From Desulforegula conservatrix Mb1Pa (GTDB taxonomy: Bacteria > Desulfobacterota > Desulfobacteria > Desulfobacterales > Desulforegulaceae), in the NCBI RefSeq assembly GCF_000426225.1, contig NZ_AUEY01000021.1, positions 1-60,430 of the forward strand: a stretch of 60,430 nt of DNA, written 5' to 3'. Positions 1 to 60,430 of the stretch are shown one piece after another. How positions within the stretch are numbered: position 1 is the first letter of the stretch; every line of letters begins with the position of its first letter. The notes under the pieces were generated by a model, which made no database searches, had not been told where the DNA came from, and worked only from the letters and a program-made list of their open reading frames with translations. The translations under genes and the position numbers were made by a program.

Positions 1-204
1 ATACTTGGTAACTTAAAAAATGCGCTCAAAGGTACTTATCATGCAATTAATCGCAAGCATGTTCCGCGGTACCTGGCAGAATTTCAGTACAGATTCAATC
101 GCCGATATGATCTGCCGTCCATGATTCACAGACTGATTTATGTTGCTCTTAGGACTCCACCCATGCCATCAACCATGCTTTCTATGGCTGAAGCAGAGTG
201 GTAA
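1..204 (+). mobile_element. IS1595-family transposase, C-terminal fragment
   Basis: Frame 1 is open from the first base to a TAA at 202-204 and encodes 67 residues, so the gene starts outside the window. The segment around GTYHAINRKHVPRYLAEFQY followed by RFNRRYD resembles the end of IS1595-type DDE transposases, where a Lys/Gly-rich stretch, the GTYH motif and an RYL.EF.[FY]R[FY]N signature close the catalytic domain. The family call is recognition by eye. The remainder of the element and its left terminal repeat are not visible. It marks the left flank of the restriction-modification island as mobile-element associated. Confidence 0.72.
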
Positions 205-239
205 TCAGATTACATTTTAGCCTTTACGGCGACTATACT

Positions 240-1259
240 TTAATTGAAGACAATAGTGGCATCTCCAAGAAGCCGGGTACTTCTCCCTGAAACTACATGC
301 TGGGAAGCCACCACACTGGCACCCTTGGGAAATCCTGAAGCACCTGCGTATATGGAAACCGACAAGGCCGATTTAAATCCAGCAGGAAGAGTAACCTCTG
401 TACTGGTCGAAAACTCGCTGCCAGTGACGTGAGTCTTCGGAATAGCTACTGCTGCTCCATCAGAACCTCCGCTTAAAGAAACATAAGATCCTGACGGCAG
501 GCCCGAACTCGTAATTTTGAAAAGAAACCGAGAGTCTTTCTGATCAGGATTCGAAAAATTAAATGTTTCCATGACAACGGGCGCCGTAGTCGCTGCATTC
601 ACCATGGTGCGAAATGCAATTTTTGATTGTGCGGCAAAGCTGATGTATTCATCAGAGGTTAAAGGATCAATAATAGAACCCGGATGTTCTGGATCCACAA
701 GGAAAGCGACGAGACTTAGATGCCCTGATGATTCCGGCGGAATGAAATAAAAAGGTTCGTCTGTAACCGCTATTCCACCTTGAGAGGACGCGCTCAGAGA
801 TATATGGTCGCTGCCACTTACGGTTGTAATAAGGTTGTTTTTCCATTGGTCAGGGGTAAGAACAAGCCCTGCCGGAGCGTAGTAAAGATAAACATTTGCC
901 CTGACAGGAAAAGAGCTTAAATTTTTAGCGCGGACGTAGATATAATTAATCTGTCCATTTATAAGGGATGCTCCCGGGGAACCGCTTTCGTAGGAAGAAT
1001 TTGTACCGAACTCGCCCGAAGGATCTGAAACCGGATGATTTCCACTCAGGATAATATCAGGGGACTGTGCCGAAGTCGCCAGGGAAGCATTATACTGCCC
1101 GTTATCAGAAGGAGTTCGGCGCAGATAAATACCAGAAAAGCTGGAAGCACCTAAATCATCCTGGGAATTGGCAACAGATGAGGAATCATCATCACAACCT
1201 GACACAAAAAGCACCAAGCCAATAAATAGCAGAACCTTTCCCAAACCTCTAATAGACAT
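240..1259 (-). CDS. Predicted lipoprotein of unknown function
   Basis: The 339-residue product begins with a lipoprotein signal: a short basic stretch, a hydrophobic core (VLLFIGLVLF) and a lipobox VSGC with the Cys at about residue 22, followed by DDD and a Ser-rich linker. The Asp after the Cys may favour inner-membrane retention under the E. coli rule. The rest is Ser/Thr/Gly-rich and beta-like, without a motif I recognise. No neighbour reads in the same direction closely enough to make an operon, since hsdR ends 550 bases upstream of it. Function is unknown. Confidence 0.7.
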   Translation of the reverse strand: MSIRGLGKVLLFIGLVLFVSGCDDDSSSVANSQDDLGASSFSGIYLRRTPSDNGQYNASLATSAQSPDIILSGNHPVSDPSGEFGTNSSYESGSPGASLINGQINYIYVRAKNLSSFPVRANVYLYYAPAGLVLTPDQWKNNLITTVSGSDHISLSASSQGGIAVTDEPFYFIPPESSGHLSLVAFLVDPEHPGSIIDPLTSDEYISFAAQSKIAFRTMVNAATTAPVVMETFNFSNPDQKDSRFLFKITSSGLPSGSYVSLSGGSDGAAVAIPKTHVTGSEFSTSTEVTLPAGFKSALSVSIYAGASGFPKGASVVASQHVVSGRSTRLLGDATIVFN

Positions 1260-1349
1260 ATCTTCTCCCCCGGATTACCGATTCTTCAAAATAGGATTGA
1301 TGGACTCGCAAAAAGCAAAAAAAATGTAGCTCTGCCTGATTTTCAGTCA

Positions 1350-1515
1350 AGCATTGCCTTGTATGTTTAAATTGCCGTCAAAAAAGGCCAATTCGTAGGT
1401 CGGATTAGAGCGTCCTTTGCTCGTAATCCGACGTTAAACAGGGTGCCTTGTATGGTTAATTTGCGTTTAAAAACCAATTCGTAGGGTGCTCAAGCTCTAA
1501 GGCTTGCGCACCAGA
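1350..1515. repeat. Hairpin repeat family C (copy 1)
   Basis: This stretch contains a palindrome in which GTCGGATTA and TAATCCGAC flank a short loop (about 1396-1433). The phrase TGCCTTGTATGGTTAA occurs on both sides of it. Related copies are at 13968-14080, 34108-34200 and, inverted, 37687-37765. It is non-coding, probably a REP or MITE-like element, and is directly joined to a family B hairpin. Confidence 0.6.
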
Positions 1516-1527
1516 TTCGTGTGCCGA

Positions 1528-1600
1528 TCGTGTCGCTTTTTGGAAAAAGCTCCGCAAAAACTTCATGGTTTTGTTATTTGGCAAAAACATTGATATTTTA
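1528..1600. repeat. Hairpin repeat family B (copy 1)
   Basis: The core GTCGCTTTTTGGAAAAAGC folds as a 7-bp hairpin (GCTTTTT with AAAAAGC) and is followed by TCCGCAAAAACTTCATGG. Other copies lie near 5411, 9048 (inverted), 11690, 14083, 25918, 34201, 37560 (inverted) and 49509. It frequently adjoins family C. Confidence 0.6.
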
Positions 1601-1661
1601 AGAGTTTAAAAAATGATCGGGCCATGACTTTTAAAATATCACTGGGAGTTGAGCATAACCA

Positions 1662-1790
1662 CAAAAAAATGACTTCGGCGTCATGCCGGGCTTGAATCAT
1701 ACCTGACTTAATCCGGCATCCAGTATTTTCAGGTAGTTCTGGATTCAGCCTGCGCCGGAATGACGGGAATCGTACTTTTTACGACTTTCC
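1662..1790 (+). repeat. Dispersed inverted-repeat element A (copy 1, left end degraded)
   Basis: It has the element A architecture: a GGCGTCATGCCGG hairpin arm, a TTCTGGATTC centre, a GCGCCGGAATGACGG arm and a right end like CTTTTTACGAC. The usual left end (CTCGCAAAAAGTC) is lost. It lies in the 1260-1812 gap, where no gene was found. Confidence 0.65.
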
Positions 1791-1812
1791 CAAGCATAAA
1801 GGCATCAAAAAT

Positions 1813-4800
1813 TCACCCTGCCTCTTTTCCAAGCCATGAATGAACGGTCTCAAGCGTATCAAATATGCCTTCTATGACATTTTCCCTGCCGACAAAAAGA
1901 GCATCAGGCCCACCAGCGTGCAGACTTGTGAAAGGAGCCTCGTAAAGCGCAGATGCCTCCATTACACCCCTTGAGGTGAGTTGATCTATTATCAGCTCAA
2001 CGAAACGGATCTGCTGGGGCGTAAGACTGCGGTCATTTAGAAATCTGGAAAAAGCTTCATATGCCGCGCTGCGATCCATACCCACAAGACTTCTCACAAA
2101 CCAGGGCACAGATGGGGAGCCACTCCTTTCAATCAGACTTCCAAGAAGGGTCTCGCCTTCATCTTCTCCTATCTCCGCAAGGGTCTGCCCAAGTCCCTTT
2201 AGGTCGATTTCCGTAAGAGGCTGGTTGCTCCTCAGACGGTGAATGACGATGTGATCCAGATGGCTTTTCAGATAGTCCTTCACCTTTTTCTCATACTGGG
2301 TTCCTGTCATCTTAGGCATATATATGCCGCTTTCCTCGCGCACTCCCAGAACCTCATCCTTGAAGTCAGTGTAAACGATTTTTCGTTTCGTCCTGTCCAG
2401 AAAAGCAACAAGGCCGCGCAATCTAAGCCTCATTTCTTCAAGCCCGTCAAGATTGATCCCTTCCCAGAATCCTGTCTCCTCCATTGCTGAAAGATAAGCA
2501 AGCTGATCCCTTACAGAAGGAATTGCCGCCTTCTCACCCAGAAGCATGGCAATATCCACCACCTGCTGCCTCAGCCTTTCAAGCAGTGCAGACTCATTTT
2601 CCACAAGCGCCAGCTGCATGCGAAGGGCAGTATTGTCAAACTGGCGGGCCTCGATGTCGTCCGTCTCTATTTCACTCGGAAGACCAGCGACCTCCCTCTG
2701 AAGAATCGCCCTGTCGTCCTCGCCCAGACTCTCCCATGCCTCACGCTTCTTAAAACGCTCCACAGTCTCAAGATGCATTCTCACAATGAAATTTTCTGGA
2801 TTCATTGCGCTGACTTCCCTAAAAAGCTCTGTGGTCAAAGCGTCCCGCAATCCCGAGTCTTTGGAAATATCAGGTGCAGCCTGAAGATAGCCAAGCAGCT
2901 TAACCCTCGATCTGAAAAGCCTTGTTCCAAGCGAGACTCCGCCTCCGGCCTCTATGCCTTTGGGATTTTCCCTGAAAAAGTCGAAGTTGAAGCAAAAATC
3001 AAATATGCGGAAATCTTCCTTGTCCTGTCCAGGCCCGAAAAGATCAGGACACAGACGTGTACCGCGCCCGATCATCTGCCAGAATTTAATCTTTGAAAAA
3101 ACCGGCTTGAAAAAGACCAGATTGGCAACTTCGGGCACGTCTATGCCCGTATCCATCATATCAACTGAAATGGCTATGTGCGGAGCCTTGTCTTTTATGG
3201 AAAAATCATCGATCAGGCTCTGGGGATATTTGGCGTAATTGTCTATGATCCTTGCAAAATGCCCTGCGTAATGAGGATAATGGTGATTGAACCGCTCTTC
3301 CAGAAATTTGGCGTGTTCATGGTTTCTTGCAAAGATAATGGTCTTTCCGAGCCTGTCTCCGCCTTCCACCTTATGCCCGTTTTCCATCAGATGCCGAAGA
3401 ACCATGTCCACAGTATTCTTGTTGAACAGCCAGTTGTTTATGGCAGATGCATTTACCTGGGACGGCAGGCCGTTCTCATCCGCATCATCGCCCCAGTCCA
3501 GGCTTTCCCACTGCTCTTTTTCCTCGTCGCTCAAAGATTCGTAGTCTATGCCCTCTCGCGGGAACTTAAGATCCACCTGCTGAACCTTCGGAGGAACAAG
3601 AAAGCCGTCCAAAATAGCCTTTTCAAGTTCGTATGCGTCGGTCGGCACTCCAGGCTCAAGCTCGAAAAGATCGTATGTATTCCTGTCAACTTCCTCGCTC
3701 GGTGTTGCTGTAAGCCCTACAAGAAGGGAATCGAAATACCTGAAAATGGCCCCGTATTTCTGATAAACGGATCTGTGGGCCTCGTCTATTATCACAAGGT
3801 CGAAATAGCCGGAACCGAAACGGGCCTCGCCCCCGTCTGTCTGGTCTATCAGATTGAGCATAGTGGGATATGTGCATACATAGACCCTTGCGTCAGCATC
3901 TTTTTCAGTCACAAGATTCACAGGGCTTGATTCAGGAAGATGGGCCTTGAAAGCGCTGGCAGCCTGCTTGACAAGGGATACTCTGTCAGCCAGAAAAAGC
4001 GCCCTTTTCACCCAGCCAGACCTTTGAAGAACATCCACGAGCGAAATAGCGGTTCTGGTCTTGCCTGTTCCCGTAGCCATCACAAGAAGAGCCTTTCGCC
4101 TTCCAGAAGCAAAATGGGAAAATATGCTGCCAATGGCGCGTTTCTGGTAATAGCGCCCTGAGATTGCATCCTTTATCTGGGCAACGTCCAGTTTTGATCT
4201 TTGTGAACGCCTGATTATAAGGCGGTGAAGCTCGTCCTTTTTATAAAAGCCACTAACCCTTCTCTGCGGATAGAAAACATCGTCCCAGAGCCAGGTCTCA
4301 TACCCGTTTGTCATAAAAATAATAGGCCTCTGGCCGTGCATATTCTCAAGGCAGTCTGCGTAAAGTTTGGCCTGCTGCTTGCCAACCGCAGGGTCAGCAG
4401 TCGTTTTCTTGGCCTCAAGCACTGCAAGAGGCCTGCCATCATCCCCCCAGAGAACATAGTCAGCATAGCCAATACCCTTTTCATTGGGCATGCCCCTTAC
4501 TTCGTATTCCCTGTCCCTCTCATCTTCCAGAGACCAGCCAGCCCTTCTAAGGTCAACGTCTATGAGATAATGCCTTGTATCTGCCTCTGAATAGTCGTGG
4601 GTGTCAGGAACAGCCTCAGCCTTTGCCCTTGCTTCAGCAAGCTGGGCCTTAAGCTTCTGAAGTTCCGCGTCGAGGGCGTCCTTCTCCTGCTGTTCCTTCA
4701 GTCTGGCCCTGCTCTCTTCGGCAAGCTCTGTCTTTAGTGCCTCAAGATCCTTTCTCGCCACAGCCTCGGCAGGGTGAACAGATTTTGGAACAAGCCCGTC

Positions 4801-5247
4801 CTGCCATTCCGAAAGCGTCGCTCCGCCAGAATAAGTCCTAACCAGCCAGTAGCAGATATGGTGAAGCTCCTTGACCACCTGCATCGCGTCGTACTGGAGA
4901 ACAGGCTTCTGGCTGTGAACCGCCTGGTTCCCGAGTTTCTGGATCACCCTCGCCTTCTGGAAAACAGCCTGGGGAAGATGATTCTGGAAGCTCGGCTCGT
5001 GCAGAAGAGCGCCAAGGCTGGTGTCGTAGGGCATGCGAAGAGCCGGATCATGGCGGTAAAGCCAGTGAACCAGAGACTCGAGCGAGAATCTGGCATGGAA
5101 ACACGCGGCCCTGGGATCACCCATTATATAGCCTTCGGCCCTGATTGCAGACTCCGATATCGTATCGAATCCCCTGGGAAGAAAGGAGAAATTGGAAGAA
5201 CGCTCTTTTTTGAAACCTGAACCAGGAAAACCTGTATCTTGAGCCAT
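1813..5247 (-). CDS. hsdR: Type I restriction enzyme, R (motor/nuclease) subunit
   Basis: HsdR supplies DNA translocation and cleavage in the HsdRMS complex. A DUF4145-like N-terminal region (about residues 10-130) is followed by a charged coiled coil (about 155-210). Next comes an HSDR_N PD-(D/E)xK nuclease core, with ADYVLW and then LAVLEAKK at about 255-280. The SF2 helicase has GTGKTRT near residue 395 and VIIDEAHRS near 485, and an EcoEI-type C-terminal domain ends the protein. The start chosen is the ATG at 5247, because AGGA lies six bases upstream; an in-frame ATG at 5271 would add eight residues. It is transcribed in the same direction as hsdM and hsdS but is separated from hsdS by about 240 bases containing a repeat. 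The 1144-residue length and visible motifs suggest it is intact. Confidence 0.93.
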   Translation of the reverse strand: MAQDTGFPGSGFKKERSSNFSFLPRGFDTISESAIRAEGYIMGDPRAACFHARFSLESLVHWLYRHDPALRMPYDTSLGALLHEPSFQNHLPQAVFQKARVIQKLGNQAVHSQKPVLQYDAMQVVKELHHICYWLVRTYSGGATLSEWQDGLVPKSVHPAEAVARKDLEALKTELAEESRARLKEQQEKDALDAELQKLKAQLAEARAKAEAVPDTHDYSEADTRHYLIDVDLRRAGWSLEDERDREYEVRGMPNEKGIGYADYVLWGDDGRPLAVLEAKKTTADPAVGKQQAKLYADCLENMHGQRPIIFMTNGYETWLWDDVFYPQRRVSGFYKKDELHRLIIRRSQRSKLDVAQIKDAISGRYYQKRAIGSIFSHFASGRRKALLVMATGTGKTRTAISLVDVLQRSGWVKRALFLADRVSLVKQAASAFKAHLPESSPVNLVTEKDADARVYVCTYPTMLNLIDQTDGGEARFGSGYFDLVIIDEAHRSVYQKYGAIFRYFDSLLVGLTATPSEEVDRNTYDLFELEPGVPTDAYELEKAILDGFLVPPKVQQVDLKFPREGIDYESLSDEEKEQWESLDWGDDADENGLPSQVNASAINNWLFNKNTVDMVLRHLMENGHKVEGGDRLGKTIIFARNHEHAKFLEERFNHHYPHYAGHFARIIDNYAKYPQSLIDDFSIKDKAPHIAISVDMMDTGIDVPEVANLVFFKPVFSKIKFWQMIGRGTRLCPDLFGPGQDKEDFRIFDFCFNFDFFRENPKGIEAGGGVSLGTRLFRSRVKLLGYLQAAPDISKDSGLRDALTTELFREVSAMNPENFIVRMHLETVERFKKREAWESLGEDDRAILQREVAGLPSEIETDDIEARQFDNTALRMQLALVENESALLERLRQQVVDIAMLLGEKAAIPSVRDQLAYLSAMEETGFWEGINLDGLEEMRLRLRGLVAFLDRTKRKIVYTDFKDEVLGVREESGIYMPKMTGTQYEKKVKDYLKSHLDHIVIHRLRSNQPLTEIDLKGLGQTLAEIGEDEGETLLGSLIERSGSPSVPWFVRSLVGMDRSAAYEAFSRFLNDRSLTPQQIRFVELIIDQLTSRGVMEASALYEAPFTSLHAGGPDALFVGRENVIEGIFDTLETVHSWLGKEAG

Positions 5248-5404
5248 GTTTATCCTTTTCTGCAAAGTCATGCCTGACTGCCAAAATGCTGAAACAAGAA
5301 AAAACTGGTCTGGCGTTTAATCTGAAACATCCCTATTCTTAAGGAGATTTTCGTGAAATGACATATTCTGCCAAAAAAGGCGATAAGTAATACGTCTTAA
5401 ATCT

Positions 5405-5460
5405 GCTAAGAGGTCGCTTTTTGAAAAAAGCTCAGCAAAAACTTCATGATTTTGGAAAAA
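5405..5460. repeat. Hairpin repeat family B (copy 2)
   Basis: AGGTCGCTTTTTGAAAAAAG followed by CTCAGCAAAAACTTCATG matches the family B core and sits between hsdS and hsdR. The GCTTTTT/AAAAAGC-type hairpin just after the hsdS stop could attenuate transcription into hsdR. Confidence 0.55.
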
Positions 5461-5484
5461 CTATCTAAAGCCCCAGTTCCTATA

Positions 5485-6627
5485 TCACAGCTCTCCATTA
5501 AAAGCCCTCGACTGCAAGGACGCGAACAAAGCATCCAGCTCGACAAGATGCGCCCCCACCTTCTCCTTCTGCTTCTCCACAGATTCGACGATACTGGCGA
5601 AGCGGCGTTGGAGGCTTATGGGAGCACATGGGAATGGCAAAATTTTCAAACTTACACCGGTTAAATGAGCAATAGTTGCAGAATTTATAAAATCTTTAAA
5701 TCCTCCATTTGAAGCCATGAACCACATGTAGTACAGAACATATTCTGGAATTGCAAAGTCAGGATATAGGCGAACACGATGAAGAGCCTTTTGGAAGTAT
5801 ATGGAATTATGTTCATCTTGCCAGATTGCGGCTCTTCCTACTTCACCTCCTTCACAAATAAGCAAATCACCTTTCTGAAGCTCAAATTCTTTTCTGTCAG
5901 CTTCAGTAAAATCCATATAACGCAGCTCTTTTAATTCAATTTTAAACCACTGAACGTTAAAGTTTGCAAGGTAAGGGAATAGACAATCTCCTTTTTGTTT
6001 ACCTTTGTCGAGCATTTTGCCTAACCGACTCTTACCTATTTTTTGAAATTGAATTACCTCCCACCCCTTCGGATTGGTTACAGGATCACCAAACATGTCA
6101 AGGAAGGTGGATTGGAGCAAGTTGTCGAGCTGGGCAAGCGACTCGCGGCGCTTGGCCCTCAAAGCATCCGCCGCATCCAGAATCTCCGCAATCCGCTTCT
6201 GCTCGGCGAGGGGTGGGAGGGGGATTTCGAGGGACTCAATATCTTTCCTGTTTACCTGTAAAAAAGTTGCCCCTCTGGCATTTGACAAAAGAATGTGTTT
6301 TGCAGAATCAAGCCAATGCCACAAGTATTGTGGATGAAGTTCTGATTTCGGACGGAGCCCTACAACACCTCGGCCTAAACAATACGCGCGATCACTCCAG
6401 ACTTTTTCTCCTATGGAAGCTCTTATCCCGAGAATAATGTCTCCAGGTGTTGATATTTTAGAAGGAGACGTTGTAAATTTTTTTACATTTGGAATGTTTC
6501 CATCAAAGTCACCTGCCCCGGCAATCAAAGGAACACCTTCCCCAATTTCGTTGTATGATTTTCCTGGTGGAGCTTGACCCATTTCAATGTTGCAAACAGT
6601 AATTAATGAATTCAATTGCCATTTCAT
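5485..6627 (-). CDS. hsdS: Type I restriction enzyme, S (specificity) subunit
   Basis: HsdS recognises the bipartite DNA target and holds HsdM and HsdR together. The 380-residue protein has the usual two-fold layout: target-recognition domain 1 (about 1-130), then a helical spacer with PLPPLAEQKRIAEILDAADA (about 137-170). Target-recognition domain 2 (about 190-330) opens with NPKGWE and is followed by a second, poorer spacer containing ISLQRRFASIVESVEKQKEK. Its ATG overlaps the end of the preceding open frame by four bases (ATGA), so translation is probably coupled. The two recognition halves look unrelated to each other, as expected for an asymmetric target. The sequence looks intact. Confidence 0.93.
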   Translation of the reverse strand: MKWQLNSLITVCNIEMGQAPPGKSYNEIGEGVPLIAGAGDFDGNIPNVKKFTTSPSKISTPGDIILGIRASIGEKVWSDRAYCLGRGVVGLRPKSELHPQYLWHWLDSAKHILLSNARGATFLQVNRKDIESLEIPLPPLAEQKRIAEILDAADALRAKRRESLAQLDNLLQSTFLDMFGDPVTNPKGWEVIQFQKIGKSRLGKMLDKGKQKGDCLFPYLANFNVQWFKIELKELRYMDFTEADRKEFELQKGDLLICEGGEVGRAAIWQDEHNSIYFQKALHRVRLYPDFAIPEYVLYYMWFMASNGGFKDFINSATIAHLTGVSLKILPFPCAPISLQRRFASIVESVEKQKEKVGAHLVELDALFASLQSRAFNGEL

Positions 6628-7141
6628 TTAACTCCCCCCTCCAACACATGCTGCCGCTCCAGTTCCCGAGCCAGTTCCGCCTCGTTGGGCAGCACCGGAA
6701 GATACTTGGAGGCAAAAAGCTGCCCGTTCAATTCGCTATGCAGTGCGTAGTTTTTTTCAAGTCGCTGAAATGGCATGTAAATTGACGTAAATTTACCAAC
6801 TTGGGTAATAAAAACCCCTTGTTCTGGCTCCACACAATTTACAACACAGTGTGTAGCATTTTTCAAAATCCGGCCAAGGCAGGTAGAACTGTCTGAAATT
6901 CCGAAGGTTTTGCATAGGAAAACCCTTTTCCGAACTCATCGGTCAGGGCGCGGGGCAGACATAGAAGCAGGCCTTCGCCATACCCGGCCTTAATGCTTCC
7001 CTTCTGTTCCTCTTCCACAATGCGCCGCCCGATTTTCCAGTAAGCCTCGACCATCACCCGGTTTACCTGGGAATAGGCGTGCTTCCGGGCTTCCCTTAAA
7101 ATGCCGCGCACCGAATCATGAAAACCCACCGTCACAGTCAT
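6624..7141 (-). pseudogene. Decayed DUF1016 (YhcG-type PD-(D/E)xK nuclease) gene
   Basis: Two short frames, 6863-7141 (92 codons) and 6624-6866 (80 codons), are the remains of one DUF1016 gene. The first has the DUF1016 N-terminus (VNRVMVEAYWKIGRRIVEEE, then YGKG-like segments). It leaves frame where the T run at 6908-6911 has one base too many. The shifted frame restores NLRNFRQFYL, the expected continuation. The second ends with YALHSELNGQLFASKYLPVL and NEAELARELERQ, a typical DUF1016 C-terminus. About 200 residues between them, including the nuclease domain, are missing compared with the usual length of about 350. Four-base overlaps with hsdM upstream and hsdS downstream remain, so the remnant may still serve as a translational coupler. 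DUF1016 genes are frequent companions of hsd operons. Confidence 0.82.
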
Positions 7142-8787
7142 TCCGCGTTCTCCGTTCCGAGTTCCGAGATCCCAGCTCCGCGTTCCCCTCTCTCCGTTCC
7201 GCGTTCCGAGCTCCCAGTTCCGAGTTTCCCCTTCTCCGTTCCGAGTTCCGAGCTCCCAGTTCCGAGTTTCCCCTTCTCCGTTCCGAGTTCCCCGTTAAGC
7301 AGCGCCTCAAGTGTCTTCCGTCCCTCGGCAATCTCATCTTCCAGCTTCCCAAGCCGTTCCAGAATCACCCTGGGCGGATCATACGCCACTGCCTCGTATT
7401 CCACTTCCTTGTACCTGTTTATGGAAAGGTCGTAATCGTTTCCCCTTATTTCTGAAACAGGCACATAAAAAGACTGGTCAGTGCGTTTGCGATCAGCCTC
7501 GTTATCAAGATTCCGCCAGCGTTCGAGTATGTCCTTGAGATCGCTTTTATCCGGCTGGGGCGTGCGTTTGTCATCCAGGCTGTAACCGTCGGCCTTCATG
7601 TCGTAGAACCAGACTCTGTCTGTTCCGCCTGAATCTGTCTTTGTGAAAAATAATATGGCCGTGCTCACCCCGGCGTATGGTTTGAAAACACCGGACGGCA
7701 TGGATATGATGGCGTCTAATTTCTGATCATCCACAATAATTTTTCTTATGGACTTGTGGGCATTGCTGGAGCCGAAGAGAACGCCGTCGGGCACGATTAC
7801 GGCAGCGCGGCCGCCGCTCGAAAGAAGTCGCAGGAAAAGGGCTATAAAAAGCAGTTCTGTCTTTTTGGTCTTTACGGTTCTCTGGAGATCCCTGGCTGTG
7901 GATTCATGGTCAAGGCTTCCGGCAAAGGGCGGATTCGCCAGGATAAGGGTGTACTTCTTGCTGATGTATTTCCCTCTGTCGTCGCCGGAGTCTTCGGCAA
8001 GGGAATCCCTGTATCTGATGTCAGGATTCTCGACGCCGTGGAGCAGCATGTTCATGCTTCCTATGCGGAGCATGGTGGAATCGAAATCATAGCCGTGGAA
8101 GGTGTGGTCGTTGAATCTGCGGCGGGCCTCTTCGCTCCTGTATATTTCCTCGCCGTGGTTCCTGACCAGATATTCCGAGGCTGCGATAAGAAACCCGGCT
8201 GTACCGCAGGCAGGGTCGCAGATCAAATCCTTCGGAGTTGGGGCGGTCATCTCAACCATGAGTTTTATGATATGGCGAGGCGTGCGGAACTGGCCGTTCT
8301 GTCCTGATTGGGAAATCTTGTCCAGCATGTATTCATAGAGATCGCCCTTGGTGTCAGAGTCTGACATGTCTATGCCGTCGAGCTGATCCACCACGTTTGC
8401 AAGAACGCGGGGAGTCGGCATCATGAAGATGGCGTCCTTCATGTGGTGGGTGTAGGTGGAATCTTCCGGGTCTCCATTTTCGTCGCTGCTTCCAAGGGAT
8501 TTTATGAAAGGGAAAACCCCGTCCTTCACAGTATTATACATCTGCTCAGGGGCAGTCTCTTTGAAACGCGACCAGCGAAGATGCTCCTGATCCTTGCCAA
8601 ATATGGGTTTCTCTATTGGCTTCCCGCTTCTTGCGGCCTTTTTCTCCATGAGATTTTGCAGCTCGTCCAGCCGCTTTATGAAAAGAAGATAGGTCAGCTG
8701 CTCTATGACGGACAGAGGGTTTGATATTCCGCCAGACCACATCGTGTCCCAGATGCGGTCGACCTTTGGTCTGAATTCCTGAAACAT
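7138..8787 (-). CDS. hsdM: Type I restriction enzyme, M (N6-adenine methyltransferase) subunit
   Basis: HsdM methylates adenine in the HsdS target, using SAM. The 549-residue protein has the N-terminal HsdM helical domain (about 1-130), the SAM-binding motif DPACGTAGFL (about 190-200) and the catalytic motif NPPF (about 284). A target-proximal C-terminal region follows. From about residue 496 the tail is a low-complexity tandem repeat of 14-residue units (LGTEKGKLGTGSSE) that is not part of the family fold. This is the first gene of the operon; its stop overlaps the DUF1016 remnant by four bases. The start is an ATG with AAGGAATC somewhat far upstream (about 11 bases). Confidence 0.95.
   Translation of the reverse strand: MFQEFRPKVDRIWDTMWSGGISNPLSVIEQLTYLLFIKRLDELQNLMEKKAARSGKPIEKPIFGKDQEHLRWSRFKETAPEQMYNTVKDGVFPFIKSLGSSDENGDPEDSTYTHHMKDAIFMMPTPRVLANVVDQLDGIDMSDSDTKGDLYEYMLDKISQSGQNGQFRTPRHIIKLMVEMTAPTPKDLICDPACGTAGFLIAASEYLVRNHGEEIYRSEEARRRFNDHTFHGYDFDSTMLRIGSMNMLLHGVENPDIRYRDSLAEDSGDDRGKYISKKYTLILANPPFAGSLDHESTARDLQRTVKTKKTELLFIALFLRLLSSGGRAAVIVPDGVLFGSSNAHKSIRKIIVDDQKLDAIISMPSGVFKPYAGVSTAILFFTKTDSGGTDRVWFYDMKADGYSLDDKRTPQPDKSDLKDILERWRNLDNEADRKRTDQSFYVPVSEIRGNDYDLSINRYKEVEYEAVAYDPPRVILERLGKLEDEIAEGRKTLEALLNGELGTEKGKLGTGSSELGTEKGKLGTGSSERGTERGERGAGISELGTENAE
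7150..7293. repeat. 42-bp tandem repeat (about 3.4 units) inside the 3' end of hsdM
   Basis: Units begin at 7150, 7192, 7234 and 7276, exactly 42 bp apart, each starting CTCCGTTCCG on the plus strand. Each unit is itself two related 21-bp halves. Because 42 is a multiple of three, gain or loss of units lengthens or shortens the HsdM tail by 14 residues without a frameshift. Confidence 0.9.
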
Positions 8788-8877
8788 GGTTTGAAATGAT
8801 TCCTTTTGGATATTATAGCTGCTGCCAAGATAATGTTCAGGTTGGAGATCGCGCTCTTGGCCACAGTTAAAGCACTC

Positions 8878-9012
8878 TTGACAAGGTCGTAAAAAGTCCG
8901 ACTACCGTCATTCCGGCGCAGGCCGAAATCCAGAAGTTGCTGAAATTCCTGGATGCCGGATCAAGTCCGGCATGACGCCGTCGCTTTTATTTGCTTTTTT
9001 GCGAGTCCATCA
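8878..9012 (-). repeat. Dispersed inverted-repeat element A (copy 2)
   Basis: The ends TTGACAAGGTCGTAAAAAGTC and TTTTTTGCGAGTCCATCA form imperfect terminal inverted repeats. The two internal hairpins are CATTCCGGCGCAGGCCGAAAT and GATGCCGGATCAAGTCCGGC. It lies upstream of hsdM in a gap (8788-9352) that holds no gene. Confidence 0.75.
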
Positions 9013-9044
9013 CTCTTAAATCCCTGGGATTTCCAAAAAAAACG

Positions 9045-9097
9045 AAATACTAAAGTTTTTTGCTAAGCTTTTTTACAAAAAAGCGACCCGTCATCAT
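9045..9097 (-). repeat. Hairpin repeat family B (copy 3, inverted)
   Basis: AAAGTTTTTTGCTAAGCTTT followed by TTTACAAAAAAGCGACCCG is the reverse complement of the family B core. It lies between two copies of element A, so this gap is made almost wholly of repeats. Confidence 0.55.
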
Positions 9098-9152
9098 CAA
9101 TTTTTAATTTATAATCGATGATTTTTGAAATATCTTGTTGGTTCAATCAATC

Positions 9153-9288
9153 ATGACAAAGTCGCAAAAAGTCCGATTTCCGTCATTCCGGCGCAGGCCG
9201 GAATCCAGAAGTATCTGAAATTCCTGGATGCCAGATCAAGTCCGGCATGACACCGTCGCTTTTATTTGCATTTTTGCGAGTCCATCAA
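9153..9288 (-). repeat. Dispersed inverted-repeat element A (copy 3)
   Basis: This is a nearly complete copy: left end ATGACAAAGTCGCAAAAAGT, a perfect ATTCCGGCGCAGGCCGGAAT palindrome, and right end TTTTTGCGAGTCCATCAA. It is very similar to copy 2, only 140 bp away and in the same orientation. Confidence 0.8.
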
Positions 9289-9352
9289 TCATAAATCCAA
9301 ATTCCAAAATTCTTATGCCTGATTACAAACCCATCGTATCATAATCAAATGT

Positions 9353-9841
9353 TCATTGATCCAGCCATTTAAACATGACAAAAGCTTCTATATAGCCAAG
9401 CTTGGGATGGTTGAACGCTTTTGGAAGGCGCCCGACAGTCTCGTAGCCAAGCCTGTTCCAGAGCCTGACCGCTATTTCATTGCTTGAAGCCACAAAATTG
9501 AACTGCATGGCCTTATATCCGAGTTCGAGTGCCCTTTTCTGGGAATGGAGGCACATCATGGTGGCAAAACCCATTCCCCGCGCTGTTGACGCTACCATGT
9601 ATCCGCAGTTGCAGACGTGCTCTCCAGGGCCTGGATGGTTGGTCTTGATGTAATATGTTCCCATAATGCTGCCGTTTTCGATCAGAACATAAGTCTCTCT
9701 GGGAGCTTCCATCCAGTAACGCCGGGCATCTTCCTTTGTAATGTCCATTGGATAGGCATAGGTTTCGCCTGAGGTTACAATCTCGGAAAAAATTGGCCAG
9801 ATATTCTCAAAATCCTGTTTTTCAGCTTTTCTTATAATCAT
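9353..9841 (-). CDS. GNAT-family N-acetyltransferase
   Basis: This 162-residue protein has the GNAT fold. An N-terminal IRKAEKQDFENIWPIFSEI helix region is followed by the acetyl-CoA pyrophosphate-binding motif ARGMGFATMM (about 91-100). The C-terminal LWNRLGYETVGRLP motif is typical of the family. The substrate cannot be told; the closest general resemblance is to the phosphinothricin/amino-acid acetyltransferase branch. It stands alone between repeat-rich gaps. Confidence 0.85.
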   Translation of the reverse strand: MIIRKAEKQDFENIWPIFSEIVTSGETYAYPMDITKEDARRYWMEAPRETYVLIENGSIMGTYYIKTNHPGPGEHVCNCGYMVASTARGMGFATMMCLHSQKRALELGYKAMQFNFVASSNEIAVRLWNRLGYETVGRLPKAFNHPKLGYIEAFVMFKWLDQ

Positions 9842-10082
9842 AAAACCACCTGTTCAAATCTGACAGATAATATACAAAAAGGCCTGCCTGAAATGGCGGC
9901 GCAGAACATTGCAGAAGCCATTCTAATCATTCAGAAGACTCATAGCACTTAGGCCGTGCCAATTGCCAACAAAATCTTGGAAAATGCCGGATAAGAATCC
10001 GTGAAAGCCAGAGCGCCTGATAACGATGGGGACGGCATAAAATCTGGTCTGATGAACCACTAATAGTGCATAAGGGTTATTA

Positions 10083-10112
10083 TTGACATACCCCGGAACT
10101 ATCGCATATTAA
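10083..10112 (+). promoter_or_regulatory. Candidate sigma70 promoter
   Basis: A perfect TTGACA (10083-10088), an 18-base spacer and TATTAA (10107-10112) lie in the 9842-10470 gap. It reads towards the very short open frame at 10161 and, beyond it, rsgA at 10471. It was located by eye; no transcript data. Confidence 0.5.
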
Positions 10113-10160
10113 TGCATGAGGTTATAGATTCTCTTTAACAAATATATGAAAGAGGTTTTT

Positions 10161-10232
10161 ATGTTTATGAAATCAATGGATATTGTTTCTAAAGTTGCCG
10201 ACAAGCGGAGCGACATGCTGGCAGCTGATTGA
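10161..10232 (+). other. Possible 23-codon small ORF with RBS and upstream promoter
   Basis: The frame MFMKSMDIVSKVADKRSD, then MLAAD and a TGA stop, is preceded by AAAGAGG at a suitable distance and by the TTGACA promoter about 70 bases upstream. After the TGA the same frame stays open for 22 more codons (YGSEVFLKKLFHLKDRLFY) to a TAA at 10290-10292. It could be a tiny protein, a degraded gene or a leader. I do not recognise it, and saw no clear SECIS hairpin to support selenocysteine. Confidence 0.3.
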
Positions 10233-10470
10233 TACGGCTCTGAAGTATTCCTGAAAAAGCTGTTCCATCTTAAAGACAGGCTGTTTTATTAATGTCTGTC
10301 CCCCAGCAGATCTCATACTGAGAATCCGTCACCATAGTTGCATCCTCTGTCAGCAACGCATCCTGCACTTATCGATAACAAAATCACCGGAGACTTGCGT
10401 GCCTGCTTTATGCATCACCATTCACCGGCTTATATAGCTTAAATTACAGATAAAAACAGGTAGGACTCTA

Positions 10471-11577
10471 ATGATGAACACCAGTAAAGATAATAATATT
10501 AGCAACCTTTTACTGATGGGATGGACTTCACATTTTCAGGAACAGCTTGAAAATTTTTCAAATAAAGACATAACACCCGCACGAGTGATAGGAGTAAGAA
10601 AAAACAGCTTTCTCGTAAGCGACGGAAATAACGAATGGCTCGCCACAGTGGCAGGCAGGCTGAGGATTGACACAGGCTCCATGTATCCTGTCACAGGAGA
10701 TTGGGTGATAATGAATGGGTCTGTTATTTCAAGGGTGCTGGTACGCAGAAACACTCTGTCAAGAGGCGCTTCAGGCACACGCAACAAACAGGATGCCCAG
10801 CCCCAAAAGGAACAGGTAATCGCGGCAAACCTTGATACCGTATTTATAGTTACCGGCCTTGACCGGGATTATAACCTGCGCCGCATAGAAAGGTATCTGA
10901 CGCTTATCTGGAACTGCGGCATAAATCCTGTAATCATTCTGACAAAAGCGGATCTCCACCAGGAGCCCTTGAATTTTGTAAATGAAGTCGAGTCAGTGGC
11001 CTTCGGCGTTCCGGTATATCTGATTTCTGCATATGAAGACACATGCCTTAAATCTCTTGAGCCATACCTCGCAAAAGGCCAGACTACAACAATGGTTGGA
11101 TCTTCAGGTGCAGGAAAATCAACACTGCTGAACAGGCTTTACAGCAAGGAAATTCAGCTTACCAGTCCCATCAGCATTCATGATGGCAAGGGTAAACATA
11201 CCACCACCTCCAGACACATGGCAGTGATGCCCCAGGGCGGAATGCTGATCGACAACCCCGGCATCCGGGAAATAGCATTCTGGGAAGTGGACAAAGGTAT
11301 GGGAAGCGCGTTTCCTGAGATTGAAGCGATAGGTAAGGAATGCCGTTTCACAAATTGCAGCCACACCCACGAGCCAGGCTGCATGGTGCTTGGGGCGGTA
11401 GAAGAGGGGAAAATCTCAATAGACAGACTGGAAAACTTTCGCAAAATGAAACGTGAAATGGAGTATCTGTCAGATCGCCAGCACAAAAGCGCTGACCGGG
11501 TCGAAAAGGAGAGATGGAAAGACATCACCATGCAAATCAAAACCATAAAAAAAAGGAATTCAGGCTTCAAACATTAG
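10471..11577 (+). CDS. rsgA: Ribosome small-subunit-dependent GTPase A
   Basis: RsgA is a circularly permuted GTPase that helps mature the 30S subunit. The 368-residue protein has an N-terminal OB-fold (about 30-100). The GTPase motifs are in permuted order: TKAD (about 157), the P-loop GSSGAGKST (about 210-218), then DNPGIRE (about 260). The zinc-binding site CRFTNCSHTHEPGC (about 291-304) and a basic C-terminal helix follow. AGGACT precedes the first ATG by a few bases; a second ATG follows immediately. The Lys/Arg-rich tail is expected for rRNA contact. It is monocistronic here. Confidence 0.95.
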   Translation: MMNTSKDNNISNLLLMGWTSHFQEQLENFSNKDITPARVIGVRKNSFLVSDGNNEWLATVAGRLRIDTGSMYPVTGDWVIMNGSVISRVLVRRNTLSRGASGTRNKQDAQPQKEQVIAANLDTVFIVTGLDRDYNLRRIERYLTLIWNCGINPVIILTKADLHQEPLNFVNEVESVAFGVPVYLISAYEDTCLKSLEPYLAKGQTTTMVGSSGAGKSTLLNRLYSKEIQLTSPISIHDGKGKHTTTSRHMAVMPQGGMLIDNPGIREIAFWEVDKGMGSAFPEIEAIGKECRFTNCSHTHEPGCMVLGAVEEGKISIDRLENFRKMKREMEYLSDRQHKSADRVEKERWKDITMQIKTIKKRNSGFKH

Positions 11578-11639
11578 TGTTTTGAACACGCCATACCCAA
11601 ATAAGGTGCTGAAAACCAAACAACTAACATTATATATAC

Positions 11640-11898
11640 TTCACATCGTCATAATTAGAACTCTTCTGTTAAATGAAAGATCAAAGGCCGCTTTTTGAAA
11701 AAAGCTTGGCAAAAACTTTTCGGTTATGGATTCTTTTGCTTGAAAAACATATGTTATCAACTAAACCATAAAAGTTTTGGGAAAGGCCTGGGAAACCCTT
11801 TTTCAAAAGGGTTTTCCAGTAATGATGCAACAACAGCCTTGCCATTCAAACGGCCTGACTCATTTCAAATATTCGAACTGTGACATTGATGAGTATAG
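11640..11898 (+). repeat. 259-bp duplicated segment D (copy 1)
   Basis: From TTCACATCGTCATAATT to TGACATTGATGAGTATA this segment is nearly identical to 49459-49717. It contains a family B core near 11690 and a hairpin (CCCTTTTTCAAAAGGG, about 11795-11811) resembling a terminator. Its 62-codon frame differs between copies by substitutions and one in-frame codon loss. There is no recognisable protein, so I treat it as a non-coding mobile or repeat unit. Confidence 0.7.
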
Positions 11899-12231
11899 AA
11901 CGACTCATTCCGGGGATCTTTTTGTAAAAGGGTTCCCCGGAAAATATAAGTCCTAAATGGTTTGTTCATTACAGGATCGCAAAAAGTCAAAAAAAGGCTT
12001 CGGCGTATTACCGAACTGGATTCCGGCGAAACGTAAAATATTGTTGAATTAACGAGCATCGGTAGACTTTGAAGAAAACCGCATATGCCATGCTTAAAAA
12101 AATCAATCGCCTCTCATTTACCTATTTTTCTTTTTATGTAGCCGATTCGAATAAAGAAATGATAGAAAATGCGGAGCTGTTTATGCCGTGATATCAAAAA
12201 AACAGCGCAAAACATGAAAGTTTTATAGTTA

Positions 12232-12367
12232 TTGAGAAGGTCGCAAAAAGTCCAATCCTCGTCATTCCGGCGCAGGCCGGAATCCAGAAGTGGTTGAAAT
12301 TACTGGATGCCGGATCAAGTCCGGCATGACGCAGGAGCCTTTTTGGGGCTTTTTGCGAGTCCATCAA
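12232..12367 (-). repeat. Dispersed inverted-repeat element A (copy 4)
   Basis: This is a complete copy running from TTGAGAAGGTCGCAAAAAGT to TTTTTGCGAGTCCATCAA, with both internal hairpins intact. It lies just upstream of the GNAT gene at 12405. The rest of the 11578-12404 gap holds segment D and no recognised gene. Confidence 0.8.
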
Positions 12368-12404
12368 TTATTAATTTAATAGCCGTTTTGATCGGAATTC
12401 TTAT

Positions 12405-12878
12405 ATGAAAATACGCAAACTCAGCATGGAACAATATCCGAAAGCATATGCGTTACTTAAGCAGGCATTTCCCAAAAGCAAATATGAAATGGAGCTTATT
12501 GGTAAATTGCATAAAAATGGCAAAACATTGCATGAATGGGTATGTATTCATACAAACATAATCATAGCCTATATTGCGTTTTCAAAAGCCTTTAACGGCC
12601 CTGATGTCTGTGGATTGCATTTGGCGCCGGTGGCCGTTAATCCTGATTTTCAAAGGCAAGGTATAGGATCTGAATTGCTTCGTTTTGCTTTGAGGCAACC
12701 TGAAATAAAGGCTAATACCATTTTTGTTCTGGGTGATCCGAATTTTTACGGAAAATTTGGGTTTGAACCTTGTACAAATCCAGCCTGCCCATTTGACAAA
12801 GGCAATGCCCATTTTCTGGGTATAAGAAATAGCTCGAACCTTAAATATACTATAGGATATGAGCCTGAGTTTTATTAA
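12405..12878 (+). CDS. GNAT-family N-acetyltransferase (YhbS-like)
   Basis: The 157-residue protein has the GNAT acetyl-CoA-binding signature VNPDFQRQGIGSELLRFAL at about residues 78-96. A VLGDPNFYGKFGFEP segment (about 108-122) is characteristic of the YhbS-like branch. The N-terminal LSMEQYPKAYALLKQAFP is also consistent. The substrate is unknown. The spacing to the next gene (about 107 bases) and that gene's own ribosome-binding site suggest separate expression. Confidence 0.85.
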   Translation: MKIRKLSMEQYPKAYALLKQAFPKSKYEMELIGKLHKNGKTLHEWVCIHTNIIIAYIAFSKAFNGPDVCGLHLAPVAVNPDFQRQGIGSELLRFALRQPEIKANTIFVLGDPNFYGKFGFEPCTNPACPFDKGNAHFLGIRNSSNLKYTIGYEPEFY

Positions 12879-12985
12879 AGGCATATTCTCAGCATACTGA
12901 AGCCTAATTCCGTTCCTCTTTCAAAGGATCATTATTTATATTCCCGTTTTAGAGGTGTCCATAATACGAGAAAGGAGAAATAATA

Positions 12986-13795
12986 TTGGAAGTTAAACAG
13001 GTAAGACTCATCTATTTTTCACCTACTGGAACCACTCAAAAAGTATTGGAAAATATTGCTAAAGGCATGAATTGTGAGAATATCGAGCATGTTAACCTGA
13101 CACTGCCGGAGGGCGCCAGGCAAAAAATCCAAACCTTTTCAGATGAACTCGTAATTATAGGTGCTCCTGTTTACGGTGGTCGTCTGCCAGCTGACGCAAT
13201 CAATCGGTTCAAACAGATAAAAGCAAACAAAACCATGGCGATTCCCATAGTTGTATATGGCAACCGTGAGTTTGAAGATGCATTGTTAGAATTAAAAAAT
13301 CTTGCAGCCGAGTTAGGCTTTAATCCTGTTGCAGATGGTGCATTCATTGGGGAGCATTCTTTTGCAACAAAGGATGTTCCCATCGCAAATGGACGTCCGG
13401 ATAGCCTGGATATTCAAAAGGCAATTGATTTTGGAGCAAAAATCAAAGAAAAAATCACAGCCTTGAAATCATGTGATGCACAAATGGATCTGAAAATCCC
13501 AGGCAGATTCCCGTATGAAGGCGGAGTGCGATCTATGGTTGTTTCACCTGTGACCAGAGAGGACATATGCACAGTTTGTGGTTTATGTGCCAGCGTATGT
13601 CCAACCGAAGCCATTTCAATTAATGGGAAAGTGGTAACAAAAACAGAGCTGTGCATTCGCTGTTCCAGTTGTATTAAAAACTGTCCCACAGGCGCAAGAA
13701 TTTGGGAGGACAGCGCAATGAAAAATATCGCAAGCTGGTTAAATGAGAATTGCAGTATACGGAAAGAGCCCATGCTTTTTGGGATAGATGAGTAG
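12986..13795 (+). CDS. EFR1-type flavodoxin/ferredoxin fusion protein
   Basis: The 269-residue protein joins a flavodoxin-like FMN domain to a two-cluster ferredoxin domain. The FMN domain opens with the phosphate loop IYFSPTGTTQKV and runs to about 165. The ferredoxin domain has CTVCGLCASVCP (about 193-204) and CIRCSSCIKNCP (about 219-230), each a CxxCxxCxxxCP 4Fe-4S motif. The probable start is TTG at 12986, since AAAGGAG lies about seven bases upstream and no ATG fits. It is likely a cytoplasmic electron carrier in an anaerobe; its partner is unknown. It stands alone. Confidence 0.88.
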   Translation: MEVKQVRLIYFSPTGTTQKVLENIAKGMNCENIEHVNLTLPEGARQKIQTFSDELVIIGAPVYGGRLPADAINRFKQIKANKTMAIPIVVYGNREFEDALLELKNLAAELGFNPVADGAFIGEHSFATKDVPIANGRPDSLDIQKAIDFGAKIKEKITALKSCDAQMDLKIPGRFPYEGGVRSMVVSPVTREDICTVCGLCASVCPTEAISINGKVVTKTELCIRCSSCIKNCPTGARIWEDSAMKNIASWLNENCSIRKEPMLFGIDE

Positions 13796-13967
13796 AATCC
13801 GGTCACAGACCACCGGCAAAGCCGGTGGCATGGATTCGCTCCAATTATATGGGCTTTAAAGGACCATTTTATAGGTTTTGTCAGTCTTGATGACGCACTT
13901 ACAGATATAATAATATCTTCATGCTGGGATAGTGTAAAAATATAGTTTTTTTTGTGGCTTTGCCTGA

Positions 13968-14150
13968 TTTTCAGTTAAAAAGTGCCTTGTAGGTTAATTT
14001 GCCATCAAAACAAGGGTGATACTTAGGTCGGATTAGGACATCCTTTGTCCGTAATCCGACGTTAAGCAGGGTGCCTCCGGCGGGTCGCTTTTTGGAAAAA
14101 GCTCCGCAAAAACTTTGTGGTTTTGTTAGTAGACAAAAATACTGATATTT
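13968..14150. repeat. Composite hairpin repeat C+B (copy 2 of C)
   Basis: The family C palindrome (GTCGGATTA and TAATCCGAC) is directly followed by GCCTCCGGCGGGTCGC and the family B core TTTTTGGAAAAAGCTCCGC. The same order and junction recur at 1350-1600 and 34108-34245, so B and C can travel as one unit. Confidence 0.6.
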
Positions 14151-14167
14151 TTAGAGTCTTACAAATG

Positions 14168-14302
14168 TTGAGGGTCTCGCAAAAAGTCAAAAAAGGCGTC
14201 GGCGTTATGCCGGACTTAATCCGGCATCCAGTTTTTTCAGCTACTTCTGGATTCCGGCCTACGCCGGAATGACGGAAACCGAACTTTTTGCGACCTTGTC
14301 AA
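14168..14302 (+). repeat. Dispersed inverted-repeat element A (copy 5)
   Basis: This is a complete copy from TTGAGGGTCTCGCAAAAAGT to TTTTTGCGACCTTGTCAA. No gene was seen in the rest of 13796-14493. Confidence 0.8.
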
Positions 14303-14493
14303 ATGTTCAGGCCATGACCTTTTCAAATATTACTGAGAATTGAGCATAGCCACATTTTTTTGGGGAGGGGGATTCCGGGATCTTAATTCAAAAAGGGCTT
14401 ATGCCCTGTAAGGGAATGAGATTGCGATTCCGGCAGAAATCCTGATCACTCTGTGAATACTGAATGGTTGAGTGCAGCCGCTTAAAAAACTCA

Positions 14494-15366
14494 TCAAAAA
14501 GACTTTGCTGATTGCATATATTCGTCAAAAAAATCATGGTTTACAGTAAAACTTTTCACAGGATTCAGGTCAAGTTCAAGGCGTTCGAACATTTCAATCA
14601 AGGACTGTCCATCAACAAGTTCAATTGGAGGAACCCCATCTCTCCGCGCTTCTTTTTTTGCTTCAAGAGTGAATCTTCCTGTGGTCAGAAAAATACCCTT
14701 TTCTGCCCTTCCTTGCATTGCGCCTCTTAAATCCCTGATCTGGGGAGCAGACACTGCGTCTTTATAACGTTTGCACTGAAAAATAACATTGAAACTCACA
14801 AAGGGATTTACCTCAAGAACGCCCTGTCCATCTATGCCACCATCGTTGCTTTTGCCAGTAACCACAACCTGTTTAAATCCTGCTTCTCTGAGAAGCCGCT
14901 GGCAGAGTCTTTCAAATCCTGATGGAGGCATGGATTTAAGTAATGCAAGCAATTCAGTCTGATGAGGTTGAATATCGACAGATTCATCAATAATTCCGGG
15001 TTTCGAAGCATCATCTTTTGAAGTGGCATTACTTTCAGATTTGGTTCTTGCAGCTTTTATAATTTCGTTCAGGTCAATTAAGGAAAGGTCTGCATTCAAG
15101 CCTTTTTCTGTCAGAGACCAGACTCCTCTTATGGAAGAGTCTAAAAAACCTGAGTTAACAAGATACATTCGAGCCCATGCCACCTGATTTCTAATTTTTG
15201 AGGCTCCGTTTTTAAGTGTTTCGGATAGTTCGCTGTCGCTTATATTAAGCTTCTCAATTACAAGATCAGTAACTTCGCCAGCAGCTCCACTTCCTGACAA
15301 GTTCCTTATAACCTCGATAACAGGTATTAAAAATCTGGTGAATTCAGACTTGGCTTTTTTGCTCAT
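14494..15366 (-). CDS. mrr: Mrr-type restriction endonuclease
   Basis: Mrr-family enzymes cut DNA carrying certain methylated bases or respond to foreign methylation. The 290-residue protein has an Mrr N-terminal winged-helix domain (about 5-95) and a variable linker. The C-terminal Mrr catalytic domain (about 135-275) starts with MPPSGFERLCQRLLREAGF. Its PD-(D/E)xK residues are GGIDG (Asp) and IFQCKRY (Gln-Cys-Lys in place of Glu-x-Lys, as in other Mrr proteins). The length fits the family. With the hsd operon 6 kb away it makes the left third of the window defence-rich; a methylation-dependent enzyme beside an active HsdM would have to tolerate its methylation. Confidence 0.88.
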   Translation of the reverse strand: MSKKAKSEFTRFLIPVIEVIRNLSGSGAAGEVTDLVIEKLNISDSELSETLKNGASKIRNQVAWARMYLVNSGFLDSSIRGVWSLTEKGLNADLSLIDLNEIIKAARTKSESNATSKDDASKPGIIDESVDIQPHQTELLALLKSMPPSGFERLCQRLLREAGFKQVVVTGKSNDGGIDGQGVLEVNPFVSFNVIFQCKRYKDAVSAPQIRDLRGAMQGRAEKGIFLTTGRFTLEAKKEARRDGVPPIELVDGQSLIEMFERLELDLNPVKSFTVNHDFFDEYMQSAKSF

Positions 15367-15849
15367 GGTTATCCTTATTTTTTAGACGCCATTTTTGTTC
15401 AATCCGGAAAGATTTCAAACTTTTATAATGTTGGGCATCTCTAATAATTGCCTTTTTGCGCGTTAGCAGCGTCAGCGTCGTACTCGAATGCTCATTTATA
15501 ACCTATAAACTCCGGTTCTCCATGCGCCGCTTCCTTGCTACCACATCAAAAATTCTAATTTTTTGAAGTACCCTATATTCATAAAAAATAAAACTCTCTG
15601 TTCAGAATTTCAGATTTTTTTTGCTACGATTATATACAAAAAGAATGCCCTTCCGAATTAATACTGCCGCAAATATTTGTTAATACTGCACACAATTATT
15701 TAAAAATTGATTAAAAATTCATTTATCTGGGCTGGATAATCATAAACTATTCCCTTGCCTAACAATATTGCCTCATATTATAGGTGTCGTTTGTTTCGGG
15801 CGGATCTTTTATATTATTAATCCTGATTATTGTAATTCCGGAGAAGAAT
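15367..15849. other. Intergenic region upstream of the menaquinone operon
   Basis: About 480 bases of AT-rich sequence without a gene. The frame of mqnE extends upstream to 15784, but that extension is a hydrophobic stretch without a ribosome-binding site. The divergent promoters of mrr and the mqn operon should lie here, though I could not assign -35/-10 boxes with confidence. No family A repeat is present. Confidence 0.5.
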
Positions 15850-16956
15850 ATGGCCCTTTATTTTTCTGATAAAAGGCTTTCAGACATCGAAAAAAAGGTT
15901 GTTGAAGGCATCCGTCTCAGTTTTGCTGATGCCGCCTTGCTTTATGAATCATCGGATCTGACAGGAGTTGGCCAGCTTGCCGACATGGTCAGAAGGAAAA
16001 AGCACGGTAAAAAAGCCTTTTTTATTTATAACCAGCACCTCAATTATTCCAACGTATGCAGAAACCGTTGCGTTTTCTGCGCCTACGCCCGGGATGACGG
16101 AGAAAACGGAGCATACACTTACTCCCTCGATGATGTCAGGAAAAGGCTTCTTGAAAAAATCGACGAGCCGATCAGGGAAATCCATATGGTCGGTGGATTG
16201 AACCCAAAGCTTGATTTTGATTATTATATCGGACTTCTCAAGGTCATAAAGGAAGTCAGGCCAGATGCCGTAATCAAAGCCTTCACAGCCGTTGAAATTG
16301 ATTACCTTTCGAACATTTCCGGTCTTTCCATAAATGATGTAATTGCTAAGCTTAAAGAAGCCGGACTTTCCATGATGCCCGGAGGCGGAGCAGAGGTCAT
16401 GAGCGAGAGGGTATGGAAAGAGCTTTTTCCGAAGAAAATAGGCGGAAAACGCTGGCTCGAGATAATTGAAGCGGTTCATAAAGCAGGAATCACGACAAAT
16501 GCCACAATGCTTTACGGCCACATAGAAACAATGGAAGAAAGAATAAATCATCTGATCCAGCTTCGTGAACTACAGGACAGGACAGGCGGATTTTCTGCAT
16601 TCATTCCCCTTGCTTTTCATTCACAGAATACAAAACTGTCAAAACTCCCTGAAACAAATGGTATTGATGATCTCAAGACCGTTGCTGTAAGCCGTCTCAT
16701 GCTGGACAATTTCGATCATATAAAAGCTTACTGGGTAATGCTTGGCGAAAAAACTGCACAGATAGCGCTTTCTTTCGGAGCTGATGATCTGGATGGAACG
16801 ATAATGGAAGAAAAGATAACCCATATGGCCGGAGCATCTTCACCAAAAGGGTTAACCCGCCAGAGCCTTGAGAACCTCATTGTGTCCGCCGGTTTTACTC
16901 CGGTTGAAAGGGATTCTTTTTATAATGCGGTATCAGAAATAAAAGGAGGCTGCTGA
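15850..16956 (+). CDS. mqnE: Aminofutalosine synthase (radical SAM)
   Basis: MqnE joins SAM to 3-(1-carboxyvinyloxy)benzoate, giving aminofutalosine, the second step of futalosine-route menaquinone synthesis. The ATG at 15850 has GGAGAAG five bases upstream, so I reject the longer frame beginning at 15784. The 368-residue product carries the radical-SAM cluster motif CRNRCVFCAY (about 71-80). MVGGLNPKL, a conserved MPGGGAEV loop and GHIETMEERI follow. The stop overlaps the mqnC start by one base (TGATG). The operon order mqnE-mqnC-deaminase-mqnA supports the call and separates it from MqnC. Confidence 0.93.
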   Translation: MALYFSDKRLSDIEKKVVEGIRLSFADAALLYESSDLTGVGQLADMVRRKKHGKKAFFIYNQHLNYSNVCRNRCVFCAYARDDGENGAYTYSLDDVRKRLLEKIDEPIREIHMVGGLNPKLDFDYYIGLLKVIKEVRPDAVIKAFTAVEIDYLSNISGLSINDVIAKLKEAGLSMMPGGGAEVMSERVWKELFPKKIGGKRWLEIIEAVHKAGITTNATMLYGHIETMEERINHLIQLRELQDRTGGFSAFIPLAFHSQNTKLSKLPETNGIDDLKTVAVSRLMLDNFDHIKAYWVMLGEKTAQIALSFGADDLDGTIMEEKITHMAGASSPKGLTRQSLENLIVSAGFTPVERDSFYNAVSEIKGGC

Positions 16957-18026
16957 TGCAGAAGATCCTCGAAAAAGCGGCAGCCCATGAAAGAATTTCC
17001 GAACAGGAAGCACTGAAACTTTTTCTTGAAGCTGATATGCTTGAGCTTGGTGCTGTTGCCGATGCAAGAAGAAGGCATCTTCATCCTGAAAACCGTGTGT
17101 CCTTTGTTATTGATCGAAATATCAATTATACAAATGTATGCTCATCGGGCTGCCTTTTCTGTGCTTTTTACTGCAAGCCTGAAAACGGTGACGGTTATGT
17201 TCTTACCAAAGAAGAGCTGAGCCTTAAAATTGAAGAGACAATAGCACTCGGAGGGACCCAGATACTTCTCCAGGGAGGGATGAATCCTGAGCTTGGCCTT
17301 GATTATTATATTGATCTCCTTTCATTCATTAAAAAGAATTTCAGGATTCACATACACGGTTTTTCGCCTCCTGAAGTTTCATGGCTTGCCTCAAAAAGTA
17401 ATTTTTCGGTCAGGACAACCATAGAAAAGTTGATCGAAGCAGGCCTTGACTCGATTCCGGGCGGCGGTGCTGAAATTCTTGTTGATGAAATAAGGAAGCA
17501 GGTTTCACCAAATAAATGCACAGCCTCGGAATGGCTCGGCGTTATGAGGGATGCCCATAATCTTGGCCTAAGGACAACTGCTACAATGATGTTCGGTCAT
17601 TATGAAAAACCTGAACACATCATAAAACATCTTGCAGTGCTTCGAGAGCTCCAGGATGAAACAGGCGGGTTTACAGCTTTCATCCCTTGGACATTCCAGC
17701 CAGGAAACACAAAAATGCCCAGGCTTCCTGCCACTTCTGCCGAATATCTCAAGGTTCTTTCACTCAGCCGGATTTTTCTTGATAATTTTAACGGTATCCA
17801 GGCTTCATGGGTTACGCAGGGTGGAAAAATTGCCCAGACCTCGCTTTTCTTTGGCGCAAATGACATGGGCAGCACAATGATAGAGGAAAATGTAGTTGCT
17901 GCTGCGGGTGTGAAGTTCAGACTGCCGATGGATGAAATGATCAGGATAATCAAGACCGCAGGATTTGAGGCATGTCAGCGTGATTGCCACTATAATATTC
18001 TGAGGACTTTTAGGGATGATGCCTGA
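16956..18026 (+). CDS. mqnC: Cyclic dehypoxanthinyl futalosine synthase (radical SAM)
   Basis: MqnC cyclises dehypoxanthine futalosine, a late futalosine-pathway step. The 356-residue protein has the radical-SAM motif CSSGCLFCAFYC (about 62-73), LQGGMNPELGLDYY, SIPGGGAEILVDEIR and the terminal region typical of MqnC (CQRDCHYNILR). GGAGG lies just upstream inside the end of mqnE, and start and stop codons overlap by one base at both ends of the gene, so translation is probably coupled through the operon. It is a clear paralogue of MqnE; the cluster motif and C-terminus separate the two. Confidence 0.93.
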   Translation: MQKILEKAAAHERISEQEALKLFLEADMLELGAVADARRRHLHPENRVSFVIDRNINYTNVCSSGCLFCAFYCKPENGDGYVLTKEELSLKIEETIALGGTQILLQGGMNPELGLDYYIDLLSFIKKNFRIHIHGFSPPEVSWLASKSNFSVRTTIEKLIEAGLDSIPGGGAEILVDEIRKQVSPNKCTASEWLGVMRDAHNLGLRTTATMMFGHYEKPEHIIKHLAVLRELQDETGGFTAFIPWTFQPGNTKMPRLPATSAEYLKVLSLSRIFLDNFNGIQASWVTQGGKIAQTSLFFGANDMGSTMIEENVVAAAGVKFRLPMDEMIRIIKTAGFEACQRDCHYNILRTFRDDA

Positions 18027-19204
18027 TGTTTCCGGTTTCATATTCAGATAGCCATGAAAGAATTATCAGGGCTGGCTGGGTGGTCGTTTCATCTTCTGAA
18101 ATTATTCGGAACGGTTATGTGCGGACTCGAAACGGAAAGGTTATTGAAACAGGGAGCTTTTCAGGATTATCAGCCGGAATGTCTGAAGTTGTTGATCTCG
18201 GACCAGGAATAATCTTTCCTGGACTCATCAACTGTCATACCCATCTTGAGCTTTCATTCCTAAAAGGCAAGCTTGAAACATCCAAAGGTTTCAGGGAGTG
18301 GGTTCAGAATCTGATTGCTATTAGAAGCTCGGCATCAGAAGATGTTATGATCAAAGCTGCCAGGGAGAGTCTTTCTGATGCTCATTATTCAGGAACGGTT
18401 TTTGTGGCCGACATTTCTACTCTTGGATTATCCCCTCAAATATTTGCAGGACTTCAGATGCCGGGAATCGGTTTTCATGAATTTCTTGGCAGTTTGAAAA
18501 GCGGAACATCGCTGATTCCTTTTCCAGGCAATTCGGCTCAGAGCTATTCATTTGCAGCACATGCTCCGCACACGACTTCTCCTGATCTGATGTGTTTTCT
18601 TAAAAAAGAAACTATAAAACAAAACCTGCCTTTCAGTATTCACATAGGCGAATCAGATGATGAGAGAGAGTTCATAAAAAAAGGAAAAGGTGCATGGGCG
18701 GAATTCCTTTTATCAAGAGGCATTGATTATTCTGCATGGCCCATACCTTCAGAAAGTCCTGTGGTCTATGCAGAAAAAACAGGTATTCTTGATTCATCCA
18801 CTCTTTGTGTTCATCTTTGTGGGGCAACAGAAAAAGATCTTGATATTATAAGAAAAAGAGATGCAAAAGTATGTCTTTGTCCAAGAAGCAACATGAATCT
18901 TCACGGAATTCTGCCTGATGTGGAAAAAATGATCTCCAAGGGAATTATGCCTTGTATCGGTACTGACAGCCTGGCTTCGGTTGACAGTCTATCTGTTTTA
19001 GACGAGATTCGATTTCTTTCTGAAAAATTTCCTGGGATTGATTCTGTCACACTTTTTGAAATGGCTACCTTAAACGGGGCACTGGCTCTTGGGGTTGCTA
19101 ATTCATTCGGAACGCTTGAGCCAGGGAAATCTGCCTTTATGGTTTATACGGATCATTCTCCATTTTCCACATCCGAAGTTTTTGATTTTTTGTTGTTTCA
19201 ATAA
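18026..19204 (+). CDS. Amidohydrolase, probable aminofutalosine deaminase
   Basis: The product has 392 residues and is a metal-dependent amidohydrolase. Metal-binding motifs are GLINCHTHLELS (about 69-80), HIGESDDER (about 204), HLCGATEKD (about 260) and GTDSLAS (about 312). In organisms that make aminofutalosine with MqnE, a deaminase of this superfamily converts it to futalosine. The location between mqnC and mqnA, with a one-base overlap to mqnC and 13 bases to mqnA, makes that role likely here. Related deaminases acting on S-adenosylhomocysteine or adenosine-like substrates are the alternative. It is cytoplasmic. Confidence 0.82.
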   Translation: MFPVSYSDSHERIIRAGWVVVSSSEIIRNGYVRTRNGKVIETGSFSGLSAGMSEVVDLGPGIIFPGLINCHTHLELSFLKGKLETSKGFREWVQNLIAIRSSASEDVMIKAARESLSDAHYSGTVFVADISTLGLSPQIFAGLQMPGIGFHEFLGSLKSGTSLIPFPGNSAQSYSFAAHAPHTTSPDLMCFLKKETIKQNLPFSIHIGESDDEREFIKKGKGAWAEFLLSRGIDYSAWPIPSESPVVYAEKTGILDSSTLCVHLCGATEKDLDIIRKRDAKVCLCPRSNMNLHGILPDVEKMISKGIMPCIGTDSLASVDSLSVLDEIRFLSEKFPGIDSVTLFEMATLNGALALGVANSFGTLEPGKSAFMVYTDHSPFSTSEVFDFLLFQ

Positions 19205-19217
19205 ATACAGAGGTTTT

Positions 19218-20069
19218 ATGAGAATTACTGAAAGCGGTCTTCCTGAAATAAGTATAGGCCACATAAAATACATGAATGTGGCTCCTGTTAATTTTGCTTT
19301 TGATTCTGGGAAGTTGTCTGAAAAGGCTGTGTGGAGAAATGTTGTGGCTCCACCTGCTGAGCTTAATAGAAGAATGGAGGCAGGAGAGCTGGACATAAGT
19401 TCTGTCTCGGCTGCTGCGTATGCATTCAATTCAGAGGACTGGCTGATTATTCCGGGGCTTTCCATAGGCTGTACGTCAGAGGTCATGAGCGTAATTCTCG
19501 CCAGTGAATGCCCCATAGAAGATCTTGATGAAAAAAAAGTGGCTCTTACACTGGAATCGGACAGCGCTGCAAATCTTATGAAGATCATTTTTGCTGAAAA
19601 AGGCGTCGTTCCTGTAATTGAGAGAAAGTCCCTGAAACGAATAGAAGACGCTGGATCAGAGTATTCTGCTGCCCTCATCATAGGTGATTCTGCACTGACT
19701 GTTCCATGGGAGAACAGATTCAGATATGTTTTTGATCTTTGCACCTTATGGCACGAATTAAGAAATCTTCCGTTTGTTTTCGGGGTTTGGACAGTCAGAA
19801 AAACTGTTGCCGAAAAATACCCCGACCTTGTTGAAGAAGTTGCTTCAATGCTGAGAAAATCACTTGAAGACGGACTTTTAAACCTTGATATTATCTCCCA
19901 GTCTTCTGCCAGGGAAAGCGGCCTCAGTTATGAAAAATGCAGAAAATATTTTTCACTGCTTGATTACAGGCTGCCAGAGGAACAGGTAAAAGGTCTGGGA
20001 AGGTTTTATGACGACATGTACTCAAACGGACTTGTTAACAAAAAAATCAAGATTAGCATGTTCGGGTAG
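19218..20069 (+). CDS. mqnA: Chorismate dehydratase
   Basis: MqnA dehydrates chorismate to 3-(1-carboxyvinyloxy)benzoate, the first committed step of the futalosine pathway. The start at 19218 is supported by AGAGG and the family N-terminus ISIGHIKYMNVAPVNF; the frame runs open upstream to 19089 inside the deaminase gene, but without a suitable site. The 283-residue protein has a periplasmic-binding-protein type II fold, with ELDISSVSAAAYAF, IGDSALT and the FVFGVW segments conserved. It is the last gene of the operon. mqnB and mqnD are not in the window. Confidence 0.9.
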   Translation: MRITESGLPEISIGHIKYMNVAPVNFAFDSGKLSEKAVWRNVVAPPAELNRRMEAGELDISSVSAAAYAFNSEDWLIIPGLSIGCTSEVMSVILASECPIEDLDEKKVALTLESDSAANLMKIIFAEKGVVPVIERKSLKRIEDAGSEYSAALIIGDSALTVPWENRFRYVFDLCTLWHELRNLPFVFGVWTVRKTVAEKYPDLVEEVASMLRKSLEDGLLNLDIISQSSARESGLSYEKCRKYFSLLDYRLPEEQVKGLGRFYDDMYSNGLVNKKIKISMFG

Positions 20070-20111
20070 AAAAATGGTTGGTTTTTAGTGTCTTTTAGAG
20101 ATGGTAAGGCT

Positions 20112-20178
20112 TTGACAACATCGTAAAAAGTCCGATTACCGGCATTCCGGCGCAGATCGGAATCAAGAAGTGTCTAAA
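20112..20178 (-). repeat. Dispersed inverted-repeat element A (copy 6, truncated)
   Basis: Only one end and one hairpin arm remain: TTGACAACATCGTAAAAAGT, CATTCCGGCGCAGATCGGAA and then about 20 bases. It directly follows mqnA. Confidence 0.65.
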
Positions 20179-20257
20179 AATATAAAGATGGTGAGAGTAG
20201 GCATTAGAGATATTGCAGCATTTTTTTCAGGGCCTTGATTTTAAAGAGGTGGCTTTT

Positions 20258-20292
20258 ATTCATGCAGCATGGAGTTACCACGCTGCATGAAT
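20258..20292. terminator. Strong hairpin between convergent mqnA and lipoprotein genes
   Basis: ATTCATGCAGC pairs with GCTGCATGAAT (11 bp); TGG/CCA extends the stem around a short loop. It lies between two convergent genes and there is no long U-tract on either strand, so a bidirectional terminator is likely but unproven. Confidence 0.5.
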
Positions 20293-20322
20293 AATTCGAC
20301 ACTAAAATGCTTTTTTAATCAA

Positions 20323-20877
20323 CTATTTTGCTGCCCCATTTGCCGGTTTTTCAGGCTCTTTGGGCATTTCAAGCGGCTGAACAGCTTCTGGTGATTTTAC
20401 TGGCTCTGGTGCTTGGACTGCCGGTGCTTCAGGGGCAGAAGGCGCGGGAGCAGCTTCAGGTGCCTTTGGTGCCTCAGGAGCTACGGCCGGTGCTGCATCT
20501 GCAGGCATTGCTGCTTCAGGAGCTTTCGGAGCTTCCGGAGTTACAGCCGGTGCTGCTGCATCTGCAGGAGCAGCTGCTTCTGGAGTTGCGACCGGAGCTT
20601 GTGGTGCCGCCGCATCTGTCGGCATGGCAGCTTCCGGAGCCTTAGGCGCTTCTGGTGTTACAGCAGGAGCTGCAGCCTCAGGAGCCACAGGAGGTGCTGG
20701 TGGCTGAACAGCTTCCGGAGCCTTTGGAGGCTCAGCAGGAGGTGGAGGTGTTGTGGCCTGGGGCGCTTGAGCCTTAGGCTCTTCTTTCTTTGGAGAATCT
20801 CCGCAACCCACAAATACTGACGCACAAATTGCCACTAATCCAATGGCTGATGTGATTAATACGAATGGTCTTTTCAT
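20323..20877 (-). CDS. Ala/Pro/Glu-rich predicted lipoprotein
   Basis: The 184-residue product has a lipoprotein signal (FVLITSAIGLVAICASVF, then VGC with the Cys at about 25). The rest consists almost wholly of Ala, Pro, Glu and Lys in a degenerate repeat (APEAPKAPEAAMPADAA and variants). Such tracts are flexible, extended linkers that can span the periplasm. No enzymatic domain is visible. The repeat biases base composition locally. It stands alone, convergent with the menaquinone operon. Confidence 0.75.
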   Translation of the reverse strand: MKRPFVLITSAIGLVAICASVFVGCGDSPKKEEPKAQAPQATTPPPPAEPPKAPEAVQPPAPPVAPEAAAPAVTPEAPKAPEAAMPTDAAAPQAPVATPEAAAPADAAAPAVTPEAPKAPEAAMPADAAPAVAPEAPKAPEAAPAPSAPEAPAVQAPEPVKSPEAVQPLEMPKEPEKPANGAAK

Positions 20878-21208
20878 TGTTTATTTCCTTTCTTGATTTT
20901 GACTGCTTCATGAAAAATCTGTCTGGTCCCATATTAAAAAGATAAAAACGCTTAATCTTTTTAATGAAATTTAAAATCCTCTCTTCGATACAACATTATC
21001 AGCATGTTTTCAAGAAAGATGAGTCTCTTCAAGTTGCTATCAAAAAATGTTCAAATGCAAAAAAGATTGATATTCTGCCCTAAGCAATAGTTTGTTTTAA
21101 TGAATAAATTTCAGTTTGTGCCGTTTTTTCAGAATGTTGGGCCATTGATCTTGAAATGGGTTTCAGACACTTCCCAATTATAATCATGAGCAAATTAAAG
21201 GAATAATC
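20878..21208. other. Intergenic region, 330 bases
   Basis: It lies between the divergently transcribed lipoprotein and SDR genes. It contains no repeat of families A-D and no gene that I can recognise. Promoters for both genes are expected, but no box was good enough to name. Confidence 0.4.
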
Positions 21209-21973
21209 ATGGTAAATATTATTAAAACTGCTGTAATTACCGGTGGCGCAAAGGGAATAGGACTCGGAATCGCTGATTATTTTCTGAATTCAGGCATGAA
21301 TGTGGTTGCAATTGATATTGATTCAGAAGCAGGGAGCGAATGCGAGGCAGCATATTCTTCCTCAGGCCGTTTCATGTTTGTTCAGGCGGATGTATCAGAT
21401 GAGGATTCGGTTCGGGGTAGTGTTCAGAATGTGGCGACAAAGTTTGGCGGGATAGATTTTCTCATTAATAATGCAGGGATTGCGAATCCTGTCAGAAAGC
21501 CTTTGACAGAACTTAGTCTGGCGGAATGGAATCAAATCATATCTGTCAATCTTACCGGCGTGTTTCTTATGTCCAAATACTGCGCGCCATATTTAGAGAA
21601 AAGCTCCGGAGCCATAATAAACATTGCCTCCACAAGAGCCCTGCAATCAGAAGAAAATACAGAGCCATACTCGGCATCAAAGGGAGGAATCTTGTCATTG
21701 ACACATTCACTCGCAGTAAGCTTTAGCGGCAGAATAAGGGTTAACTGCATCAGTCCGGGCTGGATAGAAGTCTGTCAATGGCAAAAAATGAAAGACAGGG
21801 TTGAGCCAGCGCACTCACGCTTGGATTGCGAACAACATCCGGCAGGAAGGGTCGGAACTCCTGAGGACATCGCATCCCTTGCGGCATTTCTTGTTTCAGA
21901 TTCAGCCGGATTTATAACAGGACAGAATTTTGTTATTGACGGGGGTATGACAAAAAAGATGATCTATGAGTGA
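21209..21973 (+). CDS. Short-chain dehydrogenase/reductase (SDR)
   Basis: The product is a 254-residue classical SDR with the NAD(P)-binding TGGAKGIGLGIADYF (about 11-25), the NNAGIANP stretch (about 88-95), catalytic Ser in IINIASTRA (about 137-145), YSASKGG (Tyr and Lys, about 153-159), and the C-terminal GQNFVIDGGMTKKM. It will catalyse an NAD(P)-dependent alcohol/ketone conversion; the substrate is unknown. AAGGAA precedes the ATG. It reads convergently with the M20 gene that follows. Confidence 0.9.
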   Translation: MVNIIKTAVITGGAKGIGLGIADYFLNSGMNVVAIDIDSEAGSECEAAYSSSGRFMFVQADVSDEDSVRGSVQNVATKFGGIDFLINNAGIANPVRKPLTELSLAEWNQIISVNLTGVFLMSKYCAPYLEKSSGAIINIASTRALQSEENTEPYSASKGGILSLTHSLAVSFSGRIRVNCISPGWIEVCQWQKMKDRVEPAHSRLDCEQHPAGRVGTPEDIASLAAFLVSDSAGFITGQNFVIDGGMTKKMIYE

Positions 21974-22067
21974 TGTTCAATGAATGCGGAACTTCTTTAA
22001 AAGCTGAAATAAAAATGACGGAGATCTGCCTGTTCCGGGTGCAAAAAATATGTTTGATCTTTCAAAA

Positions 22068-22204
22068 TTGACGAGGTCGCAAAAAGTCCGATTTTCGTCT
22101 TTCCGGCACAGACCCAAACCTATAAGCGACTGAAAACATAAAAAATATCTAATCAAGTCCGGCATGACTACGATGCCTTTTTTGACTTTTTACGAGTTCA
22201 TCAA
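22068..22204 (-). repeat. Dispersed inverted-repeat element A (copy 7, diverged)
   Basis: Ends TTGACGAGGTCGCAAAAAGT and CTTTTTACGAGTTCATCAAA are clear, but the first internal hairpin is strongly diverged. It fills the gap between convergent genes. Confidence 0.7.
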
Positions 22205-22211
22205 AATCAGA

Positions 22212-23318
22212 TTAAAATGACAGATTCTCCTTCAAAATTGACAAAAAAAGATCAACGCCAACGCCTATGAGCCTGTCAGGAAACACATATGTTGGAGTAT
22301 GGAGTTCCGGGCAATGAACGCCGGCGCCTATGCAGAAAAGAGCACCCTGGTATTTTGCTGTGAAATGTCCGAAATCCTCTGACCATCTGAAAGGAGTTTC
22401 CGGGACCACAACTTCCAGACCGAGTGAGGATGCAGCTTCTGCGACACTACGGGCAGCCTCCCTGTCATTATAAAGAGCAGGAAAAACGTCATCCCAACTT
22501 ATTCTGCAGGAAATTTCCTGCTGAACGCAAATTTCGGAAATACACATAAGAGCTTCGGAAACAAGTTTTTCCATGTCTTCGTCAGCATGGGTTCGTAAGG
22601 TAGCCATAATTTTTGCGTGTCCTGGCGAAACCCCGAAAGAAGGTTCGCCCATGCATGCGTGGACAATTGTAATCATGCTGAAAAAACTGTTTTTTTCACA
22701 AATAGAAGGCAATTTCTGAATAATTTCTGCCAGTGCTCTGACAGGGTTTTTTCCCTTCTCAGGACTCGACGCATGCGAGGGACTTCCCATAAGCTCGATG
22801 ATGATCCCACGGGATGCACAGCAGAAAGCACCCGGTTTTACAATTACAGATGTTGATGGCCATCCAGGAAGATTATGAAGAGAAAAAACAACATCAGGAT
22901 TAATATCATTAAAGATTGAAGAATTAAGGATGCTCAAGGCACCTTTCCCCGTCTCCTCAGCTGGCTGGAATAAAAGAACGACTCTGCCATCAAATGGCCT
23001 CTGCATATGAAGCGCTGCTGCCACACCGGCAAGGATGGCCATATGACCGTCGTGCCCGCAGGAATGGGAATAACGGCTGTTTCCGGTGTTGCCGATCCCA
23101 AGCGATACTGCGTCCATTTCAGCCCTTAAAAGAACTGTCTTCCTTGGATTATCACCAAAAATTGCGGCAAATCCGGTTTCGCCTATTGGATCTATGAGTA
23201 CATCAGGCTTAAATTTTTCAAGAAAAGATAACAATACTTCCCTGGTCTGTTTTTCCTTGCCTGATTCTTCAGGATATTCGTGCAGCTTTTTTCTAAGCTC
23301 AACAAGTATATCTTTCAT
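22212..23318 (-). CDS. M20-family amidohydrolase
   Basis: The product is a 368-residue zinc-dependent hydrolase of the M20D type (hippuricase/IAA-amino-acid hydrolase/N-acyl-amino-acid hydrolase). The metal site is in SHSCGHDGHMAIL (about 84-96), followed by LFQPAEETGKGA, with catalytic Glu, and FSLHNLPGWPS. A dimerisation domain covers about residues 170-280. AAGAGG sits upstream of the ATG. The substrate, an N-acyl or aryl amide, cannot be specified. The divergent TetR gene is not adjacent: both genes read leftward, with a gap of about 85 bases, so the TetR gene is upstream and could be co-transcribed. Confidence 0.9.
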   Translation of the reverse strand: MKDILVELRKKLHEYPEESGKEKQTREVLLSFLEKFKPDVLIDPIGETGFAAIFGDNPRKTVLLRAEMDAVSLGIGNTGNSRYSHSCGHDGHMAILAGVAAALHMQRPFDGRVVLLFQPAEETGKGALSILNSSIFNDINPDVVFSLHNLPGWPSTSVIVKPGAFCCASRGIIIELMGSPSHASSPEKGKNPVRALAEIIQKLPSICEKNSFFSMITIVHACMGEPSFGVSPGHAKIMATLRTHADEDMEKLVSEALMCISEICVQQEISCRISWDDVFPALYNDREAARSVAEAASSLGLEVVVPETPFRWSEDFGHFTAKYQGALFCIGAGVHCPELHTPTYVFPDRLIGVGVDLFLSILKENLSF

Positions 23319-23402
23319 AAAACCTCTTGCATCATTGCGGGATAAAAAGACTCTCTGCCCTTATTTTAGGCGACGCAAACAGAAAATGCAGAATCTGAAA
23401 GC

Positions 23403-24032
23403 CTATATAAGGCCTGCTTGCTGCAAAGCCTTTTCTGTGAAAAGTCCGCGCACAAAAATATCAATAATATCCTGGGTGGCTTTTTCAGTATCGAGGGGTT
23501 TTTTTCTCTTGTATGGTCCGAAATAGTATGAAGCGGTTCTTAGAACTGAGCCTGCAAGCAGATTTGCAGTGAACTCCACGTTTAGATCATCCCTTATGTT
23601 ACCGCTTTTTATTCCGAAACGTAGATCTCTCATGATGAATTCAAGAACATGCAGCTCGAATCTCTTGATTGTGGTAGCCAGATCGCCTGGAACCCCAAGC
23701 CCTACCCTGAGAATGATATTACTGAGATAACGGTCATTGGCAAAGAAATCCAGGGTTTTGCGTATCTGGCTCTTAAAGAAATCCACGGCTGTTATTTTTT
23801 CAAGGTCAATATCAGCCTTCTTCATTGTCATGTCTTCCTGCCAAGCCTTGTAATAATCATCAAGCAGGGTCATGTAGATTATGTCTTTGTTCTCGAAATA
23901 CTGATAGATTGTACCTCTGGCTATTTTAGCCGCTTTTGCTATATCTGAAATCTGAGTCTTGTAAAATCCGTTCTTAGAGAAAAGCCTCTTAGCACAATTC
24001 AGAATTTTCTTTTTTCTTTCTTCCGACCTCAT
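23403..24032 (-). CDS. TetR/AcrR-family transcriptional regulator
   Basis: The 209-residue protein has a TetR N-terminal helix-turn-helix (about 8-54: KILNCAKRLFSKNGFYKTQI, then RGTIYQYFENKD) and a helical ligand-binding C-terminal half that shows no close family signature. It resembles FadR-like/AcrR regulators of fatty-acid metabolism or efflux by form only. The same-strand M20 gene lies about 85 bases downstream, possibly its target. No operator was identified. Confidence 0.88.
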   Translation of the reverse strand: MRSEERKKKILNCAKRLFSKNGFYKTQISDIAKAAKIARGTIYQYFENKDIIYMTLLDDYYKAWQEDMTMKKADIDLEKITAVDFFKSQIRKTLDFFANDRYLSNIILRVGLGVPGDLATTIKRFELHVLEFIMRDLRFGIKSGNIRDDLNVEFTANLLAGSVLRTASYYFGPYKRKKPLDTEKATQDIIDIFVRGLFTEKALQQAGLI

Positions 24033-24231
24033 CGCCTTTATATTCCCCAGCTTTATTAAACACGGTGTTCAAATTTTTTTAAACCCTATACTTATGATAG
24101 CAGAAAATATCAACAAAAAGATATTCCTGATATCCTAATTAATGTGATGAACAGGTTTATGAAAAACAGAGATTTTTTTTGAAATGCCATTGAAAACATG
24201 AAGCACTGGAACTTAGATTCAAGGGGTATAT

Positions 24232-24367
24232 TTGATGGATTCGCAAAAAGTCAAAAATTGGCTTTAGCGTCATGCCGGACTTTATCCGGCATCTTTGTAT
24301 TATCATACATTTCTGGATTCAGGCCTTCACCGGAATGACGAAAATCGGACTCTTTGCGACCTTGTCA
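24232..24367 (+). repeat. Dispersed inverted-repeat element A (copy 8)
   Basis: This is a complete copy from TTTGATGGATTCGCAAAAAG to CTTTGCGACCTTGTCAT in the 24033-24457 gap, which otherwise holds no gene. Confidence 0.8.
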
Positions 24368-24457
24368 TATTTAAAATTAACCATCCAGGTGCCAAATGGC
24401 AAAATTGTAAAAAAATAAGATGGTTATGAAGACAGCACTATGAAGATATTACAGAAA

Positions 24458-25588
24458 CTAAAAATTCCTTCCAGGGAAAATTCCCACAACAGGTCCCTCA
24501 ACCCTGTTTCCGCCAAACTTGCCTGCTCTTGCCGCTCTTTCGTCAGCAATTCTTATTGATCCGTCAATCCCGTCGGAAGGATCAAAAAGACTCAGACCAA
24601 TGCTGAGGGTAAGGTTCAGTCTTTTATTTTTCCAGCCCCATGATGAATCCTCAATGCTTTTCCTCAATCTGTCTCCAACTGTCAAACCTCTTTCAGCTGT
24701 TGTTTCTGTCAGAAGAATCAGGTATTCGCTCCCGCCCCATCTTGCAGCGAGATCTGTTTCCCTGAGCATGGCGTTCATCTTGTCTGCAACGGCCTTAAGC
24801 ATACTGTCTCCACAGTCAAAGCCGTATTTTTCATTGATAATGCCAAAACAGTCAATATTACATCTTAAAAAACAAAAAGGCCTCTGAAAACGGTCATATC
24901 TTGCAGCCTCCTGATTCGCCCTTTCCCTCAACTGCACTCCGGTCATGAGCCCGGTAAGAAGGTCATGCTCAGCAGATCTGGAATTCATCTGGATATTCGC
25001 ATCTATAAGTTTTTCCCTGGCATCCTGTCTTGCCGCTTCATAAGTCAGTGCGAGTACACAGCATGATACATATATTGCAAGAAAGCAGAACTTTGCCTCA
25101 AAACCGTTTATTCCGCTCAAAGGTACTGGCCCCGAAGATGTAATCATGGTTATTAAGCCAATCAAAGCCACGCAAAATGAATAAATTGATCCGTTTTTTA
25201 TTCCCGCAAGAAAATAAGCGGCGTATGGAAAGAGAAAAAGCCAGAGGAACCCTGTATACCCGCCCTTGGTGAAAAAAACGACTGAAGATGCTGCGGCAAG
25301 CAAAATAACACCTTTTTCGTAAAGGCCGGACCTTTTTGTGGCAAGAAAAAGCAGATAATTGATAAGTGCCAGAAAAGAATACCCGAGAAAAATAAGACCG
25401 CTCTCTGAAATACCCACAGAGGCTGCAAAAGCAAGAGCTACAAGAACAGATATGACGGAAAAAATATTTGCAAATATGATTTTTTGTTTATCCCTGATGT
25501 CCGGGACACCAACAAAGGCTGAAGCGGGTTTCTTGTCGTCCAATATATTAATCTGGCCACTGATACTGTTATCAATGCTCTCCATCAT
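24458..25588 (-). CDS. Membrane GGDEF-domain protein (diguanylate cyclase-like)
   Basis: The 376-residue protein has five or six hydrophobic segments between about 35 and 190 and a GGDEF domain from about 215 to 370. The signature is RWGGSEYLIL, where the GGDEF motif reads GGSEY. The third position, a metal-binding Asp or Glu in active cyclases, is Ser, so activity is doubtful. The allosteric RxxD site (RETD) is kept upstream of it. It may therefore act as a c-di-GMP receptor or a weak cyclase. ATG at 25588 or the next codon can start it. Confidence 0.88.
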   Translation of the reverse strand: MMESIDNSISGQINILDDKKPASAFVGVPDIRDKQKIIFANIFSVISVLVALAFAASVGISESGLIFLGYSFLALINYLLFLATKRSGLYEKGVILLAAASSVVFFTKGGYTGFLWLFLFPYAAYFLAGIKNGSIYSFCVALIGLITMITSSGPVPLSGINGFEAKFCFLAIYVSCCVLALTYEAARQDAREKLIDANIQMNSRSAEHDLLTGLMTGVQLRERANQEAARYDRFQRPFCFLRCNIDCFGIINEKYGFDCGDSMLKAVADKMNAMLRETDLAARWGGSEYLILLTETTAERGLTVGDRLRKSIEDSSWGWKNKRLNLTLSIGLSLFDPSDGIDGSIRIADERAARAGKFGGNRVEGPVVGIFPGRNF

Positions 25589-25745
25589 GAAATCCTTAAA
25601 ATATTAGGTGGGCAAAGCTTTTGGGGAGTCGAGACTTTGCAAATACAATAACCGATATGAGGCTCCATATCAATACTTCTTCTAAAACATGGGCCAAAAA
25701 AAATCTTCACAGACTCACAAATTATGGGCCTGTGAAGATTGATAT

Positions 25746-25882
25746 TTGATGGACTCGCAAAGAGACATAAAATGGCTTCAGCGTCATGCAGGACTTGTGA
25801 TCCGGCGCTTTATATTTTTGGAAATTTCTGGATTCCGGCCTTCGCCGGAATGACTGAAATTGGATTCTTTGCAATCTTGCCA
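25746..25882 (+). repeat. Dispersed inverted-repeat element A (copy 9)
   Basis: It starts TTGATGGACTCGCAAAGAGA and ends TTCTTTGCAATCTTGCCAA, with both hairpin arms present. It lies between the GGDEF gene and the end of the alkyl-DHAP-synthase-like gene. Confidence 0.75.
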
Positions 25883-25911
25883 ATAACCAACTAATGCTTT
25901 TAATTAAAAAG

Positions 25912-25955
25912 CGGCCTTAGCGGATCGCTTTTTGAAAAAAGCTCCGCAAAAACCA
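25912..25955. repeat. Hairpin repeat family B (copy 6) abutting a stop codon
   Basis: GCGGATCGCTTTTTGAAAAA followed by AGCTCCGCAAAAACCATCAG runs up to the stop codon of the gene at 25956. Lying right behind the stop, its hairpin might act in termination. Confidence 0.55.
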
Positions 25956-27659
25956 TCAGGTAATTGACATCTGTCCACCAGGATTCATAATATTTTCAGG
26001 ATCGAAATGTCTTTTCAGGGCTTTAAGTATATCTATCTGCTCTTTTCCAAGATGGCTCTCCATCCAAGGCCCTATCATTTTCCCAACTCCATGATGATGA
26101 CTCAAAGATCCGCCTGAGGCATTTATTCTTTCAATTATCCCGGTCTGAAAGTTCTTGTATTCCTGCATGGAAGAAAATCTTCCGATAAAAATAAAATACA
26201 GATTAGTGCCTTGCGGATAAAAATGAGAACAATGGGTCATGCATACTGTTGCGGGTCTTTTCTTTATAAACTCCCGGACACTCTTATGCACATGATGGAG
26301 ATTATCCCATTTTACCGAGGTCTCCAAGGTATCAATTATAATGTCATAATCGTTAAGATCCTCACGCATATAAGGATCATTGAAGCGGCCATGCTCCCAT
26401 TTTGAAGTCGGGTAGCCGGTGAGAGTCATGCCGCCATTGGCCCTGGCAATTTTTGAGAGTTTTCTTTTTACATGGGACGAAAGCCCCTTTTCTCCTTCAG
26501 TATGACCGATGCACAGACAGCGCCGTCCCTTTTCGAAACCCTTCAGTTCCATCATTTTATCAAGAACCGTTCCTTCGACACCGTAAAGCTTGAGTGCGAC
26601 GTCTGTTTCTTCAGCGTCGGATATTCTTAAAACAGAAGGAAGGCCGAATTCTCCCTGGGAAATTTCCCTCGTGGCTGAAACAGCCTTGTCCCAGTCTGGG
26701 AAAATATATCCGAACCTTTTTCTGTTTTCAGGCATGTGTCTGAAAATTTTCATGGTCACGCTGGTCAAGACACCGAAGCACCCTTCACTTCCCATCATTA
26801 TCCAGTTTATATTTGGCCCGGTTGCTGTGGCAGGATAATCAACGGTTTTAAAAGTTCCTGCCGGAGTGACATATTCCTGGGATATTACAAGGTCGCAGGC
26901 GTCTCCATAATATGTTGAAGACTGGCCCGAGCCAAGCGCGGCTACCCATCCTCCAACTGATGAATACTCAAATGACTGAGGAAAGTGGCCACAGGTATAT
27001 CGTCTTCTGGCAGAGAGCTTTTCAGGAGCTTTATTCAGAAGCTTTTCAAAATCAGGCCCCATCATCCCGGCTTCAACCGTGGCTGTCTGATTTTCCTCAT
27101 TCAGCTCAATCAGCCTTTTCATATGGGTGCTCATTACAAGGGTAATTCCTCCCCTTGAAGGCCTCAGCCCCAAATTCACGGAACTGCCGCCACCAAAAAC
27201 GTAAACTGGTATTTTATGCTCACTGCAATAGGTTATTACCTTCTGAACATCTTCCTTGGTTCTTGGATGAAGAACAGCATCAGAAACATCAACAGGACAT
27301 CCATCCCTAAGCTCAAGAGCCTCCTCCACTGTCTTCCCGCTCGAAAACTTGACCCTGCTAAAATCATCTGTTTCGACATTCTCTTTTCCAAGAATAGATA
27401 TGAAACTTTTTAAGTCTTCTTCAGTAAGGACTCTTAATGATTTTTTATCGGATGGAAGACAAACCTGCTCATTGCCTTCCTTAACCTTTTTTACAAAATC
27501 ATTATCAGTCATGCCGAATACTTCTTTCAGCATATTATAAAGCCTGGCGTTGGGATGTTTGAATCTTTCAGGAGCGCCCCATTTGAATATTGATCTGTAA
27601 GAACCTTTGGGCGGCTGGTTTTCTGTCCATGAGGGTTCAAATTTTTTGCTGAAAATCAT
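25956..27659 (-). CDS. FAD-binding oxidoreductase, alkyl-DHAP-synthase-like
   Basis: The 567-residue protein belongs to the FAD_binding_4 (PCMH) family. The FAD domain (about 125-310) has VITYCSEHKIPVYVFGGGSS and then SVGGWVAALGSGQSSTYYGD. The C-terminal cap domain ends in SLSHHHGVGKMIGPWMESHL. The N-terminal PPKGSYRSIFKWGAPERF and the SHHHGVG region are most like alkylglycerone-phosphate (alkyl-DHAP) synthase, which swaps the acyl chain of acyl-DHAP for a fatty alcohol, and less like D-lactate dehydrogenase. AGGAG precedes the ATG. The kinase ends nine bases upstream on the same strand. The ether-lipid role is inference. Confidence 0.82.
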   Translation of the reverse strand: MIFSKKFEPSWTENQPPKGSYRSIFKWGAPERFKHPNARLYNMLKEVFGMTDNDFVKKVKEGNEQVCLPSDKKSLRVLTEEDLKSFISILGKENVETDDFSRVKFSSGKTVEEALELRDGCPVDVSDAVLHPRTKEDVQKVITYCSEHKIPVYVFGGGSSVNLGLRPSRGGITLVMSTHMKRLIELNEENQTATVEAGMMGPDFEKLLNKAPEKLSARRRYTCGHFPQSFEYSSVGGWVAALGSGQSSTYYGDACDLVISQEYVTPAGTFKTVDYPATATGPNINWIMMGSEGCFGVLTSVTMKIFRHMPENRKRFGYIFPDWDKAVSATREISQGEFGLPSVLRISDAEETDVALKLYGVEGTVLDKMMELKGFEKGRRCLCIGHTEGEKGLSSHVKRKLSKIARANGGMTLTGYPTSKWEHGRFNDPYMREDLNDYDIIIDTLETSVKWDNLHHVHKSVREFIKKRPATVCMTHCSHFYPQGTNLYFIFIGRFSSMQEYKNFQTGIIERINASGGSLSHHHGVGKMIGPWMESHLGKEQIDILKALKRHFDPENIMNPGGQMSIT

Positions 27660-27668
27660 CTTTTTCTC

Positions 27669-29225
27669 CTATCTTATTTTTTCAGGGTAACCTGTTATTT
27701 CTCTGATTTCTTCATAAAGAGGCTTTAGTGCCTTGAATATATTCTTATAAACTCTTCTGTACAGTTTATCATATATTTTTGCCCTTGCCGGATCAGGAAC
27801 AAAGACTCTGTCCCTTACAGACATGGAAGTAATTGCGTCTTCAAAGGATTTATAGAAACCAAGCCCGACAGCCGTAATCATGGCGGCTCCAAGACCGGAA
27901 GCTTCTGTGGTTCTGCCCCTGGCAAGCTTGAGATTAAAGATATCTGCGGTTGTCTGACAGATCTCGTCACTCTGGGAAGCCCCGCCAGATACAGCCAGAT
28001 AAGTTACTTTTCTTCCGGACGCCTTCTCGATCTTGTGCAGGCCATCGAGCAGACCGTAACCCAGTCCTTCTATGACTGCCCTGTAGACATGAGGCTTTTT
28101 ATGAACATCTCCAAATCCGATCATGGAGCCTTTAGCAACAGGATGCTCGAGACCCGGCCCCCAATAAGGCTGAAGCATCAGACCCATTGCTCCGGGAGGC
28201 GATTCATGAAGCAGATCATTCAAAATGATCTCAGGCGCAACTCCAAGTTCTTCTGCTTTTTCCATTTCCTTGTGGCCGAACTCGTTTTTGAACCAGGTTA
28301 TCATCCAGTAACCCCTGAAGATTTCCACCTCTGGATTGTATTTGCCTGGAATCGGCGCTGGATAAGGAGGCATGAATCTTATGGATTCAAAATATTTATC
28401 GGTTGTGGTCTGAACAGTGGCTGTAGTTCCGAAACTCAGGCTGGCCATGGTTGTATCAAGAACACCTACTCCTATTGTCTCACAACCTTTATCAGATCCG
28501 CATGCGACAACCGGAATTCCTGCAGGAATACCCGTTACCAGAGACGCCTCGTTTGTAATTTCACCAATCAGCTCACCAGGAAGAACCACCTCCGGAAGCT
28601 TTGACCTTTCTATTGGGAACAGCTTGAAATTAAGAGAGCTTTCCGAGGCCCAGGCCGCCTTTCTGTAGTTGAAAGGAGCATGGCCTATCTGTGAAGCTGT
28701 GGAATCTTTGAACTTGCCAGTAAGTCTTCTGTTAAGAAATCCTGAAACCTGCATATAACAAGCTGTTTTTTCCCATATTTCAGGCTCGTTCTGCATGATC
28801 CAGTTGCATTTCGCATCTGCCTGGAGCTTTCTTAAAGCATTGTTTACTCCCACGCATTTGAAAACAAAATTCAAAAATGAATTGGGTTCATATACAGGCA
28901 TGGCCTTGCGCTGGTCCAGCCATGTAATTACAGGTCTCAAAGGATTGCCGTCTATATCTACATTGACCATGCTGTCTCTCTGGGTTGTAACGCCAACACC
29001 GGCAATCCTTTCAAAATATTCAGGACACCTTTTTTTAAGCAGATTAGTTGCTTCGCAAAGACTGTCCCAGAATATTTCGGGTTTCTGCTCAGCCCATCCA
29101 GGTTTTGGGCTGCTGTATGCTTCATAATGAATCTGCACCTTATCGAGCAATAGTCCCTGCCTGGAAAAAAGAAGAGCTCTCAGACTCTGGGTGCCACAAT
29201 CTATTGAAAGTAAAATATCCCTCAA
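27669..29225 (-). CDS. FGGY-family carbohydrate kinase
   Basis: The 518-residue protein has the FGGY two-domain actin-like fold: N-terminal phosphate loop DCGTQSLRALLF (about 9-20), GVTTQRDSMVNVD (about 75), TWLDQRK (about 100), the central FGTTATVQTT (about 265), and the C-terminal YLAVSGGASQSDEI (about 410). The family phosphorylates sugars and polyols (xylulose, glycerol, erythritol). The start is TTG at 29225, with AAAGGTG five bases ahead. The alkyl-DHAP-synthase-like gene follows after nine bases, so a substrate such as glycerol or dihydroxyacetone is plausible but unproven. Confidence 0.88.
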   Translation of the reverse strand: MRDILLSIDCGTQSLRALLFSRQGLLLDKVQIHYEAYSSPKPGWAEQKPEIFWDSLCEATNLLKKRCPEYFERIAGVGVTTQRDSMVNVDIDGNPLRPVITWLDQRKAMPVYEPNSFLNFVFKCVGVNNALRKLQADAKCNWIMQNEPEIWEKTACYMQVSGFLNRRLTGKFKDSTASQIGHAPFNYRKAAWASESSLNFKLFPIERSKLPEVVLPGELIGEITNEASLVTGIPAGIPVVACGSDKGCETIGVGVLDTTMASLSFGTTATVQTTTDKYFESIRFMPPYPAPIPGKYNPEVEIFRGYWMITWFKNEFGHKEMEKAEELGVAPEIILNDLLHESPPGAMGLMLQPYWGPGLEHPVAKGSMIGFGDVHKKPHVYRAVIEGLGYGLLDGLHKIEKASGRKVTYLAVSGGASQSDEICQTTADIFNLKLARGRTTEASGLGAAMITAVGLGFYKSFEDAITSMSVRDRVFVPDPARAKIYDKLYRRVYKNIFKALKPLYEEIREITGYPEKIR

Positions 29226-29411
29226 AATACACCTTTGCCTTTATTTTCATCAGCTCTGATCAAGCTCAAGTATCCCATGTTTGTTACAAAATTTTTAGAG
29301 TCTTTATACGTCACACGACTGATTGTGGTATGACCTCTTACCATATTAAAGCATAAAATACTTTTCCACAAAAAATGTCAAAAACTTTTTCACATAAAAG
29401 CAACGCCCCTA

Positions 29412-29440
29412 TTGACTTTCGAGGCATTCAAAATTAGATT
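29412..29440 (+). promoter_or_regulatory. Candidate sigma70 promoter for the DUF1573 gene
   Basis: TTGACT (29412-29417), a 17-base spacer and TAGATT (29435-29440) lie 59 bases ahead of the ATG at 29499. It sits in the divergent gap between the kinase and DUF1573 genes. It was found by eye only. Confidence 0.5.
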
Positions 29441-29498
29441 GTAGCCGCTCAATTTCATATTATCCATTTCAATAAAATCCCTTTGCCCGGAGGAAAAA

Positions 29499-30260
29499 AT
29501 GCACAACAGAAAAACTGTGGTTTCTGTACTTCTTATTGCTGTTTTTGTAATGGCTCTCTGTGCCGTAGGCCAGACTGCAGAAACAAAATCAGCTGAGACA
29601 AAAAAACCTAAAATTGTCGTGGACAATGAAGTATTTGTCTTCCCCAACACAGTTGAAGGTACACAGGTCACCCACGATTATAAAGTAACAAACAAGGGCG
29701 ATGAGATCCTTAAAATTGAGAACGTAAAACCTGGCTGCGGATGTACTGCGGCTAATTTCACGAAAGAGATCCCACCAGGCGGAGAAGGCAAGATAAGCAT
29801 AAAATTTGACACCACGGGATACGGCGGCAAAGCTCCTGAAAAGCCAGTGACAGTAATGTCAAATGACCCTGATAGACCATCGATAGAACTAAAGATAAAG
29901 GGAGTAGTCGAAAGCTTTGCCGATGTTTCAAAAGACAAGGTAACATTCAAGGGCAAACCCGGAGATAACCTTTCAGAGGTTATAACCATTACGCCAAAGG
30001 AAAAATTCCCTTTCAAGATCGTTGAAGTCACCTCAGCTTACGGCCAGCACATGACCACAAAGCTTGAAACAGAAACCAAAGACAATAAGCCTGTTTACAA
30101 GCTCACCATAATAAACATCAAAAAAGATCCGGGCAGATATTATGACAGAATCAGCATTAAGACCGATTCAGAGGCCCAAAAATTCATAGCAATAGGAGTC
30201 TACGGAGTAATAGAAGATCCGGCTGAAGCCCCAAAAGCTTCTGGGACACCGGCTCAATGA
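29499..30260 (+). CDS. DUF1573-domain exported protein
   Basis: The 253-residue protein has an N-terminal signal peptide (TVVSVLLIAVFVMALCAVG, about 6-24) and a DUF1573 domain (about 40-140) with VTNKGDEILKIENVKPGCGC and then IPPGGEGKISIKFDTTGYGG. The Cys-Gly-Cys pair is typical of the domain. A second beta-rich region covers about 145-245. Periplasmic or surface location is likely; the function of DUF1573 is not known. GGAGG precedes the ATG. The stop overlaps the next start by four bases. Confidence 0.88.
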   Translation: MHNRKTVVSVLLIAVFVMALCAVGQTAETKSAETKKPKIVVDNEVFVFPNTVEGTQVTHDYKVTNKGDEILKIENVKPGCGCTAANFTKEIPPGGEGKISIKFDTTGYGGKAPEKPVTVMSNDPDRPSIELKIKGVVESFADVSKDKVTFKGKPGDNLSEVITITPKEKFPFKIVEVTSAYGQHMTTKLETETKDNKPVYKLTIINIKKDPGRYYDRISIKTDSEAQKFIAIGVYGVIEDPAEAPKASGTPAQ

Positions 30261-30880
30261 AAAAAATACGGGCTGTAATTTTTGACTGTGATGGTGTCAT
30301 GTTTGACACCCGTGAGGTCAACAGAATATATTACAACAGGATTCTAAAGCATTTCGGAATCCCGGACATGACCGAAGAACAGCTCGAAAAAGCCCATATG
30401 GACACTGCAAAAAATGCAATAAAAGACCTCCTCAACGGGCAGCACGATCTTGAGGAGGTCTATAAATATGCGGCAACGTTGTCTTATAATGATCTGGTTC
30501 CACATATGATCATGGAGCCTGACCTTAAAGATCTGCTTAAAGGGCTTAAAAAATCAGGATTTATCACAGCAATTGCCACAAACAGAACATCCACGATGCC
30601 TCTTGTTATAAGCCATCACGGGCTTGAAGGCCTGTTTGATCTTGTCGTGACAACAAAGGATGTTGAAAATCCAAAACCTGCGCCAGACCAGCTTTTCAAA
30701 ATACTTGAACATTTCAACCTCGGGTCTGACGAAGCAATATATATAGGCGATTCAAAATTTGATCAGCTCGCTTCTGATTCGGCAGGAGTCATTTTTTTCT
30801 CTTTCAGAAACAGTGGCCTGAAGTCCGTCAAAAATCTCCGGAGTCTTTCGGAAATCCCTGAAATAGTCGGCTTGAATTAA
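30257..30880 (+). CDS. HAD-superfamily hydrolase
   Basis: The product is a 207-residue haloacid-dehalogenase-type phosphatase. Motif I is FDCDGVMFDTRE with the nucleophilic Asp at about residue 10, followed by a small helical cap. Motif II is ATNRTST (about 107), motif III is the Lys in NPKPAPDQ (about 137), and motif IV is YIGDSKFD (about 158). It is most similar to phosphoglycolate phosphatase/beta-phosphoglucomutase-type members; the substrate is unknown. The ATGA overlap with the DUF1573 gene shows translational coupling. Confidence 0.9.
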   Translation: MKKIRAVIFDCDGVMFDTREVNRIYYNRILKHFGIPDMTEEQLEKAHMDTAKNAIKDLLNGQHDLEEVYKYAATLSYNDLVPHMIMEPDLKDLLKGLKKSGFITAIATNRTSTMPLVISHHGLEGLFDLVVTTKDVENPKPAPDQLFKILEHFNLGSDEAIYIGDSKFDQLASDSAGVIFFSFRNSGLKSVKNLRSLSEIPEIVGLN

Positions 30881-31087
30881 TCAGTATTATTTGAGTTTGC
30901 TGCCACCCATCAATCCCTAATCAACTTTGCAGTAACGCTGCAAGAATTAGAGCCGTAAACAAATCTCTATCAGACAGGATCTTTCAACCAATAAGCTATC
31001 TGTAAAGCTCTTCATTTGACGGCAATAAATCTGCGTGATAAAAGACGTTCAAAGAAAGCGTTCTTGAATCAATAGTTGGGTCAATAA

Positions 31088-31115
31088 TTGGATCATCAAT
31101 CTGTGCATATATAAT
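31088..31115 (+). promoter_or_regulatory. Candidate sigma70 promoter for the YchF-like gene
   Basis: TTGGAT (31088-31093), a 16-base spacer and a perfect TATAAT (31110-31115) lie just ahead of AGAGGAC and the ATG at 31137. The leader would be short (about 15 bases). It was found by eye. Confidence 0.5.
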
Positions 31116-31136
31116 AAATAGACAAAGAGGACAGTT

Positions 31137-32204
31137 ATGAAAGTCGGAATAATCGGTCTGCCGCAAACAGGAAAAAAAGCCATGTTTACCGCGCTAACAG
31201 GTTCTGAAATACCTGAGCATGTTCAGATCACAAAACCAATGCCTGGCTCGGCTGATATTCTTGATCCAAGATTCGACGCACTTGTAGCAATGTATGAGCC
31301 CAAAAAGGAAGCACACGCAAAAATAGATTTTTCCCTTCTTCCAAAACTTGAAAAAGAAACAATAGCCAAGGGTACCATTTTTCAGGACATAGCCGACATG
31401 GATGCTATCTGCCACATAGTCAGGGCATTTGAAAATGAATCGGTTTTTCATATAGACGGAGACGTGAACCCGCTCAGGGACATTGAATCGATAAATTCAG
31501 AACTCATCCTCCATGATCTTGTTTTCATTGAAAAGCGCCTCGAAAGAGTCGAGGCGAACATGAAGAAAATCAAAGATGAAAACAACAAAAAAGAACATGC
31601 CCTTCTCACAAGAATGAGAGCCCATCTTGAAGCCGAAAAACCACTCAGGCACATGGAAATTTCAGACGAAGAATGGACATTCATCAGAAGCTATCCATTC
31701 ATAACCCTGAAGGAAATGGTAATTGTTCTGAATGTAGGAGAAAATGAAGTTAAGACAGAGCCATCCCAGGCCATAAAAGATTTCTGTGAAAGGGAAAAAA
31801 TCGCTCTTGTAAGCATCTGCGCAGGAATAGAATCCCAGATCGCATTGCTTGATGATCCTGAGGAAAAGCAGGTTTTCATGGATGATCTTGGAATTGAAGA
31901 ACCTGCGCTTGGAGTTCTTACAAGAAGCTGCCTTAACGCCCTTGGCAAAATATCATTTTTTACCGTAGGAAAAGATGAAGTCCGTCAGTGGATTATGAGA
32001 AAAGGAGCTTCTGCGCCGAATGCGGCAGGCACCATCCACTCAGACCTTGAAAGAGGGTTCATTCGTGCAGAGACCATAAAATATGCTGAACTGATGGCTG
32101 CAGGCAGCGAAGCAGAACTTAAAAAGCTGGGCAAAATATATGTGAACGGCAAGGATTATATTGTCGAGGACGGAGATATCCTGAATATAAGATTCAAAGT
32201 CTGA
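31137..32204 (+). CDS. YchF-like (DUF933) P-loop NTPase with divergent G1 motif
   Basis: The 355-residue protein has the layout of YchF/OLA1: P-loop domain, helical insertion (about 130-185, Lys/Glu-rich coiled coil), second half of the G domain and a TGS/DUF933 domain (about 275-355), with KISFFTVGKDEVRQW, GTIHSDLERGFIRAE and GKDYIVEDGDILNIRF. The G1 motif reads GLPQTGKKAMF, with Lys where YchF has Ser or Thr after GK, and the usual GEGLG stretch is absent. The NVGE segment (about 201) may stand for the ATP-preferring NxxE motif. It is probably a YchF paralogue whose nucleotide binding is altered or lost. AGAGGAC precedes the ATG. Confidence 0.85.
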   Translation: MKVGIIGLPQTGKKAMFTALTGSEIPEHVQITKPMPGSADILDPRFDALVAMYEPKKEAHAKIDFSLLPKLEKETIAKGTIFQDIADMDAICHIVRAFENESVFHIDGDVNPLRDIESINSELILHDLVFIEKRLERVEANMKKIKDENNKKEHALLTRMRAHLEAEKPLRHMEISDEEWTFIRSYPFITLKEMVIVLNVGENEVKTEPSQAIKDFCEREKIALVSICAGIESQIALLDDPEEKQVFMDDLGIEEPALGVLTRSCLNALGKISFFTVGKDEVRQWIMRKGASAPNAAGTIHSDLERGFIRAETIKYAELMAAGSEAELKKLGKIYVNGKDYIVEDGDILNIRFKV

Positions 32205-32235
32205 TCCGGTTCTGCGTTATTCTCCAGTCAAAGAT

Positions 32236-32260
32236 ATGGGGCTATTTGAAGAAGCCCCAT
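32236..32260 (+). terminator. Hairpin after the YchF-like gene
   Basis: ATGGGGCT pairs with AGCCCCAT over a nine-base loop, 32 bases after the stop codon. There is no U-tract, so a terminator is plausible but not certain. Confidence 0.45.
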
Positions 32261-32311
32261 TACCTCCAATAAAACATCATATTTTCATATAAATTAGTAA
32301 ATCACAGGTCT

Positions 32312-32441
32312 CATACCATTTTCAAACCAAAGATGAAATCAAGGCGGCAAGGAGGAAGCAACTCAAACGTACGTGGTTTGTACGTTGAGGAGCTGATGAC
32401 GATGCCAACATATATAGCGCTTTGATTTGGAATTGGTATCA
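32312..32441. repeat. Imperfect inverted-repeat element E
   Basis: Left end CATACCATTTTCAAACCAAA and right end CTTTGATTTGGAATTGGTAT are imperfect inverted repeats about 130 bp apart. An inner palindrome reads CTCAAACGTAC and GTACGTTGAG. I saw no second copy in the window. It lies between the convergent YchF-like and MFS genes. Confidence 0.5.
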
Positions 32442-32455
32442 CATCCCAAAACCGT

Positions 32456-34006
32456 TTACTCAAGAGGCACATCCTCGACAGCGCTTTTCCCTGCTGTTCT
32501 GAGCAGAAATACAAGAGGGATGGTTATGACAAAAAGAAGTGAAACCAGGAAATAGACTCTGTTGAAAGAAAGCATATATGAGTGCTTATCCACAAATCTG
32601 CCCAATACTTTTATGGCCTGCTGATTTGCAGTGACAACGTCCGTGCCTTTTGAAATCATCAATTGCCTGATACCAGCAATCCATTTTGTGGACTCTGTAC
32701 TGTAAGCTGAAATGTTTTCCATCAAATGTGTCCTGCTGGTCATATACCCCCTTGTCAGAAAAGTAGCTGAAAGGGCTATTCCAATACTTCCGCAGACCTG
32801 ACGCACAACATTGTAAAGGCCTGTTGCAGCTGTCATCTGCTCTCTTAAAACAGTCGAAAGGGTTACAGTACTGACGGCAACAAAAGCAAGTCCAAGCCCA
32901 AATCCCTGAAAGATTTGCGGCAACAAAAGTACCCCGAATGTTGTGTCAGTAGTCAGAAAAGCCATTTGCCCAAAAGCGACAGCACTTATTAAAAGACCTG
33001 TTATTATAAGGGGTTTGGGGCCAATCTTGTTATAAAGCCTCCCGCCAAGCGGCATGGCAAAAGCCATGGCAAGGGCTCTCGGCATTATTATCAGGCCGGA
33101 ATCATAAGCTGGATACCCAAGCAGCTGTTGAAGAAACATTGGCAGAAGAAAGAGACTGGCGTATAGTCCCATGCCAAGAGCTCCACCGATAACAGTTCCT
33201 GAAGCAAAGGAAAAATTTTTAAGAAGTCTCAGATCAACAGCCGGTTTTTCCGTGGTAAGTTCTCTCCTGACAAAAAGCAAAAGTCCTGAAATGGATATTA
33301 TCGCAAGCCAGATTATGAATCTTGAGCTGAACCAGTCCTTTTCCTGCCCTTTTTCAAGCATGAGCTGAAGCGCTCCAAGCCCTATTACCATAAATCCAAG
33401 ACCTGGCCAGTCAATTTTCCCTTTTTCCCTGACAAGATAAGGCGGATCTTCAAGGTAACGGATAACCATGATAAGATTAATAATTCCAAGCGGAATATTG
33501 ATGTAAAAAATCCAGGGCCATGAATAATGGTCAGTGAGCCATCCGCCAAGCGTTGGGCCAAATGCAGGGCCCAAAATCACCCCAAGGCCAAAAATCCCCA
33601 TCGCTGTCCCCTGCTCTTCTGGTTTGAAGTTTTCCCTGAGAATTGCCTGGGAAAGCGGAGTGATCGCACCTCCGCCTATTCCCTGCAAAACTCTGAAAAA
33701 AACGAGGGAATGAAGACTTCCTGCCAGTCCGCAAAGCAGTGAAGTTAATGTAAAAAGGGAAACCGAAAAAAAATAGAAATTTCTGCGTCCGAATCTGGCA
33801 CTGAGCAAAGCGATGATCGGCATAATTATAACATTGGAAAGGATAAACCCAGTGGAAACCCATGTAATTTCTTCAACTGATGCTCCAAGATTCCCCCTCA
33901 TATATGGCAGGGCAACATTGACAATGCTTGTATCAATGGCATTCATCATTGTCGCAAGCATTACTGTGATGGTTATCATCCACTTGTTCGGAGAAATACT
34001 ATTCAT
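32456..34006 (-). CDS. DHA2-family multidrug efflux transporter (EmrB-like)
   Basis: This is a proton-driven inner-membrane exporter: 516 residues with about 14 hydrophobic helices, as expected for DHA2/EmrB. Motifs are IDTSIVNVALPYMRGNLGAS (helix 1, the D1 motif), LSARFGRRNFYFFSVSLFTL (motif A) and GIGGGAITPLSQAILRENF, then FGPTLGGWLTDHYSWPWIFY (motif C). It is the last of the three exporter genes tolC-emrA-emrB, all leftward; the gap to emrA (about 310 bases) contains repeats B and C, which might separate its expression. Confidence 0.93.
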   Translation of the reverse strand: MNSISPNKWMITITVMLATMMNAIDTSIVNVALPYMRGNLGASVEEITWVSTGFILSNVIIMPIIALLSARFGRRNFYFFSVSLFTLTSLLCGLAGSLHSLVFFRVLQGIGGGAITPLSQAILRENFKPEEQGTAMGIFGLGVILGPAFGPTLGGWLTDHYSWPWIFYINIPLGIINLIMVIRYLEDPPYLVREKGKIDWPGLGFMVIGLGALQLMLEKGQEKDWFSSRFIIWLAIISISGLLLFVRRELTTEKPAVDLRLLKNFSFASGTVIGGALGMGLYASLFLLPMFLQQLLGYPAYDSGLIIMPRALAMAFAMPLGGRLYNKIGPKPLIITGLLISAVAFGQMAFLTTDTTFGVLLLPQIFQGFGLGLAFVAVSTVTLSTVLREQMTAATGLYNVVRQVCGSIGIALSATFLTRGYMTSRTHLMENISAYSTESTKWIAGIRQLMISKGTDVVTANQQAIKVLGRFVDKHSYMLSFNRVYFLVSLLFVITIPLVFLLRTAGKSAVEDVPLE

Positions 34007-34107
34007 TACAGCCCCTGATAAGAATCATAAAGATTGCGTTTAATCCGATTTTTAATTTTAGACTTTGGTTTCATGATTGATGTAGCCGGACCAATATTTC
34101 AAAAATC

Positions 34108-34245
34108 ATGTGCCTTGTATGGTTAAATCGCCGTAAAAAAAGCCGATTCGTAGGGTGCTCAAGCTCTAAGGCTTGCGCACCAGATTCGTGTGCCTCCGGC
34201 GGGTCGCTTTTTTGGAAAAAAGCTCCGCAAAAAACTCATGGATAA
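34108..34245. repeat. Composite hairpin repeat C+B (between emrB and emrA)
   Basis: TTGTATGGTTAAATCGCCGT, TCGTAGGGTGCTCAAGCTCT, then CTCCGGCGGGTCGC and the family B core with an 8-base A/T stem. The order and joints match 1350-1600 and 13968-14150. Its insertion separates emrA from emrB. Confidence 0.6.
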
Positions 34246-34315
34246 TTGATGGTCTAAAAAAGTTCCCCGCAAAAAACAAATCATCCAAAGCAACATAACA
34301 GGCCATGGCATCAAC

Positions 34316-35329
34316 CTATCTCGTAAGTATTGTAGGAACAACGCTCATACCGACCCTTAGGATATGCTCGGTCTGGGCCGCTGAATCTATGACTATTTTA
34401 ACCGGGATTCTCTGAACAACCTTTACAAAATTCCCTGACGCGTTTTCAGGAGGAAGGAGGGCAAACGCAGATCCCGTGCCTGCCATCAGGCTATCAACCT
34501 TACCTTTGAATCTCTTCCCAGGAAAAGTATCGACTTCAAATTCGACATTTTGTCCAGGCTTGACATCTGTAAGCTGGCTTTCCTTGAAGTTTGCGGTAAT
34601 CCAGATATTGCCAAGATCAACAATGCTCATGAGAGCCTGCCCTGGCTGAACAAAATTACCTGGCTCAACAGTCTTTTTTGTTATGTATCCATCTGATGTG
34701 GCATAAATCTTTGTGTGTGAAAGATTAAGCTTGGCCTGGGCGAGCTTTGCCTCTCTCTGGGCAATTTTGGCTTCTTTGCTTCCGTTTTTTGCAAGTCCCA
34801 GATTGGCCTCTTCCCTGTTCAGGCGTCCCTGGATTTCATCAACCTTAGCCTCTGCCACTTTGCAAGCTGTAGAAAGCCTGTCAAGCTGTTCCTTTGGGAT
34901 AACTTCCTTTTCATACAATGACTGCCCACGTTTTAAATCAAGCCTGGCCTGTTCAAATGCAACTTTTGCCTGATCAACGCCTGCCTTTGCGACTTCAATC
35001 TGGGCGTATTCACCAGATGTCTCGTTTTTGGCCATGAGCAGACTTGCCTCAGCTTCCTTGACCTGAACCTCATAATCAGAAGGATCGAGGGCCAGAAGCA
35101 ACTCACCTTTTTTTACTTGTCTGTTGTCATTCACAAAAACATCCAAAACCCTTCCAGGAACACGCGGGGAAACGGTAAATGAATGACTGTCGACAAAAGC
35201 ATCGTCCGTGCTTACACGGTTTCGGCTGTATGTCCACCACCAGATCCCGCCTGAACATCCAACTATTATCAATACTAAAAAAATGACGCCTGCTTTTCCG
35301 TTTTTATCCAGCCCGTTTTTATCCAGCAT
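34316..35329 (-). CDS. HlyD/EmrA-family membrane fusion protein
   Basis: This is the periplasmic adaptor of the tripartite exporter. The start is the ATG at 35329, with GGAGG six bases ahead; a longer frame from 35362 lacks a site. The 337-residue protein has an N-terminal membrane anchor (AGVIFLVLIIVGCSGGIWWW, about 12-31), a barrel-sandwich half (FTVSPRVPGRVLDVFVNDNRQVKKGELLLALDP in two parts), a long alpha-helical hairpin (about 75-200) and the second lipoyl half with IYATSDGYITKKTVEPGN, then the beta-barrel (IWITANFKESQLTDVKPGQN). It links EmrB-like and TolC-like partners. Confidence 0.93.
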   Translation of the reverse strand: MLDKNGLDKNGKAGVIFLVLIIVGCSGGIWWWTYSRNRVSTDDAFVDSHSFTVSPRVPGRVLDVFVNDNRQVKKGELLLALDPSDYEVQVKEAEASLLMAKNETSGEYAQIEVAKAGVDQAKVAFEQARLDLKRGQSLYEKEVIPKEQLDRLSTACKVAEAKVDEIQGRLNREEANLGLAKNGSKEAKIAQREAKLAQAKLNLSHTKIYATSDGYITKKTVEPGNFVQPGQALMSIVDLGNIWITANFKESQLTDVKPGQNVEFEVDTFPGKRFKGKVDSLMAGTGSAFALLPPENASGNFVKVVQRIPVKIVIDSAAQTEHILRVGMSVVPTILTR

Positions 35330-35429
35330 GATTACCTCCACCTTTTTTTGACTTTTCAACATTCAAAAGTATTCTGAGATCATCCGACAATTTTTTGAAA
35401 ATCCATTGTGATGATCATTTGTTTTAATT

Positions 35430-36698
35430 TTACAGATTCCCAGTGGCTTTTTTGATCCTTGCCAAAGCAATTTCCTTATCAAATAAGGCCCTGTAATATT
35501 CAGTTCTCGTATTGGTTAAAAGGGTCTGGGCATCGAGCACATTTGTGGCTGTGCCTGCCTGTTCCTTATATTTATTTACGTTAATTCGAAGATTCTCCTC
35601 TCCCTGCGCAATTGCCCTCGATATTGCATCAATTCTTTTATCCGCAACCTTTGAATCATTGACGGCTGTCTGATATTCAAGTCTCAGACGTTTTTGAAGC
35701 TCCCTCAGGGCTTCCTCATGTTTGAGCAGATTCTTTAAAGCCTGGCTGGTTCTTGAGGTTGTTGCGTAACCATCAAAAAGATTAACTTTCATTCCCACAG
35801 AAGCTGAAAGAATCCCCTGCTCCTCCACTTCCTTGTTCTGCAAATAATCAGCCTGAAGACGGCCAAATACTTCAGGTTTGTAATGGGCTCTGCTCTCCTC
35901 TACTGATCGTCTGTCAGCCTCAATCATACTTTTCATGGCCATGATTTCGGAATGCTTTGAGAAATCAGCGTCAGCAGGATCAGATACAGTTTTACCAGGA
36001 CGCATCGGATCCTCTTCCAGCTCGCCCCTACGACCAGAATCACTCCCTGTAAGAAAATTCATCTGCAACCATCTGTTTTCATGTCTATTTACGACAGAAA
36101 GCCTTCTTTGTCTGCTATTGGCAAGCTGAACATCTGCCTGGAGCACATCATTTTTTGTAGCTACTCCCTGTTCATAAAGGGTTTTTGCTATCTTCAAATG
36201 CTGCTCCATCTGAATAATTTCCTGATCAGCTGCTTTAAGAACTTTTTCGGACTCAAGTATGCCGTAGTAAGACTCAACTACCTTTATAAACAGATCCTGT
36301 TCCTTTGATTTATAACCGAAGGCAGCGGCATCCTTTAAAGCTTCGGCGCGTTTTTTTCTCGAATCAGTTCTTCCGAAATCATAAAGTACCTGGGTCATGG
36401 ATACGCTTCCAGAAGCATATCTTGGCTCCTGCATATCGAGTCCCATTGGGCCGACCTTAATTGACTGGGCTTCGTTCTGGACAGTGTAAGCACTCTGCAT
36501 ATCTACCCTGGGAAGGTATGTGCTGCCTGCAATCCCGATTTCGTCATCCGCAATACTTTCGTTATAGGCAACAACTTTCAGGGATGGATTGTTTTCAGAT
36601 GCGGCTTTAAGACATGAGGAAAGATTGAGTTTTTCTGCATTTGCGGAAAAGGGAAAAATCATCAGATGTAAAATCGCCAGGGTCAGTATTTTTTTCAT
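35430..36698 (-). CDS. TolC-family outer-membrane efflux protein
   Basis: The channel component of the exporter. I place the start at the ATG at 36698, where GGAGA precedes it and a signal peptide follows (ILTLAILHLMIFPFSANAE); the frame continues upstream to 36773 without support. The 422-residue mature-plus-signal protein has the two OEP repeats of TolC: SCLKAASENNPSLKVVAYNE and a second half with AHYKPEVFGRLQADYL and long helical coils. It is the first gene of the exporter operon and lies downstream of the operator at 36802. Confidence 0.92.
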   Translation of the reverse strand: MKKILTLAILHLMIFPFSANAEKLNLSSCLKAASENNPSLKVVAYNESIADDEIGIAGSTYLPRVDMQSAYTVQNEAQSIKVGPMGLDMQEPRYASGSVSMTQVLYDFGRTDSRKKRAEALKDAAAFGYKSKEQDLFIKVVESYYGILESEKVLKAADQEIIQMEQHLKIAKTLYEQGVATKNDVLQADVQLANSRQRRLSVVNRHENRWLQMNFLTGSDSGRRGELEEDPMRPGKTVSDPADADFSKHSEIMAMKSMIEADRRSVEESRAHYKPEVFGRLQADYLQNKEVEEQGILSASVGMKVNLFDGYATTSRTSQALKNLLKHEEALRELQKRLRLEYQTAVNDSKVADKRIDAISRAIAQGEENLRINVNKYKEQAGTATNVLDAQTLLTNTRTEYYRALFDKEIALARIKKATGNL

Positions 36699-36801
36699 TT
36701 CAATTCTCCGATTTAATAAACAGGAACACATCCATGAACCACGTTCAAAACAAGCTGCTAAAAACCATTTCATGCCAGAAAAAAGCCTTTAACTTAACAT
36801 A

Positions 36802-36821
36802 GACAATGATTGTCATGACAA
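36802..36821. promoter_or_regulatory. MarR operator (copy 1), upstream of tolC
   Basis: The 20-mer GACAATGATTGTCATGACAA is the exact reverse complement of the 20-mer at 37309-37328. It contains the perfect palindrome TTGTCATGACAA (36810-36821). It lies about 100 bases ahead of the tolC start and just after the marR stop, an expected place for a repressor. Confidence 0.78.
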
Positions 36822-36850
36822 GTTTAAAGGTAAATTTTTTTTGTGAAATT

Positions 36851-37294
36851 CTATTCCAGATTAGCCCAGATTCTATCGAGCATTCCCATAAAAAGGGACA
36901 TTTCTTCCTCGCTGAAACCCTTCCACGTGTCATCCCTTAGATTAAGGACAAAGGGATAAAGACAGTCGCGCATTTTCCTGCCTTCTTCTGTGAGATATAT
37001 CAAAAAAGCCCGCCTGTCCTCGGCATTATCTACCCTTTTGATAAGGCCTTTGCTTTCAAGCTTGTCAAGAATTCTAGTGGTATTTGGCTGGTCTTTGTAA
37101 AGCCTTGATGACAGCTCTTTCTGGGTGATTCCATCCTCATCCCAAAGCATTGCAATGACACCCCACTGCTCAGGGGTGACATCAAAGGACTTAAGGCGCC
37201 TGCTCATCTGCCCTTTAAAACGGAGTGCGGTCATGCAGATTACAAAACCGGGGGATCTATCCAGATCAAACTTTTTGTCATTTTCATTATTCAT
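36851..37294 (-). CDS. MarR-family transcriptional regulator
   Basis: The product has the MarR winged-helix domain (about 20-120 of the 147 residues): RFKGQMSRRLKSFDVTPEQW, then LWDEDGITQKELSSRLYKDQ, the wing DKLESKGLIKRVDNAEDRRA and FLIYLTEEGRK. The start chosen is the ATG at 37294; upstream ATGs at 37315, 37324 and 37333 are in frame but lie in or beside the operator at 37309-37328, which argues that this stretch is promoter DNA. It is 150 bases ahead of tolC on the same strand and is very likely the local repressor of the exporter and of itself. No ribosome-binding site stands out. Confidence 0.88.
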   Translation of the reverse strand: MNNENDKKFDLDRSPGFVICMTALRFKGQMSRRLKSFDVTPEQWGVIAMLWDEDGITQKELSSRLYKDQPNTTRILDKLESKGLIKRVDNAEDRRAFLIYLTEEGRKMRDCLYPFVLNLRDDTWKGFSEEEMSLFMGMLDRIWANLE

Positions 37295-37308
37295 TGCATA
37301 TGAATAAA

Positions 37309-37328
37309 TTGTCATGACAATCATTGTC
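37309..37328. promoter_or_regulatory. MarR operator (copy 2), upstream of marR
   Basis: TTGTCATGACAATCATTGTC is identical to the inverse of 36802-36821. It holds two overlapping palindromes, TTGTCATGACAA and GACAATCATTGTC, built from three TTGTC/GACAA half-sites. It lies directly upstream of the marR start and would give autoregulation. Confidence 0.78.
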
Positions 37329-37354
37329 AACATAAAAAAATAGAGACTAATGAA

Positions 37355-37489
37355 TGATGGCCTCGCAAAAAGTCCAAAAAAAGCATCGACGTCATGCCGG
37401 ACTTAATCAGGTATCCAATAATTTAAATTACTTATAGACTCAAGCCTTCGCCGGAATGACAGGAATTGAACTTTTTGCGACATTATCAT
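37355..37489 (+). repeat. Dispersed inverted-repeat element A (copy 10)
   Basis: TGATGGCCTCGCAAAAAGTC to CTTTTTGCGACATTATCAT, with a diverged second arm. It lies upstream of marR. Confidence 0.75.
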
Positions 37490-37554
37490 GAATAATTCTG
37501 GAAATTACATCATTCAGTTGCTTTATGATTTGCAGATAAATCGAAGGGGACAAA

Positions 37555-37765
37555 TTTGTTTCTAAAAAAATCCATAAAGTTTTTGCCGAGCTTTTTTCCA
37601 AAAAGCGACCCGGCTGAGGTATTTTCAGATTTATGAAATACTGATCTGCTACAATCAATCAAAAATCCAAATTCTAAAATAAAAATTATGGTGTCGGATT
37701 ACGAGCAAAAACGCTCTAATCCGACCTACTAATTGGCCTTATTTACGGCAATTTAATCATACAAT
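37555..37765 (-). repeat. Inverted B and C hairpin repeats (37555-37615 and 37687-37765)
   Basis: CCATAAAGTTTTTGCCGAGC followed by TTTTTTCCAAAAAGCGACCC is family B inverted. GTCGGATTACGAGCAAAAAC then GCTCTAATCCGACC, a palindrome, is family C inverted. The order C then B is preserved when read on the minus strand, with about 70 bases between. Confidence 0.55.
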
Positions 37766-37795
37766 AATCATCTTTTTTAAAAAGTCTCAAATATT

Positions 37796-38026
37796 TCACT
37801 GGTTTCCATACCCATTCTGCTCACCGCAGTCAGGGCAAACCCATGTAATGCCGTTGCATGAAAGTCCCCATGCGGTTTCCTTCATGCAATCCTGGCAAAT
37901 GGTAAAACCGCATCTGCAATACCAGCTGAAAGAGGATATCACCTTGCAGCAGTGACACGATCTTGTCTTTTGTCTTTCTTTTTTTTCCCTGTAGGACAAT
38001 TTTTTGTTATCCGAAGTATTTTGCAT
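37796..38026 (-). CDS. Small Cys-rich (zinc-ribbon-like) protein
   Basis: A 76-residue protein with ten Cys: SCHCCKVISSFSWYCRCGF, then CQDCMKETAWGLSCNG and WVCPDCGEQNGYGNQ, arranged as CxCC, CxC, CxxC and CxxC pairs that suggest zinc ribbons. The chosen ATG at 38026 lies inside the end of the CoA-binding gene (20 bases of overlap), so translation is likely coupled. A TTG two codons upstream is the alternative start. Function is unknown; the basic N-terminus (KKLSYREKKERQKTR) could bind nucleic acid. Confidence 0.62.
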   Translation of the reverse strand: MQNTSDNKKLSYREKKERQKTRSCHCCKVISSFSWYCRCGFTICQDCMKETAWGLSCNGITWVCPDCGEQNGYGNQ

Positions 38027-38459
38027 ATTCAATCTTGATACATTTGTTCATTATTACGTCAATGCCAGCCGCTACAAGCTTCTCTGCTGCAGCCATGTTT
38101 TCGACTCCGAGCTGCATCCAGAAAACCCTGGGCTTAAGCTTGATGGCCTCTTCAACATGCTCCATCACCTGATCAGAACTTCTGAAAATATCAAGAACAT
38201 CAACCTGTTCTGTAATTTCAGCCGCATTCGGAATTGTCCTTTCTCCAAGAATCTCGATATTCTCAGGCCTGACAGGAATGATCCTGAATCCGTGATTCTG
38301 AAGAAACCTTGCGACTATGAAAGAATCCCTGTCCTGCTTTGGACTTATGCCGACAATCGCAACTGTTTTGGCATCCTCAATTATTTTTTTGATCCTGTCC
38401 GGACTTGTAATTATTTCACCCTTTTTCATAACGTCTCCTTCAGGCAAGCTGCTTGCCAC
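38007..38459 (-). CDS. CoA-binding protein (YccU-like)
   Basis: A 150-residue CoA_binding_2 domain protein with VAIVGISPKQDRDSFIVARF (about 33-52), PVRPENIEILGERTIPNAAE and MQLGVENMAAAEKLVAAGID, the Rossmann CoA-binding pattern of the YccU family. Its ATG follows GGAGACG. Physiological role unknown. The zinc-ribbon gene overlaps its 3' end. polA reads divergently about 110 bases away. Confidence 0.9.
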   Translation of the reverse strand: MASSLPEGDVMKKGEIITSPDRIKKIIEDAKTVAIVGISPKQDRDSFIVARFLQNHGFRIIPVRPENIEILGERTIPNAAEITEQVDVLDIFRSSDQVMEHVEEAIKLKPRVFWMQLGVENMAAAEKLVAAGIDVIMNKCIKIEYAKYFG

Positions 38460-38506
38460 ATTAAAGACTAAATGGTATTAGTTTTCCAACTTGTAATTCA
38501 ACATTA

Positions 38507-38518
38507 TTGTCATGTCAA
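38507..38518. promoter_or_regulatory. Operator-like palindrome between the CoA-binding gene and polA
   Basis: TTGTCATGTCAA differs by one base from the TTGTCATGACAA core of the marR operators. A TGTCATGT/ACATGACA inverted repeat spans 38508-38539. It may be a third regulator site or just a hairpin. Confidence 0.35.
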
Positions 38519-38568
38519 TTTTTTGAACTGAACATGACACCACAATCATCCAACAAGGCGGAAATCCG

Positions 38569-41244
38569 GTGACTGAAAAAACATTCTATATAATCGACGG
38601 AACAGCTTATATTTACAGAGCATATCATGCCATTAGAGAACTCAGGGCATCATCCGGTTTCCCCACAAACGCCATTTTCGGATTCACAAGAACCATTCTG
38701 AAACTTGTTGAAGACAGAAAACCGGAAAAGGCGGTAATGCTTTTTGATACAAAAGGCCCCAATTTCAGACATGAATTATATCCGGAATATAAGGCAAACA
38801 GGCCGCCTGCGCCAGAAGAACTTGTGATGCAGATCCCAAAAATCAAAGAAATATCTGCACTCCTTGGATTCCCGATCCTCGAGATGCAGGGATTTGAGGC
38901 TGATGACCTTGCCGGAACCCTCGCAAAAAAAGCCGAGGCAGATGGTTATAATGTTGTGCTTGTCACCGGAGACAAGGATTTTGTCCAGCTCGTTTCAGAA
39001 CAAACCATCATATGGGACCCCATGAAAGAGGAAACCATTGACCTTGCCTCAGTTCGGGAGAAATTCGGAGTAGAGCCAGATAAAATAATTGAGGCTATGG
39101 GCCTTGCTGGTGACACGTCCGACAATATTCCCGGAGTTCCGGGGATAGGCATGAAGACAGCTCTCAATCTGATCAAGGAATTCGGGGATCTTGAGACCAT
39201 ATATGAAAAGATAGACAAGGTTTCAGGCAAAAAATCAAAGGAAGGCCTTATAAATAACAAAGACAAAGCTTTTTTAAGCAGAAAACTTGTCACCATCGAC
39301 ACTGAAGTCCCCGTCAGTTCAGATATAGAAAGCTTTATCCTGGCCGAGGCGAATAAATCAGAACTTGCTGAAATTTTCAAGGAGCTGGAATTCAGGCAGC
39401 TCCATCAGACATTCCATTCCGTTGCCGAATCTGTTGAGACTGAATGGATTCTGATAAACGACGAAAAAAGCCTTACAGAAATTGTAGAAGAGATTAAAAA
39501 GGCCGGAGAGTTTGCGATTGATACTGAAACGACCTCCACAAATCCCATGATTGCGGATCTTGTGGGCATATCTTTGGGTTTTTCAGATGAGAAGGCCTAC
39601 TACATCCCTTGCGGTCATGATTATGAAGACGCTCCCAAACAGATGTCCATAGAAACCATCAAGAATATTATCACCCCAATATTGACTGATCCTTCTTTAA
39701 GAAAGACGGGACAGAACATCAAATATGATCTCATTATTCTTGAACGCCATGGGTTCGAACTTGCTGGGCCAATCTTTGATACAATGGTCGCGTCTTATCT
39801 GATAAGCCCTGACAGCAGATCTCACGGGCTTGACCAGCTGAGCCTCGATTATCTCAATCATAAAAACATCACTTTTGAAGAAGTGGCTGGCAAAGGCAAA
39901 AGCCAGATTCTTTTCTCAAAGGTTCATCTTGACAAGGCTGTTCCATACGCTTGCGAAGATGCATGGGCAACATTCATGCTTAGAAACAAATTAAAACCTC
40001 TGATGGAAAAAGATGATCTTGTCCCGCTTTTTGAAAATATCGAAATGAACCTCCTCCCTGTCCTTAAAGACATGGAAAAAAAAGGGATAAGAATAGACAC
40101 GGACAGGCTTGAATCCCTTGGTCTTGAAATGGGGACAGAACTTTCTGCCCTGGAAGAAACAATATACGAACTTGCAGGATCTGAATTCAATATCAAATCC
40201 AGCCAGCAGCTTGGAGAAATTCTTTTTGAAAGGCTCAAGCTTCCTGTACAGAAAAAAACCGTAAAAAAGACGGGCTTTTCAACAGACGCTGATGTTCTTG
40301 AAATTCTTTCTGAGTATCATGATCTCCCAAAACAAATCCTCAGACACAGAACCCTCAGCAAACTGAAATCAACATATATTTCAGCTCTTCTTGAAATAAT
40401 GCTCCCTGAAACCGGCAGGATTCACACATCATTCAACCAGACAGCCGCAGCCACAGGCAGGCTCAGCAGCTCTGAGCCAAATCTTCAGAATATCCCGATA
40501 AGGGGCGAGGACGGCAAAAAAATCAGGGAAGCATTTATTCCAAGAGAAGGCTGGACATTCATCTCGGCTGACTATTCCCAGATAGAACTAAGAATGCTGG
40601 CCCATCTATCAGGTGACGAAATTCTCATAGAGGCTTTTGAAAAAGAAGAGGACATCCATTCAAGGACAGCTGCCGAAGTGTTTCAGGTTTTCCCTGAAAT
40701 GATGACACCTGAACTTAGGCAGCAGGCAAAAGCCATAAATTTCGGAATAATATACGGAATGGGCGCTTTCAAGCTTTCAAAGGAACTCGGAATAAGCCAG
40801 AAAATGGCCGCAACCTATATCGAGCATTATTTTGCGAGATATAAAAAGGTCAGGGAATTCATTGACACCAACACAGCTCTTGTCAGGGAAACCGGGAAAA
40901 TAAGAACAATATCAGGCAGAATAAGAAAATTCCCGGACATAAACAGCAGCAACAAAAATATCCGCGCCATGGCTGAAAGAGCTGCCATAAACACCATAAT
41001 TCAGGGAAGCTCGGCAGATCTTATAAAAATCGCCATGATCAACATGGATCGTATGCTCAAGGAAAAGGGCCTGAAGACAACAATGCTTCTGACAGTTCAT
41101 GACGAACTTTTATTCGAATCCCCTCCGGAAGAAACAGAAACAGCCCTGAAGCTTATTGCAGAAATTATGGAAACTGTATTTGACCTGAAAGTGCCGTTAA
41201 AAGTCAATATCAGTACTGGCAAAAGCTGGGCAGAGGCTCATTAG
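38569..41244 (+). CDS. polA: DNA polymerase I
   Basis: The 891-residue enzyme acts in Okazaki-fragment processing and repair. The 5'-3' exonuclease (about 1-290) has YPEYKANRPPAPEE, GFEADDLAGTL, TGDKDFVQL and GDTSDNIPGVPGIGMKTA. The 3'-5' exonuclease (about 300-490) keeps DTETTS, NIKYDL and YACEDAWAT, so proofreading residues appear retained. The polymerase (about 510-891) has motif A SADYSQIELRMLAHLSGD, motif B RQQAKAINFGIIYGM and motif C TVHDELLFE. The start is GTG at 38569. It is complete and monocistronic. Confidence 0.97.
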   Translation: MTEKTFYIIDGTAYIYRAYHAIRELRASSGFPTNAIFGFTRTILKLVEDRKPEKAVMLFDTKGPNFRHELYPEYKANRPPAPEELVMQIPKIKEISALLGFPILEMQGFEADDLAGTLAKKAEADGYNVVLVTGDKDFVQLVSEQTIIWDPMKEETIDLASVREKFGVEPDKIIEAMGLAGDTSDNIPGVPGIGMKTALNLIKEFGDLETIYEKIDKVSGKKSKEGLINNKDKAFLSRKLVTIDTEVPVSSDIESFILAEANKSELAEIFKELEFRQLHQTFHSVAESVETEWILINDEKSLTEIVEEIKKAGEFAIDTETTSTNPMIADLVGISLGFSDEKAYYIPCGHDYEDAPKQMSIETIKNIITPILTDPSLRKTGQNIKYDLIILERHGFELAGPIFDTMVASYLISPDSRSHGLDQLSLDYLNHKNITFEEVAGKGKSQILFSKVHLDKAVPYACEDAWATFMLRNKLKPLMEKDDLVPLFENIEMNLLPVLKDMEKKGIRIDTDRLESLGLEMGTELSALEETIYELAGSEFNIKSSQQLGEILFERLKLPVQKKTVKKTGFSTDADVLEILSEYHDLPKQILRHRTLSKLKSTYISALLEIMLPETGRIHTSFNQTAAATGRLSSSEPNLQNIPIRGEDGKKIREAFIPREGWTFISADYSQIELRMLAHLSGDEILIEAFEKEEDIHSRTAAEVFQVFPEMMTPELRQQAKAINFGIIYGMGAFKLSKELGISQKMAATYIEHYFARYKKVREFIDTNTALVRETGKIRTISGRIRKFPDINSSNKNIRAMAERAAINTIIQGSSADLIKIAMINMDRMLKEKGLKTTMLLTVHDELLFESPPEETETALKLIAEIMETVFDLKVPLKVNISTGKSWAEAH

Positions 41245-41264
41245 CGAGACATTCACATAATACT

Positions 41265-41398
41265 GGTGGTGTCGCAAAAACTCAAAAAATGGCAACGGCG
41301 TCATGACGGACTTTATCCGCCATCCCTTAATTTCAGCTAATTCTGAATTCCGGTATGCGCCGGAATGACGGAAATAAGACTTCTTGCGGTCTTGCCAA
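41265..41398 (+). repeat. Dispersed inverted-repeat element A (copy 11)
   Basis: It lies directly after polA: left end GGTGGTGTCGCAAAAACTCA, right end TTCTTGCGGTCTTGCCAA. The gap 41399-41750 holds the promoter area of the next gene. Confidence 0.75.
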
Positions 41399-41644
41399 TA
41401 TTGGGATTCTTACTGATCTTTCATCACAAACTGTCCAATTTAATCAGTCTATTCTGTTTTATTGAGAGACGATTTCCCCACTGATTTATGTTCCATAATC
41501 AAAAACACCATTCCTGAATGCAACCAAAAAAGAGAAACCAAGTTCCTATTACTAATCAATACTTAAGCTACGTCAAATTGTTTATCTATATATTATCTTT
41601 TAGTAATAAAAAACATCTTAATTATCAGTAAGTTAATAAAACAT

Positions 41645-41673
41645 TTGATTTTTATAGGCATTAGAAATATAGA
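41645..41673 (+). promoter_or_regulatory. Candidate sigma70 promoter of the CoA-transferase gene
   Basis: TTGATT (41645-41650), a 17-base spacer and TATAGA (41668-41673). The predicted start of transcription, about 41680, is upstream of the FNR-type box. It was found by eye and lies in a very AT-rich stretch that offers other possibilities. Confidence 0.4.
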
Positions 41674-41724
41674 ACCATTCTACTATATCAATATATAAAT
41701 ATTTCTTTTTTTCATAATAACTTA

Positions 41725-41738
41725 TTGATTTAAATCAA
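41725..41738 (+). promoter_or_regulatory. FNR/CRP-family binding site
   Basis: TTGATTTAAATCAA is a perfect match to the FNR consensus TTGAT-N4-ATCAA, and wholly palindromic. It ends 12 bases before the ATG at 41751 and, with the candidate promoter upstream, is placed downstream of the transcription start, where a regulator would repress rather than activate. Confidence 0.65.
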
Positions 41739-41750
41739 ATAGGTGATCAC

Positions 41751-43103
41751 ATGAAAGTTTTGGACAGTTGGCAGTATCAGCAAAAACTGATTACTCCTGA
41801 TGAAGCGGCTAAAATCGTAAAATCAGGCGACAATATCTTCTATAGTGAATTTGCTCTTTTTCCCGAGGCACTCGATGCTGCGCTTGCCAAAAGACTGGAT
41901 GAACTCGATGGCATAGAAGTTTCAAGCATTTGTGTCACAAGGGTTCCAAAGGTTGTTGAGGCTGACCCTGAAAGAAAAAAAGTGATATTCAATGACTGGC
42001 ATTTTGGGGGGACTTCAAGAAAACTGCACGACAAGGGATTATGCAATTACATTCCCTTCACCTATCATCAGGGGCCAAGGGTTGTAAAAAAATACATAGA
42101 CTACGATGTCGCATTTATTGCTGTCAGCCCTATGGATCCGAGGGGTTATTTCAACTTTGGACTGTCAAATTCCATAACATCTGGAGTGATCAACAAAAGC
42201 AAAAAGATTATTCTTGAGGTTAACAGAAACATACCTCACTGTCTTGGCGGAAATCAGGAATCCATACATATTTCCAGGGTGAATTATATTGTTGAGGGCA
42301 ACCATAATCCAATGCCCCAGCTTCCTCCTTCAAAATCCACTGATACAGAAGTACAGATCGCGGAACATATAATGAAAGAGATTGAAGATGGTGCCTGTCT
42401 TCAGCTTGGGATTGGCGGACTACCTAATGTAATAGGCGGCATGATTGCGGACAGCGATTTAAAGGATATCGGGATTCATACAGAAATGCTTGTGGATTCA
42501 TTTGTAGATCTATACACAGCAGGAAGAGTTACCGGAGCCAAAAAAAATATAGACAAATACAAGATGACCTACACCTTTGCACTCGGCACAAACAAACTCT
42601 ACGACTTCCTGCATCACAACCCGACATGCGCGTCATATCCGGTAAGCTATACAAATGACCCCAAGATAATCGCAATCAATGAAAAGGTTGTAGCTGTAAA
42701 CAACGCTATTGAAGTGGATCTTTTTAGCCAGGTCTGCTCGGAATCAGCAGGAACAAGACATATATCAGGTACAGGCGGCCAGTTTGACTTCATATTCGGG
42801 GCTTTCGGATCCAAGGGCGGCAAAGGAATAATCGGAATCAACTCAACATATACGGACAAGAACGGCAATTTGAAATCCCGTATTGTGCCGACTCTGACCC
42901 CAGGATCAATCGTCACCCTTCCGAGATCAATAGTTCAGTATGTTGCCACAGAATTCGGAATAGTTCAGCTTAAAGGAAAATCCACCTGGAAAAGAGCCGA
43001 GGCTCTTATCAGCATTGCCCATCCTGATTTCAGGGATAACCTTATAAAAGAAGCTGAAAAAATGAATATATGGGTAAGCAGCAATAAAAAGGACGGAGAA
43101 TAA
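41751..43103 (+). CDS. Acetyl-CoA hydrolase/transferase-family CoA-transferase
   Basis: A 450-residue family-1 CoA-transferase related to 4-hydroxybutyrate and butyryl-CoA:acetate CoA-transferases, which move CoA between carboxylic acids. The N-terminal half has LITPDEAAKIVKSGDNIFYS; the C-terminal half has LQLGIGGLPNVIGGMI, the catalytic-Glu region SQVCSESAGTRH, and SGTGGQFDFIFGAFGSKGGK. The acceptor substrate is undetermined. AGGTG precedes the ATG. An FNR-type box overlaps the leader, suggesting oxygen- or redox-linked control in this organism's fermentation or fatty-acid metabolism. Confidence 0.9.
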   Translation: MKVLDSWQYQQKLITPDEAAKIVKSGDNIFYSEFALFPEALDAALAKRLDELDGIEVSSICVTRVPKVVEADPERKKVIFNDWHFGGTSRKLHDKGLCNYIPFTYHQGPRVVKKYIDYDVAFIAVSPMDPRGYFNFGLSNSITSGVINKSKKIILEVNRNIPHCLGGNQESIHISRVNYIVEGNHNPMPQLPPSKSTDTEVQIAEHIMKEIEDGACLQLGIGGLPNVIGGMIADSDLKDIGIHTEMLVDSFVDLYTAGRVTGAKKNIDKYKMTYTFALGTNKLYDFLHHNPTCASYPVSYTNDPKIIAINEKVVAVNNAIEVDLFSQVCSESAGTRHISGTGGQFDFIFGAFGSKGGKGIIGINSTYTDKNGNLKSRIVPTLTPGSIVTLPRSIVQYVATEFGIVQLKGKSTWKRAEALISIAHPDFRDNLIKEAEKMNIWVSSNKKDGE

Positions 43104-43192
43104 GAGCGCATCTTCCATCTTTTGATGAACATCAAAGCCTTTTCCCCACAAAAGAGGAAATAATGCCCAAAACATGTATTCCCTCTTAAAAG

Positions 43193-43225
43193 AAGGAGAA
43201 GCCATGATACTCATGGCTTCTCCTT
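43193..43225. terminator. Terminator hairpin between the CoA-transferase and DUF3617 genes
   Basis: AAGGAGAAGCCATG pairs perfectly with CATGGCTTCTCCTT (14 bp) around a five-base loop. It is 89 bases after the CoA-transferase stop and between convergent genes. The weak following T-run leaves the mechanism open. Confidence 0.65.
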
Positions 43226-43397
43226 ATAAACATTTCTATGCCGTGATCATCCCTATGGGGAATTTCAAAATGGAACAGAGCTTTGAAATAGCTACGCCCA
43301 GGCTCAAAATAGTCACGGTTCAGATTTAGGAGACTTTCTGCTTCCTATATCTGTCAAAATCCGCGTGTCCACCGGCAAGACCTGCGAACAGCCTAAA

Positions 43398-44513
43398 TTA
43401 ACTGCAAGCGCCGATGCGTCGTCCGCTCATCTGGATGGTATAATTGCCGCAACTGCTTTCGATGGTCAAATTTCCTGAAAAAGTATCGCCACTGTAAGTA
43501 ACTGTTCCATTATACGTGGACTGGCCGCAGTCCTCACTTTGGCAAACAGAACTCCAGGTAATCGTATTTCCGTTTACAACAGGAGTCGTCGAAGTACAGG
43601 TCGAATCTCCTGTATCAGGAGTGGAATCATTTTGTGTAAGGCATTGAGTGGTGGTTCTTGTAATAGGAGGCATACCAGGAACACCCTGCATGGTCGTGGT
43701 AATCTCCCACATACCGTCATTCATATCAACAGACGTTTGTCCGCCGCTTCCGCTTTCGGCAACAGACACAGCCGTGCCTATAATCGGAAGAGCAGCAGGT
43801 TCGCTGTTCGGATCTGAGACAGCCCTTGCAACCACCACGTAGCTGCCTGCAGATGGAAAGACAAACTTGCAGGAGTTTGCGGTGGAATAATCCTTAACCA
43901 TTGTCCATGGCGAAGTCGAATAGGAAGATGTTCCGTAATTCGGGCAGTAATAGAACCTGTAGTATACAGGCGCTCCGGTAAGAGTTGACGCCGAGGCTGT
44001 GAATGTGACCTCCTCACCTGCCCTTGGCGTAGATGAGCTTGAGGATAATGCGGTAATATTTACCTGACCCAATTCAGAAACGGTTACAGCCTGGCCAACT
44101 ATGGGCAATGCATCTGGTTCGTTATTAGGATCAACGACCGCCCTTACAACCAATATATAATTGCCGGCCTGGGGAAATGAATACTGGGCGCTGCTATCAG
44201 TCGAATATTCCTTAACAACTGTCCAGGGTGTCGTATCATAGGAAGAGGATCCATAATTGGCGCAGTAATAATATTTATAATAAACTGTTTTTCCACTGGC
44301 GCAGGAACCACTTACATTTACTGTCAAAGGTAGACCGACCTGCGGAGGTATGGCTGGCGAAAGACTGAACTGGGTGACATTAACCACATCTTCTGATGGA
44401 ACTGATCTCGCAGAAGATTTTTGGTCAATTCTGCGGTCATTATCCGATTCCGCATAAGCTGTTAAAGCCGGCAGAACAAAGCATAAAAATAACAAAATCA
44501 TTCTTTTTTTCAT
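43398..44513 (-). CDS. Exported protein with two ~80-residue repeats and a DUF3617 C-terminus
   Basis: The start is the ATG at 44513, with GGAGGCGTT before it and a signal peptide after it (MILLFLCFVLPALTAYAES); a frame continues upstream to 44561. The 371-residue protein has two tandem beta-rich repeats, with YYYCANYGSSSYDTTPWTVV and FYYCPNYGTSSYSTSPWTMV as equivalent stretches, each followed by an RAV.DPN.EP.ALPI.G.AV. motif. The C-terminal 110 residues resemble DUF3617 (DGMWEITTTMQGVPGMPP, then Cys-rich NGTVTYSGDTF). Function unknown; the periplasm or surface is likely. Confidence 0.82.
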   Translation of the reverse strand: MKKRMILLFLCFVLPALTAYAESDNDRRIDQKSSARSVPSEDVVNVTQFSLSPAIPPQVGLPLTVNVSGSCASGKTVYYKYYYCANYGSSSYDTTPWTVVKEYSTDSSAQYSFPQAGNYILVVRAVVDPNNEPDALPIVGQAVTVSELGQVNITALSSSSSTPRAGEEVTFTASASTLTGAPVYYRFYYCPNYGTSSYSTSPWTMVKDYSTANSCKFVFPSAGSYVVVARAVSDPNSEPAALPIIGTAVSVAESGSGGQTSVDMNDGMWEITTTMQGVPGMPPITRTTTQCLTQNDSTPDTGDSTCTSTTPVVNGNTITWSSVCQSEDCGQSTYNGTVTYSGDTFSGNLTIESSCGNYTIQMSGRRIGACS

Positions 44514-44566
44514 AACGCCTCCTTGTTTTGTTTTAAATGTGGAAAACGACAGCTTTTTCATATTCT

Positions 44567-44725
44567 AACGAACTTGCAAAAAGACAAATAAAAGTGCCTG
44601 CGTCATGCCGGACTTGATCCGGCATCTTTGTATTTTCAGATGATTCTCAGGATTCCGACTCCCGATTTTCACAGGGACAGGCCCCGCCGGAATGACTGAA
44701 ATCTGAGTTTTTTCGACCTTGTCAA
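44567..44725 (+). repeat. Dispersed inverted-repeat element A (copy 12, long form)
   Basis: Contains the extra 25-base insert of the long subfamily (GGATTCCGACTCCCGATTTT then CACAGGGACAGGCC) between the two hairpin arms. Right end TTTTTTCGACCTTGTCAA. Confidence 0.75.
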
Positions 44726-44961
44726 AATTGTCTCTTTAAAACCAGGGGCTGGAATTAGAAAGAACCTGACTAAGGATCAAATACTGCCCGGTGGTTTGAG
44801 GTCTTTAGCTGCGATGCACGATCATAAACAACCATGTTTTGGGCTATGTTTCCCTTAGAGGGAAACCGAAAAAATGAATCTTTTCGTCGTTCTTGATCCT
44901 GGGGAACTTTTTGTAAAAAAGTACTTAACTCCCCCCTCAAAAGCTTTATGAATATTTAACA

Positions 44962-45095
44962 AGATGGCGTCGCAAAAACTCAAAAAAGGCAATGGTGTCA
45001 TGCCGGGTTTGATTCGGCATCTGTGTATTTTAAGATACTTCTGGATTCCGGCCTGCACCGGAAAGACGAAAATTGGACTTTTTGCGACCTTGTCA
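44962..45095 (+). repeat. Dispersed inverted-repeat element A (copy 13)
   Basis: A short-form copy from AGATGGCGTCGCAAAAACTC to TTTTTGCGACCTTGTCAA. The 44514-45385 gap holds copies 12 and 13 and a family-B-like remnant near 45150, and no recognised gene. Confidence 0.8.
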
Positions 45096-45385
45096 ACAAT
45101 AACAAGCTGATACCATATTTTAGTATTCATAGTTCTTGTTATTTAAAAGTATTTGCGGAGCTTTTTTAGGCATTAATATCATATATGTTATTCTATAAAA
45201 TGCCTTTCCACACTTATAAGGTAACATAGCCATATTTTTTTCAGGTGAGAGGGTTATATTATCCGGGCAGGGATAAAGTCAACAACGACGTCACTAAAAT
45301 AATATACTTTTACTACGAATTAAGCATCATGAACAACCGCAGAATGTTGCAGAAAATAGATTTTCCAAGCTTATAGGCTCTTATA

Positions 45386-45853
45386 TCAAGCCACCATATA
45401 TGTACCAGTACCAGCTGCAATCAGCTGATTCTTATCATTATGCAATTCAATCCTGGTAACAGCAATCTTCTTGCCAGTTCTCAGCACATATCCCGTTGCT
45501 ACGAACCAGTCGCCAATACCGGGACGCAAAAAATCAACACGCATGTCAATTGTGCTGACCCTGCCAAATCGCTCAAGCCTTCCTTCTACAGTCCCTCCCT
45601 GCATTTTTTGCTGAACTCCCATGAATGAGGCCAGGCCGCCTGCAACATCAATGACAGTTGATATGGCACCGCCATGCAGCATCCCTCTCTTATAATGCCC
45701 CATCAGTTCATCACGCATGCGGATCGAAACCTTTGCATGCTCATAACTGATCGTTTCAACCTTAAGCCCCAGAATTTTATTAAATGGAATTTGTTCGTTG
45801 AATAATTCATTGATGGCAGAAACAAATTCCTCATCATTTATGCAACTATCCAT
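45386..45853 (-). CDS. Hotdog-fold thioesterase (PaaI/YiiI-like)
   Basis: A 155-residue single hotdog domain with RDELMGHYKRGMLHGGAIST (about 62-81; the HGG with catalytic Asp/Glu nearby), VIDVAGGLASFMGVQQ, and IDMRVDFLRPGIGDWFVATG. This is the PaaI-type acyl-CoA thioesterase pattern. The acyl substrate is unknown. It is a single gene between repeat-laden gaps. Confidence 0.88.
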   Translation of the reverse strand: MDSCINDEEFVSAINELFNEQIPFNKILGLKVETISYEHAKVSIRMRDELMGHYKRGMLHGGAISTVIDVAGGLASFMGVQQKMQGGTVEGRLERFGRVSTIDMRVDFLRPGIGDWFVATGYVLRTGKKIAVTRIELHNDKNQLIAAGTGTYMVA

Positions 45854-45936
45854 TTCCCTGTCCCTTATTCACAGTCTATGTTCCAGACAGATGCTGACAA
45901 TAGTTAACAAAGCATCTTGAACTATATATTGAATTA

Positions 45937-46092
45937 TGATGATCCCGCAAAAAGTCATAAAATGGCTTCGGCGTCATGACCAACTTTATCCGGCATCTGT
46001 GTCTTTCCAGATATTTCTGGATTCCGGCTCCCGCTTTTCACTTAGGCAGGCCCCGACTGAATGACGGAAACCTGACTTTATTCGGCTTTGCA
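45937..46092 (+). repeat. Dispersed inverted-repeat element A (copy 14, long form)
   Basis: Contains the insert GGCTCCCGCTTTTCACTTAG then GCAGGCCCC. Right end TTTATTCGGCTTTGCAAA is worn. Confidence 0.7.
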
Positions 46093-46216
46093 AATTATAC
46101 AAGGAGGCTGTGACCGTTTTAGTCAAAATACCAATAAGTTAATTTCATTCGCCTAACAGAAACAAAAACCTCTTTAAAAAAGCCCGGAAGATCAGATACC
46201 GGTCAATACACAGACA

Positions 46217-46399
46217 TCATTTGTCTGTATTTTCCTGGCTCTCTGGTTTTCCCTCACCCTTCACCGCCGAATCAATAGCGTTGAATATATTTCTGAAAGA
46301 CTCGCCGAAACCTGCCGGGGACACACGCCCAACCTCTATGAATTTAACTACTATTTCCTTGGCAGCCCTTAAAACCTGCTCATCCATTGATGATGCCAT
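46217..46399 (-). CDS. Small conserved protein of unknown function
   Basis: A 60-residue protein starting at ATG 46399, supported by GGGAGG seven bases upstream; the frame extends five codons further. The helical core RAAKEIVVKFIEVGRVSPAG followed by FGESFRNIFNAIDSAVKGEG is one I recall from short deltaproteobacterial hypothetical proteins, without a known function. Highly charged, cytoplasmic, probably a helix bundle. No partner gene is adjacent. Confidence 0.7.
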   Translation of the reverse strand: MASSMDEQVLRAAKEIVVKFIEVGRVSPAGFGESFRNIFNAIDSAVKGEGKPESQENTDK

Positions 46400-46782
46400 A
46401 AAATCCTCCCACAAAAAGGCTATATTACGGTTAAGTATCGAAATATGAAGAACAAATCACTTTTTAGTTTAATTTCTTAGGTGAAGTTTTTGAAAAAAAC
46501 TCCCCCAAATAATGAAACAGAATAATGGAATTGGATTATTCAGCAACTTAAATCAGCCCTTTTTTTAAATTTAAGAGTTGCAGAGCATTAAAAAAAACAA
46601 TTTTATAAACTTAAGCTTGAATATTAGGCTGATACTGTTATAAATTAACTAAAAACCGCAAGCAACTCATACAGCTTTTCAAATCTGATCTTTCCATGGA
46701 AATACTAATAGCCAGAACATAGAATCGGCCTGAATTGGGTTTCAAGAACAGAATTGACTTCTCGATAAGGATAATAACCGGA

Positions 46783-47181
46783 ATGAGAATACTGATCGCA
46801 GAAGATGATTTTATCAGCAGAACAATCATGAAAAAATATCTTACTCAATATGGTGAGTGTGATGTGGCCATTGACGGAGAAGAAGCGGTTGCTCTTTTTC
46901 GGCTGGCAATGGACGAAGGTCGGCCCTATGGACTTATCACCCTTGATATCATGATGCCCAAAATGGATGGCCAGAATGTCCTGAAGGAAATCAGAAGCAT
47001 GGAATCAGACAATAAAATATATGGTGGAGATGGAGTTAAAGTCATAATGACCACTGCGCTTTCAGACAAGAAGAATGTTCTGAGTGCCTTCAAATCACAA
47101 TGTGAAGCCTACCTGATAAAGCCTATAGACAAGAACAAAATCATTACTGAACTAAAAAAACTCAGACTTATTGAGACTTAA
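46783..47181 (+). CDS. Response regulator receiver-domain protein
   Basis: A single CheY-like receiver of 132 residues: MRILIAEDDFISRTIMKKYL with acidic pocket EDD, the phospho-acceptor Asp in LITLDIMMPKMDG (about 59), IMTTALSD, and the conserved Lys in CEAYLIKPIDKNKI. The ATG at 46783 fits the family start; the upstream TTG at 46735 does not. It has no output domain, so it must act by binding a partner. The hybrid kinase follows after 62 bases on the same strand and is the likely phosphodonor. Confidence 0.9.
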   Translation: MRILIAEDDFISRTIMKKYLTQYGECDVAIDGEEAVALFRLAMDEGRPYGLITLDIMMPKMDGQNVLKEIRSMESDNKIYGGDGVKVIMTTALSDKKNVLSAFKSQCEAYLIKPIDKNKIITELKKLRLIET

Positions 47182-47243
47182 GCCAAGATAAAACTATTAG
47201 GCATATCTCTGCGGCCTCAAAAAAAATTAAAGAAGCCTGAGCT

Positions 47244-49250
47244 ATGAACTGCAATATCACTAAAATTCTTATAGTAGATGATGTTATGATTAACCTCGTC
47301 ATCCTTGAGGCCATGCTTAAAAGCCAGGATGTGGAGATCCATAAGGCCACGTCCGGTGAACAGGCCATAAACCTCATCGCAAGGAATGATTTTGCGCTCA
47401 TGCTGCTTGATGTCCATATGCCTGAAATGGACGGATTTGATACACTTGAAAAAATCAGTAATTTTTATCCCCAAAAAATAATACCGACAATTCTTGTGAC
47501 TGCAACAATCACAGATATACTCTCAGTTGTAAAAGGATATGAAAAAGGCGCGGTGGATTATCTGGTCAAACCTTTAAATCCTGTAATTGTCAAAAAAAAG
47601 GTACAGGTATTCATAGACCTCCACAAACAGAAAAAACATCAGGAAAACCTCGCAACAGAACTTCAAAAGGAGATCATAATCAGGGAAAAGACTGAACAGG
47701 AACTTAGAAAAAGCAAGCACCAGTTCGAATCATTGAGCCAAAATTCTCCTGATATCATTTACACTTTAGACAAAAATGGCAGAATAAACTATGTCAATCC
47801 TGCCTGGACAGAGATACTTGGACACTCAAAATCTGAAATCATGGGCAGGGATTTCACGGATTTTGCCAAGCCCAAAGACATACAGAGATACAGAAGACTG
47901 TTCAGGCAAATCAGGGACGAAGGAAAGACATTCAGGGATATTTCAGGAGAACTCATACACAAGGACGGAACCATAAGGCACTTTATCCTGAGCGGGGCAC
48001 AAAACCAGAATGACAAAGACTCTGCGCCCGGCATGGTTGGTCTTTTAAAGGACACAACGACCCAGCAGAAGCTCCAGGCTCAGCTTCTTCACTCCCAGAA
48101 GATGGAAGCCATAGGTAATATGGCAGGCGGCATAGCCCATGATTTCAATAATCTGCTCCAGGCGATACAGGGATACGCTGAACTTCTGCTGATAACAAAG
48201 GCTTCGGGAAAAAAACAGAACCAGGAAATATCCGAAATAAAAAAAGCTGCCCAAAGAGGCGCTGCATTGACCCAGCAGCTTCTGACTTTCAGCAGAAAGG
48301 CGGAAATCAACTTCAGGCCTGTCAATCTTAATCTTGAAGTTGAAAGCGTACACAAGCTTCTCCTTAGAACAATACCCAAGATGATCGAAATAAAACTCGA
48401 TCTCCAGAAGGACATTTCATACATAAGCGCCGATCCAGGCAGAATTGAACAAATCATCATGAATCTCGGGGTAAACGCAAGGGATGCCGTGAATGATGAA
48501 GGAACCATAAACATACTGACAAGCAACGTGATTCTTGATGACAAATTCTGCCGTGAAAATACTGGCAGCGTGCCCGGAGAATATGTTCTTTTTGAGATCT
48601 CAGATTCAGGGGAAGGAATTCCTGAGGAAGTGGTGGAGCATATATTCGAGCCATTCTTCACAACCAAAGAAGCCGGCAAAGGAACAGGACTCGGACTTGC
48701 AATAGTATACGGTATTGTTAAAAATCATCAGGGATATATTACGTGCCAAAGCCGCCTTGGCGTCGGCACAACATTCAGAATTTACTTCCCGACTATAAAA
48801 TGTACAGAGGCTTTTGAAGAAAAGCCCAGGGAACTCCAGACCAAGGGCGGCACAGAAACCATCCTTCTTGTGGATGATGAAGAACAGGTTCTCCAGATTG
48901 GCTCAAGGGTGCTGAGTAAATTCGGGTATAATGTTTTGCAGGCTTCAAATGGAGACGAGGCAATAGAGATTTACAAAAACAAATTCAGCGAGATCAAAAT
49001 AATAATTCTTGACATGATAATGCCCAAAATGGGCGGCAGACAGTGCCTCAACGAAATACTAAAAATCAATCCCGAAGCAAAGGTGATAATAAGCAGCGGT
49101 TTTTCGGCTGACAAGACAGACGAATCTGATATTTCGAGACTGATCAAGGGCTTTATCCATAAACCATATGAAGTTAAATACCTTCTTGCGACCATAAGAG
49201 AGGTGCTTGACGGCCCAGTCTGCTCTGAATCCGATTCCCTTTACAACTGA
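47244..49250 (+). CDS. Hybrid sensor histidine kinase (REC-PAS-HisKA-HATPase-REC)
   Basis: A soluble 668-residue hybrid kinase. It begins with a receiver (about 8-125; [15 protein letters not shown]), then a coiled coil, a PAS domain (about 160-280; [20 protein letters not shown]), a HisKA with NtrB-type [20 protein letters not shown] (about 305), an HATPase ([29 protein letters not shown]), and a second receiver (about 530-650; [15 protein letters not shown]). No membrane segments, so it senses an internal signal. It is co-directional with the single receiver upstream. Confidence 0.93.
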
Positions 49251-49282
49251 TGAAACAGCAATAAGCTCCGGGCATTGAAACA

Positions 49283-49430
49283 AAATGGTATCGGAAAAAG
49301 GCACCAGTGTCATACAGGTCTTGATCCGGCATTTTTTTTATTTTCAAATACTTCTGGACTCAGGCGCCCGGTTTTCATAGGAACAGGCCTTGCCGGAATG
49401 ATTATAATCGAACTTTCTGCGACCTTGTGA
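49283..49430 (+). repeat. Dispersed inverted-repeat element A (copy 15, long form, diverged)
   Basis: Insert GCCCGGTTTTCATAGGAACA matches the long subfamily. The left hairpin arm is weak; right end CTTTCTGCGACCTTGTGA. Confidence 0.65.
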
Positions 49431-49458
49431 GACAAAAAGCAATTAAACAACCAGCTAT

Positions 49459-49717
49459 TCTTCACATCGTCATAATTTGAACTCTTCTGTTAAATGAAAG
49501 ATCAAAGGTCGCTTTTTGAAAAAAGCTTGGCAAAAACTTTTCGGTTATGGATTCTTTTGCTTTAAAAATATATGTTCTCAACTCCATAAAAGTTTTGGGA
49601 AAGGTCTGGAAAACCCTTTTTCAAAAGGATTTTCCAGAAATTATGCAACAACAGGCTTGCCATTTAAACTGCCTGACTCATTTCAAATGTTCAAGCTGTG
49701 ACATTGATGAGTATAAC
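49459..49717 (+). repeat. 259-bp duplicated segment D (copy 2)
   Basis: Nearly identical to 11640-11898, in the same orientation, 38 kb away. It also contains a family B core and the CCCTTTTTCAAAAGGA hairpin. The 61-codon frame is one codon shorter than in copy 1 and its downstream ends diverge. Confidence 0.7.
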
Positions 49718-49905
49718 AATCTAATGTCACCAATTCCGCTTACGTAACTGTTTCTTGACAGATCCTTTCCTATTAATCTAAATATCAAAAAATAGTATTT
49801 TAAGAATATAAGGACTTTACTTCGGCAAATTAAATCACTTCATAATCAAAAAACAGGTTTCTCTTTGGGGCCAAAGCAATCAAAGCTAAAACGGATCCTT
49901 CAACT

Positions 49906-50063
49906 TTGATGGACTAGCAAAAAGTCAAAATAAGGCGACTGCGTCATGCCGGGCTTGATCCAGCATCTTTGTATTTTCAGACACTTCTGGATTCCGGCTC
50001 CCGGTTTTCACTTAGGCATGCCTCGCCCGAATGACGGGAATCGAACTTTTTGCTATTTTGTCA
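49906..50063 (+). repeat. Dispersed inverted-repeat element A (copy 16, long form)
   Basis: Runs from TTTGATGGACTAGCAAAAAG to CTTTTTGCTATTTTGTCAA and contains GGCTCCCGGTTTTCACTTAG. The 49251-50232 gap (about 980 bases) holds copies 15 and 16 and segment D and no recognised gene. Confidence 0.78.
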
Positions 50064-50232
50064 ACTTTCATAAGGATCTAACAGATTGATCTAAAGCCCT
50101 GAATCTTTCTTATAAATATTAATGCAATCCATCTTGCGGCTTGATCGCTGATCAATGTCACAGTTTTGGGAAGCCTCGAAATCTATTTTTCTAAAAAAGC
50201 CTCTTGATTTTGAAATGTGATAAGGAAAAATA

Positions 50233-50880
50233 ATGAAAGCAAATGAATCAGAAACAGTTCCGTTTAATATTGAACTGGGCTGCCAGCTGTTTCTTCAAAC
50301 CCAGGCCATAAACGAACGGGTTCCTACTTTTCTCATTGGGATAATCCCCCAATCCGGCCTGATAATAAAGACGCCATATGTCCAGGGAGTTGAAAATGTG
50401 GTTTTGACAGGGGATGAAATTGTCATTCGCTATGTTTTCATGGGAGAAGTTTTTGGATTCAAATCCAAAATACTCACTTCCATAGCGTTCCCTTTCAAAC
50501 TTACCTTCACAACCTACCCTGAAAAAATTGAAAAAATGTCTCTGAGGAAAAAATCCAGAATTTTATGCAATATCCCCACCTCTCTGCATTTTTCCAGCTT
50601 TGAAATGAAAGGAGTCGTTGTTGATATGAGCTCTGACGGGGTTCTTTTCAGCGCCAAAATGCCTGATGACTCTTCCCCGATGCCCTTAAAAATCAACACG
50701 GCAATAATCCTAATGATGCCCCTGATGGGAATTGAAGGCAGGACAAAGATCGAGGGAATAATTAAAAACATTAGGCAGAACGATAAAGGATTGCAGCTTG
50801 GGATAGCTTTTAATGGGCTTTCAGAGGATCTGATTCAAAAACTTGACAAATACGTTCAAACGATCATGGATCATTCTTGA
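50233..50880 (+). CDS. PilZ-domain protein (YcgR-like)
   Basis: The 215-residue protein pairs an N-terminal YcgR-like region (about 1-100) with a C-terminal PilZ domain (about 105-205). The c-di-GMP-binding motif begins with Arg residues in RKKSRILCNIPTSL and then VVDMSSDGVLFSA (the D/N-x-S-x-x-G pattern). PilZ proteins act as c-di-GMP receptors in motility and adhesion. AAGGAA precedes the ATG. A small Cys-rich gene follows within 33 bases. Confidence 0.88.
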   Translation: MKANESETVPFNIELGCQLFLQTQAINERVPTFLIGIIPQSGLIIKTPYVQGVENVVLTGDEIVIRYVFMGEVFGFKSKILTSIAFPFKLTFTTYPEKIEKMSLRKKSRILCNIPTSLHFSSFEMKGVVVDMSSDGVLFSAKMPDDSSPMPLKINTAIILMMPLMGIEGRTKIEGIIKNIRQNDKGLQLGIAFNGLSEDLIQKLDKYVQTIMDHS

Positions 50881-50913
50881 TCACAAAAAAACAGGTTGCA
50901 AGGGAAAATAATC

Positions 50914-51186
50914 ATGCCATGCTACTGTCAAGAACGATTAAACAACCCAAAAGTGGCCGAGCTTATGAAGGATATTCCCGAAGGTTTCTGCGGACTATGC
51001 GATATTTGCGATAGACCTGGACACACAAGAGCTCATCCTAATCTTCCGACATCAGGGGCCTGGTGCGACGAGCACTGGAAAGAACTTTTGGCCCGCCCCT
51101 CAATTACGATTGACAGCATTCTAAAAACAATCATCATTGCCATTTCATTTGTTATGATTGCCCTGGCGATATACAGACTTATATAA
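50914..51186 (+). CDS. Small Cys-rich membrane-anchored protein
   Basis: The start at ATG 50914 is preceded by AGGGAAA; an earlier in-frame ATG at 50896 has no site. The 90-residue product has CYCQERLNN near the N-terminus, CGLCDICDRPGHTRAHPN and GAWCDEHWKELLA, then one hydrophobic segment (TIIIAISFVMIALAIYRL, about 72-89). The Cys/His spacing suggests metal binding outside a C-terminal membrane anchor. Function unknown. It follows the PilZ gene by 33 bases in the same direction, so they may be co-transcribed. Confidence 0.65.
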   Translation: MPCYCQERLNNPKVAELMKDIPEGFCGLCDICDRPGHTRAHPNLPTSGAWCDEHWKELLARPSITIDSILKTIIIAISFVMIALAIYRLI

Positions 51187-51198
51187 GTTATTCCAATT

Positions 51199-51333
51199 TT
51201 GATAAACTCGAAAAAAGTCAAAAATAGGCGTCTGCGTCATGCCGGACTTGATCCGGCATCCAGTAATTTCTGTCACTTATGGATTCCGGCCTGCGCCGGA
51301 ATGACGACAACCGGTCCTTTTTGGCCTCGTCAA
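51199..51333 (+). repeat. Dispersed inverted-repeat element A (copy 17)
   Basis: Short-form copy, TTGATAAACTCGAAAAAAGT to TTTTTGGCCTCGTCAA, between the convergent Cys-rich and hybrid-kinase genes. Confidence 0.78.
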
Positions 51334-51342
51334 AAAAATGAA

Positions 51343-54300
51343 CTATACCTCTTCCAGAACCTGCATTATGACCTCGTAATTATATGACATCACCTGATTT
51401 TTTAGGTATTGGCTTGCAGTCCTGTTATGAGTCTCGGCTTCGTCGACAAGCTCGATAAGCCTGTCATAGTCGGCAGAAATAGTTGCGTCTTTTATTTTTT
51501 CCAGAAGGTCTCCCGGAAGATTCTTGAGAAACAGTGCATTTTCACGGCTTGTGGTACTGCTTTCCCTTGCTTCCCCAGGCTCATCCTCCTTATATATGTA
51601 CTCTATCCCAAGAACAGACCGTACTGTTTCAAGAAGCTCGCCTATATTGAAAGGTTTTCTAATGTAGCCATCTGATCCGATTTCAAGAATTCTGTTTTTT
51701 TCTTCTTCAAAAGCACTGGCCGTGACTGCAATAACAGCAATGGAAGAAGTATCCTCGGAGGTTTTAAGAATCTTGGTCGCGGTATACCCGTCCATTACTG
51801 GCATGAGCATATCCATGAGAACTATATCAGGCTTTATTACCTTGATTTTTTCAAGCGCCTCGGCTCCGTTGACAGATTCGCTGTAGTCAAAACCCTTGGG
51901 CTCAAGTATGCTTTTAAGAAGAAATCTGTTGGCATCCATATCATCAACGACATGAACCTTCACAGGCATGGAGGATGGTTTTAAGGATATGACTTTTTTA
52001 AAGGAATCCCTTGAGTCAGCTGTCCTGCTAAGCTTTGCTCGTATAACCGCATTAAATATCGTACCCTGACCATAAGTGCTTCGAGCAACGATATCCCCAT
52101 CCATAAGTCTTGCGAACTCACGGCTTATTGCTAGGCCAAGGCCTGTTCCGCCCTTGCCCTTTGCAGAGCTTTGCGCCTGTTCAAAATATTTGAATATTTT
52201 ATCGACTTCTTCATTTAAAATACCTGAGCCAGTATCCTCCACTTCAAAAAGTATGGAATACATATCAGGATCTTCTTCATTTTTTTCTGCTTTAATGCTG
52301 AACCTTATTCTGCCATGGTCAGTAAATTTAAGTGCATTTCCAAGAAGATTGGTCAGTATCTGCCTAAGTTTAGTATCATCGGATATTATATAATGGGGCA
52401 GATCATCGGCCATATCGAACTCGAAATCCAGATTCTTTGCTTCGGCCCTTGCCCTGAAAACAATATCAAGATCGCGAACGATTCCGTGCAAGTCAATCGG
52501 GGTGATGTCAAGATGAACCGTCCCTGCCTCTATTTTTGACATTTCAAGTACGCTGTTGATGAGAGAAAGAAGATGCTCACCACTTTTATTTATTATGTTT
52601 AGCTGTTTCTGCTGAAGAGGATTAAGTCCATCATCCTTGCCAAGAAGCTGGGAAAAACCAAGAATTGCGTTCAGAGGCGTTCTTATTTCATGGGACATGT
52701 TGGCAAGAAAAAGGCTCTTGGCCCTGTTTGCGTTTTCGGCTGCGTTTTTTGCCTTCTCAAGTTCAAACGCGGCATTCTTCCTGTCAGTAATATCTTCATT
52801 AATAAAAATATGATGGGTAATCTTCCCATTATGATCCCTTATCGGAGAAAGCGTGGCGTGGGCCCAGTAAAAGCCACCATGTTTTTTTACATGACGTATT
52901 TCTCCATGCCATTCTGCTCCTGTATCCAGAGAATGCTTGATATTTTGAAAAAATTCGGGGTTATCGGAATCAAAATTCAGACGATCAAGTGATTTGTCTT
53001 TTATCTCGTCCGCCGCAAAATCAGTAAGTCTTGTGAACTTGGGATTCACGTACTGGATATTGCCTTTTCTGTCCGTAATTATCACAGAAGCAGGACTTTG
53101 CTCAATGGCATTGGACAGAATCCTTAAGTCGTCCTCCACCCTTTTTCTTTCTGTTATATCCCTGACAGTTGCAACAATAACGGGACGGTCAGCAAGATTC
53201 ATGCGGCAGAGATAAACGTCCACATCAAACTCATGTCCATCACCAGGCCTTATGGTCCTCCATTCAAAAAACTGGTCGCCCTCTCTTACCGCCTTTTTCC
53301 AGATGGCTCTGAAATCATTTGCGCTCTGCTGGCTCACAGTCAGATCTTTTGTAACAGAAAGTTTTTTCAGTGTTTCTGCATCAAGATTGTAAAGATCAAG
53401 CATCCTGTTATTGACATCAATTATCTCACCGTTAATTGCATGGACAGAAATGGCGTCATGGACATGATCCAGTACATCCCTCAGGGTTTTTTCCGAATTC
53501 TTCAGGGCTTCCTTAACAGCTTCGCTCTGGATCTGTACCGTGAAAAACATTATTATGAGACATGAAACAAGCAGGGTAATAAAGATTGGAAGCCTTCTCG
53601 ATTTAGCGATCATCAGACGCCATTTTTTAGCATCCAGATCAATGCCGACAATGGCGATAGGCTTTTTCTGTCCATCCCTGAATATTGGAACAAGCCCTGA
53701 TATCCATACGCCCCATTCATCTGGCAGGGGACCTTCAACAAACTGGTGGCCGTCTTCAAATGCAGCGAGGAATTCATCCGTGGAATCAGGATAAACCTCT
53801 CCTGGTTCAGCAAAGCTTGAGGTCTCCAGAAGCCTTGTAGGACAGGCATCTACATAGAAAAAGGCTTTCCCGTCCTTATTTTTGCCCATTATATAAAGGT
53901 ACCTGATATTGTTCTGGGAATCACCAAATCTGGTAAGAATGTTTCTAAGGTATTTATGCTGGGGAAGATCCTTATCAGTCGGATCAGCCTTAAACCCTGC
54001 GACAATCTCAGGATCAACTGCGGAGGCGACAAGGGCAGCAATTTTAAGGACATGATCCCTTTCGTCCCTGTCTGTCCGCCTTGCACCTGACTCAGTGATA
54101 ATCCAGCCGGCGCCGACAACAAGTGCTATCCCCAGATATACCATCTGCTGATATGACTTCATATGCCTGTAAGATGATGAAAATTTCTCATTTTTCCATA
54201 CGCAGTAGTACCTCCATATAAAAATCGAGATACTGATAGCTGCCATGGCCCTGAATATCTGAACAGGCATATGAAACAATCCCATGAAAGCATCCTGGTT

Positions 54301-54873
54301 GATAATATTTCCAGGGGAAAAGCCTGTTTTTGAAGTCACGAGACCCGAAAGCAAGGTGTAAACAGCCATTGAAGCAGAAGCTGAAATAATATCATTACCA
54401 AGCCCTCTGCGCTTTAAACTCAATCCATAGCGAATCAGTACAGCCGTACTCAATAAGCCTGCTGAAAGCCCGCAGATGATTCTGACCGCAGCTGATACGC
54501 CTGTCATTCCTGAAGGGAAAGCAGTTAAGGGAATAAGAATGAACGGGATATAAAAATACGCTGAAAAAGGTTTTGACCTGAAAACAGAAAAACTTGACCT
54601 GGCGAATTCAAAAAGGAACAAAAAGGAAACCAGCAAAAGGGATGTACTAAAAACAACAAAATAAATACCAGTCGTGTCCATGCTGAATTTCAGCATTTCA
54701 AGCCACTCGTTTACGCCATGAATGACCCCAAAAAACCCCAGAAATTTCCACTTCGGAGCTTCCGTGGAATCGGCCTTCATATTATAAGTGACTGCGGCCA
54801 GAAGGATAAAGGCCAGACCATAAATAAAAAAAACATAATCCATCTGACTTTCAAAAAAGCTGAATACAGGCAT
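51343..54873 (-). CDS. Membrane hybrid histidine kinase with PAS domains and receiver
   Basis: A 1176-residue sensor: an N-terminal block of about seven hydrophobic segments (about 10-270), an extracytoplasmic Cache-like sensor (about 290-415), a further membrane segment (about 420-445) and two PAS domains (about 465-570 and 585-705). Then come HisKA with MSHEIRTPLNAILGFSQLLG (about 727), HATPase with NALKFTDHG and [20 protein letters not shown], a receiver (about 975-1090; IVLMDMLMPVMDGYTATKIL) and an 80-residue tail. The HD-GYP regulator ends 26 bases upstream on the same strand, which suggests they form one signalling unit. Confidence 0.93.
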   Translation of the reverse strand: MPVFSFFESQMDYVFFIYGLAFILLAAVTYNMKADSTEAPKWKFLGFFGVIHGVNEWLEMLKFSMDTTGIYFVVFSTSLLLVSFLFLFEFARSSFSVFRSKPFSAYFYIPFILIPLTAFPSGMTGVSAAVRIICGLSAGLLSTAVLIRYGLSLKRRGLGNDIISASASMAVYTLLSGLVTSKTGFSPGNIINQDAFMGLFHMPVQIFRAMAAISISIFIWRYYCVWKNEKFSSSYRHMKSYQQMVYLGIALVVGAGWIITESGARRTDRDERDHVLKIAALVASAVDPEIVAGFKADPTDKDLPQHKYLRNILTRFGDSQNNIRYLYIMGKNKDGKAFFYVDACPTRLLETSSFAEPGEVYPDSTDEFLAAFEDGHQFVEGPLPDEWGVWISGLVPIFRDGQKKPIAIVGIDLDAKKWRLMIAKSRRLPIFITLLVSCLIIMFFTVQIQSEAVKEALKNSEKTLRDVLDHVHDAISVHAINGEIIDVNNRMLDLYNLDAETLKKLSVTKDLTVSQQSANDFRAIWKKAVREGDQFFEWRTIRPGDGHEFDVDVYLCRMNLADRPVIVATVRDITERKRVEDDLRILSNAIEQSPASVIITDRKGNIQYVNPKFTRLTDFAADEIKDKSLDRLNFDSDNPEFFQNIKHSLDTGAEWHGEIRHVKKHGGFYWAHATLSPIRDHNGKITHHIFINEDITDRKNAAFELEKAKNAAENANRAKSLFLANMSHEIRTPLNAILGFSQLLGKDDGLNPLQQKQLNIINKSGEHLLSLINSVLEMSKIEAGTVHLDITPIDLHGIVRDLDIVFRARAEAKNLDFEFDMADDLPHYIISDDTKLRQILTNLLGNALKFTDHGRIRFSIKAEKNEEDPDMYSILFEVEDTGSGILNEEVDKIFKYFEQAQSSAKGKGGTGLGLAISREFARLMDGDIVARSTYGQGTIFNAVIRAKLSRTADSRDSFKKVISLKPSSMPVKVHVVDDMDANRFLLKSILEPKGFDYSESVNGAEALEKIKVIKPDIVLMDMLMPVMDGYTATKILKTSEDTSSIAVIAVTASAFEEEKNRILEIGSDGYIRKPFNIGELLETVRSVLGIEYIYKEDEPGEARESSTTSRENALFLKNLPGDLLEKIKDATISADYDRLIELVDEAETHNRTASQYLKNQVMSYNYEVIMQVLEEV

Positions 54874-54899
54874 AAGTCTCCTAAATTATTATCAGTGAA

Positions 54900-56027
54900 T
54901 TATGAATTATCCATGATCAGTAAATCAGGATGATCGCCCATTGCGTCCCGCACGGCCCTGAACTCTTCGGCCGCATCAATAAAAGCCTTCACAATATCAG
55001 GATCAAATTGAGTGCCACTGCCTTCTGATATGATTTCAACGGCTTTTTCATGGGAAAATGGAGGCTTGTAGCATCTCTCCGATCTTAGAGCGTCATAGAC
55101 GTCAACAAGAGACATGATTCTTGCCGACAAGGGAATTGAAGTCCCGGACAAGCCGTCAGGGTATCCTTTTCCATCCCATCTTTCATGATGATGTCTTGCA
55201 ATCGAACGTCCCATATTTATAAAAGCATTGCCCGGATACAGAACATAAACTTCGGAAAGGGTTTCAAACCCAACCACAGTATGCCTTTTCATAATATCAA
55301 ATTCTTCGGATGTCAGGGGGCCTGGCTTCATGAGGATACTGTCTGGTATGGCGACTTTGCCAATATCATGCATGGGACTAGCGTGGAATATATTCTCTGT
55401 ATAGCATTCGCTTATATGAGTCCTGTATTGGGGAAGAAAAGCGAGTCTGTCGGCAAGCATCCTGCAAAGAATCTGGACACGCTCCAAATGCTTGCCTGTG
55501 GAGTCATCCCTCTGCTCAGCGAGTTTTGATAAAGCAAGAATTGTAGCGAGCTGGGAGTTTGTGATTTCCCGAACCTGATCCTTAACCAACTTCTGGAGGC
55601 TGTTGTTCTGGATTTCGAGTTGAGCTTGAAAAAAATGCAGGGCAAGATGGGTTTCAACACGGGCATAAACTTCTTCCATCTGAAAAGGCTTTGTTATGTA
55701 GTCAACCGCTCCTACACTGAAAGCCTTGACCTTATCAAGGGTATCGTTCATCGCGCTGATGAATATTACCGGAATCGGATAAAGCTCAGGATCTGATTTA
55801 AGGTGCTGGCAAACCTCGTATCCATTCATTCCAGGCATATTAATATCAAGAAGAATCAAATCGGGCAGTTCCTTTTTTGCAGCCTGTATTCCAAGCTTGC
55901 CATTTGGAACAGGTCTCACTCTGTAGCCTCTGTCCTTTAGCATGCCTGCAAGCAGCTGCAAATTGGCAGGAGTGTCGTCAATTGCCAGTATGTCGGGTGT
56001 TTTTTGAAACTGTATGATTTTTCTCAT
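54900..56027 (-). CDS. Response regulator with HD-GYP phosphodiesterase domain
   Basis: A 375-residue protein: receiver (about 12-130; LPDLILLDINMPGMNGYEVC) and a C-terminal HD-GYP domain (about 165-355) with HASPMHDIGKVAIPD, RHTVVGFE and HHERWDGKGYPDGLSG. HD-GYP domains degrade c-di-GMP; the canonical HD and GYP residues are present, so it is probably active. It is the first gene of a two-gene unit with the hybrid kinase downstream. Confidence 0.94.
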   Translation of the reverse strand: MRKIIQFQKTPDILAIDDTPANLQLLAGMLKDRGYRVRPVPNGKLGIQAAKKELPDLILLDINMPGMNGYEVCQHLKSDPELYPIPVIFISAMNDTLDKVKAFSVGAVDYITKPFQMEEVYARVETHLALHFFQAQLEIQNNSLQKLVKDQVREITNSQLATILALSKLAEQRDDSTGKHLERVQILCRMLADRLAFLPQYRTHISECYTENIFHASPMHDIGKVAIPDSILMKPGPLTSEEFDIMKRHTVVGFETLSEVYVLYPGNAFINMGRSIARHHHERWDGKGYPDGLSGTSIPLSARIMSLVDVYDALRSERCYKPPFSHEKAVEIISEGSGTQFDPDIVKAFIDAAEEFRAVRDAMGDHPDLLIMDNS

Positions 56028-56153
56028 TTTTCTATCAGTCTCATATTATTCAGATAAAATTTAATTTATACGGCTGATTCCGCAAAGCTGATCAGCTGAA
56101 GGAATAGAAGCCGGTTTTGACGCCGCCGGTGTTAAATCTGGCGGTATTAAATC

Positions 56154-56343
56154 TGACAACGTCACAAAAAATCCAATTTCAGTTATTCCGGCGAAGGCCG
56201 GAATCCAGTCTCCTTCATACCGGCGATGCCTGCCTGAGTGAAAAATGGGAGCCGGAATTCGGAAGCATCTGGAAATACACAAATGCCTGATAAAGTCCGG
56301 CATGACGCCGGCGTCTTTTTTTGACTTTTTGCGAGTCCATCAA
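56154..56343 (-). repeat. Dispersed inverted-repeat element A (copy 18, longest)
   Basis: At 190 bp this is the longest copy. From TGACAACGTCACAAAAAATC to TTTTTGCGAGTCCATCAA it has the insert in reverse sense (GCCTGCCTGAGTGAAAAATG then GGAGCCGG). The rest of 56028-56582 has no gene. Confidence 0.75.
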
Positions 56344-56582
56344 ATCTGATTAATGAAGATTAAAAGAAACGCTCGGAACAGACCAGGTACATATTGTAAA
56401 GACAGGTAAGATGTTTTATCCAAACTGATTTAAATTAGCATAACACAGGATAGTTTTAACAGAAAAAAAGCTGGTATCCAAAATCAAATACTGTGATATG
56501 TCTTACGAGTTGACTCATTAAGCATACTTCAACAATATACATTCCCAATATATAGCCGAATATAAAAGGAGGACTTCCAGCA

Positions 56583-57245
56583 ATGTCAGTATCAGAAGCA
56601 CTAAAAAACCGTGTCTCAATCCGCGCTTTTCTTGACAAACCTGTTCCAGAGGAAACCCTTAAAAAAATTTTCACTGATGCCCAGCTGTCACCTTCAAACT
56701 GTAATGTTCAGCCATGGCAGGTATATGTAGTTTCAGGAGCCAAGAAAGATGAAATTAAAAACAAAATGGTTGCGGCGGTTATGAGCGGACAGGCACCAAA
56801 TCCTGATTTTGACTGGAAAGTAAAATACGAAGGAGTTCATCGTGATCGTCAATTCGGCTCAGCGCACGCCCTTTACAGTTCAATGGGAATTGAGCGCAGC
56901 GACAAGGAAGGCAGAATGCTTGCCATGCTAAGAAACTGGACTTTTTTTGACGCACCCCACGCTGTCTTTTTCACAATGGACAAATACCTGAACATCATGG
57001 GAGCCGTAGACATCGGAATTTACGCTCAAACCCTTTCCCTGCTCATGACTGAGAACGGAATTTCAAGCTGCATGCAGGGGGCGCTCGGTCAATTTCCTGA
57101 TCCTGTGCGCGAAGCACTGGGCATCCCTGATGAGCGCGGGATTTTATTTGGAATGTCATTCGGATACGCGGATGAAAACGCTCCTGTAAACAAAACCAGA
57201 ACAGAACGCGAGCCTGTCGAAAACTCAGTGATTTTTCTCGGCTGA
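56583..57245 (+). CDS. Nitroreductase-family flavoprotein
   Basis: The 220-residue protein has the FMN-dependent nitroreductase fold: SVSEALKNRVSIRAFLDKPV (about 2-21), LSPSNCNVQPWQVYVVSGA (FMN contacts, about 35-53), MGAVDIGIYAQTLSLLMTEN and CMQGALGQFPDPVREALGIP, with LFGMSFGYADE near the end. It reduces nitro- or quinone-type substrates with NAD(P)H; the true substrate is unknown. AGGAGG precedes the ATG by about nine bases. A second, near-identical 5' end lies at 60002. Confidence 0.92.
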   Translation: MSVSEALKNRVSIRAFLDKPVPEETLKKIFTDAQLSPSNCNVQPWQVYVVSGAKKDEIKNKMVAAVMSGQAPNPDFDWKVKYEGVHRDRQFGSAHALYSSMGIERSDKEGRMLAMLRNWTFFDAPHAVFFTMDKYLNIMGAVDIGIYAQTLSLLMTENGISSCMQGALGQFPDPVREALGIPDERGILFGMSFGYADENAPVNKTRTEREPVENSVIFLG

Positions 57246-57285
57246 TAAAATGACCGCGTCTTGGAAACATGCGATTAAATTTATA

Positions 57286-57387
57286 TAGGTCGCGCTGAGG
57301 CGTCCTTTGCCGAAGCTCGACAGGAGATGACAAATCATAAGGATTCTCCTTCTTATGTTGGGCTGCGCTGAAGCTCAGCACGACCTA
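57286..57387. repeat. Inverted-repeat element F between nitroreductase and hybrid kinase
   Basis: TAGGTCGCGCTGAGGC at 57286-57301 pairs imperfectly with GCTCAGCACGACCTA at 57373-57387. It lies between two convergent genes and may be a transposable-element remnant or terminator. No second copy was seen. Confidence 0.45.
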
Positions 57388-57440
57388 CATGTTCTTTTAT
57401 TTTGCCAACAATGAAAGACTCTTGTTTATTAGGCCACCCA

Positions 57441-59891
57441 TTATTGCCCAAGAGCCTTATCCACCGCGTCTATAAGATCATTAAGCCTGTATGGTTTGCT
57501 TAAAAAAACCTGGGGCTGTTCAGGATGCTCGCCTTCCATTGCCTGATCTCTGTCATAGCCGCTGGCCAGAATTACAGGAACATCAGGTCTGAGCTTGCGC
57601 AGGGCAATAATCGTTTCCCAGCCATCCATATTAGGCATGGTCAGGTCGCAGATCACCAGACGGATTTTGTCCATGCTGCCCTTGAAAACCCCAACAGCTT
57701 CGACTCCATCATGGGCTATGAGTACGGAAAAACCCATATGGGTCTCCAAAATAGATTTGGCAGTCATCAGAACAGATTGATTATCATCAACCAGAAGCAC
57801 GGTGCCATCACCTTTATATTCTTGGGCATGGGCTGTTTTTTCAGACTTTTTGACTAGTTTTTCATCAGTCAGAGGGAAAAATACTCTGAAGGAACTGCCA
57901 CTGCCAAGCACACTCTCCACAGTGATCAGTCCTCCATGTCCGCGCACAATTCCAAGAACAACAGAAAGTCCCAGGCCACGACCAGAAAATCTGGTGGTAA
58001 AAAATGGATCGAACAGCTTCTCCATATCAGCTTCGGCAATTCCGCATCCTGTATCAAGCACTTCAACACAGGCATATTCTTCGCCATGCGGCTGCCAGTC
58101 CAACGGAAAACGTAGCGAAGCCGGAATTTCTGACAATTTGACAGTCTTGACGGTCATATGAATAACATCATGAACTCGTTTAAGGGACTCGTACGCATTC
58201 AGGATAAGATTGGCCAGAGCCATCTGTATCTGCTTGGCATCACCCTTAATTACTGAATTTGTGGCCTGAAACTCGACCTCGAAAGAAATGTTCTGGGGTA
58301 TTGCTGATTTAATGAGAGGAAGATTATTTCTGCACAGATCGGAAAGATCCAAAGATTCATATTTACCGGTTGACTGTCCAATATAGGTAAGCATTAGAGA
58401 GCTGACCTCGGCCGCCTTTTCTGCCGCCTGCATGGCATCGTTCAGTTTTTCAATGGTTTCAGCGCTAAGGTTAGAATCGCACAAGGCAAGATCAAGATTG
58501 CCAATCACAGCAAAAAGCTGGTTATTAAAATGGTGGGCTATACCTCCGGCCATTGTAGCCAGACTCTTGGTCTTCTGAAGCTGAAGATTCTGTGCCATCA
58601 GTTTTTCATTTTCTTCTTCCATTTTCTTGCGCTCTGTAATGTCCCTCGCAGCGGCAAAAAGAAGATTATGATCAACGGCAGGTGTGGCCTTCCAGTCAAA
58701 CCATCGGTATGAGCCGTCCTTGCAACGATAGCGGTTGCAAAAATCCAGTGTGTATTCACCGGCGAGCTGCTTTTCTATTTCTTCAAGAGTGGCAGCCCTA
58801 TCATCAGGATGAATCATATCCATGATTGGCTTTCCAAGTAATTCTTCGCTCGAAAAACCAAGAACTGCTTCCCAAGCCTTGTTTATTTTCTTGAAGTATC
58901 CGTCTGCCGTGGCAATGCAGACCATATCAGGAACAAGATCAAAAAACAGATTAAGTTCATTCTCGGCTTTTTTCCGTTCAGTGATATCCCTTGCGGTTGA
59001 GAGCCAGCTTGTTCTTTTTCCGTTTTCATCCTCCACTGACTTGCACCACCAGGCCAGCAGTCTTTTTTCTCCGTCTCTGCGTCTTTGCCAGCTTTCGACA
59101 TAAATCATGTCTCCGGTGCCGTCATATAATGGCTGAACTATTTCATAAGTGTTCTGTTCACCAACAAAATAGCAAGAAGCTTCCATGCCTATGACATCAT
59201 CACCGAAAAACTCTTTTCCTACGTTATTGGCCCAGATATATCGTTTGTTGCTGTCAACCTCCATGATAATGTCCGGAATTGCCGCAAGTATTGCATTCTG
59301 GCGCAATGAAAGAGCTTTTAACGCTTCCTCTGCCCGCTTACGATCTGTTATATCGCTAAGTACCACACGGAAAGAAGATACTCCCTCAGAATCACTCGCC
59401 ACAGCAGACTCCACCCTCACCCATATTGGCTGGCCGTCTTTTTTAAGAAGGCGCAATTCATAGACCTGGCTGACACCTGTTTCAAGGAGCTTCTTGCATC
59501 TCAGATATTGTAAATCCAGATCATCCTGAAATATGAAACGGGTAAAAGGCTGCGAGATCATTGTGCCCCTTGGTATTCCAACCAGATTGCCTGCTGCTAA
59601 ATTAGCCTCTGTGATGAGTCCCTTTTTATTAAGGGTCAAATACCCTGCCGGAGCCAAATTATAGAGATTGAAATATCTTGCTCGAGAGGCTTCAAGTTTT
59701 TCTTGTGTGCTCCTTAGCTCGTCATTCTGCATTTCCAGCTCTATCTGGTGAACATGGAGTTCATGGAGTACAGTCTTTACTTCTTCAGGAGAAAGGGATT
59801 CATCAAGCTTGATGGCAAATGCGCCTGCCTTTTCCTCGGACTTCTTGCGCAAGGTTTCCGAATATCCTGAACTCTTTATTCTCTCGGACAT
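57441..59891 (-). CDS. Hybrid histidine kinase (multiple PAS, HisKA, HATPase, REC)
   Basis: The start is the ATG at 59891 with GGGAGGCG seven bases before it; the frame runs open to 60038. The 816-residue protein has an N-terminal coiled coil (LDESLSPEEVKTVLHELHVH), three PAS domains (about 75-190, 200-310 and 320-435), a HisKA with GGIAHHFNNQLFAVIGN (about 490), an HATPase (LNAYESLK, GRGLGLSVVLGIV) and a receiver (about 690-810; RLVICDLTMPNMDGWETIIA). No membrane segment; it senses a cytoplasmic or redox signal. It lies between a nitroreductase gene and the broken second copy. Confidence 0.93.
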   Translation of the reverse strand: MSERIKSSGYSETLRKKSEEKAGAFAIKLDESLSPEEVKTVLHELHVHQIELEMQNDELRSTQEKLEASRARYFNLYNLAPAGYLTLNKKGLITEANLAAGNLVGIPRGTMISQPFTRFIFQDDLDLQYLRCKKLLETGVSQVYELRLLKKDGQPIWVRVESAVASDSEGVSSFRVVLSDITDRKRAEEALKALSLRQNAILAAIPDIIMEVDSNKRYIWANNVGKEFFGDDVIGMEASCYFVGEQNTYEIVQPLYDGTGDMIYVESWQRRRDGEKRLLAWWCKSVEDENGKRTSWLSTARDITERKKAENELNLFFDLVPDMVCIATADGYFKKINKAWEAVLGFSSEELLGKPIMDMIHPDDRAATLEEIEKQLAGEYTLDFCNRYRCKDGSYRWFDWKATPAVDHNLLFAAARDITERKKMEEENEKLMAQNLQLQKTKSLATMAGGIAHHFNNQLFAVIGNLDLALCDSNLSAETIEKLNDAMQAAEKAAEVSSLMLTYIGQSTGKYESLDLSDLCRNNLPLIKSAIPQNISFEVEFQATNSVIKGDAKQIQMALANLILNAYESLKRVHDVIHMTVKTVKLSEIPASLRFPLDWQPHGEEYACVEVLDTGCGIAEADMEKLFDPFFTTRFSGRGLGLSVVLGIVRGHGGLITVESVLGSGSSFRVFFPLTDEKLVKKSEKTAHAQEYKGDGTVLLVDDNQSVLMTAKSILETHMGFSVLIAHDGVEAVGVFKGSMDKIRLVICDLTMPNMDGWETIIALRKLRPDVPVILASGYDRDQAMEGEHPEQPQVFLSKPYRLNDLIDAVDKALGQ

Positions 59892-60001
59892 TTTCGCCTC
59901 CCAGGACGATTGGGGATAATTAGAACGCAAAGGACTTGTTTGGATATGGTGTTCTTTACCATATACATATTTAACCCTATATAGCGAAGGATCTCCCCAG
60001 A

Positions 60002-60161
60002 ATGTCAGTATCTGAAGCATTAAAAAAACGTGTCTCAATCCGAGCTTTTCTTGACAAACCTGTTCCAGAAGAAATTTTTAAAAAAATATTCTCTGACGCC
60101 CAGCTGTCTCCTTCAAACTGCAATGTTCAGCCTTGGCAGATATATGTTGTTTCAGGAGCAA
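60002..60161 (+). pseudogene. Second nitroreductase gene, cut after codon 53 by a group II intron
   Basis: SVSEALKKRVSIRAFLDKPV and LSPSNCNVQPWQIYVVSGA match the gene at 56583, with about five differences over 53 residues. Similarity stops abruptly after GGAGCAA at about 60161, where intron sequence starts. The intron reads on the minus strand, so it cannot splice from this gene's transcript; the gene is disrupted. The rest may resume beyond the window. Confidence 0.82.
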
Positions 60162-60430
60162 ATCGAGTAGGGTGAAGCAGCTGATCAAGTCTGCTTCATC
60201 CCTCTCACAGAACCGTGCGTACGGGCCTCGTACACGGCTCTTGTTCATCCTTATCTCGTTGTAAAAAGAGGAAGCACTCCCGTTTGAATTTCATTCATCG
60301 CGAACAGTCCGATTTCTTCAAACCATTTGTTGGGCATTGCCCAGTGGCTGAGCTGACATGCCGAGTTCCGCCATGATGTCATTTTGATGCTCTGGAATTC
60401 GCCGCTATACCCCAGCTGCCTGAGCCGTCT
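60162..60430 (-). mobile_element. Group II intron, 3' portion (domains V and VI)
   Basis: Read on the minus strand, the 3' end is CTACTCGAT at about 60162. Domain VI is the GAAGCAG/CTGCTTC hairpin (60174-60197), and a 31-base domain-V-like hairpin GAGCCGTGTACGAGG then CACGGTTC spans 60210-60240. Upstream is the end of the intron-encoded protein. It runs off the right edge. Confidence 0.8.
60251..60430 (-). CDS. Group II intron reverse transcriptase/maturase, C-terminal fragment
   Basis: The frame is open from the right edge to a TAA at 60251-60253: RRLRQLGYSGEFQSIKMTSW then RNSACQLSHWAMPNKWFEEI and GLFAMNEIQTGVLPLF. This matches the C-terminal maturase/thumb end of group II intron reverse transcriptases (W.RNS...HWAMPN.WF). 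Only the last 59 residues are in the window. The intron structural RNA follows 10 bases downstream of the stop. Confidence 0.82.
   Translation of the reverse strand, partial: RRLRQLGYSGEFQSIKMTSWRNSACQLSHWAMPNKWFEEIGLFAMNEIQTGVLPLFTTR

Follow-up and report, generated by a model that had tools for sequence, protein, structure and literature searches.

The window analysed here, a 60,430-nt stretch of the Desulforegula conservatrix Mb1Pa genome, contains two copies of a 20-bp element arranged as an inverted pair around a gene for a MarR-family regulator. We conclude with good confidence, as the explanation that best accommodates the data as a whole, that both copies (termed O1 and O2) serve as operators for the MarR protein whose gene they flank and would switch off marR as well as the adjoining exporter genes. 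The duplication of the element, the restriction of its exact core to this locus, the conservation of that core with one specific group of regulators, its conserved position and a conserved partner palindrome 15 bp away are all directly observed. In agreement with the preliminary description, which had placed one site directly ahead of marR and the other ahead of tolC, all genes of the locus lie on the minus strand, with O1 5' of marR and O2 between marR and tolC (Table 1).

The product of the regulator gene (P0001) scored 61.4 bits against the family model PF01047 (cut-off 24.6), placing it within the MarR family, and its closest solved chain was 8xt8 (E 2e-24); no paper for 8xt8, 8xta or 8xu0 was found in the open-access literature. 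It scored below the narrower models for EmrR/MprA (NF008122; 41.2 bits, cut-off 157) and for MarR proper (PRK11512; NF008565; 42.8 bits, cut-off 240). An alternative ATG at 37333 would put O1 within a longer marR frame; homologues favour the start at 37294. The tolC-like product reached 170 bits with the OEP family (PF02321), indicating an outer-membrane factor in the operon, and 138.2 bits with the TolC-specific model TIGR01844, below its cut-off of 225.15. Likewise, the emrA-like product carries HlyD Pfam domains and stays under the cut-off of the EmrA/EmrK model TIGR00998 (288 versus 390.8 bits), and the emrB-like product stays under that of the narrower EmrB model NF000391 (343.2, cut-off 925). 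Upstream of marR, at 37358-37492, lies one copy of a REP/MITE-like repeat family of ~130 bp with inverted ends, for which at least 41 matches at 77-100% identity were found in the genome (40 of 512 first-look candidates scored), the full number probably being higher. What by eye resembles a second, diverged member lies after polA, at 41263-41400; it is absent among the matches listed.

Table 1. Features of the marR-exporter locus, in window coordinates.
Feature	Position	Strand	Location	Description
emrB-like DHA2 MFS transporter gene	32456-34006	-		TIGR00711 468.6 bits, cut-off 230.2
emrA-like HlyD-family adaptor gene	34316-35362	-		Pfam HlyD_D23; TIGR00998 288 bits
tolC-like outer-membrane efflux protein gene	35430-36698	-		Pfam OEP E 6.3e-50; GGAG-type ribosome site before ATG
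Operator O2 (predicted)	36802-36821		marR-tolC gap	20-mer inverted; core 36810-36821, third half-site 36802-36806
A8/T8 tract	36835-36842		between marR stop and O2	T7-9 tract at this stop in several relatives
marR (P0001)	36851-37294	-		147-aa MarR-family winged-helix regulator; Pfam MarR E 7.6e-17
Predicted marR promoter	37302-37330	-		-35 TTGACA 37330-37325; O1 core in spacer; weak -10
Operator O1 (predicted)	37309-37328		upstream of marR	perfect 12-bp palindrome TTGTCATGACAA 37309-37320 plus third half-site 37324-37328; same distance to marR in relatives

Direct comparison of the two elements confirmed that GACAATGATTGTCATGACAA at 36802-36821 (plus strand) is the exact reverse complement of 37309-37328, and that each copy holds three TTGTC/GACAA half-sites, both as originally proposed. 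With up to three mismatches allowed, the window has just two matches, O1 and O2, against 0.01 expected, and the inverted arms of the two copies stretch to 23 nt at 96% identity. The centre of the O1 core lies 20 nt ahead of the marR start and that of the O2 core 35 nt past the marR stop, with the end of O2 lying ~100 nt before the tolC-like ATG. Throughout the assembly (4,466,430 bases, 178 contigs, 96.4% complete), the perfect core TTGTCATGACAA occurs at two sites, both at the marR locus, which gives the pair, within the D. conservatrix genome, the appearance of a signal private to this locus; the composite pattern TTGTCNNGACAANNNTTGTC also has two perfect matches, which are O1 and O2. Sites one mismatch away from the core number 40 in the assembly, two of them in the window, compared with 12 matches in all for a mirrored control pattern, an excess that stands without explanation. 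By a crude ORF test, 35 of the 40 fall inside open frames of at least 100 codons and five outside, and at up to three mismatches the composite yields counts of 110 and 125, not above the control (134 and 137); on these grounds a wider regulon for the core was not adopted. One site differing from the core by one mismatch, TTGTCATGTCAA at 38507-38518, is intergenic, in the divergent gap before polA, and is readable as a minus-strand TTGACA -35 box.

Conservation was assessed at 124 MarR loci, window and near-duplicates included, scoring an upstream zone within 130 nt of the gene, with start codons assigned by a script favouring ATG, the presence of a ribosome site and agreement with the expected length. 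The searches with the MarR protein covered 58 relatives, 389 genomes of the order (E 1e-13 or better), 395 genomes of the phylum (E 1e-22), one class reached via G511 and again via G450 (244 genomes each, E 1e-28, nearly identical answers) and a scan of named genomes (20 loci); strict E-value limits and a maximum of the best 30 loci per search make this a set of best-scoring loci rather than a sample of all MarR genes. Among these best-scoring loci, a core of at least 9/10 was present upstream of marR in 30 of 50 homologues at 110 bits or more, in 1 of 17 at 93-110 bits, in none of 54 below 93 bits and in 3 of 3 from Listeria. When the close homologues were thinned to below 80% protein identity, window included, 16 of 29 retained a core of at least 9/10 and 13 fell below it (Fisher p 1e-9 for 16/29 against 0/54, the 54 distant loci being unthinned); at the 8/10 level the counts were 23/29 and 10/54. 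Four MarR paralogues from the same genome (L035-L038), which belong to the 54 distant loci, reached 6 or 7 of 10 upstream. Three of the 16 matches (L118, L120, L126) have a TTGACA -35 box as the right half of the scored core. Lack of the motif upstream of the same regulator in relatives had been named beforehand as evidence against the proposal, and the close homologues show the motif to be conserved there.

The sequences found at this position vary by lineage. In Geobacteraceae homologues (49% identity) the site reads TTGTCGTGACAA, TTGTCACAACAA or TTGTCACGACAA, its centre lying 20-22 nt ahead of marR; TTGTTGTGACAA precedes the gene in 7 of 12 Rossellomorea and Bacillus loci, and the exact core is present in all three Listeria loci, whose proteins are weak matches (32-33% identity) on a long branch that the tree places with other Bacillota rows. 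Across the loci compared, the core accompanies this MarR group in Thermodesulfobacteriota and Bacillota, with differing neighbours.

The -35 hexamer of the predicted marR promoter starts 36 nt before the marR ATG, which is not preceded by a Shine-Dalgarno sequence, and its weak -10 was read as TTTATT (37308-37303) by the scoring script, or alternatively as TTATTC one base on. By score, the O1 promoter in the window is not above shuffled flanks (p 0.21), its position being conserved in relatives, and a simple consensus scan gave other hexamers (ATGACA-18-AATAAT, 37315-37286), with three promoter-like sites against 3.6 expected. Across the loci, a TTGACA-like hexamer starts 9-11 nt ahead of 18 of 35 upstream sites of at least 8/10, near relatives included, which places these sites in the promoter spacer, and in a further 8 the scored 12-mer overlaps TTGACA itself. 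As a group, upstream sites coincide with promoters beyond shuffled flanks (Stouffer 7.9, n=19). Within 20 hand-picked loci, the distance from the start of the hexamer to the ATG is 36 nt in the window, L071, L073, L092, L121, L124 and L130, and 34-38 nt in L072, L127, L132, L133 and L135, all lacking a Shine-Dalgarno sequence. This absence correlates with operator distance: of 50 loci with an upstream site, a Shine-Dalgarno sequence was missing in 15/16 with the operator centre at -17 to -24 and present in 30/34 with the centre further away (non-redundant loci: absent in 9/10 near, present in 15/18 far; Fisher p 3e-4). A -35 hexamer ~36 nt before the ATG together with the missing Shine-Dalgarno sequence, in the window as in relatives, leads us to predict a leaderless marR mRNA, the message probably starting at or next to its own ATG.

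A second site after marR was likewise observed in relatives. Geobacteraceae homologues carry ATGTCATGACAA, TTGTTATGACAA or TTGTCATGACAA centred 24-25 nt after marR, and the two-site layout is clearest in L071, L072 and L073 of this family, where the sites are 482-484 bp apart, one on each side of the gene. A downstream site of at least 8/10 was found in 18 of 50 homologues at 110 bits or more (11/29 non-redundant), in 1/17 of the intermediate and 3/54 of the distant loci and in 1/3 from Listeria; the remaining 32 of the 50, the close L114, L117, L119 and L120 among them, stayed below 8/10. Further loci with such sites are L044, L006, L091, L118, L121, L124, L125, L131, L127, L132 and L135. The site centres in relatives lie mostly +22 to +52 past the marR stop and in the window's subclade mostly +22 to +27, with the window at +35; L045, L130 and L089, counted as downstream matches in the offset and pairing tests, are probably chance matches. 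With the window left out, upstream and downstream regions of the same locus were more alike than mispaired ones (11.84 versus 11.46 of 16, n=45, p 0.002), a small effect in a test to which five loci (L103, L105-L108) had been added by hand. The protein tree groups the window with the Geobacteraceae set, L127/L132 and L133 at moderate support (83/83, drawn as an open fork), and having both sites at 9/10 requires five changes on it (14 of 500 shuffles were as low), indicating that the two-site state is patchy.

The gene context of these sites follows the marR-tolC-emrAB order of the preliminary description in part. Several relatives have an outer-membrane-factor gene next (L071, L124, L133 and L135, where downstream genes were scanned), whereas the type of pump is not constant, the OEP gene of L071 (Geobacteraceae) being followed by FUSC, DUF1656 and HlyD genes, not EmrAB. 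The first downstream gene is DsbA-like in L044, TetR in L118 and HlyD in L117, the first downstream ORF found in L125 and L131 is a small one, and L114 and L119, which have no good downstream site, show frames judged DHA2-type by eye that start before the marR stop. Since the downstream genes differ among loci, the site tracks the regulator rather than one pump. At more distant MarR loci (L093, L095, L107, L112, L113), other palindromes of the type AGTTA..TAACT were noticed by eye before and after marR, raising the possibility that the two-site layout is older than the TTGTCATGACAA motif.

Offsets around the main palindrome were analysed in a non-redundant set of 41 out of 64 loci, the 64 comprising 59 at 100 bits or more and five chosen by hand (L007, L100 and the three from Listeria). 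Offset +15 was the highest non-overlapping offset in both site classes. Excluding the window, a partner palindrome at +15 bp scored 6.08/10 for downstream sites (2.45 expected, n=12) and 4.68/10 for upstream sites (2.54 expected, n=28), each with p 2e-4, the floor of 5,000 draws. Offset -15 was also raised upstream (3.89 versus 2.55), at least partly due to the -35 hexamer, as were +14, +16 and -16 (p 0.01-0.02), and -16 was raised downstream (4.46, p 2e-4), where T tracts lie. Examples of the tandem are TTGTCATGACAA-TTA-TTGCCACATCAA in L073 and TTGTCATAACAA-CAG-TTGTTGCCACAA in L006. By eye, L046, L100 and L007 share a 14-bp spacing as a group. The window's partner palindrome consists of one intact half-site plus remains, scoring 6/10 at O2 and 8/10 at O1, where it overlaps the -35 box. 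The operator unit across homologues is a pair of palindromes 15 bp apart, of which the second survives in the window, partly decayed, as the third half-site. This third half-site is indeed present at both copies, as had been claimed; at O1 it overlaps the -35 hexamer TTGACA and is therefore not readable there as operator alone. The earlier idea that two dimers could bind gains support from the conserved tandem.

From these positions, a MarR dimer on TTGTCATGACAA at O1, between -35 and -10, would exclude RNA polymerase from the marR promoter. A second dimer could bind 15 bp away, on the nearly opposite face of the DNA, and its affinity would be lower because the window's second palindrome is partly decayed. 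MarR at O2 would control the entry of polymerase into tolC-emrA-emrB, constituting a second check after the repressor gene. By analogy with the family, an exporter substrate would presumably release MarR and thereby induce marR and the pump jointly.

The manner in which O2 would act can be read in several ways. A weak internal promoter is the likeliest target, at about even chances. As a group, the downstream sites do not share a significant sigma70 promoter (Stouffer 1.4, n=15; window z 0.47) in a test of 15 hand-picked loci that includes near relatives and leaves out L045, L130 and L089. We rank second, as a possible but less probable mode, a roadblock in which polymerase arriving from the marR promoter is halted by MarR bound shortly past the gene, keeping the exporter below the level of the repressor. 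Such an action would fit O2-type sites that are conserved yet not promoter-like as a group, and the narrow placement of the downstream site past the marR stop in most loci of the subclade. It would also fit the T or A tract of at least six that 12 of 16 hand-picked loci with a downstream site have no more than 25 nt from the marR stop; T tracts of at least six near the stop occur in 11 of 16 loci with a downstream site versus 8 of 49 others at 93 bits or more (p 2e-4) and 9 of 57 below. However, some relatives have plausible O2 promoters (L135, p 0.035; L072 and L091, p 0.055; L116, p 0.09; L073, p 0.11), a T/A tract could equally be an upstream promoter element, and the window has an A tract (A8), not a T tract. 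T7-9 tracts at or a few nt from the marR stop were seen in L071-L073, L092, L121, L124, L125, L127, L131, L132 and L135. An intrinsic terminator at the end of marR was rejected, the hairpins before the T tract being weak in 24 of 25 loci folded (-1.1 to -8.7 kcal/mol; L103 -12.9; without shuffle controls); no terminator-like site was found in 36600-37800 of the window, with 0.9 expected. A repression loop joining O1 and O2, as between lac O1 and O2, appears improbable: the distance between the two operators of one transcription unit is 475-535 bp at 16 of the 17 loci measured and 590 bp in L091, but its helical phase appears scattered rather than conserved (0.0-0.95 of a turn, with the window at 0.52; 17 loci, near-duplicates included, four with an uncertain upstream site), and tetramers of MarR dimers are not known. 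The small probability left by the internal promoter and the roadblock goes to looping or other roles. Only tentatively do we extend the roadblock to a widespread, undescribed design, in which a leaderless MarR mRNA with the operator as promoter spacer is followed by a promoterless copy of the paired operator near an A/T tract, the second operator lying at a nearly fixed distance past the marR stop codon and serving as a repressor-dependent roadblock. If true, such a design would allow separate repression levels for repressor and exporter genes within one transcript.

Two further readings question the assignment of the pair to MarR itself. That the sites belong to a different regulator, such as a GntR-type protein, and are present here by accident, would be compatible with short TTGTC/GACAA-like palindromes not being unique to MarR proteins and with the excess of one-mismatch core sites over the mirrored control; we consider it very unlikely, as the core tracks this MarR group in two phyla despite different neighbours, is absent at 9/10 from the distant MarR loci, and most of the one-mismatch sites lie within open frames. 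Least credible to us is that marR is the cargo of a small mobile cassette with O1 and O2 as its terminal inverted repeats. The inverted orientation and the long, nearly identical arms would suit this, and a 6-bp direct repeat, AACATA, which would be the target duplication, lies flush outside both copies (36796-36801 and 37329-37334). Yet in other families, alongside other exporters, both positions are occupied by sites that have diverged but can still be recognised, the exact core is absent elsewhere in the assembly, and by eye no transposase was seen among the ORFs listed for 31000-43500, most of them judged on that inspection alone.

MarR autoregulation is textbook knowledge, and in the Escherichia coli EmrR/MprA-emrRAB system the regulator is the first gene of a collinear EmrAB operon that is repressed at the operon promoter. 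As operators of MarR, the pair in the window would belong to a similar arrangement, the regulator being likewise first in a collinear EmrAB-type operon; differences lie in P0001 itself (41 bits against the MprA cut-off of 157) and in an operon that contains an outer-membrane gene and a second operator. The closest functional parallel found is EmrR of Chromobacterium violaceum, described as a MarR-family repressor adjoining emrCAB that binds the emrR and emrCAB promoter regions and represses both, with salicylate relieving the repression of emrCAB (PMC6249546). As presented there, emrR lies near emrCAB and a separate promoter probe served for each target, whereas the genes in the window are collinear with an identical operator on each side of marR; the main text of that paper does not contain the word palindrome (PMC6249546). 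For two dimers, the Rv2887-DNA complex of Mycobacterium tuberculosis offers a structural precedent, described as two MarR-family dimers on 30 bp, 15 bp each, on nearly opposite faces, with only one of the two bound sequences palindromic, a GC-rich site and a proposed indirect readout (PMC5526998); the window differs in its clear palindrome, and its 15-bp partner is suggested by conservation only. SCO3205 of Streptomyces coelicolor is reported to have two separate operators, predicted from the upstream regions of relatives and confirmed by SPR, both in one divergent intergenic region (PMC3737563), whereas those of the window lie on either side of marR. CrtR of Corynebacterium glutamicum, a MarR-type autorepressor with perhaps one binding site, has an mRNA said to be reported as leaderless; it is divergent from its target operon, with no far-side site described in that account (PMC5401885), in contrast to the window, where marR is collinear with the exporter genes.

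Among the titles and abstract openings listed in searches of the open-access literature, no description of one operator on each side of a MarR regulator gene was found, and the sole match to the string TTGTCATGACAA was judged unrelated by its title. MarR autoregulation of exporters, MarR regulators with two operators and leaderless MarR-type mRNAs are already known; the operator on each side of the regulator gene is apparently new. Its occurrence in several families with varied neighbours provides a handle on how repressor and pump levels may be set separately inside one operon. Furthermore, short DNA pieces bearing the 15-bp tandem would allow two-dimer binding by MarR proteins to be tested, and the motif can serve as it stands as a rule for target prediction in this MarR group.
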